From contig NZ_BLZO01000046.1 in assembly GCF_014132355.1 (NCBI RefSeq), forward strand, positions 1-64,000: a DNA stretch of 64,000 bases, read 5' to 3'. Source of the stretch: Okeania sp. KiyG1 (GTDB lineage: Bacteria; Cyanobacteriota; Cyanobacteriia; Cyanobacteriales; Microcoleaceae). Shown here in pieces: positions 1-64,000 of the stretch (the stretch's first letter is position 1; each line of letters starts with the position of its first letter). A program made the position numbers and the translations under genes. The notes under the pieces are model-generated. The model saw only the letters and a program-made list of their open reading frames with translations. It had not been told where the DNA came from and did no database searches.

Positions 1-2405
1 AAAGCTTCATAAATTGGTGCCAAAACCACAACCCGGGAACAAGCAGAACATTTTTGTCCGCTATAACCAAAAGCAGAATACACCACACCAGCAACTGCTT
101 GGTCTAAGTCTGAACTCTCATCAACAATAATCGCATTCTTACCACCCATCTCAGCAATCACCCGCTTCAAATGTTTTTGTCCTGGTCGCAAAATTGCCGC
201 CTCAGCATAAATTCGACAACCAACTTCCTGAGACCCAGTAAAAGTAATACTATTAACATCTGGATGCTTCACCATAAAATCACCCACTGTCGAACCTTTT
301 CCTGGCACAAACTGGAATACTCCCTTGGGAAAACCAGCTTCTACTAATATTTCAGCAATCTTGGAAGCAATAACTGATGAAACTTCTGCTGGTTTCAACA
401 AAGTACAGTTTCCAGTCACCAAAGATGAAACAGTCATTCCTGTAGGAATAGCTAGAGGAAAATTCCAAGGCGAAATAACCAAAGAAATACCACGAGGTTG
501 ATAATAATAACGGTCTGTTTCGCCAGCTACATCATATTTATAACCTTGGTCTAACCTTTCCATTTCGTCAGCATAGTAGCGACAAAAATCAATTGCCTCA
601 GAAACTTCCGCATTACATTGGTTGAGGGGTTTCCCAACTTCTAATACCATCCACGCTGAAAGTTCGTGACGGCGTTTTTCCATTAAGTCCGCCGCTTTTC
701 GCAATATCCCCGCTCGCTCTGTAACTGGTGTTTTCCGCCAACTAGGAAATGCTGCTTTAGCTGCTTTAATTGCTTTTTCTGCTTGTTCTACAGAAATTAA
801 ACCAATTTTCCCGACTACCTCTTTCGGGTTTGATGGGTTAACAGAATCTACTATTTGCTCGGTCTGTATATATTCGCCGTCGATCAACGGGAGAAATGTT
901 TTGCCTAACTCTAGTCGTACTTGAGCAATAGCATTATAAGCTTGTTGTCGTTGAGCAGCATCAGCATAGTCGCTATCAGCAGCATTAGGAAAAACAGGTT
1001 TAACAATATCGTGAATTGTTGTTTTGCCGTTAGTGATGGGAGGCGCTAACAATTCTTCAACAGGAACATTTTCTGAACTTTGTCTGAGGAATGAACTGTT
1101 AGCTGTATTTTCCAGGAGACGACGAATTAAATATGCCATTCCTGGTAGTAGGTCGCCGTAGGGACAGTAAACTCTGATGCGATAACCTTTGTCCACTAAT
1201 GCTTTAGCTATTTGGTCCCCCATACCGTAGAGAACTTGCATCTCGAAGCAACGTTTAGGTACTTTTAATGCTTCAGCAATAGCGATCGCTCTTGCCTGAG
1301 AACGAACGTTATGACTACCGATAGCTGAATAGATATATTGATGATTTTCTAACATCATCTGAGTCAGCTTTTCAAAATTGGCATCGGTTTCTGGTTTATT
1401 GTTGAAAACTGGTTGCGGCCAGTCGTGTTGTAAAGCTGTGATGCTTTCTTGGTCCCAATATGCACCTTTAACCAGTCGAACGGTGACAGGATAACCCCGG
1501 AGTTTTGCCCAGTCAATAATTCCTTGCAAGTCTTTTCCGCTATCCCGCAGATATGCTTGGATAGTAACGCCGATGTCAGTGCGGTTGCGGAATTCTTCCT
1601 CCATCAATAGTTCTTTGAGGATAGCTATAGTTAGGTCTTTGTAGCTATATTGTTCCATGTCAAAGTGAACTGCTACACCTAGTTCTTTGGCACGTCGGAG
1701 TAAGGTACGGATGCGTCCGCTCACTCGTTCCTGACTACCCCTAGCATCTAGGGGGTCAAACTGGGAATAAAATGCTGTAAGTTTTACTGATACCTGCACT
1801 CGTGATAGTTGTTCGCCTTCTGCTTCGTCTATTTGAGGTACTGATGACCAATTTTTAGCAGCTTGGGTTAGTTGGGTTATCAGTTCTAGATAACGGTCTA
1901 AATATGATTGTGCTTCAGTTTCAGTAATTACTGCCTCTCCTAGTAAGTCTACGGTGAAGCACATTTTTTCTTTCCGTAGTTTTTCTAGGGTTTTGATTAT
2001 CTGCTTGATGTTTTCCCCGGCAATGTATTTATGGGCGAGAGTTTCGACTGCGGGTGCAACGGTGGTAGCTGCCAGTTGACCGGGTACTGAGTCTGGGTTG
2101 GCAAAGTTGAGGAGTTTTTTGAGAGCTTCTGGCAATTCAACTTCTTCGGTAGTCAGGTATTCTTGGAGGTGAGCAGCTATTTCTGGTTTACTGTGTAATG
2201 CTGGCAAACAGTCAATAAAGCGAAATAGTTGTACTCGCAAACCAGGGTTCGCCATTGCCCAGTCCAGGAGTTTATCATCCCACCGCATTTGATTTTGCAG
2301 TTGTCCTAACCAGGAACGGTTTTTTTCTTGAGTTGCTGCCAAGAGTTGTTTTGCTATTTCTTGGGTTTGAGTTTCGTAGTTGCTATTAGGTATTTGTGCG
2401 ACCAT
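1..2405 (-). CDS. putA: Bifunctional proline dehydrogenase / P5C dehydrogenase, 3' end outside window
   Basis: Oxidises proline to glutamate in two steps: an N-terminal FAD proline dehydrogenase and a C-terminal NAD-dependent aldehyde dehydrogenase. The frame is open from ATG at 2405 to the window edge, about 801 codons. Proline dehydrogenase motifs VSVKLTAFYSQFDPLDARG and VRLVKGAYWDQE lie near residues 210-340. Aldehyde dehydrogenase motifs ISPWNFPLAIPTG, ITFTGSQEVG, IAEMGGKNAI and the catalytic-Cys segment GQKCSACSR (Cys near residue 784) follow. There is no N-terminal ribbon-helix-helix DNA-binding domain, so it is not the trifunctional repressor form. Roughly the last 190 residues are expected beyond position 1. 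The family call is firm; physiological role (nitrogen or osmolyte use) is inference. Confidence 0.95.
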   Translation of the reverse strand, partial: MVAQIPNSNYETQTQEIAKQLLAATQEKNRSWLGQLQNQMRWDDKLLDWAMANPGLRVQLFRFIDCLPALHSKPEIAAHLQEYLTTEEVELPEALKKLLNFANPDSVPGQLAATTVAPAVETLAHKYIAGENIKQIIKTLEKLRKEKMCFTVDLLGEAVITETEAQSYLDRYLELITQLTQAAKNWSSVPQIDEAEGEQLSRVQVSVKLTAFYSQFDPLDARGSQERVSGRIRTLLRRAKELGVAVHFDMEQYSYKDLTIAILKELLMEEEFRNRTDIGVTIQAYLRDSGKDLQGIIDWAKLRGYPVTVRLVKGAYWDQESITALQHDWPQPVFNNKPETDANFEKLTQMMLENHQYIYSAIGSHNVRSQARAIAIAEALKVPKRCFEMQVLYGMGDQIAKALVDKGYRIRVYCPYGDLLPGMAYLIRRLLENTANSSFLRQSSENVPVEELLAPPITNGKTTIHDIVKPVFPNAADSDYADAAQRQQAYNAIAQVRLELGKTFLPLIDGEYIQTEQIVDSVNPSNPKEVVGKIGLISVEQAEKAIKAAKAAFPSWRKTPVTERAGILRKAADLMEKRRHELSAWMVLEVGKPLNQCNAEVSEAIDFCRYYADEMERLDQGYKYDVAGETDRYYYQPRGISLVISPWNFPLAIPTGMTVSSLVTGNCTLLKPAEVSSVIASKIAEILVEAGFPKGVFQFVPGKGSTVGDFMVKHPDVNSITFTGSQEVGCRIYAEAAILRPGQKHLKRVIAEMGGKNAIIVDESSDLDQAVAGVVYSAFGYSGQKCSACSRVVVLAPIYEA

Positions 2406-2569
2406 TTTTTTTAAAAAAGTTTGGTTAAATAAATTGGGATTATGTATCGGATTAGTTTAGGTTTCTAGCACTAATTTTTTTTGAAGTTAGTGTTTGTCCA
2501 AGGCTATTTCCGTTACGTTATAGTTCATAAAAATATAGTCAAATATGACATATCCTTATTTCGCAGGTG

Positions 2570-2586
2570 TCACCCTAACTGGGTGA
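2570..2586 (-). other. Right-end hairpin of IS200/IS605-type element
   Basis: TCACCC at 2570-2575 pairs with GGGTGA at 2581-2586 around a 5-base loop, just past the C-terminal end of the TnpB remnant. Hairpins at this place are typical right ends of IS200/IS605 elements, where TnpA recognition and the TnpB guide RNA 3' region lie. The assignment rests on position and structure only. Confidence 0.45.
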
Positions 2587-2589
2587 ACT

Positions 2590-3735
2590 ACAACACCCTC
2601 GCTTCCCATAGTCAAAAACATTTGGGACTGCTTTTTTCATAATGTTTAGAGCACCGTTCACATCAGCATTGATTAACCCAATGCTTGCGGTACGATACAA
2701 ACCTATGCATGATTCTTTTTCCAGAAAATGTGACATGATTTTTCTCACCTTTGTTGTACACTGGAATCAAATCATTATCTATAAAACTTGATGCGGAGGT
2801 ATAAGATTCTTCTGTAATAATTACATCTATACCTACCATTTTAGCTTTATAAGATAACATTTCTATTAATCTCTTATACGGAACAGATACAAAATTTTGA
2901 TTGTTTCTTTTTCCTAAGTTGATTTTCTGCTTCCAGTCTTCATTGTGCCCTATTATCAATGTTCCTATTTTCTGATTAATTAGAGTATCAATAATCAAAC
3001 GAGATGCTTTATGGAGATAATCATTGATTTTAAATTCTCTTTTATTGCAAAGTTTTTCAGCTTCTTACTTGATTGATTTTCCCCGAGTTGAGACTGTAGA
3101 AAGCTTTTAATTTTATTATAGTATTGATTTATAGATTTTAACGGTCTGCCATTTATCAAGAGCGGTTTCATTTCGGCTTGATTAAAACTTAATGTAGCTA
3201 AATTGTTTAATCCTATATCAATACTGGCGCAACGATTTTTCTCTAGCTTGTATTGTTTTTCAGTGGCTTCATAAATCACCTCTATTACATAATGATTAAG
3301 TCTAGGGACGAGACGAACTTGTTTAATTTGTGAAGTAGGTACTAATGTTTTTAGATAAATCCCAGTTTTACTCGGATTAATAATTCCTTGTTTTAATTGC
3401 CTCTTACTTATGGCTTGTGTGGTATAAACTACAATATTTCTTCCCGTTATTTTATTTTTATATCCAGGAAGACGAGGACGAGATTTAAACTTTGATGGAT
3501 TCTTTAGATAAACTTCGTTTGCTGCTAAAAAGCTTTTCCAGTTTCTATCTAAAATCATCAATATTTGTTGAGAGACTTTAGCTGGCATTGCTTGATAGTC
3601 TGGTTGGGTAGAGAGTGTTTTTTGCAGGTCATAATAGGATAGATTTATCTTTTCAAATATAAAAGACTGACGGACTAAGTAATTAGCATGAGTTTAAGAG
3701 ATTTTTCGACAAAAAACACAGTCGGTCTATTTCAG
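2590..3735 (-). pseudogene. TnpB (IS200/IS605 OrfB) remnant, at least three frameshifts
   Basis: Minus-strand translation gives a recognisable TnpB in pieces. An N-terminal part (DRLCFLSKNLL, HANYLVRQSFIFEKINLSYY) sits at about 3735-3590. A central part with IDIGLNNLATLSF, carrying the first RuvC Asp, spans 2995-3588. A part with NEDWKQKINLG and ITEESYTSASSF spans 2663-2998. The tail GLYRTASIGLINADVNGALN, with the last RuvC Asp, runs to about 2590. Successive parts lie in different frames, with shifts near 3690, near 3056 and near 2700. No TnpA is nearby. It is therefore a dead RNA-guided nuclease gene of a transposon, not an active element. Confidence 0.85.
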
Positions 3736-3998
3736 GATAAAACCGATGATTTTTTTAATAATATATCTCTCAACTAATCTCATAAATCAAGGGGTTAAAA
3801 TTATATTCGGCAAATTTTGGCAAATTTCACTGTTCCACTATCCCCTCATCTCCCGTTCTCCCGCTTATCCTTAATCTACAATACTTTGAAACAGCCCTGC
3901 CGAGTAAAAGGGGGGAGGAAGAGGGGAATATTGGTTCAAAGATATAAGGTTTTTTATAACTGATTATCCGAACATTATATTATTTAAATATTATCATT

Positions 3999-5075
3999 TA
4001 ATCTGATAATATATTTTGTAATATTTTGTAGGAAAAGTTAAAAAAAGCACTATCATTATTATTAGACATCTCCAGAAAAGAGGCAGTAGGTAGTAGAGGG
4101 AAATAATTGATAATTTCTGTGTGATAATTGATTTTATTTTTTATTATTTGGAGATGTCTATTACACATCTAGTGGCAATTACACATATAGATGATTTTTT
4201 GTGTTTTTTTCAGAAATTTTCTTGGCTGTTGCCTTCCGGAGTTGTTGTCTACTTCTGCAAAAATTCTATTCTTTTAATCTGACAATATATTTTGTAAGAA
4301 AAGTTTCAAAAAATAACTATAATTATTATTAGACATCTCCAGAAAAGAGGCAGTAGGTAGTAGAGGGAAATAATTGATAATTTCTGTGTGATAATTGATT
4401 TTATTTTTATTATTTGGAGATGTCTATTACACATCTAGTGGAAATTAAACATATAGATGATTTTTTGTGTTTTTTTCAGAAATTTTCTTGGCTGTTGCCT
4501 TCCGGAGTTGTTGCCTACTTCTGCAAAAATTCTATTCTTTTAATCTGACAATATATTTTGTAAGAAAAGTTTCAAAAAATAACTATAATTATTATTAGAC
4601 ATCTCCAGAAAAGAGGCAGTAGGTAGTAGAGGGAAATAATTGATAATTTCTGTGTGATAATTGATTTTATTTTTTATTATTTGGAGATGTCTATTACACA
4701 TCTAGTGGAAATTAAACATATAGATGATTTTTGTGTTTTTTTCAGAAATTTTCTTGGCTGTTGCCTTCCGGAGTTGTTGCCTACTTCTGCAAAAATTCTA
4801 TTCTTTTAATCTGACAATATATTTTGTAAGAAAAGTTTCAAAAAATAACTATAATTATTATTAGACATCTCCAGAAAAGAGGCAGTAGGTAGTAGAGGGA
4901 AATAATTGATAATTTCTGTGTGATAATTGATTTTATTTTTTATTATTTGGAGATGTCTATTACACATCTAGTGGAAATTAAACATATAGATGATTTTTGT
5001 GTTTTTTCAGAAATTTTCTTGGCTGTTGCCTTCCGGAGTTGTTGTCTACTTCTGCAAAAATTCTATTCTTTTCCG
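3999..5075. repeat. Four-copy tandem array, about 266-bp unit, each with a 96-bp miniature element
   Basis: The phase marker AGACATCTCC recurs at 4064, 4331, 4597 and 4863, giving periods of 267, 266 and 266. Copies are nearly identical. Each unit holds a 95-96 bp segment (4064-4159, 4331-4425, 4597-4692, 4863-4958) bounded by the inverted ends AGACATCTCC and GGAGATGTCT and flanked on both sides by ATT. The simplest reading is that a miniature element inserted once and the locus was then amplified in tandem. No convincing coding sequence is present; short frames here are not conserved between units. Confidence 0.9.
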
Positions 5076-5258
5076 AAAATGATATTATATAGAATCCGGG
5101 TAATTTGTTATAGTATCGCTTAGGAGTCAGGAGTCAGTCCTCAGGAGTCAGGATAAAGAAAGGATTAATGAGCATGAATTTTTCAATTCATATTTATTAT
5201 TAACATCTGTAAGTTGAGGAAGTAATTTTGCGATTATTGTATAACCGGATTTTATATT

Positions 5259-5484
5259 AGACATCTGATGATAATCAAATATAAAATCAATTATCGCATA
5301 GAAATTATCAATTATTTCCCCCTACTCCTTACCGAAAAATTATGGTTTAAAGCCTCCCCTTTTAAGGGGATAATAAATAAAAATTTTCATTATTAGTCAA
5401 TCCTCTTCTTTTCAAGGAGAGGTAATAATTAATTATTAATTATTAATTATTAATTGTTGAATCCCTCTAAAAGAGGAAATGTCT
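5259..5484 (-). mobile_element. Reverse-oriented copy of the AGACATCTCC miniature element, split by a family H repeat
   Basis: 5259-5328 matches the reverse of the miniature element seen four times at 4064-4958, and 5461-5484 matches its other end (AAATGTCT). Both ends are flanked by ATT (5256-5258 and 5485-5487). The interior is interrupted at about 5331-5457 by family H (ACCGAAAAATT, AAGCCTCCCCTTTTAAGGGG, runs of AATTATT). The last two bases of this element plus the first base of the ATT duplication form the TAG stop codon of the neighbouring von Willebrand A gene. Confidence 0.7.
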
Positions 5485-7312
5485 ATTGCAATAACCGACG
5501 AACTTTTCCATAACTGATGTAAGATTTACCATCAGCAGATTCTCGCACTTCATCAACCACATATAATACTCCTTCAGCCCGAATATTGCGGGGAAAACGA
5601 ATATTAAAATCGGGATTATATCCATCCGAAACAACTCTTGCTCTGAGCTTACTTTTTTCTTTAATGCACTGAATTAAAACCCCATTCCCCACAGTATCAA
5701 CAGTTTCCAAATCTTCCCATCCTCCTGTTGCTTTAGCTGCTGCCAAATTTTGAGATTTAGCCTTTTCAGTAGTTACTGCTTTTTCTTGACCAGGTTCAAC
5801 CAAGCGACGAATCTTACCAGTAGCACGGTAAAAACTACCATTAGCTGAAAGTTTAATCTCATCTACAACATAAGTAACCCCTTCTTGACGAATTCCACGG
5901 GGAAACTGAACATTAAATTCAGAATTATATCCTTCTGAAATTACACGCACTCGTAGTTTTCCACCCTCTCGAAAACATTTGGCTAAAACACCACCGTCAC
6001 CAGTAGAAACCGCTTCCAAACTATCTGCATTTCCAGCAGTAGAACCTCGTAATTTCAAATCATCGCGACTCCGGTTCAGAGTTTGATATGATTGGTCCCG
6101 CATTTCTTTGCGACTAGCACTATCTAATTTGCGGTTTTCAATGCGTTGAGCATAATATTCTAATTGGGCAATTTCCTCAGCAACTTCAAATATTTCATTT
6201 AATAACTTGCTCTTGAGTTCGTCAACCTGAGAACGTAATACTTCAGCAGCTTCTTTATACTGTCCTCGATCTGCCATAGCGATCGCTTCATTTTTCAGGC
6301 GAGCTATTTTCAGTTGACTGGTCTGTTCGAGTACCGACATATCAGCTTCGGTACAACTTGCTTCTTCCGCAGAACCCACTGTTATTGCAACGGGAATTTG
6401 TTCTGATACCTTTTTAATTTTGTCATCAGTAGTCGTTTGATACTGATACTCTATAGTCGCAATACTTAAGGGACCGGGATTTTTTTGCGGAGGAATTGAT
6501 AGTTGTAGAGCTAACTGTTTCGCTTCAATTTGATAGACATCCCCTAATAAAATTTCCGATGCTTTTCCCTGAGTAGTTGACTGATACTTATTCAACACTT
6601 CAGAAATCTGCACTGATGCTTCTGGACGTATGGTTACTGTGAGATTTTCTGCCACAACAGAAGTCAAACTTTCTAACTCGATGCGGAAAACATCAACTGC
6701 GTCATCTGGAGATTGAATAAAATAAAAATTTCCACCAGCAGCATCTGCTATATCGATCAGCAAGTCTTCATTAAAGTTAGTTCCAAACCCCAAAGTTGTC
6801 GTGATAATTCCCCGTTCCGCTTGTTGTTTAGCAGTTTTTGTTAAAGCTTGAGGGTTGGTAATTCCTCTGTTAGCTTTACCATCAGTCAGCAGGAGGACGC
6901 GGTTCAGTCGCTCCTCAGTTTTTTGAGATTTAACGCATTCGCAACCCATCAACCAACCACCACTCAGATTCGTACAACCTCCCGCTCTAATTCGATTTAT
7001 TTGAGCAGAAATTTTGGCTTTGTCTGCTGCTGTCTGTGGGGGTAATATCGTTTCTGCGCTGTCATCATAGATAACAACAGAGACAATATCATCAGGGTTG
7101 AGGGACTCAACCAACTTTTGAGCAGCCTTAATTGCATAACGTAGAGGTTGACCTGCCATTGAACCGGAGCGGTCTATAACCAAGCTCAAGTTTAGCGAAC
7201 GACGGTTAGATGCTTGGACTTGTTCTTCAGCATTGAAATTGAGAATTAAGTCGAGTGTTGTTTCAGTATCAATGGCAATTAGAGAGTGGGAAAGAGAATA
7301 ATTTGCTTTCAT
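5483..7312 (-). CDS. von Willebrand factor A domain protein with duplicated C-terminal module
   Basis: 609 residues with no signal peptide, so probably cytoplasmic. The VWA domain spans about residues 41-215 and has an intact metal-adhesion motif, Asp47-Ser49-Ser51 within DRSGSM. A charged, probably helical linker spans about 330-425. The C-terminus carries two copies of the same ~72-residue module (about 437-510 and 539-609), each containing GYN(S/P)(E/D)FN(V/I)(Q/R)FPR followed by a YVVDE segment. VWA proteins usually act in metal-dependent protein assembly; the partner here is unknown. The neighbouring upstream region is a tandem array, so no operon is evident. The stop codon overlaps the end of a miniature element, so the original C-terminus may have been altered. 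Confidence 0.85.
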   Translation of the reverse strand: MKANYSLSHSLIAIDTETTLDLILNFNAEEQVQASNRRSLNLSLVIDRSGSMAGQPLRYAIKAAQKLVESLNPDDIVSVVIYDDSAETILPPQTAADKAKISAQINRIRAGGCTNLSGGWLMGCECVKSQKTEERLNRVLLLTDGKANRGITNPQALTKTAKQQAERGIITTTLGFGTNFNEDLLIDIADAAGGNFYFIQSPDDAVDVFRIELESLTSVVAENLTVTIRPEASVQISEVLNKYQSTTQGKASEILLGDVYQIEAKQLALQLSIPPQKNPGPLSIATIEYQYQTTTDDKIKKVSEQIPVAITVGSAEEASCTEADMSVLEQTSQLKIARLKNEAIAMADRGQYKEAAEVLRSQVDELKSKLLNEIFEVAEEIAQLEYYAQRIENRKLDSASRKEMRDQSYQTLNRSRDDLKLRGSTAGNADSLEAVSTGDGGVLAKCFREGGKLRVRVISEGYNSEFNVQFPRGIRQEGVTYVVDEIKLSANGSFYRATGKIRRLVEPGQEKAVTTEKAKSQNLAAAKATGGWEDLETVDTVGNGVLIQCIKEKSKLRARVVSDGYNPDFNIRFPRNIRAEGVLYVVDEVRESADGKSYISYGKVRRLLQ

Positions 7313-7400
7313 TAGTTTTTAACTCTTTGAAACTGTCGATCGTGTAATACTCACATCTTGCATAAATTCAGTATAGCACTAGACAAAATATTCCTTTTCT

Positions 7401-8460
7401 ACTAATGCGTATGTCGCAATAATACAATGTAATATAAATGTAATTCGGAAATTGGTGGATAAACCTAGAGCGATCGCTTAATTTAGATTCCTTCTCTACT
7501 AATGCGTATGTCGCAATAATACAATGTAATATAAATGTAGTTCGGAAATTGGTAGAGAAACCTAGAGCGATCGCTTAATTCAGATTCTTTTTCTACTAAT
7601 GCGTATGTCGCAATAATACAATGTAATATAAATGTAGTTCATAAATTGGTAGAGAAACATAGAGCGATCGCTTAATTCAGATTCTTTTTCTACTAATGCG
7701 TATGTCGCAATAATACAATGTAATATAAATGTAGTTCGGAAATTGGTAGAGAAACCTAGAGCGATCGCTGAATTTAGATTCCTTTTCTACTAATGCGTAT
7801 GTCGCAATAATACAATGTAATATAAATGTAGTTCGGAAATTGGTAGAGAAACCTAGAGCGATCGCTTAATTTAGATTCCTTCTCTACTAATGCGTATGTC
7901 GCAATAATACAATGTAATATAAATGTAGTTCGGAAATTGGTTGAGATAATGGAGCGATCGCTTAATTTAAATTCCTTTTCTACTAATGCGTATGTCGCAA
8001 TAATACAATGTAATATAAATGTAGTTCAGAAATTGGTTGAGATAATGGAGCGATCGCTTAATTTAAATTCCTTCTCTACTAATGCGTATGTCGCAATAAT
8101 ACAATGTAATATAAATGTAGTTCAGAAATTGGTTGAGATAATGGAGCGATCGCTTAATTCAGATTCCTTTTCTACTAATGCGTATGTCGCAATAATACAA
8201 TGTAATATAAATGTAGTTCAGAAATTGGTTGAGATAATGGAGCGATCGCTTAATTTAGATTCCTTTTCTACTAATGCGTATGTCGCAATAATACAATGTA
8301 ATATAAATGTATTTCAAAAATTGGTAGAGAAACATAGAGCGATCGCTTAATTTAAATTCCTTCTCTACTAATGCGTATGTCGCAATAATACAATGTAATA
8401 TAAATGTAGTTCAGAAATTGGTGGATAAACCTAGAGCGATCGCTTGATTCAGATATAAAA
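7401..8460. repeat. Eleven-copy HIP1-bearing tandem array, 96/97-bp unit
   Basis: The segment ACTAATGCGTATGTCGCAAT starts at 7401, 7498, 7595, 7692, 7789, 7886, 7982, 8078, 8174, 8270 and 8367. The first five intervals and the last are 97 bp, and the four between 7886 and 8270 are 96 bp. Almost every unit contains one HIP1 octamer GCGATCGC. The 96-bp copies form an open frame with a 32-residue period (7937-8350), but the 97-bp copies break it, so I treat this as non-coding DNA. It fills the region upstream of the VWA gene. Confidence 0.92.
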
Positions 8461-8461
8461 A

Positions 8462-8811
8462 TCTTGATGAGAAATAGATGGGGGATGGGGAGTTGGGTGT
8501 ATTGAAATATTTTCAATTATAGCAGTCGAAACAAAGGGAACGGACATTTATAAAGCCTCAAACGAGCGTCAGCGATTACTTTTAACTTTTGACTGTAATG
8601 AAGTGGTCTGACATTCTGGAGGGGCTGTGTGCGGAAGTAATTCCGCACAGTAGGCGCCCCGTACCTCAGAATTACGCACTCGATGCATGACTTTTGACTT
8701 GCGCGGAGCGCTATATTGCCTAATTCCCATGTTTGCCTCTCAAATTTTGACTTTTGACGCGGGTATTGGAAAACTGACAAATATTTGGCAACAGTAAAGT
8801 AGATAATAACT
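8462..8811. other. Intergenic, one short hairpin
   Basis: No gene is supported. GCGGAA/TTCCGC form a short hairpin near 8629-8645. The text around 8640-8700 (AGAATTACGCACTCG) resembles repeat-derived sequence found inside the hybrid kinase gene near 22820. Confidence 0.5.
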
Positions 8812-9061
8812 AGGGTTTGCTGAAAAGTCTTATAGTTGAGGATAGAATTCGGAATTTAGAATTCAGAATTCTGAATTCGGAATTTAGAATTCAGAATTTA
8901 GAGGAGTTAGGAGGAAGAAATATCCCTCGATTTTTCTATCCTTATCTACTCAAAACTCTCACTTTTTTAGCTTCCTATACCGAAAACCTTGCACCTTTTT
9001 TCACTCTAAAAATCCTCAAATATTTACAAATAAAGGCTTTGACAGTTAATCAGCAAGCCCT
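8812..9061. mobile_element. Family A miniature element
   Basis: Bounded by AGGGTTTGCTGA at 8812 and TCAGCAAGCCCT ending at 9061. The interior shares AAAGTCTTAT near one end and a CAAATA-TTTA-AAAGGCTTT segment near the other with the other family A copies. It lies just upstream of the aminotransferase and so probably contributes its 5' region. Confidence 0.7.
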
Positions 9062-9094
9062 AACTACACAAGTTAATTCAGAGGTGAAATCAAA

Positions 9095-10288
9095 ATGCAA
9101 TTATCACAACGTCTAGCTCCCCTAAGCTTTAATGTATTTGCCGATATGGACCGGGCAAAAGCATTAGCAAAAGCAGCAGGACAAAATTTGATAGATTTGT
9201 CTCTGGGGTCTTCTGACTTACCAGCGCCTTCCCATGCTCTAGAAGCGATCGCTCAATCTTTGTCAGACTCCACTACTCATGGCTATTCCTTATTTTCTAG
9301 CACTCAAGCTTTTCGGCAGACAGCAGCTCAGTGGTATACCGATAAATTTGACATTCCAGTAGACCCAGAAACTGAAGTTTTACCTCTAATTGGTTCCCAG
9401 GAAGGTACAGCTCATTTACCCTTGGCTATACTTAATCCTGGTGATTTTGCTTTACTGCAAGACCCTTGTTATCCTTCTCATAGTGGTGGGGTGTTTTTAG
9501 CAGGGGGTCAGGTTTACCCAATGCCTTTATTGGCAGAAAATGGATTTTTACCTGTTTTGGCAGATATACCTCAAGCTGTCTTATCTCAGGCAAAAATGAT
9601 GGTTTTGAGTTATCCTCATAATCCCACAACGGCGATCGCTCCTTTATCTTTTCTCCAAGAAACTGTTGCTTTTTGCCAAAAACATAATTTAGTCTTAGTT
9701 CACGATGCTCCATATTTAGACTTTGTTTTTAATACCTTTTCTCAAGCACCCGAAAAACAATCTATCGCTCCTTCTATTTTTCAAGCAGACCCAGAAAAAA
9801 GTGTTTCTATAGAATTTTTTACTATGTCAAAATCTTATAGCATGGGAGGTTTCCGAGTAGGTTACGCCATTGGTAATGCTGAATTAATTCAAGCTTTGCG
9901 ACAAGTAAAGGCTTGTATTGATTTTAACCAGTATCAGGGCATTCTCAATGGAGCGATCGCTGCTTTAACTGGCCCTCAAGAGGTAGTTAGAAAAACTGTG
10001 GACATTTTTCGCCAACGTCGGGATGTATTTGTTGGGGCATTACATCAAATTGGTTGGCCTGTGCCCACTCCATCGGCCACTATGTATGTTTGGGCTAAAC
10101 TACCAGAAGCATGGGCTAAGAATTCTGTGGGGTTCTGTGTGGACTTAGTGAAAAATACTGGGGTAGCAGTGGCCCCAGGAGCAGGTTTTGGAAAGGCTGG
10201 AGAGGGATATGTGAGGTTTGCTTTGGTTCATAACTCTGAGATTTTGTCAAGGGCTGTGGAGAATATCTCAGTATTTTTACGGAAATAA
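9095..10288 (+). CDS. PLP-dependent class I/II aminotransferase, LL-diaminopimelate/aspartate type
   Basis: 397 residues, the normal length of fold-type I aminotransferases. The family features are visible in order: SLGSSDLPAPS near the N-terminus, GSQEGTAHL, a YPHNPTTA segment of the kind that binds substrate carboxylate, HDAPYLD with the Asp that contacts the pyridine nitrogen, TMSKSYSMGGFRVG with the Schiff-base Lys246, and VRFAL with the C-terminal Arg. Similarity in style is to cyanobacterial LL-diaminopimelate/aspartate aminotransferases (lysine and peptidoglycan precursor route), but the exact substrate cannot be read from the sequence. ATG at 9095 is preceded by GAGGTG. It appears monocistronic, with a strong terminator behind it. 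Confidence 0.9.
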   Translation: MQLSQRLAPLSFNVFADMDRAKALAKAAGQNLIDLSLGSSDLPAPSHALEAIAQSLSDSTTHGYSLFSSTQAFRQTAAQWYTDKFDIPVDPETEVLPLIGSQEGTAHLPLAILNPGDFALLQDPCYPSHSGGVFLAGGQVYPMPLLAENGFLPVLADIPQAVLSQAKMMVLSYPHNPTTAIAPLSFLQETVAFCQKHNLVLVHDAPYLDFVFNTFSQAPEKQSIAPSIFQADPEKSVSIEFFTMSKSYSMGGFRVGYAIGNAELIQALRQVKACIDFNQYQGILNGAIAALTGPQEVVRKTVDIFRQRRDVFVGALHQIGWPVPTPSATMYVWAKLPEAWAKNSVGFCVDLVKNTGVAVAPGAGFGKAGEGYVRFALVHNSEILSRAVENISVFLRK

Positions 10289-10339
10289 TGTTTTGTGCTG
10301 CTGTTAATGCATATAGTTGCGTTAAATTAAAAGTTAGTC

Positions 10340-10400
10340 AAAGTGAGTATTTCCTAAGAATACTCTGGGGAAATACTCACTTTAATTTTTAAGTTTTTTT
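10340..10400 (+). terminator. Rho-independent terminator after aminotransferase
   Basis: AAAGTGAGTATTTCC at 10340-10354 pairs perfectly over 15 bases with GGAAATACTCACTTT at 10369-10383. A T-rich tract (AATTTTTAAGTTTTTTT) follows. Confidence 0.88.
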
Positions 10401-10437
10401 AAATGGGAAAAATGATTATTTATAGAAGTAATTAATT

Positions 10438-10712
10438 AGGGTTTGCTGATTAAATCTAAAAGCACTGAGATATAAAGCTAGAGCGCATTTTTTAGTAAAA
10501 AAAAGTCCAAGCTTAATGGTCATAATGGTTCAAAAAATTAGCATTTTAAGCTCATAGTTGCGCAGAATAATCCCTCGATCATTCTTCCTCCTACCTCCTC
10601 TATAATTCCCATTTATCCTGTATCCTGTCTTCCCCTCCCCTCCTGGGAGGGGCTAGGGGTGGGTTTTCTCCTGTCTCCTGCCCTTACCCATAAGACTTTT
10701 TCAGCAAACCCT
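10438..10712. mobile_element. Family A miniature element
   Basis: Inverted ends AGGGTTTGCTGA (10438) and TCAGCAAACCCT (ending 10712). Outside the ends, TAATTAATT and AATTAATT continue the inverted symmetry, so either the target was palindromic or the ends are longer. The interior resembles the copy at 25684-25929. Confidence 0.8.
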
Positions 10713-11113
10713 AATTAATTGATTATATGGAGTATCATTTTTGTATTGATAATGATTTCCGTAGAAATGCATAAGTATTTTCTAGTAGTTTTTTGAATAC
10801 TAAGTTTTACTAAAATTTTATATAAAAATAGCCTAGAAATATAGACATTCGGTAATAAAACTGCTTATAATCAGTTTAAGCAAAAAGAAAAAGCTTAAAT
10901 GACTGGCAAACAAGATAAAAGCTAACTAAAGGTGCATTGTTATACAAAAGAGTCAACAAGAATCATCAGTTTAAGTGATTTGAAACACACAAAACATCTT
11001 GTTACCTATGCTTTGATAAACATAATAGATAAATTTCAATTTTACCAGTCACTTATATTTTTCAATCTAGCTAACTATTACAACACACAAATTAAATTAA
11101 GGAAACAAAAATT
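10713..11113. other. AT-rich leader region of PEP-CTERM gene
   Basis: No gene or repeat is recognised. The last part (AAGGAAAC, about 10 bases before ATG 11114) provides a ribosome binding site. The promoter was not located with confidence. Confidence 0.4.
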
Positions 11114-11995
11114 ATGGCAGGAAGATTCAATAAATTCGCGATCGCTACTTCTGTAGCAAGTATGACAGCTTTAGTAGGCGCTCCTGCATTGGCGGCAAGT
11201 CTGGCAAATCCTGTAGTTAACGGTCAACACCTTACCTATGGATCTGATGGAAATACAACATTTTTAGTAGGTAACGATGCTACTAACTGGGGAGCGGCTC
11301 TTTCTGGAGACGGTAATATTGAGTTAGCTGGTCAGGGTAGCAGCCCAGATGCTACTGGTTTCGGGACATTTAACACTATGGCATGGATGGGAGGTCCAGC
11401 CTACATTAATCAGTCTGCCACTACATTAACAGGAACTCTTGATGGTACAACATACACCTTTAGCAGTCTAACCTACGATGATTGGTATGGAGGTCCTATT
11501 GATGGTTACAGTAACTTTGCTGAAAAATGGATGACTGAAGCTTGGAACGATACTAGCACAGGAGTTCAAAATTTCTTTACCAGCGAAGGTGCTGCTGATG
11601 TTAATGCTGCTTTATTTGGAATTGCTGCAGAAGGTCATTCTTTCTTCAGAAGAATTAGTGACCCTAATATTGCTTACGTTAATAACGATGGTGGTATCTT
11701 CAACCTCGGTTTAGCAGGTCACTACGATCACGAAAGCGGTTTTAAATTTAGTGAAGTAGTGAAAGTAACTGATAGTGATGGAATTACTCAATTCCTTTAT
11801 GGTTTTGGTCAAGCAGATGCTTCTGGAGTATATGAAGAGGGCGATGGTGTTTCCCATTCTGGTTTGTATAACCTTTCCATTGTAGAAGGTGGAGGGATTC
11901 TTTCAGAGGAGGAGGTTCCCGAACCTTCTACTGTTTTAGGTCTAATGGCTATCGGTGGTTTAGTTGCTGCTACTAAGCGCAAATCTCAAAAGTAA
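11114..11995 (+). CDS. PEP-CTERM domain secreted/surface protein
   Basis: 293 residues. A Sec signal peptide (basic start MAGRFNKF, hydrophobic stretch, ALA-A cleavage site near residue 28) is followed by a Gly/Asp/Ser-rich exported region. The C-terminus has the sorting signal VPEPSTVLGL, a hydrophobic segment LMAIGGLVAA and the basic tail TKRKSQK. Such proteins are processed by exosortase and usually end on the surface or in the exopolysaccharide; no exosortase gene is in the window. The middle is rich in aromatic residues and repeated short turns (DGNTTF, DGTTYTF) and contains no enzyme motif I recognise. The function is unknown. The start is supported by AAGGAA upstream. Confidence 0.88.
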   Translation: MAGRFNKFAIATSVASMTALVGAPALAASLANPVVNGQHLTYGSDGNTTFLVGNDATNWGAALSGDGNIELAGQGSSPDATGFGTFNTMAWMGGPAYINQSATTLTGTLDGTTYTFSSLTYDDWYGGPIDGYSNFAEKWMTEAWNDTSTGVQNFFTSEGAADVNAALFGIAAEGHSFFRRISDPNIAYVNNDGGIFNLGLAGHYDHESGFKFSEVVKVTDSDGITQFLYGFGQADASGVYEEGDGVSHSGLYNLSIVEGGGILSEEEVPEPSTVLGLMAIGGLVAATKRKSQK

Positions 11996-12012
11996 AACCT
12001 TTAAAATAGTCA

Positions 12013-12170
12013 GGACTTACGCATAACCTCCATATCTAGTAGGGGGGATTTCCGTTCCGGAATGCTCCGCCAACGGAAATCCCCCATACAGCAGTAGGGA
12101 GAAAGAATTGATAATTTCTGTGTGAGAATTGATTTTATTTTGGATTTTTGGAGATATCTATTGTCATAAA
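12013..12170. repeat. Fragments of family G and of the AGACATCTCC miniature element
   Basis: AGGACTTACGC at about 12013 is a family G end. GTAGGGGGGATTTCCGTTCC and its inverted partner form a GTAG-type hairpin from about 12041 to 12087. 12094-12163 (ATTGATAATTTCTGTGTGA to TTGGAGATATCT) matches the right part of the miniature element at 4064-4159. Confidence 0.6.
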
Positions 12171-12255
12171 TATTAGAGGGCGGGTAATGAAACAGCCCTG
12201 CTACCTAAGGAAGGGGGTTGGGGGGTTAGGTTTTTTTTACCTAAAATTTTAGCTT

Positions 12256-12469
12256 ATATCAAATCCGGTAGCATCGGTGTTATTCAGTATTTAAAGAGTA
12301 GGGGCGAATGGTATTCGCCCTATATTGTAGGGGCGAATGGCATTTGCTGGCGCAAAGCTCCGCTTTATATGTCGCGGAGCGTTAACGGAGTTATGCGACA
12401 GCAAAACGCCCCTAACCATTGTATGACGACGACAGAATTATATTGCTCCGAAGCCAACGGATTTGATAT
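12256..12469. mobile_element. Family B miniature element carrying GTAG hairpins
   Basis: Ends ATATCAAATCCGG (12256) and CGGATTTGATAT (ending 12469) are inverted. Inside are two GTAGGGGCGAATGG units near 12299-12350, the first with its inverted partner ATTCGCCC. This looks like REP hairpins nested in a miniature element. Confidence 0.65.
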
Positions 12470-12691
12470 TAGACGCGCTACTACTTATACTCAATGTCAT
12501 TGCGAATGGAGCGCAATAAAGCAATCTCAATAGCTTGGGAGTTTTTTCCCCAGGTCATTCTCTGCAAACGTTACACTGGCAGTGACAGAATTAAGGTCAT
12601 ACTATACAAATATTCAATAATCATAAAAAAACCCCCTTTTTTCAGGAGGAGTAACAATAGTTTATTACCGAATAATTAATAATTAATAATT
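12470..12691. other. Intergenic, family H fragment
   Basis: No gene is supported. Around 12630-12680, AACCCCCTTTTTTCAGGAGG and TTACCGAATAATTAATAATT resemble family H sequence. Confidence 0.4.
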
Positions 12692-12962
12692 AGGGTTTGC
12701 TGAAAAAGTCTTATGGGTAAGAGTAGGAGACAGCTATACTGGAGACAGGAGACAACCCACCCCTAACCCCGACCGTGGAGGGGAGAAATGGGAATGAGCG
12801 AGGAGGTAGTCGGAAAAATTGTCCCTCAATTTTTCTGCCATAATCATCCCAAAATACTAGCTTCTTGCAGCTTTTTCCACCGAAAAGCTGGTACTTTTTT
12901 CAACAAAAAAAACGCTCAAGTCAATAGCAGTCAATACGCGCGAGAATTAATCAGCAAGCCCT
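12692..12962. mobile_element. Family A miniature element
   Basis: AGGGTTTGCTGA (12692) and TCAGCAAGCCCT (ending 12962), again with inverted AT-rich flanks (AATTAATAATT and AATTATTAATT). The interior shares AAAATACTAGCTTCTTGC and CCGAAAAGCTGGTAC with the disrupted copy at 56682-57206, which shows its state before insertion. Confidence 0.8.
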
Positions 12963-13204
12963 AATTATTAATTAAATAATTCAGGTAAAAATCCTCAGCG
13001 TAGCTTCCCGAAGGGTGGGATGGCGTTTTGCTCCGCAACATATAAAGCGGAGCGGCTCTGTCAAGAGCTGGTCTCCTAGCCATATCCATGAGACCAAGAG
13101 AGAAAAAATTTTCCTTTTATTCAATCCTCTTCCTTTTAGGTAGAGGTAATTATCAATTATCCATTATCAATTATCAATTATTGAACAGGTGACTTATGTT
13201 GCTT
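12963..13204. repeat. Family H type repeat
   Basis: It contains a segment with CTTCCCGAAGGGTGGGATGG, the AGACCAAGAGA motif also seen near 63400, and a TTATCAATTATCCATTATC run. It ends immediately after the secreted-protein gene. Confidence 0.5.
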
Positions 13205-13813
13205 TTACCCTTGAGATAACCAACTGATTTGTAATTCGTTTTTCTGTGGTGCTAATGTTGAAGGGAGATTAATATAGCTTTTACCTGCAATAACGGATTT
13301 TAAACCATTGTTGCAAGCAACAACTTTTTGGTTAGGAAGAGTAGCAAATGCAGGACAGCTTCCATAAGTACAAGCACTAGCTGCTAAATAAGCATCGTAA
13401 TCATTGTTTTGCACACATTCTGCCCAATTTTGAGGATCTGTTCCAGAACCAGCACACTTCAATGTATTTACCATACCAATGGCCTTAATAGCACAACCTG
13501 CATCAACAGTACAACCATTTTTTGAATATACTCCTAAACCACTGGGTGCTGTATTAGAGTCATAGGCATCTCCAGCATACAAATCATCAACTTTATCTGG
13601 GTCTTGAAGCAATTCAAAGGTGCTTACATTTAATTTACCAGCTATTTCATTAGTGACGTTAAATTGTTCTTCGCTCAGAGTAACTTCACCATTAAACAGA
13701 TCGGCTAAGTCATTATCTTCTCCAAAAATTGGCAAGGCTTGTGCTGGTGCCGCTCCTAAAATACCCGCAGCCAACACAGATAATCCAGCGATCGCTGTTA
13801 GTAACTTTTTCAT
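13205..13813 (-). CDS. Secreted Cys-containing protein of unknown function
   Basis: 202 residues with a clear signal peptide (MKKLLTAIAGL, hydrophobic core, APAQA cleavage site near residue 26). The mature part has seven Cys, mostly in the second half in pairs such as GCTVDAGC and ACTYGSC, which suggests a disulphide-bonded exported protein. I recognise no family. ATG at 13813 is preceded by AGGAGAGATATAACT, a strong ribosome binding site. A structured leader (13856-13995) lies directly upstream and may regulate it. Confidence 0.8.
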   Translation of the reverse strand: MKKLLTAIAGLSVLAAGILGAAPAQALPIFGEDNDLADLFNGEVTLSEEQFNVTNEIAGKLNVSTFELLQDPDKVDDLYAGDAYDSNTAPSGLGVYSKNGCTVDAGCAIKAIGMVNTLKCAGSGTDPQNWAECVQNNDYDAYLAASACTYGSCPAFATLPNQKVVACNNGLKSVIAGKSYINLPSTLAPQKNELQISWLSQG

Positions 13814-13855
13814 AGTTATATCTCTCCTGAAATTGAATAGTTAAGTGACGTTCTC

Positions 13856-13995
13856 CTACATCAAATCAAAGATTATGATGTAGGGTTCCCAACCTCACGG
13901 ATAGGGATTTCTGTTTCACAGGGAGTGCAACCACTTAACCCTCCGCAGACAGAGACGATGAGACCCACCGCCTTTTTGTACTAAGGAGCCATGTA
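13856..13995 (-). ncRNA. Structured leader or IS200/IS605 right-end-like RNA
   Basis: Compact hairpins sit just upstream of the secreted-protein gene. CTACATCA (13856) pairs with TGATGTAG (ending 13883), and GGTTCCCAACC forms a tiny hairpin at 13885-13895. The segment CTGTGAAACAGAAATCCC on the minus strand resembles the conserved tail of cyanobacterial TnpB elements, where the guide RNA ends. It could be a relic of such a right end co-opted as a leader, or an unrelated cis-regulatory RNA. Assignment is uncertain. Confidence 0.35.
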
Positions 13996-14095
13996 AGAAT
14001 AAGTTGTACAAATTTTATCTGGGATAAATTGTGAAATATAGTTTCCATTAAAAAAACTGTTCAAGTTATTTTTACACGACTACTAAACAATTCTG
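13981..14095. repeat. 105-bp dispersed repeat, copy 1
   Basis: From AAGGAGCCAT through GTACAAATTTTATCTGGGAT to TTTTACACGACTACTAA it matches, in reverse orientation and with few differences, the segment 62948-63052. No terminal inverted repeats or coding content are seen. Confidence 0.75.
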
Positions 14096-14299
14096 TACTC
14101 CAGAAAGTTCCGAGTTTTACCTTTTCACGGGTTGACGCTTAACTTCTGAATTGAACCCCATACTCGCTATTTGTTTTCATGTTTCTCTCAGGTGCGTACT
14201 ACCGCTACTCCTGATATAATCAGAATAACACAAAAAAAAGCACACAATGCAAGAAAGTAAGTGGATGCTACGCGGTTTATTTGTTGGTTGGCAATTGCT

Positions 14300-14485
14300 C
14301 TCCCGTTAAAATTTTTGGCGTTGCTGGTTCTGGGTATGATTTTGCCCCCCTAGCCCCCCAAAATTGGGGGGAATAAAACTCTAAAAGTCCCCCAAACTTG
14401 GGGGATGCGCGGGGGCGAAGGCGAGAACCAAACAATCGCACATTCATACTTCAATTCAGCAACGCCAAATTTTTATAACGGGAGA
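14300..14485. mobile_element. Miniature element with ~28-bp inverted ends
   Basis: The left end TCTCCCGTTAAAATTTTTGG (continuing CGTTGCTG) is inverted at the right end (CAGCAACGCC... to AACGGGAGA). The interior contains the C-rich motif CCCCCCTAGCCCCCCAAAAT and its inverted partner. There is no coding capacity. Confidence 0.75.
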
Positions 14486-14954
14486 CCCCTTGCCGACATC
14501 AAAGTTAGAAATATTTACAGTATCAGTGTTATTACTTTAGATTTTTGGTGAATTTAAGTAAAAAAATATACTAAGTTTACCAGGCTTATATAAATTCAAC
14601 TTTGAGGTTAGTCATATAAAGTTATTAATCAGTCAAGGTTTAAAGCATATTTAAACTGTTTTACCTTTTGGTATAACTTAGACTTTTTATATTCTTATTT
14701 ATATACTAGCTATATCTCCATGTATCGTCAATAGGATAAATATGAAGATACAGCAAAGATTTCAAATCTGTTTACTAAGTATAATTTGGTAGACTGAAGT
14801 CTTGTTGATGATTTCCCGATCGAAGGATGAATATCCCATCATTTCGTTAAGTTAGTAAAAAAAATGAAATACTAGATTAGTAACGTTTCTATCTCTGATG
14901 ATAGCTAGGATAGATTCAAAGGCAGACAACCACCATAAGTAAGTAAAATTAACC
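14486..14954. other. AT-rich upstream region of HpsJ-like gene
   Basis: I see no gene, repeat family or clear promoter here. Confidence 0.4.
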
Positions 14955-15716
14955 ATGAAAGGGACTAACACCAATCCAATACCCATTCAAGCGGCCCAAT
15001 TTCTCAAACTGGCGGGTCTGATATTAATACTCTTCACTTTGCTTAACTACATTCTATTACTATTTCCTTTAAACCTGGGGGATGTGGAATGGCGATTAAG
15101 ATTCACAACCCAGATAGTCAATCAAGGGATTGTGCCAATTCTGGGAATCGCCCTAATGTTTTCTGCTTATGGCTTTGAAGACATCCTGGGCCTGTCGAAA
15201 GCACAACCAAAAATTGGCTGGAACAACTTGAAATTTTGGGTTTGTCTAATTTCCTTATTTTTTGGGATTATCTTTCTATTATTAATTCCTTTGCATATTA
15301 CCAGTGCTGTTGCGGGTAGTAATCAGGCCATCGAAAAGGTAAATCAAGATGCTGCCGACGCTCAGAAGCAGTTAGAAGAACGTCTTTCACAACAGCAAGC
15401 TCAAATCACAGGTTTGCTCGAGAGTAATCAAAGAATAGAAGATTTTGTGGGGGATGTAGAACTTACGGAAGAGCAGTTAGCAAATTTGGAGAGGTTTAAA
15501 AATAATCCAGGAGTTCTCAAAACTCAAACAGAAGCTATTAAGGAGAAACTGACAAAACAGATAGAAGCCAGAAAACAAAGAGCGGAGCAAAGATCGCAAT
15601 TGGGAGCCTTGAAATCTAGCATCAGAATTGGTCTTAGTAGCCTACTATTAGCAAGCTGTTACTTGACTATTGGTTGGAGCGGTATTAAAGGGAGTAAGCC
15701 TAGAAGAGTTCGCTAA
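14955..15716 (+). CDS. HpsJ-like membrane protein
   Basis: 253 residues. It has membrane segments at about residues 17-37, 55-72 and 92-115, a long charged coiled coil from about 120 to 215 (EKVNQDAADAQKQLEERLSQ onward) and a final membrane segment near 222-243. This plan fits the HpsJ family, first named in hormogonium polysaccharide secretion in filamentous cyanobacteria, where it is thought to help exopolysaccharide export and gliding; that role is by family inference. No other hps genes are in the window. The TAA stop touches the start of a family C element. Confidence 0.65.
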   Translation: MKGTNTNPIPIQAAQFLKLAGLILILFTLLNYILLLFPLNLGDVEWRLRFTTQIVNQGIVPILGIALMFSAYGFEDILGLSKAQPKIGWNNLKFWVCLISLFFGIIFLLLIPLHITSAVAGSNQAIEKVNQDAADAQKQLEERLSQQQAQITGLLESNQRIEDFVGDVELTEEQLANLERFKNNPGVLKTQTEAIKEKLTKQIEARKQRAEQRSQLGALKSSIRIGLSSLLLASCYLTIGWSGIKGSKPRRVR

Positions 15717-16170
15717 TACCAGTTCCCATGCATTAATGTTATACTTCAGTTATACTTCAACAGTCAAATATTTACCAAGATTCAAAGTCTTTTTTTGACA
15801 ATTATTTAGTCGGTTAGTATAAATTTTTCCTACTTTTAACCCCTCACCCCACCTCCCACACTTCCCACACTTCCCCTCCCAGGAGGGGTTATATCAAATC
15901 CGTTTAATTCGGCACGTAAAAATGTTTCATCTTCAACGATTACCAAATATTTCTCCATCCCCCATCCCCCCATCCTCCCATCTCCCCATCCCCCCATCTC
16001 CCCATCTCCCCATCCCCCCATCTCCCCATCCCCCCATCCTCCCATCTCCCCATCCCCCATCTCCCCATCCCCCCATCTCCCCATCTAATTACACCGATGC
16101 TACCGGATTTGATATTAGGGGTGGGTCCCCACCGAATCATACATAGCATTCTTGCGTGAGAAATGGTATA
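15714..16170. mobile_element. Family C element with a family B element nested inside
   Basis: The outer element runs from TAATACCAGTTCCCATGCA (15714) to TTGCGTGAGAAATGGTAT (ending 16170), matching the ends of the copy at 25469-25680. Within it, 15891-16115 is bounded by ATATCAAATCCG and CGGATTTGATAT (family B). The inner element holds a pyrimidine-rich minisatellite (CATCTCCC, CATCCCCC units, about 15950-16085) that creates long but meaningless open frames. Confidence 0.75.
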
Positions 16171-16412
16171 AGTAGGGGGCAGGTTCTGTCATTGATTTTC
16201 CGGTTAAACAGCCATAGAATGGTTAAGTTAGGAGGAGTCAGGAGTTGTAGGGGCGATTCGCGTAATTAGGAGCATTCCGGAACGGAAATCGCCCGTACAG
16301 GAGTCAGGAGGAGAAAGAATTACAAATATGAGCGTAGTTATGACGATTGAAGAATTTTTTTATGTCCAATTAAACGGATTTGATATCATTCCATAATATG
16401 CAATCCCTAATT

Positions 16413-16626
16413 AGGGCTTGCTGAATAAATCTCAAAGCATTTACAGGTAAAGGTTTTAGACTTTTTAGGTCTGAAATACCTTGGTTTTCAGCCCTTCATA
16501 CTCAAAAAGTTAGTATTTTGGGCGAGAGTTGGGCAAAAAAATACTCCCCTACTCCCCTTTTCCCCTCCCAGGAGGGGTTAGGGGTGGGTCCCCTACTCCT
16601 TAAAAAAGACTTTTTCAGCAAACCCT
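16413..16626. mobile_element. Family A miniature element
   Basis: AGGGCTTGCTGAATAAATCT (16413) to TTTTTCAGCAAACCCT (ending 16626). The GAGGGGTTAGGGGTGGGTC module near its right end is shared with several other repeats. Confidence 0.75.
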
Positions 16627-16629
16627 AAT

Positions 16630-16747
16630 TAACTAAACCTGCCCCAAATCCATGAATAAATATTGTGCAATTAATAATAATGATGGGGGTAGGTTTATGA
16701 CATTAATTGTCGGGTCTCGTAATTTAACGGATGAACCCACCCCTACG
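16630..16747 (-). repeat. GTAG hairpin unit 3' of RAYT gene
   Basis: On the minus strand GTAG at 16744-16741 is followed by GGGTGGGTT, which pairs with AAACCTACCCCC near 16685-16700. This places a REP-type hairpin with the GTAG guide tetranucleotide directly downstream of the transposase gene. A further AACTAAACCTGCCCCA near 16630 matches the array units on the other side. Confidence 0.65.
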
Positions 16748-16749
16748 AG

Positions 16750-17313
16750 TTAATTTTTATGATTATTAATCATATTCCCTATTCCTTTGATATTAAATTG
16801 TTTCGGAAATGAAAATATATTTTCAGTATAAATTTCATCATTACACCAATTAATTGGATTGTTAAAAATATACTCTCTAATATTATTTAATGATGTTTCA
16901 TTTCTGATAATATGTTCATAATATCCTCTTTGCCATACCGAAACACCTTTAATTGTTCGCAACTGATTAATTCTACGGGCTGAAAATGTTTTCAAACCTC
17001 TGATTATTTCAGGCAAACCATGCCTTTTGTGATGTTTATTATCATCTGTTATTTCAATAATCCCATGAATATGATTAGGCATGATCATAAAAGCATCAAG
17101 ATTAATATAAGGATAAATTTTTGTTAGATTAAACCAGTTAAAATTAACAACTTTGCCATAGCTGTTTAAAATCATTTTATGATTATCAATAACCCCTAAT
17201 AAACATTCTCTTTGCCAAATACAAATAGTCACAAAATAAAAACCATTTTGACTATAATCATATCCTTTTAAACGGATTGATTGACGATTATGAAGATTAG
17301 GATTATATTTCAT
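16750..17313 (-). CDS. REP-associated tyrosine transposase (RAYT, TnpA_REP)
   Basis: 187 residues from ATG 17313. An upstream ATG at 17373 in the same frame is less likely because it lies in the repeat. The Y1/HUH fold is visible: His81-x-His83 in MPNHIHGII, and Tyr131/Tyr132 in GYYEHIIRNE. The N-terminal motif RLKGYDYSQNGFYFVTIC and the C-terminal REYIFNNP segment are typical of RAYTs rather than IS200 TnpA. These enzymes cut single-stranded REP hairpins next to a GTAG tetranucleotide. The gene is intact and flanked on both sides by GTAG hairpins. The upstream array begins at its start codon. Confidence 0.9.
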   Translation of the reverse strand: MKYNPNLHNRQSIRLKGYDYSQNGFYFVTICIWQRECLLGVIDNHKMILNSYGKVVNFNWFNLTKIYPYINLDAFMIMPNHIHGIIEITDDNKHHKRHGLPEIIRGLKTFSARRINQLRTIKGVSVWQRGYYEHIIRNETSLNNIREYIFNNPINWCNDEIYTENIFSFPKQFNIKGIGNMINNHKN

Positions 17314-17880
17314 AGATTTGTACAAAAAAATTATATGACAAATTATACAAATTGTAGGGGCTGGTTCCGTCATTAATTTTGATGATGATAATGGAATTAA
17401 CTAAACCTGCCCCATACCGTTAATTATAGATTTATACAAAAAAATTATATGACAAATTATACAAGTTGTAGGGGCTGGTTCCGTCATTAATTTTGATGAT
17501 GATAATGGAATTAACTAAACCTGCCCCATATCGTTAATTATAGATTTATACAAAAAATTATATGACAAATTATACAAGTTGTAGGGGCTGGTTCCGTCAT
17601 TAATTTTGATGATGATAATGGAATTAACTAAACCTGCCCCATATCGTTAATTATAGATTTATACAAAAAAATTATATGACAAATTATACAAGTTGTAGGG
17701 GCTGGTTCCGTCATTAATTTTGATGATGATAATGGAATTAACTAAACCTGCCCCATATCGTTAATTATAGATTTATACAAAAAATTATATGACAAATTAT
17801 ACAAGTTGTAGGGGCTGGTTCCGTCATTAATTTTGATGATGATAATGGAATTAACTAAACCTGCCCCATACCGTTAATTA
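17313..17880. repeat. Five-copy tandem array, 114-bp unit with GTAG hairpin
   Basis: TAGATTT(A/G)TACAAAAAA starts at 17313, 17427, 17541, 17654 and 17768, giving periods of 113-114. Each unit contains GTAGGGGCTGGTTCCGTC and, about 35 bases on, AACTAAACCTGCCCCAT. GGGGCTGGTT pairs with AACCTGCCCC with one mismatch, directly after GTAG. The first unit overlaps the translation start of the RAYT gene. Confidence 0.92.
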
Positions 17881-17899
17881 TTGTACCTTATATTAAAAG

Positions 17900-19238
17900 C
17901 ATTAGATTATTGGGTTGGGGGCGGGTTTTCTGAATAATTTGTTACACCGTTAACTTGAGGCGGAACCCGCCCCTACTGAGGAACCCGCCCCTACTGCGGA
18001 ACTTGACCCTACTGTTGCCACATTTGGGGGTTGGGGGCGGGTTTTCTGAATAATTTGTTACACCGTTAACTTGAGGCGGAACCCGCCCCTACTGCGGAAC
18101 CCGCCCCTACTGTTGCCACATTTGGGGGTTGGGGGCGGGTTTATCTAAACAATTTGTTACACCGTTAACTTGAGGCGGAACCCGCCCCTACTGCGGAACC
18201 CGCCCCTACTGCGGAACCCGCCCCTACTGTTGCCACATTTGGGGGTTGGGGGCGGGTTTATCTAAACAATTTGTTACACCGTTAACTTGAGGCGGAACCC
18301 GCCCCTACTGCGGAACCCGCCCCTACTGTTGCCACATTTGGGGGTTGGGGGCGGGTTTATCTAAACAATTTGTTACACCGTTAACTTGAGGCGGAACCCG
18401 CCCCTACTGCGGAACCCGCCCCTACTGTTGCCACATTTGGGGGTTGGGGGCGGGTTTATCTAAACAATTTGTTACACCGTTAACTTGAGGCGGAACCCGC
18501 CCCTACTGCGGAACCCGCCCCTACTGCGGAACCCGCCCCTACTGTTGCCACATTTGGGGGTTGGGGGCGGGTTTATCTAAACAATTTGTTACACCGTTAA
18601 CTTGAGGCGGAACCCGCCCCTACTGCCGAACCCGCCCCTACTGTTGCCACATTTGGGGGTTGGGGGCGGGTTTATCTAAACAATTTGTTACACCGTTAAC
18701 TTGAGGCGGAACCCGCCCCTACTGCCGAACCCGCCCCTACTGTTGCCACATTTGGGGGTTGGGGGCGGGTTTATCTAAACAATTTGTTACACCGTTAACT
18801 TGAGGCGGAACCCGCCCCTACTGCGGAACCCGCCCCTACTGCGGAACCCGCCCCTACTGTTGCCACATTTGGGGTTGGGGGCGGGTTTATCTAAACAATT
18901 TGTTACACCGTTAACTTGAGGCGGAACCCGCCCCTACTGCCGAACCCGCCCCTACTGTTGCCACATTTGGGGGTTGGGGGCGGGTTTATCTAAACAATTT
19001 GTTACACCGTTAACTTGAGGCGGAACCCGCCCCTACTGCGGAACCCGCCCCTACTGCCGAACCCGCCCCTACTGCCGAACCCGCCCCTACTGCCGAACCC
19101 GCCCCTACTGCCGAACCCGCCCCTACTGTTGCCACATTTGGGGTTGGGGGCGGGTTTATCTAAACAATTTGTTACACCGTTAACTTGAGGCGGAACCCGC
19201 CCCTACTGCCGAACCCGCCCCTACTGCCGAACCCGCCC
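17900..19238. repeat. Twelve-copy higher-order array with expandable 18-mer
   Basis: GTTACACCGTTAACTTGAGG starts at 17941, 18057, 18156, 18273, 18372, 18471, 18588, 18687, 18786, 18902, 19001 and 19171. Intervals are mostly 99 or 116-117 bp, a difference of one 18-mer (CGGAACCCGCCCCTACTG), and one is 170 bp where five or more 18-mers stand in a row. On the minus strand each unit reads GTAG then GGGCGGGTT, and the unit also carries AACCCGCCC, so GTAG-tagged hairpins form. The array runs straight into the 3' end of the hybrid kinase gene. Confidence 0.93.
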
Positions 19239-22200
19239 CTACTGCTTTTGTTGTTCTATTTTCAAGGCATTAATAACTTTTTCATACTCCACTTTAACCT
19301 GAGAAAAAATCTCTATTGCTTCTGCTGGAGTAGAATTTCCTGACTCATCAACTAAACGAGCCATAATTTCTAATTCTTGACAAATTTTATAAAGAGCCAT
19401 TGCCCCCAGAGTACCACTAATAGATTTGAGAGAATGAGCAGCATTTTTAAGTATAAGTGGATCGGCTTGATTAATGGCAATATTGATATTCTCTAGAAGT
19501 TCGGGAGAAGTTTCTAAATAAATATCTATGACTTCATCTAGAGCTTCTACTTCTCTCAACCCTTCTATTACTTTACTCTCAAGAATAGTCTGTTCTGTAA
19601 AAATATGATTATCGTCTTGAGCGGTTGCTGGAGATAAATTTGATTGTGGGAAAGTCAATATTTCCTTTCCTTCTGACGCAACAGACTTAGCTTTACTCAA
19701 AGCTTCTATAAGTTGCTCCATTTTTATTGGTTTACTAATATAATCATCCATTCCCGCAGCTATACATTCTTCGCGATCGCCCTGCATAGCATTAGCTGTC
19801 ATAGCAATAATTCGAGGTCTTGGTTGAGAAACTGTTTCAGAATGTTTTGTGGCATTTTCATATTCTTGTCGAATGCGACGAGCAGCTTTTAAGCCATCCA
19901 TCAAAGGCATCTGTACATCCATCAAAACCACATCATAAGGCACGCTAAACACAGCCTCTAAAACTTCTAAACCATTACTAACTACATCAGCACGATATCC
20001 CATGCGTTGTAAAATTTGCAAAGCTACTTTTTGATTAACTAAATGGTCATCTGCTAATAATATTCGCAGCGGTAATTGCTTTGCTAATAAAGGAATAGTT
20101 TGAGAATTCCATTTACTATTATTGTTTGTGATTCTAATTTCAATACCTTTACCAGAAAAAATATTTAGTAATACTTCATAAAGCTGAGATTGTTTAACAG
20201 GTTTATTAATAATAGCTGCAAATAATTGATGAGAAAGATTTATTTCTTGCCTACCGAAAGAAGTCAAAATTACTAAAGGTAAATCCTGATAATTTGGATT
20301 TTGACGAATTGTCTTTGCCAAAGTCAAACCATCAATTTTTGGCATCTGCATATCTATAATTGCTAGATCGAATTTGTGATTTTTAGCTATTAAATCTAAA
20401 GCATGAGTAGCATTTTCAGCAGTGCTAACTATCATGCCCCAGGATTCAGTTTGTTTCAACAAAATTTTTCTATTTGTACTATTATCATCAACTATTAGTA
20501 TTCTTTTATCTATTAATTTATCTTGATTGTTATCTAAATAATTAGTTTTAATTAATTTATCTTTGACAGTTTGAACGCTACATTCTGCGACTATTGTAAA
20601 ATTAAAACTTGAACCCGATCTTTCGTTGACATACTCTAATTTTTCATCTAAAAGTTTATAGCCTGCTGGGGGATTACCTGCAACTCCACCCATACTTTCA
20701 ACCCACATCTGACCACCCATCATTTCAGCTAATTTTTTACTAATAACTAATCCTAAACCTGTACCCCCATATTCCCGACTTGTAGAAGAATCAACTTGAC
20801 TAAAAGACTTAAATAAACGATTCATACGAGTGGCAGGAATACCAATACCTGTATCTCTGACTGAAAATTGTATTTCATATACGGGAAAAATATCACAACT
20901 ATTAAATTCTGAGTAATTTTTTGCTCTTAAATTATCTTTTTCTTTTGGGTTTAATACTCCGCCGTCTACAGGGTGTTGAAAATTGGTTGAAGTTTGAGTC
21001 CCCATCCACTTATTCCTTATTACTCCTTCTTCCTCCTTATTCCTTCTTTCCTCGTTCTTTTCTCTTTCTTCCTCCTTTCCTCTTCCTTCTTCCTCCTTCC
21101 CTCTTCCTTCTTCCTTCTTCCTTCTTCCTTCTTCAAGTATTTCTACCCTTCTGCTACTAACAGAAACTAATACCTCACCATGAGAGGTAAATTTCACAGC
21201 ATTACTCAAGAGATTAACTAAAATTTGACGTACCCTAGTAATATCTCCGATAATAGTAGTTGGAGTTTCTGGAGCGATGAAATAGACAAGTTCTAAATTC
21301 TTTTCACTAGCTTTTGCTGCTAACAAGTTAATAGATTCTTCTAGACAATTTTGTAAATCAAAAGGATTAGCTTCTAAATCTAGTTTTTCAGATTCTATTT
21401 TTGAGAAATCAAGTATATCATTAATGAGTGTAAGTAAGGCATCACCACTACTACGAATAGTCTCAACAAAATCTTTTTGATCTGTTTTGAGAGGAGTATC
21501 TAATAGTAAACCAGTCATGCCAATAACTGCATTCATTGGAGTTCTAATTTCATGACTCATAGTAGCTAAAAATTCACTTTTTGCTCTAGTAGCAGCGAGT
21601 GCTTCATCTCTAGCTTTTGCTAAATCATTAGCAGTTTTTTGACGTTCTAATTCTCCACCTATCCACTGAGCCATTAGTTTTAATAACTCTTTATCTACGG
21701 CTTTAAAAGGTTCATTCAGAGCTTGAGGACTCCAGAAATTTAGAGTACCATAAACTGAGCCTCCTACTACAACTGAGGTTCCCATATAAGCGTCGATTTG
21801 AAAAGCCATATTTACTGTGATACAAAAACCTGAATATTGAATAGATTCAAAACATATTGGCTCTTCTGCTATTGCTGCAAAAATAAATGTTTTTTCTAAG
21901 TCAAATTCTTCTCCTTTCAAAATAGAATTATCGGGAGTTTTAGCTGCAATAATAGTATATTTATTATCTTCAATTCTAGATAAGACTCCTATTTCCAGGC
22001 CGAACTTTTTACAGCCCATTTCTAATAATTTTTGGAGGCGGTTGTTAAAACAGGAAATTGTAGAGTTATCTTGATTTGTACCTTGACAAGGAGTAGAAGT
22101 TATTTCATACAATCTCCGAATAGCTGCTTCACTTTCTTGTAATTCTTGTTCTCTTTGTTTACGGTCAGAAATATCACGAGAAACTGCAATAATTTCTTGT

Positions 22201-23180
22201 ACTTTCCCCGTCTCAGGATCGCGAATTGTACGAGCGGTGGTTTCAAACCAAACATATTTACCTTCTTGACAAAGGAGGCGGTAGGCAATAGTGTAAGTTA
22301 CCGGATTGTTAATAATAGTGTGATAAGCTTTGGCAATTGCTTTAATATCTTCAGGTGCAAAAAACTCTTTTGGATGAGTACCAACAATTTCTAATGGAGA
22401 ATATCCCATCAGGTTGCGACAAGCGGGGGATACATAAAGGAAAACCCCATCCGGAGAGTGACGAGAAATCATATCAGTGGAGTTTTCTGCCATTAGTCTA
22501 TAGCGTTCTTCGCTATCTTGAGATTCAAATTGAGAATTTTGTAAGCCTTCTAGCATTTTATTCATAGTCTGAGCAAGGCTTGACAACTCGTCATCCCCTG
22601 GCATTGGTACGCGCATTGAAAGGTCTCCACTAGAAGCTATTTGATTGACTATTTTGTTGAATTGTGAAATACGAGAGACTAACAATTTTGCTCTGACTGC
22701 AAGCATAACGATCCCAAAAACTAGACCTACTATTATCAATGAAAGAATAAAGTAAGTCCAAAACCATAGACTGTGGTAGCGCATAATCAGGAAAGGCAAA
22801 GGGCAGAATACAGAAGCGAGTGCGTAATTATGAGGTCTCCTCAGAATGTAAGACGCACTCAAGACAGGCAGAAGAGAATTCTGGCTCCTGCCCTCTGTCC
22901 CCTGCCTTGTACCTTCGTTCATAGCATTAGATTCTAGTTTATTCTCATCAACTAACTTTTTTGATAAGGCAAATATCCTCTCCTGTTTTGCCCTTACAGA
23001 TAAATCAGGTATCTCATCATCTAATCTATTTAATGTCCTTGCTACATCTAGACAAACGTAATCTCCTGCCAAATTTTGGAAACCATAAAACAACATAATT
23101 GATGCTGTAATACACAAGACCACTATCAAACTAGCGATCGCCGTACTAATAACTATTAATGTTTTTTGACGAAGTTTCAT
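19239..23180 (-). CDS. Hybrid histidine kinase (TM-HAMP-PAS-GAF-HisKA-HATPase-REC-REC-HPt)
   Basis: Membrane sensor kinase with a built-in phosphorelay. Starting from ATG 23216 it would be 1325 residues; I prefer ATG 23180 (MKLRQKTL, just before the first membrane segment). In the longer numbering: membrane segments about 20-45 and 152-175, HAMP about 175-230, PAS about 238-355, GAF about 365-525, HisKA with MSHEIRTP (His near 555), HATPase with NLLSNAVKFT, DTGIGIP and GGTGLGLVISKK, two receivers with phospho-Asp in IIDMQMPKIDG (near 952) and LMDVQMPLMDG (near 1097), and a C-terminal HPt with AAHSLKSISG. Odd points: the periplasmic part (about 95-150) is made of repeat-like DNA, the ATPase domain contains an ~83-residue repeat insert (20895-21143), and the stop TAG belongs to the adjacent array. 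The ligand is unknown. Confidence 0.9.
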   Translation of the reverse strand: MKLRQKTLIVISTAIASLIVVLCITASIMLFYGFQNLAGDYVCLDVARTLNRLDDEIPDLSVRAKQERIFALSKKLVDENKLESNAMNEGTRQGTEGRSQNSLLPVLSASYILRRPHNYALASVFCPLPFLIMRYHSLWFWTYFILSLIIVGLVFGIVMLAVRAKLLVSRISQFNKIVNQIASSGDLSMRVPMPGDDELSSLAQTMNKMLEGLQNSQFESQDSEERYRLMAENSTDMISRHSPDGVFLYVSPACRNLMGYSPLEIVGTHPKEFFAPEDIKAIAKAYHTIINNPVTYTIAYRLLCQEGKYVWFETTARTIRDPETGKVQEIIAVSRDISDRKQREQELQESEAAIRRLYEITSTPCQGTNQDNSTISCFNNRLQKLLEMGCKKFGLEIGVLSRIEDNKYTIIAAKTPDNSILKGEEFDLEKTFIFAAIAEEPICFESIQYSGFCITVNMAFQIDAYMGTSVVVGGSVYGTLNFWSPQALNEPFKAVDKELLKLMAQWIGGELERQKTANDLAKARDEALAATRAKSEFLATMSHEIRTPMNAVIGMTGLLLDTPLKTDQKDFVETIRSSGDALLTLINDILDFSKIESEKLDLEANPFDLQNCLEESINLLAAKASEKNLELVYFIAPETPTTIIGDITRVRQILVNLLSNAVKFTSHGEVLVSVSSRRVEILEEGRRKKEEGRGKEEEGRGKEEEREKNEERRNKEEEGVIRNKWMGTQTSTNFQHPVDGGVLNPKEKDNLRAKNYSEFNSCDIFPVYEIQFSVRDTGIGIPATRMNRLFKSFSQVDSSTSREYGGTGLGLVISKKLAEMMGGQMWVESMGGVAGNPPAGYKLLDEKLEYVNERSGSSFNFTIVAECSVQTVKDKLIKTNYLDNNQDKLIDKRILIVDDNSTNRKILLKQTESWGMIVSTAENATHALDLIAKNHKFDLAIIDMQMPKIDGLTLAKTIRQNPNYQDLPLVILTSFGRQEINLSHQLFAAIINKPVKQSQLYEVLLNIFSGKGIEIRITNNNSKWNSQTIPLLAKQLPLRILLADDHLVNQKVALQILQRMGYRADVVSNGLEVLEAVFSVPYDVVLMDVQMPLMDGLKAARRIRQEYENATKHSETVSQPRPRIIAMTANAMQGDREECIAAGMDDYISKPIKMEQLIEALSKAKSVASEGKEILTFPQSNLSPATAQDDNHIFTEQTILESKVIEGLREVEALDEVIDIYLETSPELLENINIAINQADPLILKNAAHSLKSISGTLGAMALYKICQELEIMARLVDESGNSTPAEAIEIFSQVKVEYEKVINALKIEQQKQ
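20895..21143 (-). repeat. In-frame repeat insert inside the kinase ATPase domain
   Basis: A run of GAAGAAGG-type units encodes a Glu/Lys/Arg-rich stretch (EEGRRKKEEGRGKEEEGRGK and on), followed by WMGTQTSTN, QHPVDGGVLNPKEKDN and LRAK. It separates SVSSRRVEIL from YEIQFSVRDTGIGIP, which are normally only about 10-15 residues apart. A near-identical run and tail occur in frame at 29367-29560 in a different gene, so the insert is a mobile or spreading sequence rather than ancestral protein. Confidence 0.85.
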
Positions 23181-23216
23181 CGGGTCTTTCACTATTGCTC
23201 CTATGCAGCAAACCAC

Positions 23217-23738
23217 TACAAACTCATGACTCTGGTTGGAGTATCAGAATTACAAATTAGTGATTTGCTTTTCCCTAATGGTTACTACTGGCGTGACACA
23301 CCTAAAACCGTGTAATAAATTTTTGTTTCTAGTGGTCTGTCAGCTTTGAATTGATGGGTTGAGACGAGCAGGGAGAGCATAAAAGACAGAGGTTACAGAG
23401 GAAGATTAACCCATCAAAACTAACTTGACAGACCACTAGGTGTCTTTATCTCCCCATCTCCCCATCTCCCCATCTCCTCATCTCCCCATCTCCCCATCTC
23501 CCCATCTCCCCATCTAATCCACCATTTTAGCTGTATCACGCCACTACCCTAGACATGATTGTGTCTAAAAGTGTTCTTGAAATTTTATTTCCTAGAAATA
23601 GTTTCCTAATTACAGCGTAGCAATTTCAAATAACAGAAGGTATGAATATCTCCAAAAAATTATCAGGGTTTTCTCAGGATCTGTAGCTAAGTTAATGACA
23701 ATTGTAGTTTAAATATTTTTTACGCATAGTTATTTAAA
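23217..23738. mobile_element. Nested miniature elements and CATCTCCC minisatellite
   Basis: Outer ends TACTGGCGTGACACACCTAA (about 23286) and TAGCTGTATCACGCCACTA (ending about 23546) are inverted. Inside, 23331-23438 has its own inverted ends AGTGGTCTGTCA and TGACAGACCACT. A 9-bp minisatellite (CATCTCCCC) fills 23448-23518. The rest, to 23738, shows no feature. Confidence 0.65.
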
Positions 23739-25393
23739 ATGAATTTTATCGTTAAATGGCCTAAAAATCTCAGATTACAGCGGTGGAAACTCGATCCATC
23801 TTCTTTGCAAACACGCCTAACATTGGGTATTGCATTATTTTCAGTATTAGGACTGGGGAGTGTAGCTTTGTGGACAAGTTGGAAGATGCAGCAATTGTTG
23901 ATAGTTACTCATAAGCATAATATTGAGCAGATAGCTGAACGTTTTCCCAGAGATGTTGAAATGTACAGTGAAACGTGGTACGTCAAGAAAAGTTTACAGA
24001 AAGCTATTGATAATTTAACATTGGCCAATGTATTTATTTGGGTCAAAAATCAGCAAGGTACTGTGATAGTTCAATCACAAAATTTCCAGAGTGACAGTGA
24101 CCACTTTGTTTTAAAATCTTTAGCTGAAATGCCCTCAAAGCCTTTAGTTTATCCAATAAATGGACGCTATTTTGTGTTATGTGGTGGTCCTTTAACAATT
24201 AATGAGATGAATGTTGGGAAACTCTATATTGCTCTAGACATTTCCCGCGATCAAAAGATGTTAGTGACTATGGTTATGAGTTTAAGTGTAGCGAGTATTT
24301 TGGCAATAATTGGAGTAACACTTGCTATAACTGTCTATATTCAACGTTCTCTCATGCCTCTGCGTCATATTAGTCAACTTGCTGATAATGTTAATGCTGA
24401 TATTCTGGATCGAGCAACGGTTTATTTAGAACGTGCTCCTAGTGAAGTTAAGGAGTTGGCAAGGACTTTGGATACTATGTTGGGACGGTTGTCTGATTCT
24501 TGGGAACAGCAAAGACAGTTTGTTAGTAATGTTTCTCATGAGTTAAGAACTCCTTTGACTATTGTTTCTGGTTATCTTCAGAGTCTTTTGAGAAGGGGTA
24601 ATAATTTAACGGAGATTCAGAAAGAAGCTATTTCGACAGCTTCTGGGGAAGCACAACGTACTATTGAGTTATTGAAAGATTTGCTGGAGTTAGCTAGAGC
24701 AGATAGTGGACAAATTCATTTTCATTTAGAAGCGGTTGTACTGAATGATTTGGTAGCAGAAGTGGTAGAAATGGCTAAACAATTTAGCGATCGAGAAATT
24801 ATTTTGAGGTTTGGTGATGGAAATAATATTGTTAATTTAGAGCAAATATTTAGTGGTAGTAAAAATTCAATTATTACAGAAAAAATAATCTAGACTCTAC
24901 ACATATTGACAATTCTAAAAAATTAAATTTAGAACATAATGTTGAGGGTGATTATATGGCTAGTAAATTAAGTTTAAAATCAAAAAATATTGTCGGAAAA
25001 TCACAATATCAGATTGATAAAACTATAAAATTCTCGTTAATTGAAGTTATGGTAGACCGCAATCGCTTGAAACAGGTTTTACTAAATTTAATTGATAATG
25101 CTGTTAAATATTCTGGTGAAGATTCACCGATAATTTTAAATTTGTGTCAACAAAGTGGTGAAGCAATTATTCAGGTATGTGACAAAGGTCAGGGTATTTC
25201 TTTATCACAACAAGCTAAGATTTTTGAACGTTTTTATCGAGCGGATGAAGCTAGAAATCGTGCTGGTGGTGGGGCTGGTTTAGGTTTATCTATTGTTAAA
25301 ACTTTGGTAGAAGGAATGGGAGGAACTATTCAAGTTTATTCAAAGTTAGATAAAGGCAGTATATTTACTGTGAAATTTGCAGTTAAAAAATAG
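23739..25393 (+). pseudogene. Membrane histidine kinase (HAMP-HisKA-HATPase) with one frameshift in an A run
   Basis: An OmpR-partner type sensor kinase. The first frame (23739-24893) has two membrane segments (about residues 28-50 and 187-210), HAMP, and HisKA with VSHELRTPLT (His267). The second frame (24956-25393) has the ATPase N box LLNLIDNAVKYS, CDKGQGI and GGAGLGLSIVK. A run of six A at 24880-24885 (after ACAG) separates the frames; one more A would join them in frame through LDSTHIDNSKKLNLEHN. It is thus one nucleotide from intact: a recent mutation, a phase-variable or slippage site, or a base-calling error. No response regulator is adjacent. Confidence 0.85.
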
Positions 25394-25468
25394 TTTTTGT
25401 GGTTTGTAATTATAGCGGTTTTTGCATATATGGAGTAATACAAAATTGATAAATATTTGCTACAAATA

Positions 25469-25680
25469 ATACCAATTCCCAAAAGCAATGCTATACTTCA
25501 GTTATACTTCAACAGTCAAATATTTACCAAGATTCAAAGTCTTTTTTTGACAATTATTAGTCGGTTAGTATAGATTTTTCCTACTTTTAACCCCTCCCCC
25601 CACCTCCCACACTTCCCACACTTCCCACACTTCCCCACCCACCCCATCATACATAGCATTCTTGCGTGAGAAATGGTATA
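25469..25680. mobile_element. Family C miniature element
   Basis: ATACCAATTCCCAAAAGCAA (25469) to CTTGCGTGAGAAATGGTAT(A) (25680). The interior (CAGTTATACTTCAACAGTC, TTTGACAATTATTAGTCGG) matches 15725-15815 and, inverted, 53280-53370. It is followed three bases later by a family A element. Confidence 0.8.
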
Positions 25681-25683
25681 ACT

Positions 25684-25929
25684 AGGGTTTGCTGATTAAA
25701 TCTAAAAGCATTGAGATATAAAGCCTTAGCGCATTTTTTAGTTTAAAAAAGTCCAAGCTTAATGGTCGTAATGGTTCAAAAAATTAGCATTTTAGGCGGC
25801 TTTGTTGCGCAGAATAATCCCTTGATTATTCTTCCTCCTACCTCCTCTATAATTCCCATTTCTCCTGTCTCCTGTCTCCAGTATAGCTGTCTCCTACCCT
25901 TACCCATAAGACTTTTGAGCGCAAACCCT
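25684..25929. mobile_element. Family A miniature element
   Basis: AGGGTTTGCTGATTAAATCT (25684) to GCAAACCCT (25929). Nearly identical through much of its length to 10438-10712 (GAGATATAAAGC, GTCCAAGCTTAATGGTC). Confidence 0.8.
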
Positions 25930-26743
25930 AACTAGGTTATTTCTTGGGAGTAAACCCACCCCTAACCCCTCCCAACCCACCCCTAACCCCTCCCAACCCA
26001 CCCCTAACCCCTCCCAACCCACCCCTAACCCCTCCCAGGAGGGAGGGGAAGTCAGGAGTCAGGAGTCAGAATGAATAGTTTTGATACCATTTATTAGGCA
26101 ATAATTTATCTTTTTAGTTCCAGGAACATCTCCTGCACTTGTCTTTTAACTTCCCTGATTAAATGTTACAAGCTGTTTAATTCAGATATTTATCTCTCCT
26201 GAGTTTATGATTTTTAACTTCCATTTATAGAACCCCTGAATATAACCCCTGAATGGTATCTTTGTTAATACTGGTTTTTTTTGCCAAGAAGTTAGGATAT
26301 TTATATTTAATTACATAATTGATATTATTCTCCAACAATCAAAAATCAAATCAATTATTGTACTCTTATTCATCAATTATTTCCCCCTACTCTGTAGGGA
26401 CGTTGCATGCAACGTCCCTACTCCCTACTCCCTACTCCCTACTCCCTTAATAATTTCAGCGATCGCTCCTTATGAATTTTTTTAACTTTATGCTCGCCAC
26501 TAGAATTTTTATTATTAAACTTATCGGAAAATAATCAGAATAACTACTTCAGCAATTTCTCTAATTTATGGGAAATAATTATAAATTATAATTAACTTAT
26601 CCTTAGCTGTAAAATTGTATAAATGGATATGGCTAAAAGTGACCGATATTAATCAAGGATTTGATAAAAATTTCATTCTTATTAAGTTTTGTTTAGGTCA
26701 ACTGGAAAATTTCAACTTCCTATATAAATCTGGTGGTTAGGCT
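25930..26743. other. Intergenic: short C-rich tandem repeat and a GTAG palindrome
   Basis: CCCACCCCTAACCCCTCCCA repeats about four times at 25955-26040. GTAGGGACGTTGCATGCAAC followed by GTCCCTAC at 26394-26422 is a perfect GTAG-type palindrome. The remaining AT-rich sequence up to the PAS gene shows nothing else I can support. Confidence 0.5.
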
Positions 26744-29700
26744 ATGAATGATCCTCATCAATATAGTGCAAGTAGTCAGGAAATATGCCAAAATGTTATC
26801 AAGTCTATGGAAAGTGTGTTGTGGTCAGTTGAAGCATTAACAAAAAATCTTCTTTACCTTAGTGATAGTGCTGAAATAATCTACGGAAAACCAGTATCTG
26901 ATTTATTAAGAAACCCTCTCTCCTGGCTAGAAGTTATTTATCCTGAAGATCGGCCCAAAGTAGAAGATTCTATAGCTATTATTAGCTCAAATAAATTCTT
27001 AAAACTACAATATAGAATCGTTCGTTACTCTTCTAGTTCTGAACAAGAAATTAGATGGTTAGATGTTCGAGCTAAACTTATTTGTAATGCTAGGGGAGAA
27101 CCGATTAGGATTGATGGTATTTCAACAGATATAACTAATGATAAAATATCAATTTTTCAAGAAACTGTAGAAGATGATAGTACAAAAAAATCTCCTATTT
27201 TACTTTTGAATCATAGCCCGAACGAAAACTATAATTCTCAACTCCCATATCTCACTATAGACCGGGAAAAACACATATTTGAACATCATTTTATTGAATT
27301 AGATAATTTATATAGAGTCGATAAAAATAGGAAAAATCATGGTTTTTACCAACTAATTATTTCAATAAAATGTCAACTATTTCCTTAATAAAAATCTGGA
27401 GTAATCAAGATAGGTCTCAATCTTTGACCAAAGTAAAACGAAATATAGGCCGGGATTTAGAGGAATATAAAGCGGTACTAAATATTTTAAAAATAGGATT
27501 TTTTATTACAGATAATATAGGTGATTTTATTGAAATTAATCCCAAAGCAAAGCAGGTTTTTGGTTGGCAACGGCAGGAAATTCAGTCAATCAAAGCTGCT
27601 AAGTTAGAGTTGAAAATCATCAGATATGATGGCACAGAAATGCCAAAAGAAGAATATGCTTGGATTGTAGCTTGTAGAGAAAAAAGGACTGTTGAAAATT
27701 TACAAATGGGAGTGGTTCAAGAAAGTAAAGAAGTGATTTGGCTTAGTGTGAAGTCTACTTTTATCTCAAGTTTAAATGACATAATTATTACAACTTATTC
27801 TGATATAACAGAATGCAAAAAAGTCGAAGAAAAATTAAAAAATTCAAAGCTTAAGTACCGTGCATTTATACAAGATGCGGGTGAGGCAATTTTAATTGCT
27901 GATTTACAGGGAAAGATTATAGAAGCTAACTATAAAGCTACAGAAATATTGGGTTATCACAGAGAAGAACTTGTGCAAATGCACGCCAAACAAATCCATC
28001 CACCAGAAATACAGCAAAAAGTAATAGCGACAATACTGGAAACAGCAAAAAATGGCAAAAATGTTATACCAAATATTCTAGCTTTGAGGAAAGATGGCAA
28101 TTGGATTTGGGTAAATATTATTTATAAAATTATTCAGTTAGAGAATAATGAAAAATTTTATCAAGTAATTTTTCAAGATATCACTTCCTATGTTTTAGCT
28201 GAAGCAGTAATAAAAGAAAGTGAAGAAAAATTTCGTGCAACCTTTGAACAGACTGTAATGGGAATATTTTTTGCTACTTTATCAGGAAAAATATTCCGAT
28301 TTAACCAAGCATTTAGGAATATTTTGGGATATAGTAACGCCGATTTATCAAAGTTAAATTTGATGGATATTATTTATGCAGAAGAACTGCCAGATTATGA
28401 AATTAATTTACGCTCCCTTCTGTCAGAAAAAATACAAAATTATTCAACTGATAACCGTTTAATTCACAAAAAGGTAAAATTATTTGGTCATATTTGAATA
28501 TATCTTTAATTAAAACTTCCCAAGAACCAAAATATTTAATTGGCTTGATTAAAGATATTACCCAGCGTAAACAAATGGAATTGGATTTAAAAAAAAGTGA
28601 AGAACGTTGGGAATTAGCCTTGCGTGGTAATAATGATGGTATTTGGGATTGGAATATTAAAACTAATGAATGTTTTTATTCAACGCGTTGCCAAGAAATT
28701 TTAGGTTATACAGAAACGGAAATTTTTAATCATGTAGATGATTGGAAAAATCGTATTCATTCTGATGATATTAATTTAGTAATACAGTCTATTCAAGAAC
28801 ATCTTAATCGGAAAACACCGTACTTTACTACTGAATATCGTATCCGATGTAAAGATAATACATATAAATGGATTTTGGATAGAGGTCAAGCACTCTGGGA
28901 TAAAGAAGAAAACCCATTGCGAATGGTAGGTTCCTACACCGATATTACAGAACGTAAACAAGTAGAAGACTATCTACAAAGACAGACTCAACAAGAACAA
29001 TTAATTCGTAAAATAACAGAACGTATTCGCCAGTCTTTAAACTTATCAGAAATTTTGCAAAAGGCCGTAGATGAAGTGCGAAATATTTTACAGGTAGAGC
29101 GAGTAATTATTCAACGTAAAATGTTAGATAAATCTATTCTTGTTTTAGCAGAATCTTTAGCACCAGGAAAACCCTCAATGTTAGATTGGGAATTTAATGA
29201 TTATATAATTACAACTCAACAGTTTATACAAGAAAAAAATCAGATAAAATTATAGCAGTTACAGATATTTATCAATCCACAGTGAAACTATCTTCTACTA
29301 ATTTATTAGATTTTTTCCAAATTAAAGCTTGCTTAATTATGCCAATCTTTATCCAAGAATCTACAACTATTGAAGAAGGAAGAAGGAAGAAGCAAGAAGG
29401 AAGAAGGAAGAAGGAAGAAGGAAGAAGGAAGAAGGAAGAAGGAAGAAGGAAGAAGGAAGAAGGAAGAAGCAAAAACTGGATGGGGCAAACCCCAACTAAT
29501 TGTCAACATCCTGTAGACGGTGGGGTATTAAACCCAAAAGAAAAAGATAATATTCAAGCAAAAAGTTTAGTTGTTGGAGCTAATTCTACTAACGATGATA
29601 CATTTTGGGGGATATTATTTGCTCATAATTGTAGCAAGAAACGCCAGTGGAAAAAATGGGAAATAAATTTATTAGACCAGTTAAGAATTCAACTAGAAAT

Positions 29701-30286
29701 TGCTATTCAACAATCACAACTTTATCAACAACTGCAAAATGCTAATCAAGAATTATATCAACTTGCTACATTAGATGGATTAACCCAAATAGCTAATCGA
29801 CGTTGTTTTGATGAATATTTAGAGAAAGAATGGTTACATATGGGGCGAGAGAAAAAACCATTATCTTTAATCATGTGCGATATAGACTTTTTTAAAAAAT
29901 ATAATGATACCTATGGACATCAAAAAGGTGATGAGTGTCTTCAGCAAGTAGCAAAAGCTATCTCGAAAGTAGTCAAACGTCCTACAGATTTAGTCGCTCG
30001 TTATGGAGGAGAAGAATTTGCTATTATCTTACCTAATACTCATTTAGAAGGAGCAATTCATATTGCCAATATAGTTCAGCAAAAAGTATATAAATTACAG
30101 ATTTCTCATCGAAATTCACCAATATATAAACAAGTTACCCTAAGTTTAGGAGTATCTAGTATTATCCCATTCCCTGAAGCTACTTATAAAAGTTTAGTTG
30201 CAGGAGCAGATCAAGCACTTTATCAAGCAAAAAAAGAAGGTAGAAATCAGGTGATTCCCTATATAGGTGATATAATTATTGACTAG
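26744..30286 (+). pseudogene. Multi-PAS/GAF diguanylate cyclase broken into four frames
   Basis: Would synthesise cyclic di-GMP from GTP. Pieces: 26744-27388 (PAS), 27370-28497 (PAS repeats ending in DITECKKVEEKL and DITSYVLAEA), 28494-29255 (PAS with DITQRKQME and DITERKQVEDYL, start of GAF) and 29282-30286 (rest of GAF, then GGDEF). The GGDEF domain is complete: DGLTQIANRR, CDIDFFKKYNDTYGHQ, active site GGEEF, and an inhibitory RxxD (RPTD) five residues before it. Breaks at 28468-28472 (A5) and 29233-29239 (A7) are one or two bases from in frame; the first break near 27330-27390 is less clear. The GAF part contains the in-frame repeat insert. Probably inactive as a whole, though the last frame could make a GGDEF protein. 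Confidence 0.85.
29367..29560 (+). repeat. In-frame repeat insert inside GAF domain
   Basis: GAAGGAAGAAG-type units encode EEGRRKK repeats from about 29370 to 29468, followed by NWMGQTPTN, QHPVDGGVLNPKEKDN and IQAK. The surrounding GAF sequence (LIMPIFIQES before, DDTFWGILFAHNC after) is interrupted without a frame change. It matches the insert at 20895-21143 in a different gene and domain. Confidence 0.85.
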
Positions 30287-30342
30287 CTATCAGCTATTAG
30301 CTATCAGCTATCAGCTATCAGCTATCAGCTATCAGCTATCAG
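30284..30342. repeat. TAGCTATCAGC microsatellite
   Basis: About eight 7-bp units (AGCTATC). The first TAG of the run is the stop codon of the GGDEF frame. Confidence 0.8.
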
Positions 30343-30583
30343 TCTAAAAATTTGCTTAGGTATCTGTTTGCCGAGCATTAAGTCAGGAAACGTTTTTTAA
30401 TTAACTAAAATATCAAAGCTAAAATTGAAAATCATCAAAAATTATATTTGATAAGTTTTCCTAGTACATGACTACTTTTTATAGTCTATGTATCTAATAC
30501 CAACACCCATCTTTTATACAAATTTAAAAAAAGAATGTTATGAATAATAAGCGCTATTAAAATACTTTATATGATATCATGTT

Positions 30584-30769
30584 CGGTTGAATACTTATAA
30601 ATAACTGTTGTTAGGAGCCAGGAGTCAGGAGTCAGGAGTCAGGAGGAAATAAAGGAGGAATACACAGGAAATATTGGAGATAGGGTATTGATAATTTAAG
30701 TATTTTTTTGGTACTGTCGGTACTAGGAGTCCTTAAATTTTATTATAACTGATTATCCGAACATGATAT
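30584..30769. mobile_element. Family D miniature element
   Basis: ATATCATGTTCGGTTGAATA (30584) to TGATTATCCGAACATGATAT (ending 30769), inverted ends shared with 56463-56604 and 57521-57701. The stretch 30770-31037 after it contains no gene. Confidence 0.75.
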
Positions 30770-31037
30770 GAAATGTCTATTTGACAAAACAAATAGTTTA
30801 TACCATGTATGAAAAAAGAATGTTACGAATAATAAGTGCGCTCTCAAGACTTTAAAGGAGATGTCCTTTTGACAAAAAAGAGAATTTCCGTGTCTTAAAA
30901 ATGGTATTAAAGCCATTCCCGTGTAACTCCTGACTCCTAAAAAATATCCTAGCTATTTGTAGCAAAAATTTATCAATTTGGTATTACACAAAAATCGTAT
31001 TAAACCTATTCATTCTGACTCCTGACTTCTGAATTAT

Positions 31038-34000
31038 ATGAAATTTAATATTCTTTACAGACTAAAACTTAGGTCATCCAAAGCACTAGAAAATCTCAAC
31101 TTCCTACAGATATTAATTATATTTATCATTCTATTAGGATTGTGGGCAATATTTGATTTATCTACTAACATATTGGCTGAATTTTTATGGTTTGAAGAAC
31201 TTAATTATTTGCCTGTACTAATAACTAAATTACAAACAGAAACTTTGTTATGGATAATTACTTTTGTAATTACATCAGTCTTCTTTTTAGCAAATTTCAG
31301 ACTAGCAAGTATATTTAAGTATCAAAAAAATCACAATCGAAAAACCGAAATATATGAAGAAATGATGCTAATTCCACCAGTAACTATGCCGTCAAGTAAA
31401 TTGCGCATCGAACCCTCATTTAATCTAAGGTGGTTGTTATGTTTAGTATTAGGATTAATTTTATTCATAGGACTGATTCTAACCCATTATATTCAGGTAT
31501 TTACTGATTATTGGCATCCTGATTTCACAGTTGCGAAAGTATCTCCACAAATTCCTTCAGCATTAAGCATAGAATCAATTTGGCAAATACTCAGTCAAAT
31601 ACCATCTAACTGGTGGCTATTAGGATTATTTATTGTATTAGGTATTATTGTCACTATTAATCCTATATTATGGTTGAGTATATTTGGGATAGTGCTAAGT
31701 TTAATTTTTAGTTTTATTCTTTCAAATCATTGGGGAAATATATTACAACTATTTAATGCTACCCCCTTTACTGAAACAGAAGATTTATTTCATATCAATA
31801 TCAGTTTTTATGTTTTTCAAATTCCCGTATTACAATTATTAAAATTTTGGTTAGTAGGATTATTTTTATATGGACTGGTTGCTTGCACTCTCATCTATTT
31901 ATTGTCTGGAAACAGTCTAAGTAAAGGCAACTTTTATGAATTTTCCCAACAACAACAAAGACATCTTCATGCTTTAGGTGGAGGATTTATATTAACCATA
32001 GCCTATAGTTACTTTCTAGCTTGTTTTGAATTAGTTTATTCTCAGCGTGGTGTCATCTATGGTGCTGGTTATACAGATGTTAAAGTTCAACTTCCTGCTT
32101 ATATATTTTTGGCAGTTTTAGCATTATTAATTGCAGTATTTTTGTTTTGGCAAGCAATTTTTTCTATTAAAGATATTCAACCTTATATTGAAACCAGTCT
32201 CCGATTTTTGCGTTTGAGTCGAAGAAGGAAAAAAAAGAAAAAATTGAGTGCCAAATTATTTGCTGATAGCTACTCATTAAGAGCTATCTTAACATGGTAT
32301 TTAATCATCGCAGCAGTAACTGGTTGGTTATTACCAAAAATTGTCCAAATAACCATCGTACAACCCAACGAAATAGACAGAGAAAGTCCATATATTAAAC
32401 GTAGTATTAAATTTACTAGAGAAGCATATTTCGATCCAGAAAAATTAGAAGTAAAACTATTTAACCCAGAAGATCAACTTACCTATACTGACTTAATAAA
32501 CAATAAATTAATCATCGACAATATTCGCCTTTGGGATACAAGACCAATTTTACAAACGAATCGACAATTACAAGAAATTAGACCATATTATGAATTTAAA
32601 AATGCCGATATAGACCGCTATACATTTCTGAATAAAAAAGAAGAAAGAACAAAAGATAATCCTACCAAAAAACAACAAGTAATCATCGCAGCTAGAGAAC
32701 TAAACTATGAATCTGTACCTCAACCAGCACAAACTTGGGTCAATGAACATTTAGTCTATACTCATGGCTATGGTTTTACTCTTTCTCCAGTTAATCAAGT
32801 CGAAGAAAGTGGATTACCAGAATATTTCGTTAAAAATATCGGACCAGATCCAACTTTTGAAAAGAATAGTACCTTAGAAGTATTAGAAAGGATTAGATTC
32901 AGTATTCCTATTGGTAAACCTAGAATTTATTATGGAGAACTTACCAATACTCATGTAATTACTTCCACTGCGGAAAAAGATAGAGAATTAGACTATCCCA
33001 GTGGAGAAACAAACACCTATAACACTTATAGTGGCAGTGGTGGTATTGTTATTGGTACAAACTGGAAAAAATGGGTATTTGCTAAATATTTGAATAACTG
33101 GAGAATGTTATTCACTAATGAATTTACACCTCAAACTAAACTCTTATATCGCCGCAACATTAATGCCAGAGTTCGCTCTATCGCTCCATTTCTACGTTAT
33201 GACAAAGACCCATATTTAGTAGTAGCTAATCCCCAATTCGACCAACAAGATATTACTCAAACAACACCCAGTTATCTCTACTGGATTTTTGATGCTTACA
33301 CTACAAGCGATCGCTATCCTTATTCTGACCCAGAAAATAACGAATTTAACTATATTCGTAACTCAGTAAAAGTTGTAATTGATGCCTACAATGGCTCGGT
33401 AAAATTCTATGTAGCAGACCCAAAAGACCCAATTATTAAAACCTGGAAAAAAGGTTTTCCTAATATGTTTTCTCCCATAGAAGAAATGCCAAAAAGTCTC
33501 TATACTCATATCCGTTATCCAGTAGATTTATTTAAAGTACAATCCGAACTATTGTCAACTTATCACATGGATGACCCCCGAGTATTTTATAATCGAGAAG
33601 ATTTGTGGCGAGTACCTATTGAAATTTATGGTAATCAACAGCAGAAAGTAGAACCTTATTATTTAATTACAAAATTACCAGCAGAAACTTCAGAAGAATT
33701 TATTCTTTTTCTACCCTATACTCCAGCAAGTCGTAACAACTTAATTGCTTGGTTAGCAGCTAGATCGGATGCACCAAATTACGGTAAATTACTATTATAT
33801 CAATTCCCTAAACAACGATTAATATATGGTCCAGAACAAATAGAAGCTTTAGTTAATCAAAATCCAGAAATATCCCAGCAAATTTCTCTTTGGAACCGTC
33901 AAGGATCGAGAGCAGTTCAAGGAAATTTATTAGTAATACCAATGAATCAATCTTTGCTCTATGTAGAACCAATTTATTTAGAAGCAGAGCAAAATAGTTT

Positions 34001-34133
34001 GCCAACTTTAGCTAGAGTTATTGTTTCTTATGAAAACCGAATTGTAATGAAACCAACTTTAGATGAAGCATTAAAAGAAGTTTTTGAAGTAGAACCATTA
34101 GAACAACCTTTAATTGTGCCACCTTTGGAATAA
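31038..34133 (+). CDS. UPF0182 family membrane protein
   Basis: 1031 residues, the usual size of the UPF0182/COG1615 family. The N-terminal ~435 residues hold several membrane segments (for example about 22-45, 66-86, 132-157, 192-242, 265-290, 310-335, 352-377 and 413-435). They are followed by a large soluble domain with family signatures such as LWDTRPIL, NEHLVYTHGYG, YFVKNIGPDP and RPRIYYGE-like GKPRIYYGEL. The molecular function of the family is unknown. It appears monocistronic and intact, with no frameshift despite its length. The TAA stop is directly followed by a GAAGAAGG microsatellite. Confidence 0.92.
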   Translation: MKFNILYRLKLRSSKALENLNFLQILIIFIILLGLWAIFDLSTNILAEFLWFEELNYLPVLITKLQTETLLWIITFVITSVFFLANFRLASIFKYQKNHNRKTEIYEEMMLIPPVTMPSSKLRIEPSFNLRWLLCLVLGLILFIGLILTHYIQVFTDYWHPDFTVAKVSPQIPSALSIESIWQILSQIPSNWWLLGLFIVLGIIVTINPILWLSIFGIVLSLIFSFILSNHWGNILQLFNATPFTETEDLFHINISFYVFQIPVLQLLKFWLVGLFLYGLVACTLIYLLSGNSLSKGNFYEFSQQQQRHLHALGGGFILTIAYSYFLACFELVYSQRGVIYGAGYTDVKVQLPAYIFLAVLALLIAVFLFWQAIFSIKDIQPYIETSLRFLRLSRRRKKKKKLSAKLFADSYSLRAILTWYLIIAAVTGWLLPKIVQITIVQPNEIDRESPYIKRSIKFTREAYFDPEKLEVKLFNPEDQLTYTDLINNKLIIDNIRLWDTRPILQTNRQLQEIRPYYEFKNADIDRYTFLNKKEERTKDNPTKKQQVIIAARELNYESVPQPAQTWVNEHLVYTHGYGFTLSPVNQVEESGLPEYFVKNIGPDPTFEKNSTLEVLERIRFSIPIGKPRIYYGELTNTHVITSTAEKDRELDYPSGETNTYNTYSGSGGIVIGTNWKKWVFAKYLNNWRMLFTNEFTPQTKLLYRRNINARVRSIAPFLRYDKDPYLVVANPQFDQQDITQTTPSYLYWIFDAYTTSDRYPYSDPENNEFNYIRNSVKVVIDAYNGSVKFYVADPKDPIIKTWKKGFPNMFSPIEEMPKSLYTHIRYPVDLFKVQSELLSTYHMDDPRVFYNREDLWRVPIEIYGNQQQKVEPYYLITKLPAETSEEFILFLPYTPASRNNLIAWLAARSDAPNYGKLLLYQFPKQRLIYGPEQIEALVNQNPEISQQISLWNRQGSRAVQGNLLVIPMNQSLLYVEPIYLEAEQNSLPTLARVIVSYENRIVMKPTLDEALKEVFEVEPLEQPLIVPPLE

Positions 34134-34198
34134 GAAGAAGGAAGAAGGAAGAAGGAAGAAGAAGGAAGAAGGAAGAAGGAAGAAGGAAGAAGGAAGAA
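34134..34198. repeat. GAAGAAGG microsatellite
   Basis: The same purine-rich unit found inside two coding regions (20895-21143 and 29367-29560), here starting at the base after the UPF0182 stop codon. Confidence 0.85.
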
Positions 34199-34199
34199 C

Positions 34200-34288
34200 A
34201 GGACTTACACAAATTAACCTTGAAAATGCCATATGTAGGGGCGAATGGCATTCGCCCTCACTGGATTTAGTTTCCGTGCGTAAATCCT
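34200..34288. mobile_element. Family G element with GTAG hairpin
   Basis: AGGACTTACACAAATTAACC (34200) to GTGCGTAAATCCT (34288). In the centre GTAGGGGCGAATGG and CATTCGCCCT form a hairpin. Confidence 0.65.
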
Positions 34289-34312
34289 CAAGAAGTTAAA
34301 TTTATTCTATTT

Positions 34313-34534
34313 AGAGTTTGCTGAAAAAGTCTTATGGGTAAGGGTAGGAGTCAGGAGAAATAGGAATTATAGAGGAGATAGGAGGAAGAATAGTCCCTTG
34401 ATTTTTCTGGGCAACAAAGTCGCCTAAAATGCTAATTTTTTGAACCATTACGACCTAAAAGCTTAGACTTTTTTCAACTAAAAAATGCGAAAACCTTTAT
34501 ATGTCAATGTTTTTATATTTAATCAGCAAACCCT
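34313..34534. mobile_element. Family A miniature element
   Basis: AGAGTTTGCTGAAAAAGTCT (34313) to AATCAGCAAACCCT (34534). CTATTTAG on each side could be an 8-bp target duplication. Confidence 0.75.
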
Positions 34535-34594
34535 ATTTAGACTAATAACTAATAATTGATAACTGAAAAAGCTGATAACTGATAACTGAAAAAA

Positions 34595-35437
34595 GGGGGG
34601 TTGACAAGAAAACTTGACATGATACTATATTCATAATGGAAAAGGTGCGCTCATATATACTCAAATAAATTAGGCAGAAAAAACCATACTTAGCGAAGAA
34701 TTGTGTGATAAAGCCTCCCCTTTTAAGGGGATAAAAAGAAAAAATTTCATAATTAGTCAATCCTATCCGTTTTAAAGGAGAGGTAATTATTAATTCGCCC
34801 ATTCTAAATTCTTAATTCTTGAACTACCAGGTAGTAAGCCAGAAAGTCTAATAACCAATAACTGATAACTCAAAAAAGTCTAGAAAATATCAAGATAAAG
34901 TCTGATAAGTGAAAAGTTAAGTATTCAGCATTCAACAGTTAGCTTATTGCCTTTGTCAGAAGAATTAGCATTAAGAGACTTCCGAGAAAAGAAGCGATCG
35001 CCTTAATTATGAGTTGACTAAAAATTAGTTAGAATAATTTTTTCGTTCGTAGTTTTGCTCTAGCCCCTTAAATATTTAGGACTGACGCCAAACCACCATA
35101 TCTAGTAGGGGCGATTTTCTGCTGAATGCTCCTAATTGCGCGAATTGCCCCTACAGACGGTGTATAACTTCATTTTTTGCGTAAATCCTGATATTGATAT
35201 TATTGCTCAAGTCCTACTACAAGCTAAATACTGAATAACTGATAACTGAAAAAAAGGGGGTTGACAAGAAAACTTGACATGGTATTATATTCATAATGGA
35301 GAAGGTGCGCTCATATATACTCAAGTAACTTAGGCCAAAAAAGCCATATTTCCCTAACTTAACAGCAAAATCAAATTACATAACTAGGAAAACTGTGAAA
35401 CAAGGCTAGGTAGTATATTCTCATAACTGAAAAAACC
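34595..35437. promoter_or_regulatory. Kinase upstream region with a duplicated promoter-like segment
   Basis: A ~105-bp segment (GGGGGTTGACAAGAAAACTT, GGTGCGCTCATATATACTCA) occurs at about 34596-34690 and again at 35256-35350. The second copy has TTGACA at 35261-35266 and TATTAT at 35283-35288 with a 16-base spacer, a plausible sigma-70 type promoter for the kinase at 35438. Between the copies are family H sequence (about 34690-34800) and a family G element (35078-35189) with a GTAG hairpin. Confidence 0.5.
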
Positions 35438-37423
35438 ATGCAGTTTGGAAAAATCTTGAGACAACGTTACAAAATTATCGGGTCTCCTCTTGGAAGTGGA
35501 GGATTTGGAGATACCTACTTAGCTGAAGATTTAGATTTACCAGAAAATCCGAAATGCGTAGTTAAACATCTCAAACCTAAAAGTTCAGACCCAGGAGTTT
35601 TGCCTATTGCCCAAAAGTTGTTTGAGAGAGAAGCAAGGACTTTGTACAAATTAGGCAAAGACTCAGACCAAATACCAAAATTATTTGCTCATTTCCAAGA
35701 AGGAACAGAATTTTACTTAGTACAAGAATATATAGAAGGGCACGATATTAGTAAGGAACTGACGCCGGGGAAAAAATTAAGCGAGTCTTACACTATCACC
35801 TTACTTGTAGGAATCTTAGAAGCATTAACCATAGCTCATCAAAAAAATATTATTCACCGAGACATCAAACCACAAAATTTGATGCGCCGTAAGTCGGATA
35901 ACAAAATAGTATTGATAGATTTTGGGGCAGTCAAAGAAATAAGTGTATTAACTACAGGTCAACAACCAGGTACAGTAAGTTTGACTATACCAATAGGTAC
36001 ACCTGGATATATGCCTAGCGAACAAAGTAATGGCAAACCGAAACTGAGTAGCGATATCTATGCAGTGGGAATGGTAGGGATAAAAGCACTGACTGGCAAG
36101 GAACCCCACAATTTACCAACAGACCAAGATACGGAAAATATAATCTGGCGACAGGAGGCAAGGGTAAGTAACTATGTGGCAGATGTATTGGATAAGATGG
36201 TGCAGGAGTATTTTCGAGAGCGTTATAAAAATGCGATGGAAATATTAGAGGCGTTAAATATTCTAGCTGCTCCACAACCAATACCTGTTCCGACTCCAGT
36301 TCCGACAATAGCAGCAACTATTCCATCTATTCCAAAAACAAAAGTAGTACCTACACCACAACCAACACCAGTACCAGCAGTTTCACCTGTATCTAAAACT
36401 CCACCCCAGTTTGATCAAACCAGAAGACAAATATTGATATTAGGAGGTTTGGCAGGAGGTGGCTTTGTCACAGCAATATTAACTAATTTGTTTAGTAGAA
36501 GACCTCCAGAAAATATTTCTACTTCTGAACCAACTTCAGAAAGAACACCAGAAATTATTTCTTCTACTGAAGCAATACCAGAACCTCCCCCTCCACCACC
36601 ACCAAAATTTTCTATTCAGACATTTACCACCGTCATAATTAACAGCAGAGGAGAAATAATAAGTCGTCTTCCAGGTCAAGCAGAAGTAATGACAGAAAAC
36701 CTCGGCAATGGAGTCTCCCTAGAAATGGTAAAAATTCCTGGAGGTAGATTTCTTATGGGGTCTCCAGAGACAGAAGCAAAAAGATTTGATAATGAAGATC
36801 CGCAACATTATGTAGATGTGCCAGAATTTTTCATGGGAAAGTATCTAGTTACTCAAGCACAGTGGGAAGCAGTTATGCAAAATAATCCTTCTAACTTTAA
36901 AGGTGCAAACCGTCCTGTAGAAAGAGTAAGTTGGTACGACGCGACAGAATTTTGTCAGAAACTCTCAGAAATAACGGGTAGAAAATATAGTTTACCCAGT
37001 GAGGGTCAATGGGAATATGCTTGTAGAGCAGGAACAACAACACCGTTTTATTTTGGTGAAACTATAACGTCTGAGTTAGTTAACTATGATGGTAACTATC
37101 CTTACGGTAATGCACAGAAAGGAATATATCGAACAAAAACAACAGATGTGGGAATTTTTCCTCCCAATAGTTTTGGTTTGTACGATATGCACGGCAATGT
37201 CTTGGAATGGTGCGCTGATGATTGGCATGATAATTATAATGGTGCGCCTACAGATAGTAGTGCTTGGTTAGATGGAAATGAGAATCGTTCTCCGCTGCGG
37301 GGTGGTTCCTGGGTCAGCAATTCTGATAGATGCCGTTCTGCATATCGCATTAACTTCAATAGGGGCAACTACCGCAGCAACGCTTTTGGTTTTCGTATTG
37401 TTTGGTCTGTCTCTGGTTCCTAA
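35438..37423 (+). CDS. Ser/Thr protein kinase fused to FGE/sulfatase-modifying-like domain
   Basis: 661 residues. The kinase domain (about 10-275) has the P loop GSGGFGDTYLAED, the Lys in CVVKHLKP, the catalytic loop HRDIKPQN and DFG in IDFGAVKE, so it should be active. A Pro-rich linker (about 280-330), one membrane segment (about 335-352) and a second Pro-rich linker lead to an FGE-like C-type-lectin-fold domain (about 425-655), with VKIPGGRFLMGS, RPVERVSWYDA, LPSEGQWEYACRAGT, DMHGNVLEWC and LRGGSW. The layout suggests a cytoplasmic kinase with an external binding domain. In cyanobacteria such domains can be diversity-generating-retroelement targets, and the last 42 residues fit that pattern (see 37295-37420). 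Confidence 0.92.
   Translation: MQFGKILRQRYKIIGSPLGSGGFGDTYLAEDLDLPENPKCVVKHLKPKSSDPGVLPIAQKLFEREARTLYKLGKDSDQIPKLFAHFQEGTEFYLVQEYIEGHDISKELTPGKKLSESYTITLLVGILEALTIAHQKNIIHRDIKPQNLMRRKSDNKIVLIDFGAVKEISVLTTGQQPGTVSLTIPIGTPGYMPSEQSNGKPKLSSDIYAVGMVGIKALTGKEPHNLPTDQDTENIIWRQEARVSNYVADVLDKMVQEYFRERYKNAMEILEALNILAAPQPIPVPTPVPTIAATIPSIPKTKVVPTPQPTPVPAVSPVSKTPPQFDQTRRQILILGGLAGGGFVTAILTNLFSRRPPENISTSEPTSERTPEIISSTEAIPEPPPPPPPKFSIQTFTTVIINSRGEIISRLPGQAEVMTENLGNGVSLEMVKIPGGRFLMGSPETEAKRFDNEDPQHYVDVPEFFMGKYLVTQAQWEAVMQNNPSNFKGANRPVERVSWYDATEFCQKLSEITGRKYSLPSEGQWEYACRAGTTTPFYFGETITSELVNYDGNYPYGNAQKGIYRTKTTDVGIFPPNSFGLYDMHGNVLEWCADDWHDNYNGAPTDSSAWLDGNENRSPLRGGSWVSNSDRCRSAYRINFNRGNYRSNAFGFRIVWSVSGS
37295..37420 (+). 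other. Candidate DGR variable region at 3' end of kinase-FGE gene
   Basis: After the conserved LRGGSW the codons at likely variable positions are GTC, AGC, AAT, TCT, GAT, ATT, AAC, TTC, AAT, GGC, AAC, TAC, AGC, AAC and GCT. All end in C or T while the first two bases vary, as expected when template AAC/AAT codons are mutated at adenines. Intervening codons (TGC CGT TCT, CGC, GGT TTT CGT) look fixed. No template repeat or reverse transcriptase is visible in the window, so any retroelement would act in trans. Confidence 0.5.
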
Positions 37424-38262
37424 ATTCTTCCCCTTTATTCTTTTCCTCTTTTCCTCTATTCCCTCTTTCCCACATCCATTCGTACATCCGTGGCCAAATC
37501 TCTGTGTGCTTTCTTTTCTCTGTTCCCTCCCGCGAATTAATCCGTATATCCGTGCCATAATCCGTGTGAGCTGAAGTCAGGGCAAGACAATGATTTTGCC
37601 ACGGATGCACCGATGGATGTAGGGATAATTAATCTGCATTTTGTGAAGCTACAAAAAAAATCGGCGCTGAAAGGAAATTCCCCTTGCATCGGCAAAAAAA
37701 TCATAGTACTATGTAAATATTGGGGGTTGCTCGTACATACGCATGACTTTTTATTCAACGCCAAAACATCGCCAGACACAGATTTTGTCACAGATGTACG
37801 GATGATTATGTTGCCTAGTAGAAGCGATCGCTTAACTTCAGAACAAAAATTCATCTTGTGAAGCACTAACAAAAAATCATTAGCAGGAGAAATATAGAAG
37901 CGATAGAACGACCTTCCGCTGTCGCGATCGCTCAGACTGAGAAAAAATCATTTTGTGCAGCACCAGCGAAGAAGTGGCAGAAAGATTTGACTATTCAATA
38001 ACAAGGCAAAAATTTTGCCTAGAATGCCTAGAAACAGAGCCTCTGCATTTTGTGGAGCTACAAAAAAACGGCGGTGAAAAGAATTTCCCCTTGCATCGGC
38101 AAAAAAATCATGGTAATATGTAATTACTGGGGGTTGCTCGTACCTATACATGACTTTTTATTCAACCAAAAATCTAGATAAGGTTTTAAGGTGTCGCCGA
38201 AGTAACAGTAAAATCACATCAATTTAGATAGAATCAAAAATATATCAAAATATTAAGTAAAA
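37424..38262. repeat. Intergenic with two family E repeats
   Basis: About 37638-37765 and 38040-38170 share TTCCCCTTGCATCGGCAAAA, GGGGGTTGCTCGTAC and CATGACTTTTTATTCAAC. Related cores are found at 62071-62660. A minisatellite-like part (CCGT-type ATCCGTG words) lies at 37470-37620. No gene is supported. Confidence 0.65.
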
Positions 38263-40743
38263 ATGAAAGTCGAAGAAGCATTGGAAGTTCTGGAGACAGT
38301 TCTACCTCCAGGCTCCTTAAACGCTGTAAAAAGAAAGGTATTTTCTCAAGCATGGGAAGGTAAAGCTTATGCTGAAATTGCCGAGCAAGCAGGTTATGAC
38401 CCAGACTACATAAAAGGAGTAGCTGCAAACTTATGGCAAAGTCTTTCTGGTGTCTTAGACGAAAAAGTAACCAAGAAAAACTTTCGCGCTCTGCTGAGAC
38501 AAAAATTTGGCATTCAGAAATCATGTCTTGCCAAAACAGAACTAAACATTCAACAACATATATTCCAATCTTCTACAGAAACAAAAAAAACACTGTCTAA
38601 ACCAAAAATTGATTGGGGAGAAGCTATAGATGTTTCTGTTTTTTACGGACGTTCTCAAGAACTAAATCGACTACAACAATATATTATCGGAGATGGCTGT
38701 CGTTTAGTAGCATTACTAGGTATGGGAGGCATTGGTAAAACAGCAGTAGCAGCAAAAGTCGCCAAACAACTACAGAATAAATTTGACTATATAATCTGGC
38801 GATCGCTCCGTCATGCTCCCTCCCTAGAAACAATTCTCACTCAACTCGTATCATTTTTATCCCAGCAAGAATGTACTCAAGGAGAACTAAGCAAACTAAT
38901 TGAATACTTGCGTAACTCACGTTGCCTAATAATTTTAGATAGTGTCGAAAGCATTTTACAAACTGGATGTACAGGTCACTATCGTCCTGGCTACGAAAAC
39001 TACAGTCAACTCTTTCATTTAATCGGCGAAACATCCCACTCTAGCAGTCTCATCCTCACCAGTCGAGAAAAACCTCCGGAAGTAGCAGCCTTTGAAAGTA
39101 TAGATGCAGCAGTACGCTCCCTACAACTACTCGGTTCTAAAGAAGTAGCCCATGCTTTACTAAAAACCAACAAAATATTAGGCTCAGAAACACAAAAACA
39201 ACAGCTCAGTGAATATTATAGTTATAGTCCCCTAGCCTTAAAAATTGTCACCAGTTCCATAACAGACTTATTTGATGGAGACCTATCAGAATTTCTGCAA
39301 CATGGCACAACCACCTTCAATGGTATTCGTCGCCTCCTCGACCAACACTTTCAGCGTCTATCAGAGCTAGAAAAAAAAATCATAGTTTGGTTGGCAATTA
39401 ACCAAGACTGGACTAATGTACAAAGATTGCAAACTGATATTGTGCCAGCAATTTCCAAAGCAAATCTCTTAGAAAGTTTAGAAGCTCTGATCTGGCGCTC
39501 TCTAGTCAAGAAAAAATCAAGTATGTATACAGTTGAAGCTGTAGTAATGGAGTATATTCTCCACTACTTAATTGAACAGGTCGTTTCTGAGTTAACTACT
39601 GCAAATTTAGACTTATTTATCAGTCATTCTTTAATCATCACCACTGGCAAACGCTATGTTAAAGAACGACAAAATAAGCTAATTATAGAACCTATTGCCA
39701 GACAACTCAGCACAATATTTAGTTCGACTCGAGCGCTAGAACAACAATTGTTATTAATTTTAAACAAGCTACAAGCAAGTGAAACTTCCTTGTGTGGTTA
39801 TGGCATTGAAAATCTGATTAACCTGTGCATGAAACTACAAATTGACTTAATGGTAAGTGACATTTCTCCCGGTCAAATAGAATCTCATAAATCTGCTAAT
39901 ACCTATTCCCAAAAAGCTATTGAAGTATTAGCTACAGTTAACTCGAAATCTTCTGAGTATTGTGCAATAGTTCCTGGGAAACTTTGCCCTGCTATTAGTC
40001 AAGCAGATAAACAAAAGTGCCATGAAAGTTATGACTCACAGTTGCTAGAGCATAGTTCTTGTGTTTGTCCTACTAATTCTGTAGATTTATCTGACCAAAC
40101 TTGCTTAGAACCACCAAAACAAGAAGATGAAAATCTTTTAGACTGCCCAATGTTGTTGGAAAAAATGCAAATACCGACATTGGGTAATATTTCTGTCATC
40201 GCTTCTAGTCCAAATAGAGATTTTTTAGCGATCGCTGATAAATTGGGAGAAATTCGTCTGTTATCAACGGTGAAAGGTAAATCAAATTTGCTGCTTGACG
40301 GCCATACTCAAGAAGTACATTCTCTTGTTTGGAGTCCAGATGGAAATTTTCTCGCAACTGGTAGTAGCGATCGAAAAGTAAGATTATGGGATATTAATAC
40401 AGGTAAATGTCTCCACATTTTTGCAGGACATACAGCACAAATTGATTCCTTAGTTTGGAGTCAAAATAGTCAAACTATTGCTAGTAGAAGTGAAGATAAA
40501 ACTATTAAACTCTGGGATATTTCTACTGGCGAATGTTTGCATACTTGGTTAGCTGAAAATTTTATTCAATCCTCTACTTACTTGGATTTACTATCAACTG
40601 ATATGTTTGAATTTTTAGCTCCTACTTTTATTGAAGTTGAATGTTCTGTTAGTCTAAGGATGAATGGCTTAAGTTTTGTTGGGTTTGTAGATTCTCAAGA
40701 TGATTGTACGCCCATAGTATCTTTATTTGCATATAAAGCTTAG
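38263..40743 (+). CDS. NB-ARC (STAND) NTPase with N-terminal HTH-like domain and short WD40 tail
   Basis: 826 residues. The N-terminal ~85 residues (MKVEEALEVLETVLPPGSL, WEGKAYAEIAEQAGYDPDYI) look like a helix-turn-helix region typical of cyanobacterial NB-ARC proteins. The NTPase follows with Walker A LLGMGGIGKTAVAAK (near 152-166), Walker B CLIILDSVE (near 224) and ILTSREKP. A helical region leads to two clear WD40 repeats (GHTQEVHSLVWSPDG to LWDINTG, and GHTAQIDSLVWSQ to LWDISTG) at about 680-770, plus weaker neighbours. STAND proteins sense a ligand through the repeats and oligomerise; many act in signalling or phage defence. The WD40 part is far too short for a full propeller, so it may be truncated or pair with another protein. 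Confidence 0.88.
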   Translation: MKVEEALEVLETVLPPGSLNAVKRKVFSQAWEGKAYAEIAEQAGYDPDYIKGVAANLWQSLSGVLDEKVTKKNFRALLRQKFGIQKSCLAKTELNIQQHIFQSSTETKKTLSKPKIDWGEAIDVSVFYGRSQELNRLQQYIIGDGCRLVALLGMGGIGKTAVAAKVAKQLQNKFDYIIWRSLRHAPSLETILTQLVSFLSQQECTQGELSKLIEYLRNSRCLIILDSVESILQTGCTGHYRPGYENYSQLFHLIGETSHSSSLILTSREKPPEVAAFESIDAAVRSLQLLGSKEVAHALLKTNKILGSETQKQQLSEYYSYSPLALKIVTSSITDLFDGDLSEFLQHGTTTFNGIRRLLDQHFQRLSELEKKIIVWLAINQDWTNVQRLQTDIVPAISKANLLESLEALIWRSLVKKKSSMYTVEAVVMEYILHYLIEQVVSELTTANLDLFISHSLIITTGKRYVKERQNKLIIEPIARQLSTIFSSTRALEQQLLLILNKLQASETSLCGYGIENLINLCMKLQIDLMVSDISPGQIESHKSANTYSQKAIEVLATVNSKSSEYCAIVPGKLCPAISQADKQKCHESYDSQLLEHSSCVCPTNSVDLSDQTCLEPPKQEDENLLDCPMLLEKMQIPTLGNISVIASSPNRDFLAIADKLGEIRLLSTVKGKSNLLLDGHTQEVHSLVWSPDGNFLATGSSDRKVRLWDINTGKCLHIFAGHTAQIDSLVWSQNSQTIASRSEDKTIKLWDISTGECLHTWLAENFIQSSTYLDLLSTDMFEFLAPTFIEVECSVSLRMNGLSFVGFVDSQDDCTPIVSLFAYKA

Positions 40744-41061
40744 TTCAACAATTAATAATTAATAATTAATAATTACCTATCCTTGAAAATAAGAGGATTG
40801 ACTCAAAGGAAAAATTTTTTTTTCTCCTTTAGTAGTTAAGTTGGCGTAGTCTCGCTCTATATGCAAAGATACTAAATGGCTTCTATACAGAGAGGATTGA
40901 CTTAATCAAGGAATAAAGGTATAATCCCTCATCAAACATACCTTTATATTGTAATCCATCAGAGCAAAGTTAAAATTCAATAGTAAACAGAAAACTCTGA
41001 TGGTTCAACACTCTGGTATCGTAGTACATCTCTAAACAATTAGAAATTTTTTAAATCAGCA
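40744..41061. repeat. Family H repeat, then plain AT-rich sequence
   Basis: AATTAATAATTAATAATT, ACCTATCCTTGAAAATAAGA and TTTCTCCTTTAG (40746-40840) are family H parts starting two bases after the NB-ARC stop codon. Nothing further is seen up to 41061. Confidence 0.6.
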
Positions 41062-41704
41062 ATGATGAAATTATTTACTATTGGTCATTCTAATCATTCC
41101 ATAGAATCTTTTTTAAGTCTCTTACAAAAACATCAGATAACAGCCTTAGCAGATGTTCGATCCTACCCTTATAGTAATTATTTACCTCATTTTCATCAAA
41201 AAAACATTAAGCAATATCTACAGAAAATCAATATTTCATACATTTTTTAGGCAAAGAATTAGGTGCAAGAACTAATAATTTAAGTTGTTACGTTAATGGA
41301 AAAGCTTTATACGAGCTAATTGCTAACACAGAAGAATTTCAAAAGGTTTAGAAAAAGTTTATCAAAGTTTGGAAAATTATAATATTGCTTTGATGTGTTC
41401 TGAACAAGATCCAATTACTTGTCATCGTGCTATTTTAGTGAGCCGACATTTAACATATAAAGGTTTAGACATTTACCATATTCTTAAAAATGGTGAATTA
41501 GAAAATCACTCTGCTCTTGAACAAAGACTGCTACAAATTAATCATCTTATTGAAAAAACCCAGCCATTTTTACAATTAAGTCTTTTTGATACTGAAAGCT
41601 TCAGCAAAAATGTTACCCAATCCACTAAAAATTCTGAAGATACAATACTTGAAAAAGCTTACAAAATTCAAGGGGATAAAATTGCATATGTAAACAAAAA
41701 ATAG
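41062..41704 (+). pseudogene. DUF488 family gene, two single-base frameshifts
   Basis: Reads as one DUF488 protein when two indels are corrected. 41062-41250 has FTIGHSNHSIESFLSLL and ADVRSYPYSNYLPHF. A T run at about 41242-41247 lacks one T, after which FLGKELGARTNN and CYVNGKALYELIAN follow. A short A run near 41341-41344 lacks one A. From 41369 the frame continues with MCSEQDPITCHRAILVSRHL. The family signatures (TIGHS, ADVR, C(S)E x DP x CHR) are all present. Its biochemical activity is not established. It heads a cluster with a second DUF488 and a dual-OB-like gene. Confidence 0.8.
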
Positions 41705-41906
41705 TATCTAATATTGTTTGTTAGATCTGGATAAGTCATTTCAGTTATCAGTTATCAGTTATCAGTACCTCTGTAATAAGGAGGTTTGACATCAGCAATG
41801 CTCTTTTCTCTTTGTCAATTAGATATGGTGCAGGTTTATGAGCCATCTCTCGACCGCTTTTTATCCCCTTAAAAGGGTAGGCTTTAGACAACAATTTTTC
41901 GGTAAA

Positions 41907-42348
41907 ATGAAAAAAACTATTGAAATTTTTACAATTGGATTTACAAAAAACCGCTCAAGAATTTTTGATAATTTAACAGAATCAAAAGTAAAATGCGTTA
42001 TTGATACAAGAGTCAATAATGCTTCTCAACTTGCTGGATTTGCGAAAAAAAAGATTTAGAATATTTTCTTAAAGTGATTTGCAATATTGAATATATTCAT
42101 ATTCTAGATTTAGCACCTACTAAAGAACTTTTAGATGATTATAAAAAAAGAGAATTACTTGGGATACTTATGAACAAAAATTTAATCACCTTATGAGTGA
42201 AAGAGAAATCGAAAAAAAAGTTTCACCCCAACTTTTAGACCGAGGTTGTTTGCTTTGTAGTGAAGCTAAACCACATTATTGTCATCGCCGTTTAGTAGCT
42301 GAATATCTCAATAAACAATGGGGAAATATTAAAGTATGTCATCTCTGA
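41907..42348 (+). pseudogene. Second DUF488-like gene, two frameshifts, overlapping next gene
   Basis: Start ATG 41907 gives MKKTIEIFTIGFTKNRSRIF and IDTRVNNASQLAGFAKK. A run of eight A (42045-42052) then shifts frame; DLEYFLKVICNIEYIHI continues. A second lost base near 42154-42158 (GAGAATTAC) precedes TWDTYEQKFNHLM. The end CLLCSEAKPHYCHRRLVAEYL resembles the Cys-containing C-terminal motif of the first DUF488 gene. The stop TGA (42346-42348) overlaps the start of the dual-OB gene by 13 bases, which indicates translational coupling in the intact ancestor. The segment upstream of ATG is family H sequence. Confidence 0.78.
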
Positions 42349-43010
42349 AAAAAATAATTTGTTTAGCTAATTCCTACAAACTAAATGAGCGTTGTATTGC
42401 AGGCATTGATTTAGATACGGGAAAATGGGTTCGTCCAGTATGCGATCGCCAATATCCTGAAGATGGAAGAGTACCTAAAAGAATTAGATTTGTTGAAGGT
42501 AGAGAACCAAAACCTCTTGATATTCTTGAAATTCCTCTTGATAATAAAGGAAATGATTTTGGTTTTGAAAGTGAAAACCTTTCAGTATTAAAAGGTGAAT
42601 GGAAATGTTTAGGTCAAGCTAAAGTTGAAGAGATACTTCAATACTGTAATAATTCCGACTATATCCTACATAATTCTCGTAAATATGTTAATCCTTCCTA
42701 TCTAAAAACAGTTCCCTTTCATCGACGTCGAACAATTGAAATTGTTAAAGTTAAAAAGCAAAATTTCTCTGTTACTCAAAATAAAGAAGGTAAATTTCGA
42801 GGTAGTATCAAAAATAATAATGGTTATTTGCTCTTAAATAATGCAAAAATTACCGATCCAGAATTTATAAAAGACTTAGAAAACGGATATTCTCTAACTT
42901 CAAATAATCTTTTGGTGACTATAAGTCTTAGTATGCCTTATGCTACTTCTCAAAATTGGGAAGGAGAACCTCCTTGTTGGAAGTTAATAGCAAATATACT
43001 TGAGTTTTGA
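42336..43010 (+). CDS. Dual-OB-like (DuOB) domain protein
   Basis: 224 residues, intact. MSSLKKIICLANSYKLNERC, AGIDLDTGKWVRPVCDR, DILEIPLD, LHNSRKYVNPSY and PYATSQNWEGEPPCWKLIANI are hallmarks of a small family often annotated as a dual OB-fold protein and found next to DUF488 genes. Both are discussed as possible parts of prokaryotic conflict systems. That is family knowledge recalled, not shown by this sequence. The start is fixed by the 13-base overlap with the preceding gene. It stayed intact while both upstream partners carry frameshifts. Confidence 0.7.
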   Translation: MSSLKKIICLANSYKLNERCIAGIDLDTGKWVRPVCDRQYPEDGRVPKRIRFVEGREPKPLDILEIPLDNKGNDFGFESENLSVLKGEWKCLGQAKVEEILQYCNNSDYILHNSRKYVNPSYLKTVPFHRRRTIEIVKVKKQNFSVTQNKEGKFRGSIKNNNGYLLLNNAKITDPEFIKDLENGYSLTSNNLLVTISLSMPYATSQNWEGEPPCWKLIANILEF

Positions 43011-43401
43011 TTTGCCTAAAAGCTAATAATACTAGGTGCTTTCTGTTCCGGACTGCTCTGCAAACCCTGTCGGTCGCTTCGGACGAAAATATGTTGCAGG
43101 TGCTTCAAAAATTAATAATTAATAATTAATAATTAATAATTACCTCTCCTTGAAAACGGATAGTATTGACTCAAAGAAAAATTTTTTCTTGTTTCTCCTT
43201 TAAAGGAGAGGCTTCAAACCTTAATTATTCGGTAAATCCTATGTATATTATTCTTATGTCTATTCCGTTACTAGCCGTTAACCGTTACTAACCCTCACTC
43301 TCCTACTCCTTCACTCAAGAAAACATAGAAAAGTTTTTGAGAAGAGAATAAGACTATAGAGGAGAAGAACCCGATCGCTATCATTCAAATTAACTTTTTG
43401 A
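43011..43401. repeat. Intergenic with family H repeat
   Basis: A complete-looking family H copy at about 43108-43235: AATTAATAATTAATAATT, CTCTCCTTGAAAACGGATAG, GTTTCTCCTTTAAAGGAGAGG, CCTTAATTATTCGGTAAA. The rest is unremarkable. Confidence 0.65.
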
Positions 43402-43938
43402 CTAGGATGCTTTGATTAACTCATCAATATCTGTCTTATTAATTTCCCAGATTTCTTCTTCTTCCCATTCCCAAATCCATCTGCTATTTACCCGTTTCAC
43501 GTTCCCGTCAAAATTATAAACTGTCGCCGTTGCCAAAGTCTCAATCCAGACAGTCGCTCCACAAGAATGAGGTTTTTCTGGTCGATAAACAATCCGACAA
43601 GGACCATGAATATCTATTTCGTGACCTTTGGCTAAATTTTCAGAACTTCGTTTGGCAGAAACTACATGAAGATCGGTATTCTGATTATTTTTATTGATGC
43701 CTATATTAGGGCGATTGAAGTGAATAGTATTCTTGCCACAGTGTCTACAGGAACGCCAACGAGGTTTGGGACCACGACTCCTACCTGCAATCCTAGGCAT
43801 ACCTTTATATAGAGGAATCACCCAAGTGCGACCGTTAATCTTTCTAGCTCCTTGAATTCGACCTTCTTTAAGTAAAACTCGGACTCTTTGAGCAGAAATA
43901 CTTAAAAGAGAAGCTGCTTCAGTAGTACCCACAAACAT
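43402..43938 (-). CDS. HTH (MerR/excisionase-like) protein with zinc ribbon
   Basis: 178 residues. The N-terminal 45 residues (FVGTTEAASLLSISAQRVRV, EGRIQGARKINGRTWVIPL) form a winged-helix HTH of the excisionase/MerR type with the typical wing that ends in WVIP. Next come a basic stretch and CRHCGKN, possibly half of a zinc-binding site with later Cys residues (GPCRIVY, SCGATVW). The C-terminus (WIWEWEEEEIWEINKTDIDE) is acidic. Probably a DNA-binding protein; the target is unknown. It is a stand-alone gene with no phage or integrase partner visible. Confidence 0.75.
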   Translation of the reverse strand: MFVGTTEAASLLSISAQRVRVLLKEGRIQGARKINGRTWVIPLYKGMPRIAGRSRGPKPRWRSCRHCGKNTIHFNRPNIGINKNNQNTDLHVVSAKRSSENLAKGHEIDIHGPCRIVYRPEKPHSCGATVWIETLATATVYNFDGNVKRVNSRWIWEWEEEEIWEINKTDIDELIKAS

Positions 43939-44172
43939 GATTTTTTAACTATTTTGACATACGCAATAGTATAACATAAAAGTTCGCTCATCATTTCAGT
44001 AGGAGTATTATTCATAAATAATGGTATGAAATATTGTTCGGAATATAGGAATAAATAGCCTTATAACTGTACCTGACGCTTCCTCAAAAGTGCTGTAATT
44101 TTCTTAAACTTCTGATCGCTCATTTGGTGATCGCTATTATTGCAAAATAAATTTGTATTATTATTTTCCAGC

Positions 44173-45123
44173 TTATGTATATTGCTGCTTTTGTTGAGCA
44201 ATCCAATCAAGAATTAAATCATTAACTATTTCAGGACATTCATCATGGGGACAATGGCCAGCATTATCAATTTCTGTTAATTTTAAACGGGGGTTAAGCT
44301 GAACAAACTGACTGGGATTAGCAAATTTAGCAGGAACTAATAAATCTTGCTTACCCCAAATCAATAACATGGGAGTTTCCAGGGTAGGAAGTAAAGCTTT
44401 CACACTAGGACCTAACTTTGTACTACCCATAATCTTAAATAAAATACAAAAAGCACGGGTAGCTCCGCGATCGCTTGGCGGTCCTGCTAATATATCTACA
44501 AGTTCTTCTGTAATTCGGTCGGGATTACTATAGGCAATTTTGACCCAACGACGAATAACTGAAGGTCTACGAACCACAGGGAACACAGCTCTCAATAACA
44601 CCGGAGACGCAACAATATTTTGAATAAACTCCACAGTCGGTAATAACCAAGCTGGAATTGCTTCGGCCTGAGCTGCCGGATCGGGTAAACTAATCATGAT
44701 CAGCAATGCAACTATATCTGGATAAGTCGCAGTCGCTACTAGAGAAACTAATGAACCGATAGAGTTACCAACTAATATTACAGGTACTTGAATAAAAGTC
44801 TGCCAAAATTCATACACCTGCTCTACCCAAAAACTAACATCGTAGTTGGCGATCGCTTTTTCAGAAGCACCAAAACCTACTAAATCTAGTGCATAAACTG
44901 TATGTTTTTGGCTGAGTACATTTATATTATGTTGCCAATGGCCTATTGATGCTCCAAAACCATGTAGCAGTAAAATAGGAGGGTTTTCTAACTTATGGCC
45001 TTCTAAAGTTTCGTGGTTATTTTGGCATCGAACATAAGTATAACGAATTTGCCACCCTCGCCATACCCAGTCTCTTTGACTACCTATTTTTTTTTGCCAG
45101 TTGCTAGTAGTATTGCCCACCAT
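44173..45123 (-). CDS. Alpha/beta hydrolase
   Basis: 316 residues, a single-domain alpha/beta hydrolase. The oxyanion-hole region is LLLHGFGASIGHW, the nucleophile elbow VGNSIGS has Ser121, the acid is Asp260 in WGKQDLLVP and the base is His290 in NAGHCPHDECPE, so the triad is complete. No signal peptide is present. The NSIG elbow and the long cap (about 140-240) resemble plant and cyanobacterial esterases of the pheophytinase-like group, but the substrate cannot be assigned. It is transcribed divergently from infC. Confidence 0.88.
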   Translation of the reverse strand: MVGNTTSNWQKKIGSQRDWVWRGWQIRYTYVRCQNNHETLEGHKLENPPILLLHGFGASIGHWQHNINVLSQKHTVYALDLVGFGASEKAIANYDVSFWVEQVYEFWQTFIQVPVILVGNSIGSLVSLVATATYPDIVALLIMISLPDPAAQAEAIPAWLLPTVEFIQNIVASPVLLRAVFPVVRRPSVIRRWVKIAYSNPDRITEELVDILAGPPSDRGATRAFCILFKIMGSTKLGPSVKALLPTLETPMLLIWGKQDLLVPAKFANPSQFVQLNPRLKLTEIDNAGHCPHDECPEIVNDLILDWIAQQKQQYT

Positions 45124-45579
45124 ATACTTAAATAATTCCCAAATATTAAGATTTGCAAAGTGCCAGACACATTATTAATTATCTATCTACGTCAAACTAA
45201 TAAACTTGCATAAAAGCCTTCATCCGTGATATCATTATTGTCTATAAACTATACTATTTATGTTAAAAACAAAATTCCCAAATTCAAATTCAATTTAAAT
45301 AGATATTGCTAAATTAGCAAATATTCTGTAATGGTCTCTTTATAAACTAATTATGTACCATCAAATCCTCAAATCTATATGAGGTTAGGAACAGGCAGAA
45401 TGTAAAAAACTAAGTCTTGATGCTTTACCGAAAATAGTTGGGAAGCGTAAAAACCCTTTAGAATAAAAATATCTGGTGCTTCAACTAGAGAGAGCATCAA
45501 AAAAAAGGATCTATCTAAAAAGTGTAGCCTGATTTAGTATGAATGTCCCTCTAAACAATCGTTTTAAATATTCCAATTA
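45124..45579. other. Divergent intergenic region between hydrolase and infC
   Basis: 456 bases without a recognisable repeat or gene. It must hold the promoters of both genes, but no clear -35/-10 pair stood out. Ribosomal-protein-type autoregulatory structure in the infC leader was not evident by eye. Confidence 0.4.
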
Positions 45580-46110
45580 ATGCCAATCGAAAAAAGAAAT
45601 AATCGTAATCTCCCTCAAGTTAACAACAATATTCGAGTTCCTAAAATCAGAGCTATTGATGCAGATGGCTCTCAGTTGGGAATCATGGATACAGAAAAAG
45701 CATTGCAAATGGCCAGAGAAAAGGAACTAGACCTGGTTATGGTCAGTGATAAAGCTGACCCACCGGTTTGTAGAATAATGGACCATGGGAAGTATATATT
45801 TGAGCAGAAAAAGAAAGCACAAGAGGCCAAAAAGAAGCAACATAACGCAGAAGTTAAGGAAGTGAAGATGCGCTATAAAATTGAGGAACATGACTATAAT
45901 GTTCGCTTATCTCATGCAAAGCGTTTTCTTGAATCAGGTGATAAGGTTAAGGCCACTATTATGTTCCGAGGCCGGGAAATACAGCACAGTAATCTTGCAG
46001 AAGCATTATTGATGCGGATGAAAGAAGATCTAAAAGATTTAGCAGAGGTTCAACAAGCTCCTAAGAGAGAGGGACGCAGTATGATGATGTTGTTATCTCC
46101 TAAAAAGTAA
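45580..46110 (+). CDS. infC: Translation initiation factor IF-3
   Basis: 176 residues, the bacterial norm. IF-3 binds the 30S subunit, checks start-codon pairing and prevents premature 50S joining. Landmarks include [40 protein letters not shown] and [12 protein letters not shown] in the N-domain, a Lys-rich linker, and [34 protein letters not shown] and [14 protein letters not shown] in the C-domain. The usual rpmI-rplT partners are not directly downstream; a decayed TnpB element follows instead. Confidence 0.97.
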
Positions 46111-46213
46111 AGTGGGATAGTCACGGCATTGATAAATCTAAAGTTTAGGATAATAGTAATTAAGTGTTAGTGGATGAAGCTAGCTCTCCGTTCTACTTAA
46201 TAAATTAAGTATA

Positions 46214-46242
46214 TTCCTCTCCTGAGAATTTTCAGGAGGGGA
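46214..46242 (+). terminator. Possible hairpin terminator after infC
   Basis: CCTCTCCTGA pairs with TCAGGAGGGG (one wobble) around GAATTT. Only a weak T tract (TTTAAAC) follows, so it may instead be part of the left end of the adjacent IS200/IS605-type element. Another small hairpin (TCGGATT/AATCCGA) lies near 46337-46354. Confidence 0.45.
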
Positions 46243-46393
46243 TTTAAACTATTGGGCAAGAAGTATACTTTTACCTAAATAACACAGGAGCATGAAAGCC
46301 ATCGTCTTTTAAGTAATGGATGAAAGGCGAGGAGTCGGATTTTAATCCGAAGTATTTTATTTTACCGAAAAGCCACGTTGAAGGCCCCCGTGT

Positions 46394-47810
46394 TTGAACC
46401 GAGGGGATGAAAACAAGGTACTCGTTTGGACTAGACAACTAAAGTTTTCCTCTGTTACTATGATTGACAATAAGTTTTCGTTCCGCCCGTTTCCAATGTA
46501 CTCTTGTCAGCAAGTTTTAGTAGGTAAAAATCCCGAATTAATTGCTATCTTAACATTCTTATGTGAACAGTCTCACAAGCTCACTAACATGGGAATATAT
46601 TATGCCAGGCAACTATATTTTAAGTCTCAAAAAAGCATTGGCAAGTATAACTTAGAAAAGGTATACAAAAAGAACAATCACTATAAAGTTCTACATTCCC
46701 AAGCAGCACAACAAATATTGAGAACTGTAGCTGAATCATTTAGGTCGTATTATGGTCTAGTTAAAGCCTACAGTGAAGGAAAAATCGAACACAGACCAAG
46801 GATTCCTAACTACAGAAAAAAAGGGGGAATGGCTACAGTTAGTTACCCAACTCATGCATTAAAACTTAAAGGTAATCAAATTAGAGTGCCACTAGGTAAT
46901 ACCTGTAAACGCTGGTTTGGTCTAGATTGCTTTTTAATTCCAATGCCGACTAATCTAGAATTTTCATCTCTGAAAGAACTAAGAATATTACCGAGAAACA
47001 AATGTTTTACCCAAGAATTTGTCTATGAAAAAGAAGTAGTAGTTAAACCTCAATTAAATCAAGACAATGTATTAGGAATTGACCATGGTTTAAATAATTG
47101 GTTGACCTGTGTATCAAATTTGGGTACGAGCTTGATAGTAGATGGTAAACACCCACCTATCCCTCCCGGGAGGAACTAAAGGGGTGGGTTGGTACAACAA
47201 ACAGATATCAACTATCAAAGAAAATAAACCGAATGGATTTTGGTCAAATAAACTAGCTGGCATTACAGAAAAGCGTAATCGTCAAGTGCGATTTGGGTAT
47301 AAATAAAGCAGCCAGAATAGTAATTAATCATTGTTTAAAAAATCTATTGGTACAATTGTATTTGGTTGGAATAAAGGTCAGAAAAATGAAATAAAATTAG
47401 GAAAAAAAGTAATTCAGAATTTGTACCAATTCTCACAGCCAGACTGAAAGAAAGAATAGCTCAGTTGTGCGATGAATATGGAATTATATTTATAGAAACC
47501 GAAGAAAGTTATACTTGTAGGGGCGAATGGCCATTCGCCCCTTCATTTTTAGATGGTGACGATCTGCCTATTTATGGTGAAAAACTCGGTGCTGGTGCTC
47601 GGACTCAGGTTCCGAGCAAGGAAGCACCGACCCTACGGGCCAATGATTGGAAACCGTCAGGAAAAAGAACAAAGCGTGGTTTGTATAGAACAGGTAATAA
47701 TTGGTGTGAAGACTGCAGACTGTAATGGGGCTGCAAATATAATTGCAAAAGTAAGCCGCAAAGCTGTAGGGGCGAACGGCCGTTCGCCCCTACTTAAGCC
47801 AACTGTGTAG
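46394..47810 (+). pseudogene. TnpB (IS200/IS605 OrfB) remnant invaded by GTAG palindromes
   Basis: 46394-47179 encodes the N-terminal half (MYSCQQVLVGKNPELIAILT, LRTVAESFRSYYGL, GIDHGLNNWLTCVS with the first catalytic Asp). Frames then change several times; later pieces include EESYT, SFLDGDDLPIYGEK, WKPSGKRTKRGLYRTGNNW and DCNGAANIIAKVSRK. A palindrome GTAGGGGCGAATGGCCATTC(GCCCC) sits at 47517-47543, exactly between EESYT and SFLDGDD, and another (GTAGGGGCGAACGGCCGTTC...) at 47767-47793 near the C-terminus. A third insert, TGCTGGTGCTCGGACTC and on, is at 47589-47640. Dead gene. Confidence 0.85.
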
Positions 47811-47975
47811 GGGCACCGCGGAAATTGTCCCCAAAGAGTATATCTTTGGTCAGCTAAGAAGAAACGTAGCAACACGGATAAATCGCTGTTGCGTAGTATC
47901 TGCGCTTGTTTCCCCGTGACTGACCTCCGGGGAGTAGTCAATAACCATACACTTAAGTTCAAATTTAGCAAATTC

Positions 47976-50900
47976 ATGGAACAGAGAAGTTTGAAAAATT
48001 ACACAGGATTAGGAGATAAACTGCTAGTATCCCTAAATCTCCGTTCTGAGGAAGTAGAGCGAACCTTACTAATGTTTGCCGTATATACTCTTACTTCTGT
48101 AGGATTAATTTGGTTAGAACTAAGTACAGTTAGTTTATTTTTAGACCAGTATGGTGCTGATAAACTACCATGGATATATATTGCCAGTGCTGTTATAGGT
48201 TCGGGTTTGGGTTTTGTCTATTCCTGGCTACAAAAAATCATGCCTCTGCGTCGAGTAATAGTAGTTATTCTATTACTAATGGCAGCGCCTCTGTTTTTAT
48301 TTCGTTTCGGTATTGGCATCGAAAATATACAGATAGCTGGCCTGAGTTTAGCTTTTCTGACTACCTTTATGATGTGGTTGTGGGTAGAAGCTTGTTATTT
48401 GCTCAACGATTTGAATACTTCAATCACAGCTAATCAGTTATTTAACATCAGAGAAATTAAGCGAACATATCCAATAATTAGTAGTGGTTTTTTAGTAGCA
48501 GGAGTAATTAGTGGATTTTCTCTACCTTTAGTACTATTATTTGCTGGATTGAGTAATGTTACAATAATATCTGGATTAATGATAGTATTTGGGTCAGGAA
48601 TACTATTATTTTTATCAGAAAAATATCAACAATCTTTTCCGGACTCTAGTCGCTGGATACCAGAAGAAGACGAACAAGAATTTTCTACTCGGAACATCCA
48701 AGGACCTCTACAAGGTTATATACTGCCATTAATCACATTCTTTGTAATAGCAGAAGTTCTCTATGTATTAATAGACTTTCAATTCTTTTATCAACTAGAA
48801 CTGCAAAACCCAACCACTGATGGAGCAAGTCAAATAGCAACTTTCTTGGGCTTGTTTGAGGGAGTTTTGAGTACCTGCCAAGTAGCAACTCAATGGTTTG
48901 CCTCTAGTCGTCTCGTAGAAAGAATAGGAGTTTTTGGTACGGCAATGGTACTACCAATAGGGGCAATAGCTTTAGGCTTATTTTCTTTTACAGGTGCAAT
49001 AACAGGATTATTTTCAGTATTTATCGGATTAGTAATTCTGAGATTTTTAGATGAGTTACTACACTATACATTGATTGAAACTACTGGACCTGTTTTATTC
49101 CAACCTCTGCCTGAAAATATTCGTAGTGATGTTCAAACAATGGTAAATGGGGTGGCAGAACCATTTTCTACAGGTTTGAGTGGATTAATAATCCTAGCAA
49201 TTCTCTGGTTATGTAGATTAATATTAAATCCTAGTCAAAGTGGGTTTCAAGACCGGCAGGGTCTAATATTTGTCGTAGCAATTCTGATATTTGGTTTCGT
49301 ATGGTTGGGAGTAATATGGTTAATCAGAAGTCAATATGTAGGCTTGTTAGTGAGAAGCGCTGGTAAAGGAAGACTTGGTGTTTTAGATGTAGATATGCGG
49401 GCACTGAAGCGCTCGGTAGTAGAAACTTTGGAAAAAGGTACATCAGAAGAAGATAAGCGTTCCTGTATTGAGTTGCTCAGTCAAATAGATAAAAAAAATG
49501 TAGGGGAAATATTGGCTCCACTTTTGCCGGTGATGTCATCTGAATTACAACGTCAAAGTCTGGAAGTAATGTTGAATCATCCTAACCCTACTTATCTAGA
49601 ACAAGTGCGTTCCCTAGCCCAGACATCAGTACCGCCAGAAGTATTGGCTTTAGCGTTACGCTATATCTGGCTGACAGAATCAGAGCCAGATATTAATCAA
49701 ATACGACTTTATTTACAACCTTCAGTAGACCCAGTGGTAAGAGGTACTGCCGCAGCTTTAATTATGCGTCGAGGCGATCGAGGACAAAAAGCTGAAGCTA
49801 CTAATGTTTTACGCAGGATGATTACTTCCAAACAAGAAAAAGAAAGAGTGATGGGTGTTCGTGCTTTGGGGGAAGCAGATTATTTGCAAGGGCTACGATT
49901 GTATGTTCCTAGTTTATTACAGGATGAATCGTTACGAGTACGAAAGTATTGCATGGATGTCATTGCTGCTACTCATTTGGAAAACTATTATCCCTCTTTA
50001 TTACGAGGTTTGTCTTACAAATCTACTCGAGAAGCTGCATTACAAGCATTGGTTAGGTTAGGTAATGATGGGATTCCAATGTTGGTAAAGTTGGCAGATG
50101 ATGCTCATAAGTCAGATTTGGCCAGATTACAGGCTTGGAATGCTATTGGTGAAATTGGTACACTCGAAGCGCTGGATGCTCTGGTAAACAGAATGATGAC
50201 TACTTGGGGTCTGACACGCCGTAATATTATGCGAAGGTTGTTGACAATGCCAGGGGAAGTTGGAATTGAGGGGGTGCTTGAACGGGTAGGTCGTAGCGGT
50301 GTAGAAATTTTAATTGAGCAAGAGTTGATGTTTCTGGGGCAGATTTATGGAAGTATAGTAGATTTGTCTGGAGTGGATATGACTTCTACTACTGCTCTAT
50401 CTCCTATCGTAGAGGAGGAAGTTAATGGAAAATTGACTACTGATTATACACAAATGTTACTGCGGGCATTAAAATTGCTGGAGTTAGATGCTATAGAACG
50501 GTGTTTCTTATTAATGAAGTTTCTCTATCCGTTGGGAGCTATTCAGGCAGCAGCTTTTAATATTAAGTCTGAATCACGTTCAAATTTAGCCCGTGGTTTA
50601 GAAATTTTAGATAATACTGTGGATATTTCTTGTAAGCGATCGCTGATTGATATTTTGGAGCAACACAGTTATGAGGAGAAGTTAAGTAGTTTGTCTGAGA
50701 TAGTGGTTTATAAACTAATGGCTCCTAGCGAACGTTTACGGCATCTGCTAGATTTACGTCATTTTCTTTCTGATTGGGCTTTGGCTTGTTGTTTACAGAT
50801 GGCTCGTGCAGCTCGTTGGAGTTTAACTGCAGAGCAAACTTTAGTTTGTTTGCGTCATCCTACAGGTTTTGTGCGGGAGGCGGCTTTAGCTTATTTACGG

Positions 50901-51011
50901 ATGGCATCTCAACGTGCTTTGGTTGAATTATTGCCTAATTTGAGGAGTGACCCAGATCCTCTGGTAGCTGCTCAAGTAGAACAAATGATTGTTGAATTGG
51001 GGATTGGTTAA
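47976..51011 (+). CDS. MFS/ATP-ADP-translocase-like membrane protein with C-terminal HEAT repeats
   Basis: 1011 residues from ATG 47976 (MEQRSLKNYTGLGDKLL). The frame is open back to 47889, but that part overlaps TnpB debris. About 12 membrane segments occupy residues 30-470, resembling the NTT/MFS type carriers (TVSLFLDQYGADKLPWIYI, WLWVEACYLLNDLN, ETTGPVLFQPLPENIRSDVQ). The remaining ~520 residues are soluble helical repeats of HEAT type (VRGTAAALIMRRGD, RVMGVRALGEADYLQG, LARLQAWNAIGEIGTLEALD). The substrate is unknown. The family is characteristic of cyanobacteria. I expect functional linkage to the cyclic-nucleotide-binding protein 2.9 kb downstream. Confidence 0.82.
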   Translation: MEQRSLKNYTGLGDKLLVSLNLRSEEVERTLLMFAVYTLTSVGLIWLELSTVSLFLDQYGADKLPWIYIASAVIGSGLGFVYSWLQKIMPLRRVIVVILLLMAAPLFLFRFGIGIENIQIAGLSLAFLTTFMMWLWVEACYLLNDLNTSITANQLFNIREIKRTYPIISSGFLVAGVISGFSLPLVLLFAGLSNVTIISGLMIVFGSGILLFLSEKYQQSFPDSSRWIPEEDEQEFSTRNIQGPLQGYILPLITFFVIAEVLYVLIDFQFFYQLELQNPTTDGASQIATFLGLFEGVLSTCQVATQWFASSRLVERIGVFGTAMVLPIGAIALGLFSFTGAITGLFSVFIGLVILRFLDELLHYTLIETTGPVLFQPLPENIRSDVQTMVNGVAEPFSTGLSGLIILAILWLCRLILNPSQSGFQDRQGLIFVVAILIFGFVWLGVIWLIRSQYVGLLVRSAGKGRLGVLDVDMRALKRSVVETLEKGTSEEDKRSCIELLSQIDKKNVGEILAPLLPVMSSELQRQSLEVMLNHPNPTYLEQVRSLAQTSVPPEVLALALRYIWLTESEPDINQIRLYLQPSVDPVVRGTAAALIMRRGDRGQKAEATNVLRRMITSKQEKERVMGVRALGEADYLQGLRLYVPSLLQDESLRVRKYCMDVIAATHLENYYPSLLRGLSYKSTREAALQALVRLGNDGIPMLVKLADDAHKSDLARLQAWNAIGEIGTLEALDALVNRMMTTWGLTRRNIMRRLLTMPGEVGIEGVLERVGRSGVEILIEQELMFLGQIYGSIVDLSGVDMTSTTALSPIVEEEVNGKLTTDYTQMLLRALKLLELDAIERCFLLMKFLYPLGAIQAAAFNIKSESRSNLARGLEILDNTVDISCKRSLIDILEQHSYEEKLSSLSEIVVYKLMAPSERLRHLLDLRHFLSDWALACCLQMARAARWSLTAEQTLVCLRHPTGFVREAALAYLRMASQRALVELLPNLRSDPDPLVAAQVEQMIVELGIG

Positions 51012-51075
51012 TAATAGCAGGGTAGTTGTCCTAATTTGGATAAGTAGATAGGCAAATTTATTTGTATCAGGAGTT

Positions 51076-51527
51076 ATATCAAATCCGGTAGCATCGGTGT
51101 AATTAGATGGGGAGATGGGGGACCCACCCCTAACCCCTCCCTGGAGGGGAGAAATATTTGGTAATCGTTGAAGATGGAACATTTTTTACGTGCCGAATTA
51201 AACGGATTTGATATTACGCAAAGACACTATATATAGCGTATGGCAAATAGAGCGATTGCTGACGCAAAGCTCCGCTAACGCTTAAAAATAGAGAGCGATT
51301 GCTGACGCAAAGCTCCGCTAACGCCTCAAGACAAGTACCATTGTAAAAACAAGGTTAATATCAAATCCGGTAGCATCGGTGTAATTAGATGGGGAGATGG
51401 GGGACCCACCCCTAACCCCTCCCTGGAGGGGAATGTGGGGGGATGGGGGGATGGGGAGATGGAGAAATATTTGGTAATCGTTGAAGATGGAACATTTTTT
51501 ACGTGCCGAATTAAACGGATTTGATAT
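51076..51527. mobile_element. Two family B miniature elements in tandem
   Basis: 51076-51214 and 51358-51527 both run from ATATCAAATCCGGTAGCATC to TGCCGAATTAAACGGATTTG(ATAT). The second contains an added G-rich minisatellite. Between them is a duplicated GAGCGATTGCTGACGCAAAG motif. Confidence 0.8.
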
Positions 51528-51714
51528 AAAAAGTATCTATCAAATAAAAATAGCCCTGAATTTTATTGTGGGTTTCTTCAGTTCTTTTCTCAGATAATCT
51601 GAGAGTAATTCCCATTTGACTTTATAGATAGTTTTTCCTATTTTCGCACTCTATCTTTTTAAAAAGTTCCAGACTAACATAGCACAGGCTATATGATTTT
51701 TTTGAATTTTACTG

Positions 51715-52593
51715 AGACGACATTGACAAAATTCGCTTCCGTGTTAATTGCTTAATTCTGGCGTGAAATTCTTCAATCTTCCATCTAGTTTTAGTTTCAA
51801 ATTCCACCGCATAAGAGTGAAGATTGACTTAAGTCATTAGTTGCTATATATTCTGTTCTGTTGGTAGAAACAGTTGCCCAGAATAGCTTAACTTTTTTAT
51901 CTCAAAGGAATTCCTTTGATTTTAACTATTTTACCTGATATTTTTTCTGATTCACTCCAGTTTAACTCTCCTATATTTTTATATTTCTCAATTGCGACCA
52001 GTCTCATCTACGCTTACGATTTATTTTTAAGGGACAGTAATAAATTTTTTCTAAGTTATCTATATAATCCCATTAACCTTTGTGTTACATACCAACTATC
52101 CATTAACACAGTCTTAAATTGTAATTTTGTATTATTTACTACATTTAATATCATTTCTTCAACATGATCGCTCCTCACGTTTTATTATCAGTATCTGGGT
52201 CATAAAGCGCGATAATCTATAAGCCAAAACTGTTCTATTTTTGGATTAAAATATATACAATTTACTATCCCTATACCACGTTGGCGTAGCCTTGCGTCAG
52301 CAAATTACTTTATGCTCATTACCACGCTCACTGTCGCCGGACTAATTCAATTTTGTTACCATATTTCTTGTTGAGAACTGTATCATCAAAGATTAAATAG
52401 CCTTCTGTATTAGCCACAATTTCATGCACGAACATTTCGATCTAATTCTTGAGAATCAAAATTTTCGATTCTCAAATAACGATTGATCCTGTCATGGCTA
52501 ATATTTTCTAGGTGATTTGCTAAGTTTGTAATAGTATAATTTGTATAAGAATTCAGTAAATATTGGTATGGGATCAATATAGTTAAAATTCAT
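51715..52593 (-). pseudogene. DDE transposase remnant, IS701/IS4-like
   Basis: Minus-strand reading from ATG 52593 gives NFNYIDPIPIFTEFL, then in other frames TNLANHLENISHDRINRYLR, FDSQELDRNV, EIVANTEGYLIFDDTVLNKK with the catalytic Asp context, NKIELVRRQ, VKLFWATVSTNRTEYIATND and FETKTRWKIEEFHARIKQLT, the last holding the YREK-type Glu region. Several frameshifts and stops are present, and a GCGTAGCCTTGCGTCAGC repeat has entered near 52283. No clear terminal repeats were found. Confidence 0.7.
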
Positions 52594-52718
52594 ATTTTTA
52601 GCTCAAATTAACAAGAATATAATTTTATAATAATTAAAGTATTTTGGCAAAATTTATTTACAATTAGCAACATCTATATATTTGAGAATAAACTATATCT
52701 AGTGTCTTTGCATAAGTT

Positions 52719-52869
52719 ATACCATTTCTCAAAAGTAATGCTATGCTTGGAAGGCAGTAAAAATAACTAAAAAAACCATAAAGGCTAGTTAACAATACAA
52801 TTACGTTAATAAATAGTATTTAGAAATAGAAAATCCAAGTATAGCAAAGTTTTTGAGAATTAGTATTAT
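52719..52869. mobile_element. Short family C-like element
   Basis: ATACCATTTCTCAAAAGTAA (52719) and TTTTTGAGAATTAGTATTAT (ending 52869) are inverted, as are TGCTATGCTTGGA and TCCAAGTATAGCA just inside. The interior is shorter than in other family C copies. Confidence 0.65.
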
Positions 52870-53102
52870 GATAATTTTCTTGTTGAGGCGAGCGCTGAAA
52901 AAAAATGTAGCGTTAGCGGAGCTTTGCGTCAGCAATCGCTCTATTTGTCATACGCTATAGATAGTGTCTTTGCGTAAGTCCTGTGTATATCTACATACAA
53001 TACTAAATGCCGAAGTAGAATTATGGTTTTTTGATGAACTTGACATCCTCTCCCGTTAAAGAGGAGGTCCTCCTGAGAAGGTCCTCCTAAATTAACTATC
53101 TA
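52870..53102. other. Intergenic with family G-type end
   Basis: GCGTTAGCGGAGCTTTGCGT and GTGTCTTTGCGTAAGTCCTG (about 52908-52982) are shared with 51222-51330 and 56900-56988. No gene is seen. Confidence 0.45.
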
Positions 53103-53384
53103 ATACCATTTCTCACGCAAGAATGCTATGTATGATTGGGTGGGGAAGTTGGTTCGTGTGGGATGTTGGTTGGTGTGGGAAGTTAGTTCGTGTGGGAAGT
53201 TGGTTGGTGTGGGAAGTTAGTTCGTGTGGGAAGTTGGTTCGTGTGGGAGGTGGGGGGAGGGGTTAAAAGTAGGAAAAATAATTACTAACCGACTAATAAT
53301 TGTCAAAAAAAGACTTGGAATCTTGGTAAATATTTGACTGTTGAAGTATAACTGAAGTATAACATTGCTTTTGGGAATTGGTAT
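53103..53384. mobile_element. Family C element with GTGTGGGAAGTTGGTT minisatellite
   Basis: ATACCATTTCTCACGCAAGA (53103) to TTTTGGGAATTGGTAT (53384), inverted relative to 25469-25680. A 16-bp minisatellite fills 53150-53250. A family A element starts five bases later. Confidence 0.8.
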
Positions 53385-53388
53385 AATT

Positions 53389-53633
53389 AGGGTTTACGCT
53401 CATAAAGCTAAAAGTCAGGATAGCTTACGGTAATGGAGCTTTTTATATTCAGTTGATATCCTAGTTTATGGCTCTTATTGGCATCAATTTACTGAAATTT
53501 TCTGCTGAAATTCAAGAAAATTTCTTCACATAAAATGGCCGAAACCGTTGTCTGTTCCCCACATCTGGTGCGTTCCCGCGTCTGGTGCGTCCCCGCGTCC
53601 TACCCCCAGCAACCAATTTTTTTAGCAGACCCT
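53389..53633. mobile_element. Diverged family A element
   Basis: AGGGTTTACGCTCATAAAGC (53389) to TTAGCAGACCCT (53633). A lone family B end (GCTACCGGATTTGATAT) follows at about 53646-53661. Confidence 0.6.
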
Positions 53634-53891
53634 AATTATACTGATGCTACCGGATTTGATATAAAAACTCAATCTCTTTTCCCTTTTTTTTCAAATATTT
53701 CTGTTTATCTTTTATGTTACTTGGGCAAAAAGTCTATTGATATGATTAATTTTAATTATGGAATAGTGTAAACTAAATAAATACCAGGTCATCTATCAAA
53801 TGTTATCTAAACATTATTAAACATTAAAATTTGCTCAATAAAACATGATTATTAAATTTGTTTATTCATCAAAAGGAAGGGTGTAAACGTT

Positions 53892-54359
53892 ATGCTGACA
53901 AGTGTAGAGCGTCTTTTATTTATTAGAGCTGTGCCAATTTTTAGAGAATTAAGAGATGATTTCTTAGTACGTTTAGCTTCTGTTATGGATGAGCTATCTT
54001 TTCCTAATAGTCATAGTATTTTTACTGAAGGGCAAGAGGGAAGGTCTCTTTATATTGTGGTATCTGGTAAAGTTAGAGTTCATTTGGCAGACCGGGAGTT
54101 AGCAAGGTTAGAACAAGGAGCTTGTTTTGGTGAAATGTCTTTGTTTGATGCTGAACCTCGTTCTGCTTCTGTCACTACTTTAGAAACTTGTGAGTGTTTG
54201 ATGTTAACTCAAATGCAACTTTATGATGCAATTGATGAAACACCGGATATTGCTATTAATATTATTCGTTTGTTGTCTCGTCGTATTCGTGAACTTAATC
54301 AAAAACTTAATGCTAGAGAAAATAATATGGCTACTACTAAGGTAGCCGAGTTTCGTTAG
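53892..54359 (+). CDS. Cyclic-nucleotide-binding (Crp-type) domain protein
   Basis: 155 residues: one cNMP-binding beta-roll (about 10-130) and a short helical tail. There is no DNA-binding HTH, so it is not a Crp transcription factor. The phosphate-binding cassette FGEMSLFDAEPRSASV keeps the Gly-Glu and Arg-Ser/Ala positions used to hold cAMP or cGMP. AAGGAAGG about 10 bases upstream of ATG 53892 is a good ribosome binding site. It probably works with the MFS-HEAT protein upstream, from which it is now separated by a transposase remnant and miniature elements; this pairing is my inference. Confidence 0.88.
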   Translation: MLTSVERLLFIRAVPIFRELRDDFLVRLASVMDELSFPNSHSIFTEGQEGRSLYIVVSGKVRVHLADRELARLEQGACFGEMSLFDAEPRSASVTTLETCECLMLTQMQLYDAIDETPDIAINIIRLLSRRIRELNQKLNARENNMATTKVAEFR

Positions 54360-54474
54360 TTGACCAAAACATTAAGTAAATTGGTTTTGTCTAAGCAAAA
54401 CCAACATCGTTTTTATCATACTATTTCTTCTAGTACATAAGATAGGCAGGGAATGCAAAGCTCGAAAATTATGA

Positions 54475-54807
54475 CTAGAATAGACGAAAAATAAATGGAT
54501 AACTATAAGGCTTATTAGGATTATTCATCACATTGAGAATGGCAATAATTGGCATAACAAAACTAATAATTGCTAACAAAACTAATAAAGGAATGCCAAT
54601 AATCAACGAGGTTAATATGCCGAATATAATAGCGTAAATATAAATATTAATATGAAAATTCAAAGATTCTTTAGCATTAGTTTTTACAACTGAATCATCA
54701 GTTAAGAGTAAAATAGCTATTGGTATCCCTACAGATACAATAGTTGTACTCAAGAAAATTGCTCCATGACATAAAACTGATAGAATTTTTCTTTTGTCAG
54801 CATCCAT
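54475..54807 (-). CDS. DUF4870 small membrane protein
   Basis: 110 residues from ATG 54807, chosen because AGGAGAAATATT precedes it; an in-frame ATG exists at 54861. DADKRKILSVLCHGAIFLST, then membrane segments at about 10-34, 52-72 and 74-98, with the family motif KESLNFHINIYIYAIIFGIL. The C-terminus NPNKPYSYPFIFRL is also typical. Function of the family is unknown. Confidence 0.85.
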   Translation of the reverse strand: MDADKRKILSVLCHGAIFLSTTIVSVGIPIAILLLTDDSVVKTNAKESLNFHINIYIYAIIFGILTSLIIGIPLLVLLAIISFVMPIIAILNVMNNPNKPYSYPFIFRLF

Positions 54808-55150
54808 TAAATATTTCTCCTGATTCAAATTAGATATTTGTTTTTTCAAGTCAAAAAACAAGAGGCAGAGGCCAGTAATTTAGTGGTTATGAAATTGACT
54901 TAAGTCTAATTATAGCTCTGTTGTTTGTTTTGTTTTCTGGCGGATAGGAATTTAAATTAAAAATTATGTTCCTTGTTTTGGTGTAGAAGTACAATTTAGT
55001 TTGCCCTGATGTTTTTCAACAATAACTTGATAACTAATTGATAATCCTAGACCAGTACCACTGACTACAGGTTTCGTAGTAAAGAATGGGTCAAATATTT
55101 TCTGACAAACTATTTGTGTGATGGCTATACCATTATCCGAAATTATCATT

Positions 55151-56282
55151 AGACATCTCCAAAATGGAAAATAAGGTAAAATTATCAGAGCCGTTTATGT
55201 ATGCGATCGCTAAAATGAATCCAACTTTAGAATATATTTATAATCATCCAAAGCAAACAAAAAGAATTATTGGCATTAGTTATGAACAACTAATAAAATT
55301 AATAGAAAATGCTCAGAAAATTGAAGCAGAAGTAAGATACAGAAAAGCTATTTGTGAAAAAAGGTTAATCAAAGCAGGAGGTGGTAGAAAAAAAATACTA
55401 AGTAGTGAGTCATAAATTCTATTAATTTTATATTATTTACATAATATACCGACATTTCAATTGTTGGCAATAAATTTTGGAGTTAGTGAATCAACTGCTA
55501 ACAATATATTCCATTATTGGGTAGACATTTTTCGGAAATTTTTACCAGCAAGCTTGTTGGAGCAAGTCAAAAAAAAAGAATCAGATGAATTCTGGGTTAA
55601 AGAAATATTGAAAGAGCTAGAATTAATTGTAGACAGTACAGAACAAGATAGAGAAAGACCAGTACACCAGGAAAAACAGAAAAAATATTATTCAGGGAAA
55701 CAAAAAGTCATACATTTAAAAACCAAATAATAATTACAGAGAAAGGAGAAGAAATAGTGGATGTAGTAGTAGGAGAAAGAGGTCCAGAAAGTGATATAAA
55801 TTTATTCAAAAAACAACAAAAAAGTTTGATAAAGAACAAAAATTTCAAGGAGATAAAGGATATCAAGGAGGGGAAGAGTAGACACACCAAAAAAGAAAAA
55901 AAGAAACAAAAAAATGTCAAAATAAGCAAAGAAAGAGAATCAAAAAAAAAGCTCAGAAAAGAATATTTGTGGACCATGTAATAAGGCTGATAAAAATATT
56001 TGGAATAGCACGAGAAAGATTTAGATTAAAAGAATTTAATTATGAAAAGGTGCTCTTAACAATATGTAGTTTAGTTAGACTAAGAATAGGAGCATTAATA
56101 CTAGCATAATTCACAATTTATGTAGGAAATAAAAGACAGAAAAAAAGTATAAGAATGGTAAATAATTAACAGTAACTATCTCTAATACTGTAAAGTAGGT
56201 AAAAAAGGACTATCTTGAGGAGATGGCGATCGCTCCCTAAAAGATAGTTACAGTAAGCGCTTGATAATTTTTGGAGATGTCT
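55151..56282 (+). mobile_element. IS5-like insertion sequence, 1132 bp, with ATT target duplication
   Basis: Perfect inverted ends AGACATCTCCAAAA (55151) and TTTTGGAGATGTCT (ending 56282) are flanked by direct ATT at 55148-55150 and 56283-56285. The encoded transposase is a DDE_Tnp_4/IS5-type remnant. The same ends and the same ATT duplication occur on the 96-bp miniature elements at 4064-4958 and 5259-5484. Confidence 0.88.
55164..56109 (+). pseudogene. IS5-family DDE transposase, decayed
   Basis: Reads MENKVKLSEPFMYAIAKMNP, then the HTH of the DDE endonuclease superfamily (AGGGRKKILSSES). An in-frame TAA at 55413-55415, probably from CAA, follows, and the same frame continues ILLILYYLHNIPTFQLLAIN, FGVSESTANNIFHYWVDIFR. 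After about 55700 the frame changes more than once: KGEEIVDVVVGERGPESDIN, QKRIFVEHVIRLIKIFGIAR and LLTICSLVRLRIGALILA. The element is not autonomous in this copy. Confidence 0.82.
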
Positions 56283-56462
56283 ATTGCTACTTCTCCAGAA
56301 GATATAGCTTTTGTACTAATTTTAATAGTTGGTAAATTTTCCTGAGTATCTAAATGAGTATCTAAATTAGTATTTAATTTTTTACTTCTTTTATTTCCAT
56401 TTTCTGCTAAAGCATCAATAGCATTAGAAATAATGTTCATAAATACTTGATTTATCTGACTA

Positions 56463-56604
56463 ATATCATGTCCGGTTGAATAATTACACTTTGGAGAAGG
56501 GAAGGCAGAAGGCAGCTATGCTGTTTGCGCAGCATGACCTAGGAAAGGGAAAGAAAAGTTCAAAGGGAGAAGGTTTTTTATAACTGATTATCCGGACATG
56601 ATAT
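56463..56604. mobile_element. Family D miniature element truncating the kinase remnant
   Basis: ATATCATGTCCGGTTGAATA (56463) to GATTATCCGGACATGATAT (56604). It lies exactly where the kinase homology stops. Confidence 0.75.
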
Positions 56605-56681
56605 AACATAACATTTATTTATACTGATGATTTAAGACCAGCTTTATTTGCAAAAGTATAATTACCGAATAATTAATAATT

Positions 56682-57206
56682 AGGGTTTGCTGAAAAAGTC
56701 TTATGAGTGAAGGGAGGAGTCAGAACTCAGGAGTCAGAACTCAGGAGTCAGGAGAAATGGGAATTAATTAGGAGGTAGTCGGAAAAATTGTCCCTCAATT
56801 TTTCTGCCATAATCATCTCAAAATACTATAGCAATCAGGAATCAGTTGTGAGAATTGAGATGTTCCTTAAAAGTATAGAATATAGCAATTACTATACTTA
56901 GGACTTACGCAGATACGCTATATATAGCGCTCAAAACTATTGTCCAATCGTCTTTGAACTCTATAAATAGTGCCTTTGCGTAAGTGCTGATATTTATATA
57001 ATCTGTTTTTTCCTTCTTCCCTGTTCCCTGTTCCCAGATCCCAGATCCGGTGTTCCCTGTTCCCTAAAAGTTTGCAATATCTCACAACTCAAGTCATATT
57101 GCTATAGCTTTTTGAGCTGTTCGGTGGGAAAAGCTGGTACTTTTTTCAACCCAAAAACGCTAAAGCCTTTATTTATCAATACTTTGAGAATTAATCAGCA
57201 AGCCCT
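56682..57206. mobile_element. Three-level nest: family G inside family F inside family A
   Basis: Family A ends are at 56682 and 57206. Its interior is broken at AAAATACTA, where 56826-57117 has inverted ends CTATAGCAAT and ATTGCTATAG (family F, with GTTGTGAGA/TCTCACAAC just inside). Within F, 56900-56988 runs from AGGACTTACGC to GCGTAAGTGCT (family G). The unbroken family A copy at 12692-12962 shows the pre-insertion state. Confidence 0.8.
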
Positions 57207-57211
57207 AATTA

Positions 57212-57470
57212 ATGATTTGGTAATTATTCGGTAATTATTCAGCTTTATTATCCTCCCCTTTCAACGGGAAAAAAGCGGTCGTTTGCGGAGCAGTCCGTTA
57301 GGATGGGATGGCGCCATTCGGAGCGGCTCTGTCAAGAGCGGGTCTCCTCGCCATCCCACCCTACGGGAAGCTCTGCTTTTTCCGTTTGTCATGCTCCACA
57401 AACATGTTGCGTAGCAAAACGACCGCTTGTTTCTCCTGTAAAGGAGAGGCTTTAAACCTTAATTATTCGG
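57212..57470. repeat. Family H repeat with inserted hairpin module
   Basis: From AATTATTCGGTAATTATTCA through TCCTCCCCTTTCAACGGG to GTAAAGGAGAGGCTTTAAAC and TTAATTATTCGGTGAG. The centre (57290-57410) carries GGATGGGATGGCG and GAGCGGCTCTGTCAAGAGC modules seen also near 13020-13080. Confidence 0.6.
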
Positions 57471-57520
57471 TGAGGAATATAGTTTCCTGTATTCCAAATA
57501 TTTGAGAAAAACTCCATATA

Positions 57521-57701
57521 ATATCATGTCCGGATAATTAGTTATAAAAAAACTTTCTCCTTCTTCTCCTGTTCTCCTCTTCCTTCTTCTTTCTTCCTTC
57601 CTGACTTCCCCTCCCCTCCACGGTCGGGGTTAGGGGTGGGTTGACTCCTGAGTTCTGACTCCTCCGTAGTTATTTATAACTGTTCAACCGGACATGATAT
57701 A
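57521..57701. mobile_element. Family D miniature element
   Basis: ATATCATGTCCGGATAATTA (57521) to TTCAACCGGACATGATAT (57701), in the opposite orientation to 56463-56604. The rest of the gap to prfC (57702-57909) is plain AT-rich sequence. Confidence 0.75.
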
Positions 57702-57909
57702 ACTTACCTCTGGTCATAAATCATTCAATTATTTAGTTTTAATTTGTTTAATATTGCCTTGATTCTATTTATTTGTTTTTTATTTTAAGGTGATATATAT
57801 AGTAGTTTTAGGGCAGATTATATGATAATTATAAATATATCAAATATTATAGTCTAGCTCAATATATAATATGATTAACTGTTGCATATTTTAGGGGTTA
57901 AACTAAGTA

Positions 57910-59538
57910 ATGTCCATTGAAATTGAAACCGAATTGCAAACAGCCGTAGATAAACGGCGTAACTTTGCGATTATTTCCCATCCTGATGCGGGTAAAACTA
58001 CTCTTACAGAAAAGCTTTTGTTGTATGGAGGTGCTATTCATGAAGCTGGTGCAGTAAAAGCTAAAAGAGCACAACGTCATGCTACTTCTGACTGGATGGA
58101 AATGGAACAACAACGGGGTATTTCTATTACTTCAACAGTTTTACAATTTGAATATCAAAACTGTCAAATTAACCTCTTAGATACTCCTGGTCACCAAGAT
58201 TTTAGTGAAGATACATATAGAACTTTAGCTGCAGCAGATAACGCTGTAATGTTAGAAGATTCTGCTAAAGGTTTAGAACCTCAAACTCGCAAATTATTTG
58301 AAGTATGTAAGATGCGAAAACTACCCATTTTTACATTTTTTAATAAGATGGATAGACCAGGACGAGAACCTTTAGAACTCTTGGATGAAATAGAAAAGGA
58401 ATTAGGTTTAAAAACATATCCTGTAAATTGGCCTATAGGTATGGGCGATCGCTTTAAGGGAGTTTTTGATAGAAGAAAAAAAGAAATTCATCTGTTTGAG
58501 CGTAGCGTTCATGGTAGTAAAGCTGCAAGAAATACGGTAGTAAATTTGGGCGACCCTCGCATCGAAGAATTACTGGAGCAAGACCTTTATTACCAACTTA
58601 AAGAAGATATAGAATTGCTGGAAGAATTAGGTTCAGATTTAGATTTAGAAGAGATACACAAAGGTGAAATGACGCCTGTATTTTTTGGCAGTGCTATGAC
58701 TAATTTTGGGGTGCAATTATTCTTAGATGCTTTTTTAGAATATGCTCTCAAACCGGGTACTCATAAAAGTACAGTAGGAGAAATTTCTCCTACTTATCAA
58801 AATTTCACTGGATTTGTGTTTAAATTGCAGGCTAATATGGACCCGAAACACCGAGATAGGGTGGCTTTTATTCGGGTTTGCACGGGAAGATTTGAAAAAG
58901 ATATGACTGTTAGTCATGCTAGAACAGGTAAAACAGTTCGATTATCTCGCCCACAAAAGTTATTTGCTCAAGATAGAGACTCTATTGAAATTGCTTATCC
59001 AGGAGATATAATTGGTTTAAATAATCCAGGGGTATTTGCTATAGGAGATACTATTTATAATGGCAAGAAATTAGAGTATGAAGGTATCCCCTGTTTTTCA
59101 CCAGAAATATTTGCTTATTTAAGAAATCCTAATCCTTCTAAATTTAAGCAATTTCGGAAGGGAGTTAATGAGTTACGAGAGGAGGGTGCTGTACAAATTA
59201 TGTACTCTGCAGATGAGGCAAAAAGAGACCCTATTTTAGCTGCTGTTGGGCAACTTCAATTAGAGGTTGTTCAGTTCCGAATGCAAAATGAATATGGAGT
59301 TGAAACTAATTTGGAAATGTTGCCTTTTACTGTGGCGCGTTGGGTTAATTCTGGTTGGGATGTGTTGCGACAAGTTGGTAGGTTATTTAATACTGTAGCT
59401 GTAAAAGATAGCTGGGGACGACCTGTTTTACTGTTCAAAAATGAGTGGAATTGTCAACAGGTAGAATCTGAGCATCCAGAGTTAAATTTGAATACTACTG
59501 CACCTGTTGTTTCTGGTCAGGAACCGGAGTCTTTATAA
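57910..59538 (+). CDS. prfC: Peptide chain release factor 3
   Basis: 542 residues, the usual RF3 length. A GTPase that removes RF1/RF2 from the ribosome after termination. G1 [16 protein letters not shown], the switch I region [11 protein letters not shown]3 [19 protein letters not shown]4 [15 protein letters not shown] and G5 [13 protein letters not shown] are intact. C-terminal RF3 signatures include [56 protein letters not shown] and [21 protein letters not shown] 57910 is preceded by AGGGG at a suitable distance. The stop TAA is followed at once by GAAGGAGG-type purine repeats. Confidence 0.97.
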
Positions 59539-60341
59539 GCAGAAGGAGGAAGGAGGAAGGAAGAAGGAGGAAGGAGGAAGGAGGAAGTTCAATTTCAAAT
59601 ATAATTTTTCACTCTATTTTTGTAAGGATTTAGCCGTCAACATTTCCTGCAGAATGCTCCGCAAACAGCTATCAGCTTCATTCCCTTGAATTGTATAAGT
59701 CAAAAACTCAAAACAAGTCTTTCTTGTGCTTAAATTTATAGGTAAAAAATGTAGTATAAGTTAAACTAATTTTGTAAGCATTCAGCCGTCAGCCAGCCTC
59801 CTATGGTCGGAACTGCGTTATCAGCTAGCCTCCTATGGTCGGAACTACGTTAACAGCTATTGCTTTTAGTCTAGGATCAAAGCAATATTTAATTGTCTTA
59901 CTACAAAAGTTGCCTCCTTTGCCCTTAAAGTCAGTTGTTAATTTAAACACTGTCCTTAAGGAGACATTCTTATTGCTGAAGTCCGCAGTTCCTCCGGAGG
60001 AGGCTAGCTGACAGCTAATAGCTGTTTGCGCAGCAGTCCGCAGGAAATGCTTACCTAATTTTTATTTCATTCATTAAAAAGCTGATAGCTGACCGCTAAT
60101 ATCTGATTGCTTACCTATTTTTGATAGAGAGCTACGATTTTTCCAATTTGTTGAAACAATTAAAGTCAGTAAGAAGGAAGAAGTTAGAAGAAAAGGTTTA
60201 ATTTAGTACCTAGTACTTTACTTTTATTCTTCTTCCCTATTGTCATTAGCAGTTAGGTTAAAACACTATATCAATATGGTTAAAATTATAGTGGCACACA
60301 ATCTATAATACCTGAGAAAGTCTGTTAGGGTTTGCGGTAGC
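59539..60341. repeat. Intergenic: purine microsatellite and AGCTATC/CAGCTAGCC hairpin modules
   Basis: GAAGGAGGAAGGAGG units are at 59541-59585. Several copies of TAAGCATT(C/T)-type ends with CAGCTAGCCTCCTATGGTCG at 59775-59860, and inverted CCTCCGGAGGAGGCTAGC near 59990-60010, suggest large palindromic repeats. No gene is supported. Confidence 0.55.
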
Positions 60342-61076
60342 ATGACCATAGGAAAGCTTTGCGTCAGCAAAGGAAAACTCAAGTCAGCACAAAGGAAAGT
60401 GTCCAGAAGAAAGAAAGGTTATAAACCTAGACAAAAAGCAATTAAACAATTAGCCAAGAAACATAGAAAAGTAGCTGATACTAGAAAAGATTTTCACTTG
60501 AAAACTGCTAATAATTTATTATCTAAATATGACATTATTGCAGTAGAAAAGCTAAACATCAAAGCCATAGTTAAATCTAGATTAGCTAAGTCTGTACATG
60601 ATGCAGGTTGGGGAAACTTCAAGACTATATTAACTAACAAAGCCGTTAGGGCAGCTCCTCTGTTTGCGTTTGCGTAGCATCCCGTAGGGAAGCATGACCA
60701 AGGAAAAGAGGAAAAAGCTGGTCAGTTAATTGTAGAAGTTAAACCTCATGGAAGGTCAAATGAATGTAGTAATTGTGGGCATAAAGTCAAGAAAACTTTG
60801 GCTCAAAGACAGCATCAATGTCCTAACTGTAATTTATAAATTGGTAGAGACTTAAATGCTGCAATTAATATAAAAAATAGAGCCAAAGTATTGATTAAAG
60901 ACTTGCTAGCACCAATCAAATTTGAATCATATAAAGGTACTCAATTGAGCCTATTCGCGCATCAATTGGAGAGGCCGGGCATTCCTTGTGAGCTCAGTTT
61001 ATGTCTACATAGTAGAGTCGCGCTCGTAGCCCGCTTTGTAGCTTGTCTCAAAGTCGGGAGTATGTCACCCACATAA
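60342..61076 (+). pseudogene. TnpB C-terminal remnant with zinc ribbon
   Basis: Starts in the middle of TnpB ([40 protein letters not shown] with the catalytic Glu region, [14 protein letters not shown]). A repeat (GTTTGCGTAGCATCCCGTAG) interrupts at about 60662-60710. Then come LIVEVKPHGRSNECSNCGHK, CPNCNL and GRDLNAAINI, which give the CxxC-CxxC ribbon and final Asp. The N-terminal third is lost to another GCGTCAGCAAAGG repeat. A tail to 61076 resembles the element's right end. Not functional. Confidence 0.8.
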
Positions 61077-61105
61077 TTATCGGGAGCAATATTAATGCTA
61101 TCCCC

Positions 61106-61417
61106 ATTTTATGAAGCACTCGGTAGTTAGTTTGAAGTAGACCCCAATTTCTGCTTAGGGTTGCGAATGTGGCAATAGTCATTTCATTTTATGAAGCACT
61201 CAGAAAGTTAGTCTGACCTCAAACTAATTTCTGCTTAGGGTTGCGAATATCGCAATAGTCATTTCATTTTATGAAGCACTCAGGAAGTTAGTCTGACCTC
61301 AAACTAATTTCTGCTTAGGGTTGCGAATATCGCAATAGTCGTTTCATTTTATGAAGCACTCAGGAAGTTAGTCTGACCTCAAACTAATTTCTGCTTAGGG
61401 TTGCGAATATCGCAATC
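61106..61417. repeat. Four-copy 80-bp tandem array
   Basis: ATTTTATGAAGCACTC recurs at 61106, 61186, 61266 and 61346. Units include CTGACCTCAAACTAATTTCT and GCTTAGGGTTGCGAATATCG; the last three are nearly identical. Confidence 0.9.
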
Positions 61418-61511
61418 AATAGCTTTAACAATGGAAAAATGTGTAACTTCTGATTATACAAGTTTAATTTTATTAAAGGCGATCGCCTATTACAATAAAC
61501 TAGAACAAATC

Positions 61512-61626
61512 AGGACTTACGCACCAAGCGCCTTATGTAGTAGGGGCGAATGGCATTTGCGCTCCGCAAAGCTCCGAATTGCGCCCCATACCGATAGCGT
61601 ATTGTCTAAGAATTTGCGTAAGTCCT
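61512..61626. mobile_element. Family G element with GTAG hairpin core
   Basis: AGGACTTACGCACCAAGCGC (61512) to AATTTGCGTAAGTCCT (61626) with inverted ends. GTAGGGGCGAATGGC and a CGAATTGCGCCCC partner are inside. Confidence 0.75.
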
Positions 61627-61639
61627 GCAAATAACAAAA

Positions 61640-61912
61640 TCTGACTAATTCAACAAACCATGATTAGTAAAATAGCATTAGCTCTGGCTACACAAAATAT
61701 TGGTCAATGGCTTGGTTTTTCATGTCCTTTGAATCTATGCCTCCGGCAGGCTTCGCCAACAGAAAGCTGTATCTGTAATGGATGCAGTTGATTTAAAGGT
61801 AGGGGTCAATGACAGTCCCTCAACTTATGAGAAGTAAAAATAGGCGGATTTATCCCCTGTTTTTACAACCGTCAGAATCCACGCGGTTTTAACCCGTGGA
61901 GTGTCAAATTAC
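61640..61912. other. IS200/IS605-type right-end debris
   Basis: 61888-61908 is a hairpin CCACG/CGTGG closing an A/T-rich loop, followed by AGTGTCAA, which resembles right ends of cyanobacterial IS200/IS605 elements. Short coding-like traces before it are too decayed to name. Confidence 0.4.
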
Positions 61913-61935
61913 CCATTCTCATACTAAATAATTCA

Positions 61936-62268
61936 ATGATTGCCAGTGCCTTTACTGCTTCTATAACACCTAATACACTGGTTCAAAAAGAGACACCAGA
62001 AAATCTAGCTGCTCAAGCATTATATTACGCTGAAAATGCTTCGACCTTCAACAACCATCCTGAATATCAAAAAGATTTTCACTACCATCTTCACAATTTT
62101 TGTGATATTCTAAGAGTAAGATGGGATTGTTCGTCTACACACATGATTTTTTATTCAACTAAGTTTGTTTATATATTCACAAAGTTGTCTCAGGAGCAAT
62201 ACCAGAAATTATTTCATCTTGTGAAGCTTTTAAAAGTAAAGAGCTTTACCTCCATTTATACTCACTAG
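61936..62268 (+). CDS. Hypothetical short ORF, partly made of repeat sequence
   Basis: 110 codons. The first ~50 residues (IASAFTASITPNTLVQKETP, ALYYAENASTFNNHPEYQ) are unique and of ordinary composition, but from about residue 47 the frame runs through the 247-bp array below (HNFCDILRVRWDCSSTHMIF). No ribosome binding site is evident. It may be the end of a decayed gene or chance. Confidence 0.25.
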   Translation: MIASAFTASITPNTLVQKETPENLAAQALYYAENASTFNNHPEYQKDFHYHLHNFCDILRVRWDCSSTHMIFYSTKFVYIFTKLSQEQYQKLFHLVKLLKVKSFTSIYTH

Positions 62269-62660
62269 AAAACCATCAAATTTTTCATTCTCTGAAGCAC
62301 CAAAAAAACGGCGGGTCAAAAGATTTTCACTACCATCTTCACAATTTTTGTGATATTCTAAGAGTAAGATGGGGTTGTTCGTCTATACACATGATTTTTT
62401 ATTCAACTAAGTTTGTTTATATATTCACAAAGTTGTCTGAGGAACAATACCAAAAATCTTTTCATCTTGTGAAGCTTTTAAAAGTAAAGAGCTTTACCTC
62501 CATTTATACCCACTAGAAAACCATCAAATTTTTCATTCTCTGAAGCACCAAAAAACGGCGGGTCAAAAGATTTTCACTACCATCTTCACAATTTTTGTGA
62601 TATTTTAAGAGTAAGATGGGGTTGCTTACCTATACGCATGATTTTTTATTCAACTAAAAT
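62071..62660. repeat. Three-copy array, about 247-bp unit, related to family E
   Basis: AAAGATTTTCACTACCATCT begins at about 62071, 62319 and 62566. Units contain GATATTCTAAGAGTAAGATG, CATGATTTTTTATTCAACTA and GAAGCACCAAAAAAACGGCG. The last two modules match family E at 37638-37765 and 38040-38170. Confidence 0.85.
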
Positions 62661-63587
62661 AGTATAGTTTTAAGTGCAATCAGAAATATTGTAGAAAAGA
62701 ATATCAACGAAAAAGACACCTTTAGAGCTTCTATAAATATAGAAATTTATGTTATTTAATGCTTCATCTAGTCATCTTTCAACAATTAATAATTAATAAT
62801 TAATAATTAATAATTACCTCTTCTTTTCAAGGAGAGGTAAGCATTTCCTGCGGAATGCGGAGCTAACAGCTATTAGCAGTCAGCTATCAGCTATCATGAT
62901 GAGGTTTTAATGAATATAGACTGTTGAGCGCCAGCTTTTATAGTTAGTAGTCGTGTAAAAATAACTTGAACAGTTTTTTTAATGGAAGCTATATTTCACA
63001 ATTTATCCCAGATAAAATTTGTACAACTTATTCAATCATGGCTCCTTAAGTATAAATTCTGCCTAAATTAGTAAAGCTTTTATCTAAAACTAAAAGCAAT
63101 AGCTGATGGCTAATAGCTGACAGCTGAATGCTTACAAGAAGAGGATTGAAGCTTAAGGAAATTTTTTTCTTTTTTCTCCTTTAAAGAAGAGGCTTTAAAC
63201 CTTAATTATTCGGTAAATTCGTATTAAAAATCTATGTTTTACCGAAAACTTAATAATTAATAATTATTAATTAAATAATTCAGCTTACTCTGCCTCCCCT
63301 TGGCTGCGCCGCGAGCTGTCGCTCTACAAGGGAAAAAAGCGGTCGATCTTCGGAACTTCCCGAAGGGTGGGATGGCGAGGTCTCGGAGTCATATCCAATA
63401 GACCAAGAGAAGAAATAATATTTCCTTACATTCAATTCCGTAACAGTTTTAACCAGAGGTAATTATCCATTATCCATTATCCATTAATGAACTTCCCTGT
63501 TTTGTTGAATGTAGAGACCAAACCGCTAAGATGAAATATTACAATATAAGCATAGATTGCCATATAAACTTAGGGTTTTTATATTTA
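62661..63587. repeat. Intergenic: family H copies, palindromic TAAGCATT module and copy 2 of the 105-bp repeat
   Basis: Family H halves lie at 62780-62835 and 63137-63225 and appear split by a module that starts GTAAGCATTTCCTGCGG (62837) and ends CAGCTGAATGCTTAC (63135). Inside this module, 62948-63052 is the inverted match of 13981-14095. A further family H copy spans about 63235-63490. No gene is seen. Confidence 0.6.
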
Positions 63588-63782
63588 ATGTTCCATCTAA
63601 ATTATTTGTGCATCCGTGTCAAAAATCCATGCCCTACCTTCCTTATTTCCCGAATTACTACTCCTTATTCTCTCAAACAAAATGTTCCATCTAATCATCC
63701 GTGAATCCCTGTCAAAAATCCGTGTTTTGCCTTTCCTATTTCCCAAATTACTACTCCCTAAAACAAACAAAACCACAACAAA
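63588..63782. repeat. Imperfect ~93-bp direct repeat before sbcD-like gene
   Basis: TGTTCCATCTAA followed by a CCGTG-TCAAAAATCC segment and ATTTCCC(G/A)AATTACTACTCC occurs twice (about 63590 and 63682). It overlaps the upstream region of the metallophosphoesterase. Confidence 0.7.
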
Positions 63783-64000
63783 ATGATAAAAATCATCCAT
63801 CTTTCCGACATTCATATTGGCAGTGGTTTTTCCCATGGTCGTATCAACCCAGAAACAGGTTTAAACACTCGCCTCGAAGACTTTATTTATAGTCTAAAAC
63901 TTTGTATAGATAGAGCAATTTCTGAACCAGTTGATTTAGTTATTTTTGGTGGAGATGCTTTCCCAGATGCTACTCCCGCACCATACATAAAACAAGCTTT
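63783..64000 (+). CDS. sbcD: SbcD-like metallophosphoesterase (DNA repair exonuclease subunit), 5' part
   Basis: Open from ATG 63783 to the window end, about 72 codons. IKIIHLSDIHIGSGFSHGRI contains the first metal-binding motif D-x-H, and LVIFGGDAFPDATPAP the GD motif (GGDAFPDA), as in SbcD/Mre11-type calcineurin-like nucleases that process DNA ends with SbcC. The continuing sequence is outside the window, so a general metallophosphoesterase cannot be excluded. Confidence 0.82.
   Translation, partial: MIKIIHLSDIHIGSGFSHGRINPETGLNTRLEDFIYSLKLCIDRAISEPVDLVIFGGDAFPDATPAPYIKQA

Follow-up and report, generated by a model that had tools for sequence, protein, structure and literature searches.

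Comparison of the window, the whole stretch of 64,000 nucleotides analysed here, with sister genomes shows that a large tandem array of GTAG hairpins (array 2) arose by expansion of a single hairpin at the stop codon of a kinase gene, in this lineage only. The array stands near a RAYT (TnpA_REP) gene, and the pairing of RAYT lineage and stem type is well supported by the loci compared, in which the stem follows the RAYT tree. A REPtron with arrays is of a known kind; the part worth following is an arm duplication specific to the window's own genome (G000, a draft of 10.98 Mb in 198 contigs, to which the C-numbers refer).

The RAYT gene and its hairpins

The features of the locus are listed below, with array copy numbers as in the assembled letters of the draft.

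14955 to 15716, plus strand: HpsJ-family gene, left neighbour and synteny marker (NCBIfam HpsJ_fam, 217.6 bits against a cut-off of 60)
16172 to 16645, plus strand: left hairpin of array-1 type, with halves at 16172 and 16628-16645 (by sequence reading)
16685 to 16746, minus strand: 3' GTAG hairpin of the RAYT, GTAG-GGGTGGGTT (by sequence; fold z -1.98)
16750 to 17313, minus strand: RAYT / TnpA_REP gene, an intact ORF of 187 aa for a predicted HuH-Y transposase with subclass 2.4 motifs
17312 to 17881, plus strand: array 1, five units of 113/114 bp (TRF)
17906 to 17976, minus strand: first unit of array 2, which corresponds to the lone ancestral hairpin (94% identical to the 72-nt consensus of its family)
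17912 to 19245, minus strand: array 2, a run of twelve hairpin units, in each of which the arm 18-mer is repeated 2-6 times in tandem (union of TRF rows)
19239 to 23216, minus strand: hybrid sensor histidine kinase gene (Pfam domains)

The predicted protein identifies the window gene as a RAYT / TnpA_REP of subclass 2.4 (RAYT group 4). The sequence-only reading had described an intact 187-residue RAYT with an HxH motif, and this was borne out by a profile search, which gave a Pfam Y1_Tnp match of 35.5 bits against a cut-off of 23, and by the NHIH motif at residue 80. Together with WQ at 127 and YIFNNP at 148, NHIH agreed with the subclass 2.4 motifs NH[IFV]H, WQ and YIxNNP. The candidate signature tyrosine is Tyr148, inside the Y---NP motif; the Tyr-Tyr pair that the same reading had taken as a motif lies at residues 131-132 and was rejected as a class signature, the published one being Y---NP. 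The protein scored 73.9 bits against NCBIfam REP_Tyr_transpos, below the cut-off of 80, and 25.1 bits against IS200. By these scores and by an alignment-profile search of the PDB, whose first match was 4er8, E. coli TnpA_REP (E 4.6e-7), it was nearer TnpA_REP than IS200; a single-sequence search gave no match at E 0.001. The AlphaFold2 model had a pLDDT of 80.8, with residues 162-187 unsure, and Foldseek matched it at E 0.001 or better to 30 structures, all of them Y1 transposases of the IS200/IS605 or TnpA_REP type. Among them 4er8 ranked third (1.1e-7), with ISDra2 2xm3 slightly ahead by E-value and 4er8 better in rmsd and TMq. The lineage is present in G000 as one gene copy, with the next matches at no more than 51% identity, as in REPtrons, which generally have a single full-length gene per REP type; the several near-identical copies sought as a mark of IS200/IS605 were not found. 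PADLOC gave no match, and membership of a defence system was rejected.

The RAYT is flanked by REPs that have a GTAG foot and a GGG stem base. Its 3' hairpin, already noted by the sequence-only reading, was found with GTAG on the minus strand, and by reading its arms pair fully in the sister genomes G040 and G043, where both arms carry changes, and contain a mismatch in the copies of G042. The left hairpin was unsplit at the same place in G042 and G043, a comparison which suggests that it was split in the window by inserted sequence. Array 1, described earlier as five 114-bp units upstream of the gene, proved to have units of 114, 114, 113, 114 and 113 bp that differ from each other at 0-4 positions. 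Each consists of the RAYT 5' leader and one GTAG-GGGCTGGTT hairpin, and no other match to the unit was found in G000 at E 0.001 among the 40 of 76 candidates scored. The twelve stepped units of array 2 were likewise recovered, with the end of the array at 19245, 7 bases past the end first noted and over the stop codon of the kinase gene. Its cores are spaced by 116, 99, 117, 99, 99, 117, 99, 99, 116, 99 and 170 bp, and its units hold 3, 2, 3, 2, 2, 3, 2, 2, 3, 2, 6 and 3 arm 18-mers, each 18-mer being one stem arm plus the GTAG foot; one of the three at the first core is exact and two are degenerate, and the exact total is 31. The kinase gene ends in AAG CAG TAG, and its stop codon coincides with the last three letters of the final GTAG foot of array 2. 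GTAG lies on the plus strand in array 1 and on the minus strand in array 2.

The sequence GTAGGGGCDGGTT occurred 186 times in G000 and its reversed control once, an abundance far beyond chance. As single strands, the hairpins gave fold z-scores of -3.16, -3.35, -1.98 and -1.72. They end in GCCCCAT or GCCCCCAA without CTAC, and the double foot of a REPIN was thus not found. Rfam gave no structured-RNA match at gathering scores, and five of the seven long-period arrays within the window contain no GTAG hairpin.

Pairing of the RAYT lineage with the stem type

The stem was strongly associated with the RAYT lineage among 80 RAYT loci examined on two flanks each. A hairpin of the GTAG-GGGCGGGTT type was found within 600 bp at all 27 loci with at least 54% identity to the window RAYT, at 4 of the 26 loci with 40-53% identity and at 1 of the 27 below 40%. 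Stretches farther off carried the GTAG-GGGCGGGTT stem in only 2 of 70 cases, these controls being single 630-bp stretches from 14 loci of the highest identity band, as against two flanks in the test. For the RAYT tree, 59 loci were labelled (30 family loci, 28 of the 80 and C94 of G000), and 57 were used after omission of L106 (short) and L152 (nine stops). On this tree the stem label, which pools nine stem spellings, needed 3 changes, compared with 17.7 when shuffled, and none of 500 shuffles was as low. The 35 labelled rows and two unlabelled rows formed one group of 37 with moderate branch support (92/90), which spans Cyanobacteria, Chloroflexota, Acidobacteriota, Planctomycetota and a Burkholderiaceae bin.

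Other RAYT-like genes of G000 had hairpins of their own, namely GTAGGGGCGAATGGCATTCGCCC at C94, GTAGGTTGGGTTAAGCG at C79, GTAGGGTGTGTTAGCG at C83 and one without GTAG at C187; reading of 350 bp on either side found no GTAG hairpin at the RAYT-like genes of C58 and C179. Among 263 distinct hairpins of the GTAG-GGGCGGGTT type in the loci compared, stem pair 4 was C-G in 249, T-A in 6 and otherwise in 8, and stem pair 5 was G-C in 234, A-T in 2, T-A in 1 and otherwise in 26 (including A-C in 8 and G-T in 7). Because the loci of these hairpins had been gathered by that very stem, the covariation gives mild support at most.

The hairpins were also more abundant where the lineage is present. The 72-nt consensus of the array 2 hairpin family had at least 85 matches in G000 and 15-23 in each of the five sisters (G040 to G044, probably of the genus Okeania), the BLAST counts for G000 being lower bounds in which 40 candidates were scored of 98, 76 and 113. 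The 13-mer GTAGGGGCGGGTT was present in 56 of the 62 family genomes, with 171 copies in G000 compared with 9-23 in the five sisters. Its median was 105.5 in the 20 genomes with the RAYT lineage and 22 in the 42 without (one-sided Mann-Whitney p 1.4e-4, ignoring kinship), and within genus g9 the comparison of 10 with 19 genomes was weak (p 0.05). The 20 lineage genomes were our own selection, with a RAYT at least 59% identical across almost its whole length; they include G042, in which the RAYT is truncated, and G010 and G013, which have a stop in the gene, and leave out the fragments of G040 and G043. High counts were also found without a close RAYT (227 in G037, 203 in G032 and 186 in G048), and G045 had 54 copies and no RAYT match at all. 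The sequence-only reading was to fail if the hairpins were equally abundant in relatives lacking this RAYT. They are commoner with the lineage, yet genomes without a close RAYT reach 227 copies, and the reading is therefore neither refuted nor cleanly cleared on this point.

Signs of mobility were seen at C94:184165, C105, C187 and C98, where near-identical dispersed hairpins begin at GTAG amid unrelated left flanks. A second palindromic repeat encloses many of the dispersed hairpins. At C94:184165 all five sisters have the left flank, and the next 300 bases or so contain no hairpin; because the right side differs in the sisters, this is not a clean empty site.

Growth of the arrays and duplication of the stem arm

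The age of array 2 can be read from the sisters. In G040, G041, G042 and G043 the DNA of the kinase gene is 93-94% identical to that of the window and ends on one hairpin without an array, which indicates that array 2 grew in the lineage of the window. In G044 no counterpart of array 2 was found within the 120 bases available where its contig begins. The recent amplification proposed earlier therefore stands for four of the five sisters, G044 being readable for those 120 bases only. At the RAYT site, the start of the gene and the 5' hairpin have disappeared from G042 and G043, the RAYT of G042 being 92% identical to that of the window, and a C-terminal remnant survives in G040. In G041 the two neighbour genes, the left of which is by reading also HpsJ-like, enclose one array-1-type hairpin and no RAYT; an excision footprint was considered for this site and set aside, since either recombination between the two direct hairpins or a never-filled site could account for it. 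Among the six genomes, G000 alone has an intact RAYT together with arrays at this locus, a coincidence that is suggestive and is one case.

Arrays were not confined to the neighbourhood of RAYTs. Twelve stretches of G000, chosen for repeated matches in earlier searches and six of them 0.9-1.5 kb long, were re-examined for TRF periods of at least 50 with at least 2.8 copies and this stem arm in the unit. Ten of them, none with a RAYT signature, held between them twelve tandem arrays built on this stem arm: C57 (two), C56, C85, C94:72083, C125 (two), C105, C94:54042, C130, C115 and C30; C39 and C171 had no array by the TRF criterion. The largest, at C85, has 29.0 copies of 103 bp (3 kb), compared with 12 units in array 2. 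The array of C56 lacks the partner arm and most GTAG feet of C85 are degenerate, so that the units are not all whole hairpins. Pfam Y1_Tnp had no match on the contigs of these stretches except on C94, some 70-88 kb away. The one-contig genomes G009 and G010 have arrays of 25.9, 15.0 and 13.9 units far from their RAYT; G009 also resembles the window in having arrays on both sides of the RAYT, with two upstream arrays oppositely oriented. The 30 family RAYT loci, the window included, have a long GTAG array in six cases and a short (15-mer) array in two more, and a long GTAG array is absent from 16 of the 20 loci of the lineage. Of the earlier proposal that enzyme and repeats form one cis-acting system, the pairing of lineage and stem (27 of 27 against 2 of 70) is retained, and the cis action was rejected as stated, arrays away from RAYTs being equally large.

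In G000, GTAG-hairpin arrays were found at three of seven RAYT-like loci, one of the three being the window locus itself, and in none of 16 control segments of the window (Fisher p 0.02); that they are commoner at RAYT-like loci is an observation which runs against array growth independent of the RAYT. A fourth RAYT-like locus, C187, has an array of its own non-GTAG hairpin, and for any long array the figures were 4 of 7 and 3 of 16 (Fisher p 0.14).

The duplication of single stem arms was searched for as two arms 1-10 nt apart, a pattern that misses arrays built on different stems, for example those of 15-mers in G044 and G058. It gave 46 matches at 12 places in G000, none in the reversed control, and 5 matches in 3 of the 61 other family genomes, despite 4,652 13-mers there. 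Near-confinement to G000 is not what plain slippage at hairpins would predict, unless the strain is unusually slippage-prone. The matches collapse to about nine origins in G000, with a degenerate tenth at C121; independence was judged by reading the flanks, and C41, C58, C92 and C150:21212, which share flanks, were counted as one. Each duplicated segment seems to run from a point 0-3 nt ahead of GTAG to slightly beyond the top of the stem. Their junctions repeat 1-3 nt of local flank at 6 of the 9 origins, which points to duplication in place; C39 and C131 show no such repeat and C130 is uninformative. The RAYT cleavage dinucleotide CT/CA was considered for the junctions and rejected, the ends being CA, CGG, CT, TATA and others with no rule. 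No mention of arm-only arrays was found in the titles and passages covered by wider searches of the open-licence literature, and the ten matches listed from a text search for the stem letters seem to concern humans, animals and parasites.

An ordinary REPtron, whose hairpins were dispersed in trans and later expanded by slippage or recombination, is the explanation that we consider probable, if by no means secure. The single-copy RAYT would sit among the long single-foot GTAG REPs of its lineage (about 60 nt, with a stem of 9-10 bp) and, by analogy with the enzymes of E. coli, S. maltophilia and Marinomonas, may work in trans and disperse REPs by cutting them, as single strands, next to the GTAG foot. 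The tandem arrays would come from a second, later process, replication slippage at the hairpins and unequal recombination between units, which would work at many REPs of the repeat-prone G000 and need no adjacent RAYT. In the arm step, a nascent strand that has copied one arm would be pushed off as the template hairpin recloses, and would then copy that arm a second time from the foot. Copying anchored at the foot, RAYT-nicked or hairpin-driven, may have doubled a single REP stem arm at many unlinked REPs; we put this forward as a tentative and rather doubtful proposal, which, if true, would supply a missing step on the way from single REPs to long arrays of them. Amplification driven by the RAYT itself, in which a nick at the GTAG foot is followed by strand transfer or by a primed 3' end that adds arms or units near its own gene, is unlikely in our judgement. 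The apparent start of the arm duplications just before GTAG at about nine origins would suit it, as would the sole intact RAYT coinciding with arrays among the six Okeania genomes, the tandem hairpin arrays that flank the RAYT on either side in G009 and G010, and the three of seven RAYT-like loci with arrays. It is opposed by the equal or larger arrays away from any RAYT, by the 16 lineage loci without a long GTAG array, and by the arm duplication itself, which occurred in 2 of 20 genomes with the lineage and 2 of 42 without (Fisher p 0.59). With the RAYT broken or absent in the four readable sisters, and the arrays and the 171 13-mers found in G000 only, RAYT-driven growth nevertheless keeps some probability.

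Copy numbers that are partly a product of assembly would be conceivable in a draft assembly that comprises 198 contigs and contains long, almost identical repeats, several units being identical over 99 or 114 bp; the ordered variants among the units (CGG/CCG arms, 113/114 bp), the two-copy arm steps, short enough for ordinary reads, and the like arrays in the one-contig genomes G009 and G010 make this improbable. Selection for the arrays as regulatory DNA, serving the kinase gene as terminators or as stabilisers of the mRNA 3' end and the RAYT as stacked leaders upstream, is very improbable: the unit number is not conserved, similar arrays stand at other loci and Rfam gave no match at gathering scores, even though array 2 adjoins the kinase stop codon, its hairpins would be co-transcribed with the kinase gene, and the single hairpin at that stop was kept in four sisters. 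For the formation of REP clusters, G000 offers a relative date, one hairpin in four sisters against twelve units, and arm duplications with readable breakpoints at a dozen places. These help to separate dispersal, which is tied to the RAYT lineage, from tandem growth, which extends beyond the neighbourhood of the RAYT.

Comparison with known systems

Subclass 2.4 is, in the accessible part of its description, common in Cyanobacteria; its proteins have a median length of 194 aa, and its REPs are long, with stems that have three G-C pairs at the base (Quentin et al. 2018, PMC6006769). The window RAYT is like subclass 2.4 (RAYT group 4) in the motifs NH[IFV]H, WQ and YIxNNP and in its long REPs. 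It is unlike the typical member in that a scan of the gene for GTAG hairpins found no REP insertion, a feature described there as predominant and not obligatory; no mention of tandem arrays was found in the same portion of that description (PMC6006769). TnpA_REP is reported to cut single-stranded REPs at CT beside the hairpin, in Marinomonas also at CA, and to require GTAG to differing degrees, according to the available text of PMC8266576. The window RAYT is predicted to share the HuH-Y fold of IS200/IS605 transposases. Unlike these, it has no tnpB-sized ORF between the neighbour genes and carries Y---NP in place of Y---Q.

Among cyanobacterial GTAG REPs, the families GTAG-12, -15 and -16 (Di Nocera et al. 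2013, PMC3733652) are similar in the parts of the paper available, as GTAG-tagged palindromes with REPtrons and tandem clusters that include flanking DNA. They share with the window genome REPs inserted within other palindromes as well, the comparison being one of descriptions. The earlier suggestion that tandem growth beside a RAYT is unusual was contradicted by P. fluorescens SBW25, where tandem REPIN clusters are reported to adjoin each of three RAYTs, with other tandem REP arrays besides; a second mechanism was invoked for REP cluster formation in 2011, in the accessible text of that report (Bertels and Rainey 2011, PMC3116915). The window genome resembles SBW25 in having tandem, flank-including cognate REP repeats beside the RAYT and arrays elsewhere in the genome. 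The SBW25 unit is an inverted REP pair and the largest ordered REPIN cluster described in that text is little over 700 bp (PMC3116915), whereas the units here are single-foot long hairpins with arm-only steps, in arrays of 1.3 kb (array 2) and 3 kb (C85).

Kinase stop and apparently interrupted left hairpin

The TAG in the GTAG foot of array 2 (window 19239-19241) doubled as the stop codon of the hybrid sensor histidine kinase gene, and by reading, the kinase frame in the sister genomes G042 and G040 ended one codon sooner than in the window. The left hairpin was apparently split by an insert:

Window 16408-16630: MITE-like insert, inverted ends TTAGGGCTTGCTGAA / TTCAGCAAACCCTAA

At the sister locus on G041 C276 (L210), the interval from the HpsJ-like to the kinase gene contained one array-1-type hairpin and no RAYT.

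Tandem growth and nested repeats

The window's genome (G000) seemed generally prone to tandem growth, with four arrays of this kind in the window; a REP array on C85 is listed after them:

Window 4021-5072, 7390-8454, 61105-61416 and 62070-62657: tandem arrays (80-266 bp unit range) without GTAG hairpins
G000 C85:40312-43298 (L058): REP array, 29 units of 103 bp

Matches about 104 bp apart at G043:C33:239926-240515 and G044:C260:10141-11143, in sisters with no intact RAYT at the window locus, perhaps represent the same array as that on C85. At L060, L061, and L214-L230, an outer palindromic repeat (CCAGTAG...CACCTAAAATGGTGCA / TGCACCATTTTA...) enclosed the GTAG hairpins, forming nested small repeats with them.

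Further RAYT and RAYT-like genes of the genome

G000 C187, L038:4554-5100: RAYT-like gene, 90-bp array upstream
G000 C94, L033:6446-7088: further RAYT, motifs NHLH, WQ, YIIENP

The hairpin in the 90-bp array was GCGAGCAAGATGCTCGC, without a GTAG foot. The C94 RAYT matched the window RAYT at 51% over 90 aa; beside it, its own hairpin was repeated in a 181-bp x 6 array. Between the HuH and Tyr motifs of this RAYT, the frame ran through GTAG hairpin sequence (GTAGGGGCGAAC...) and met no stop; gene-internal REP insertion is a published trait of TnpA_REP subclass 2.4 (PMC6006769).
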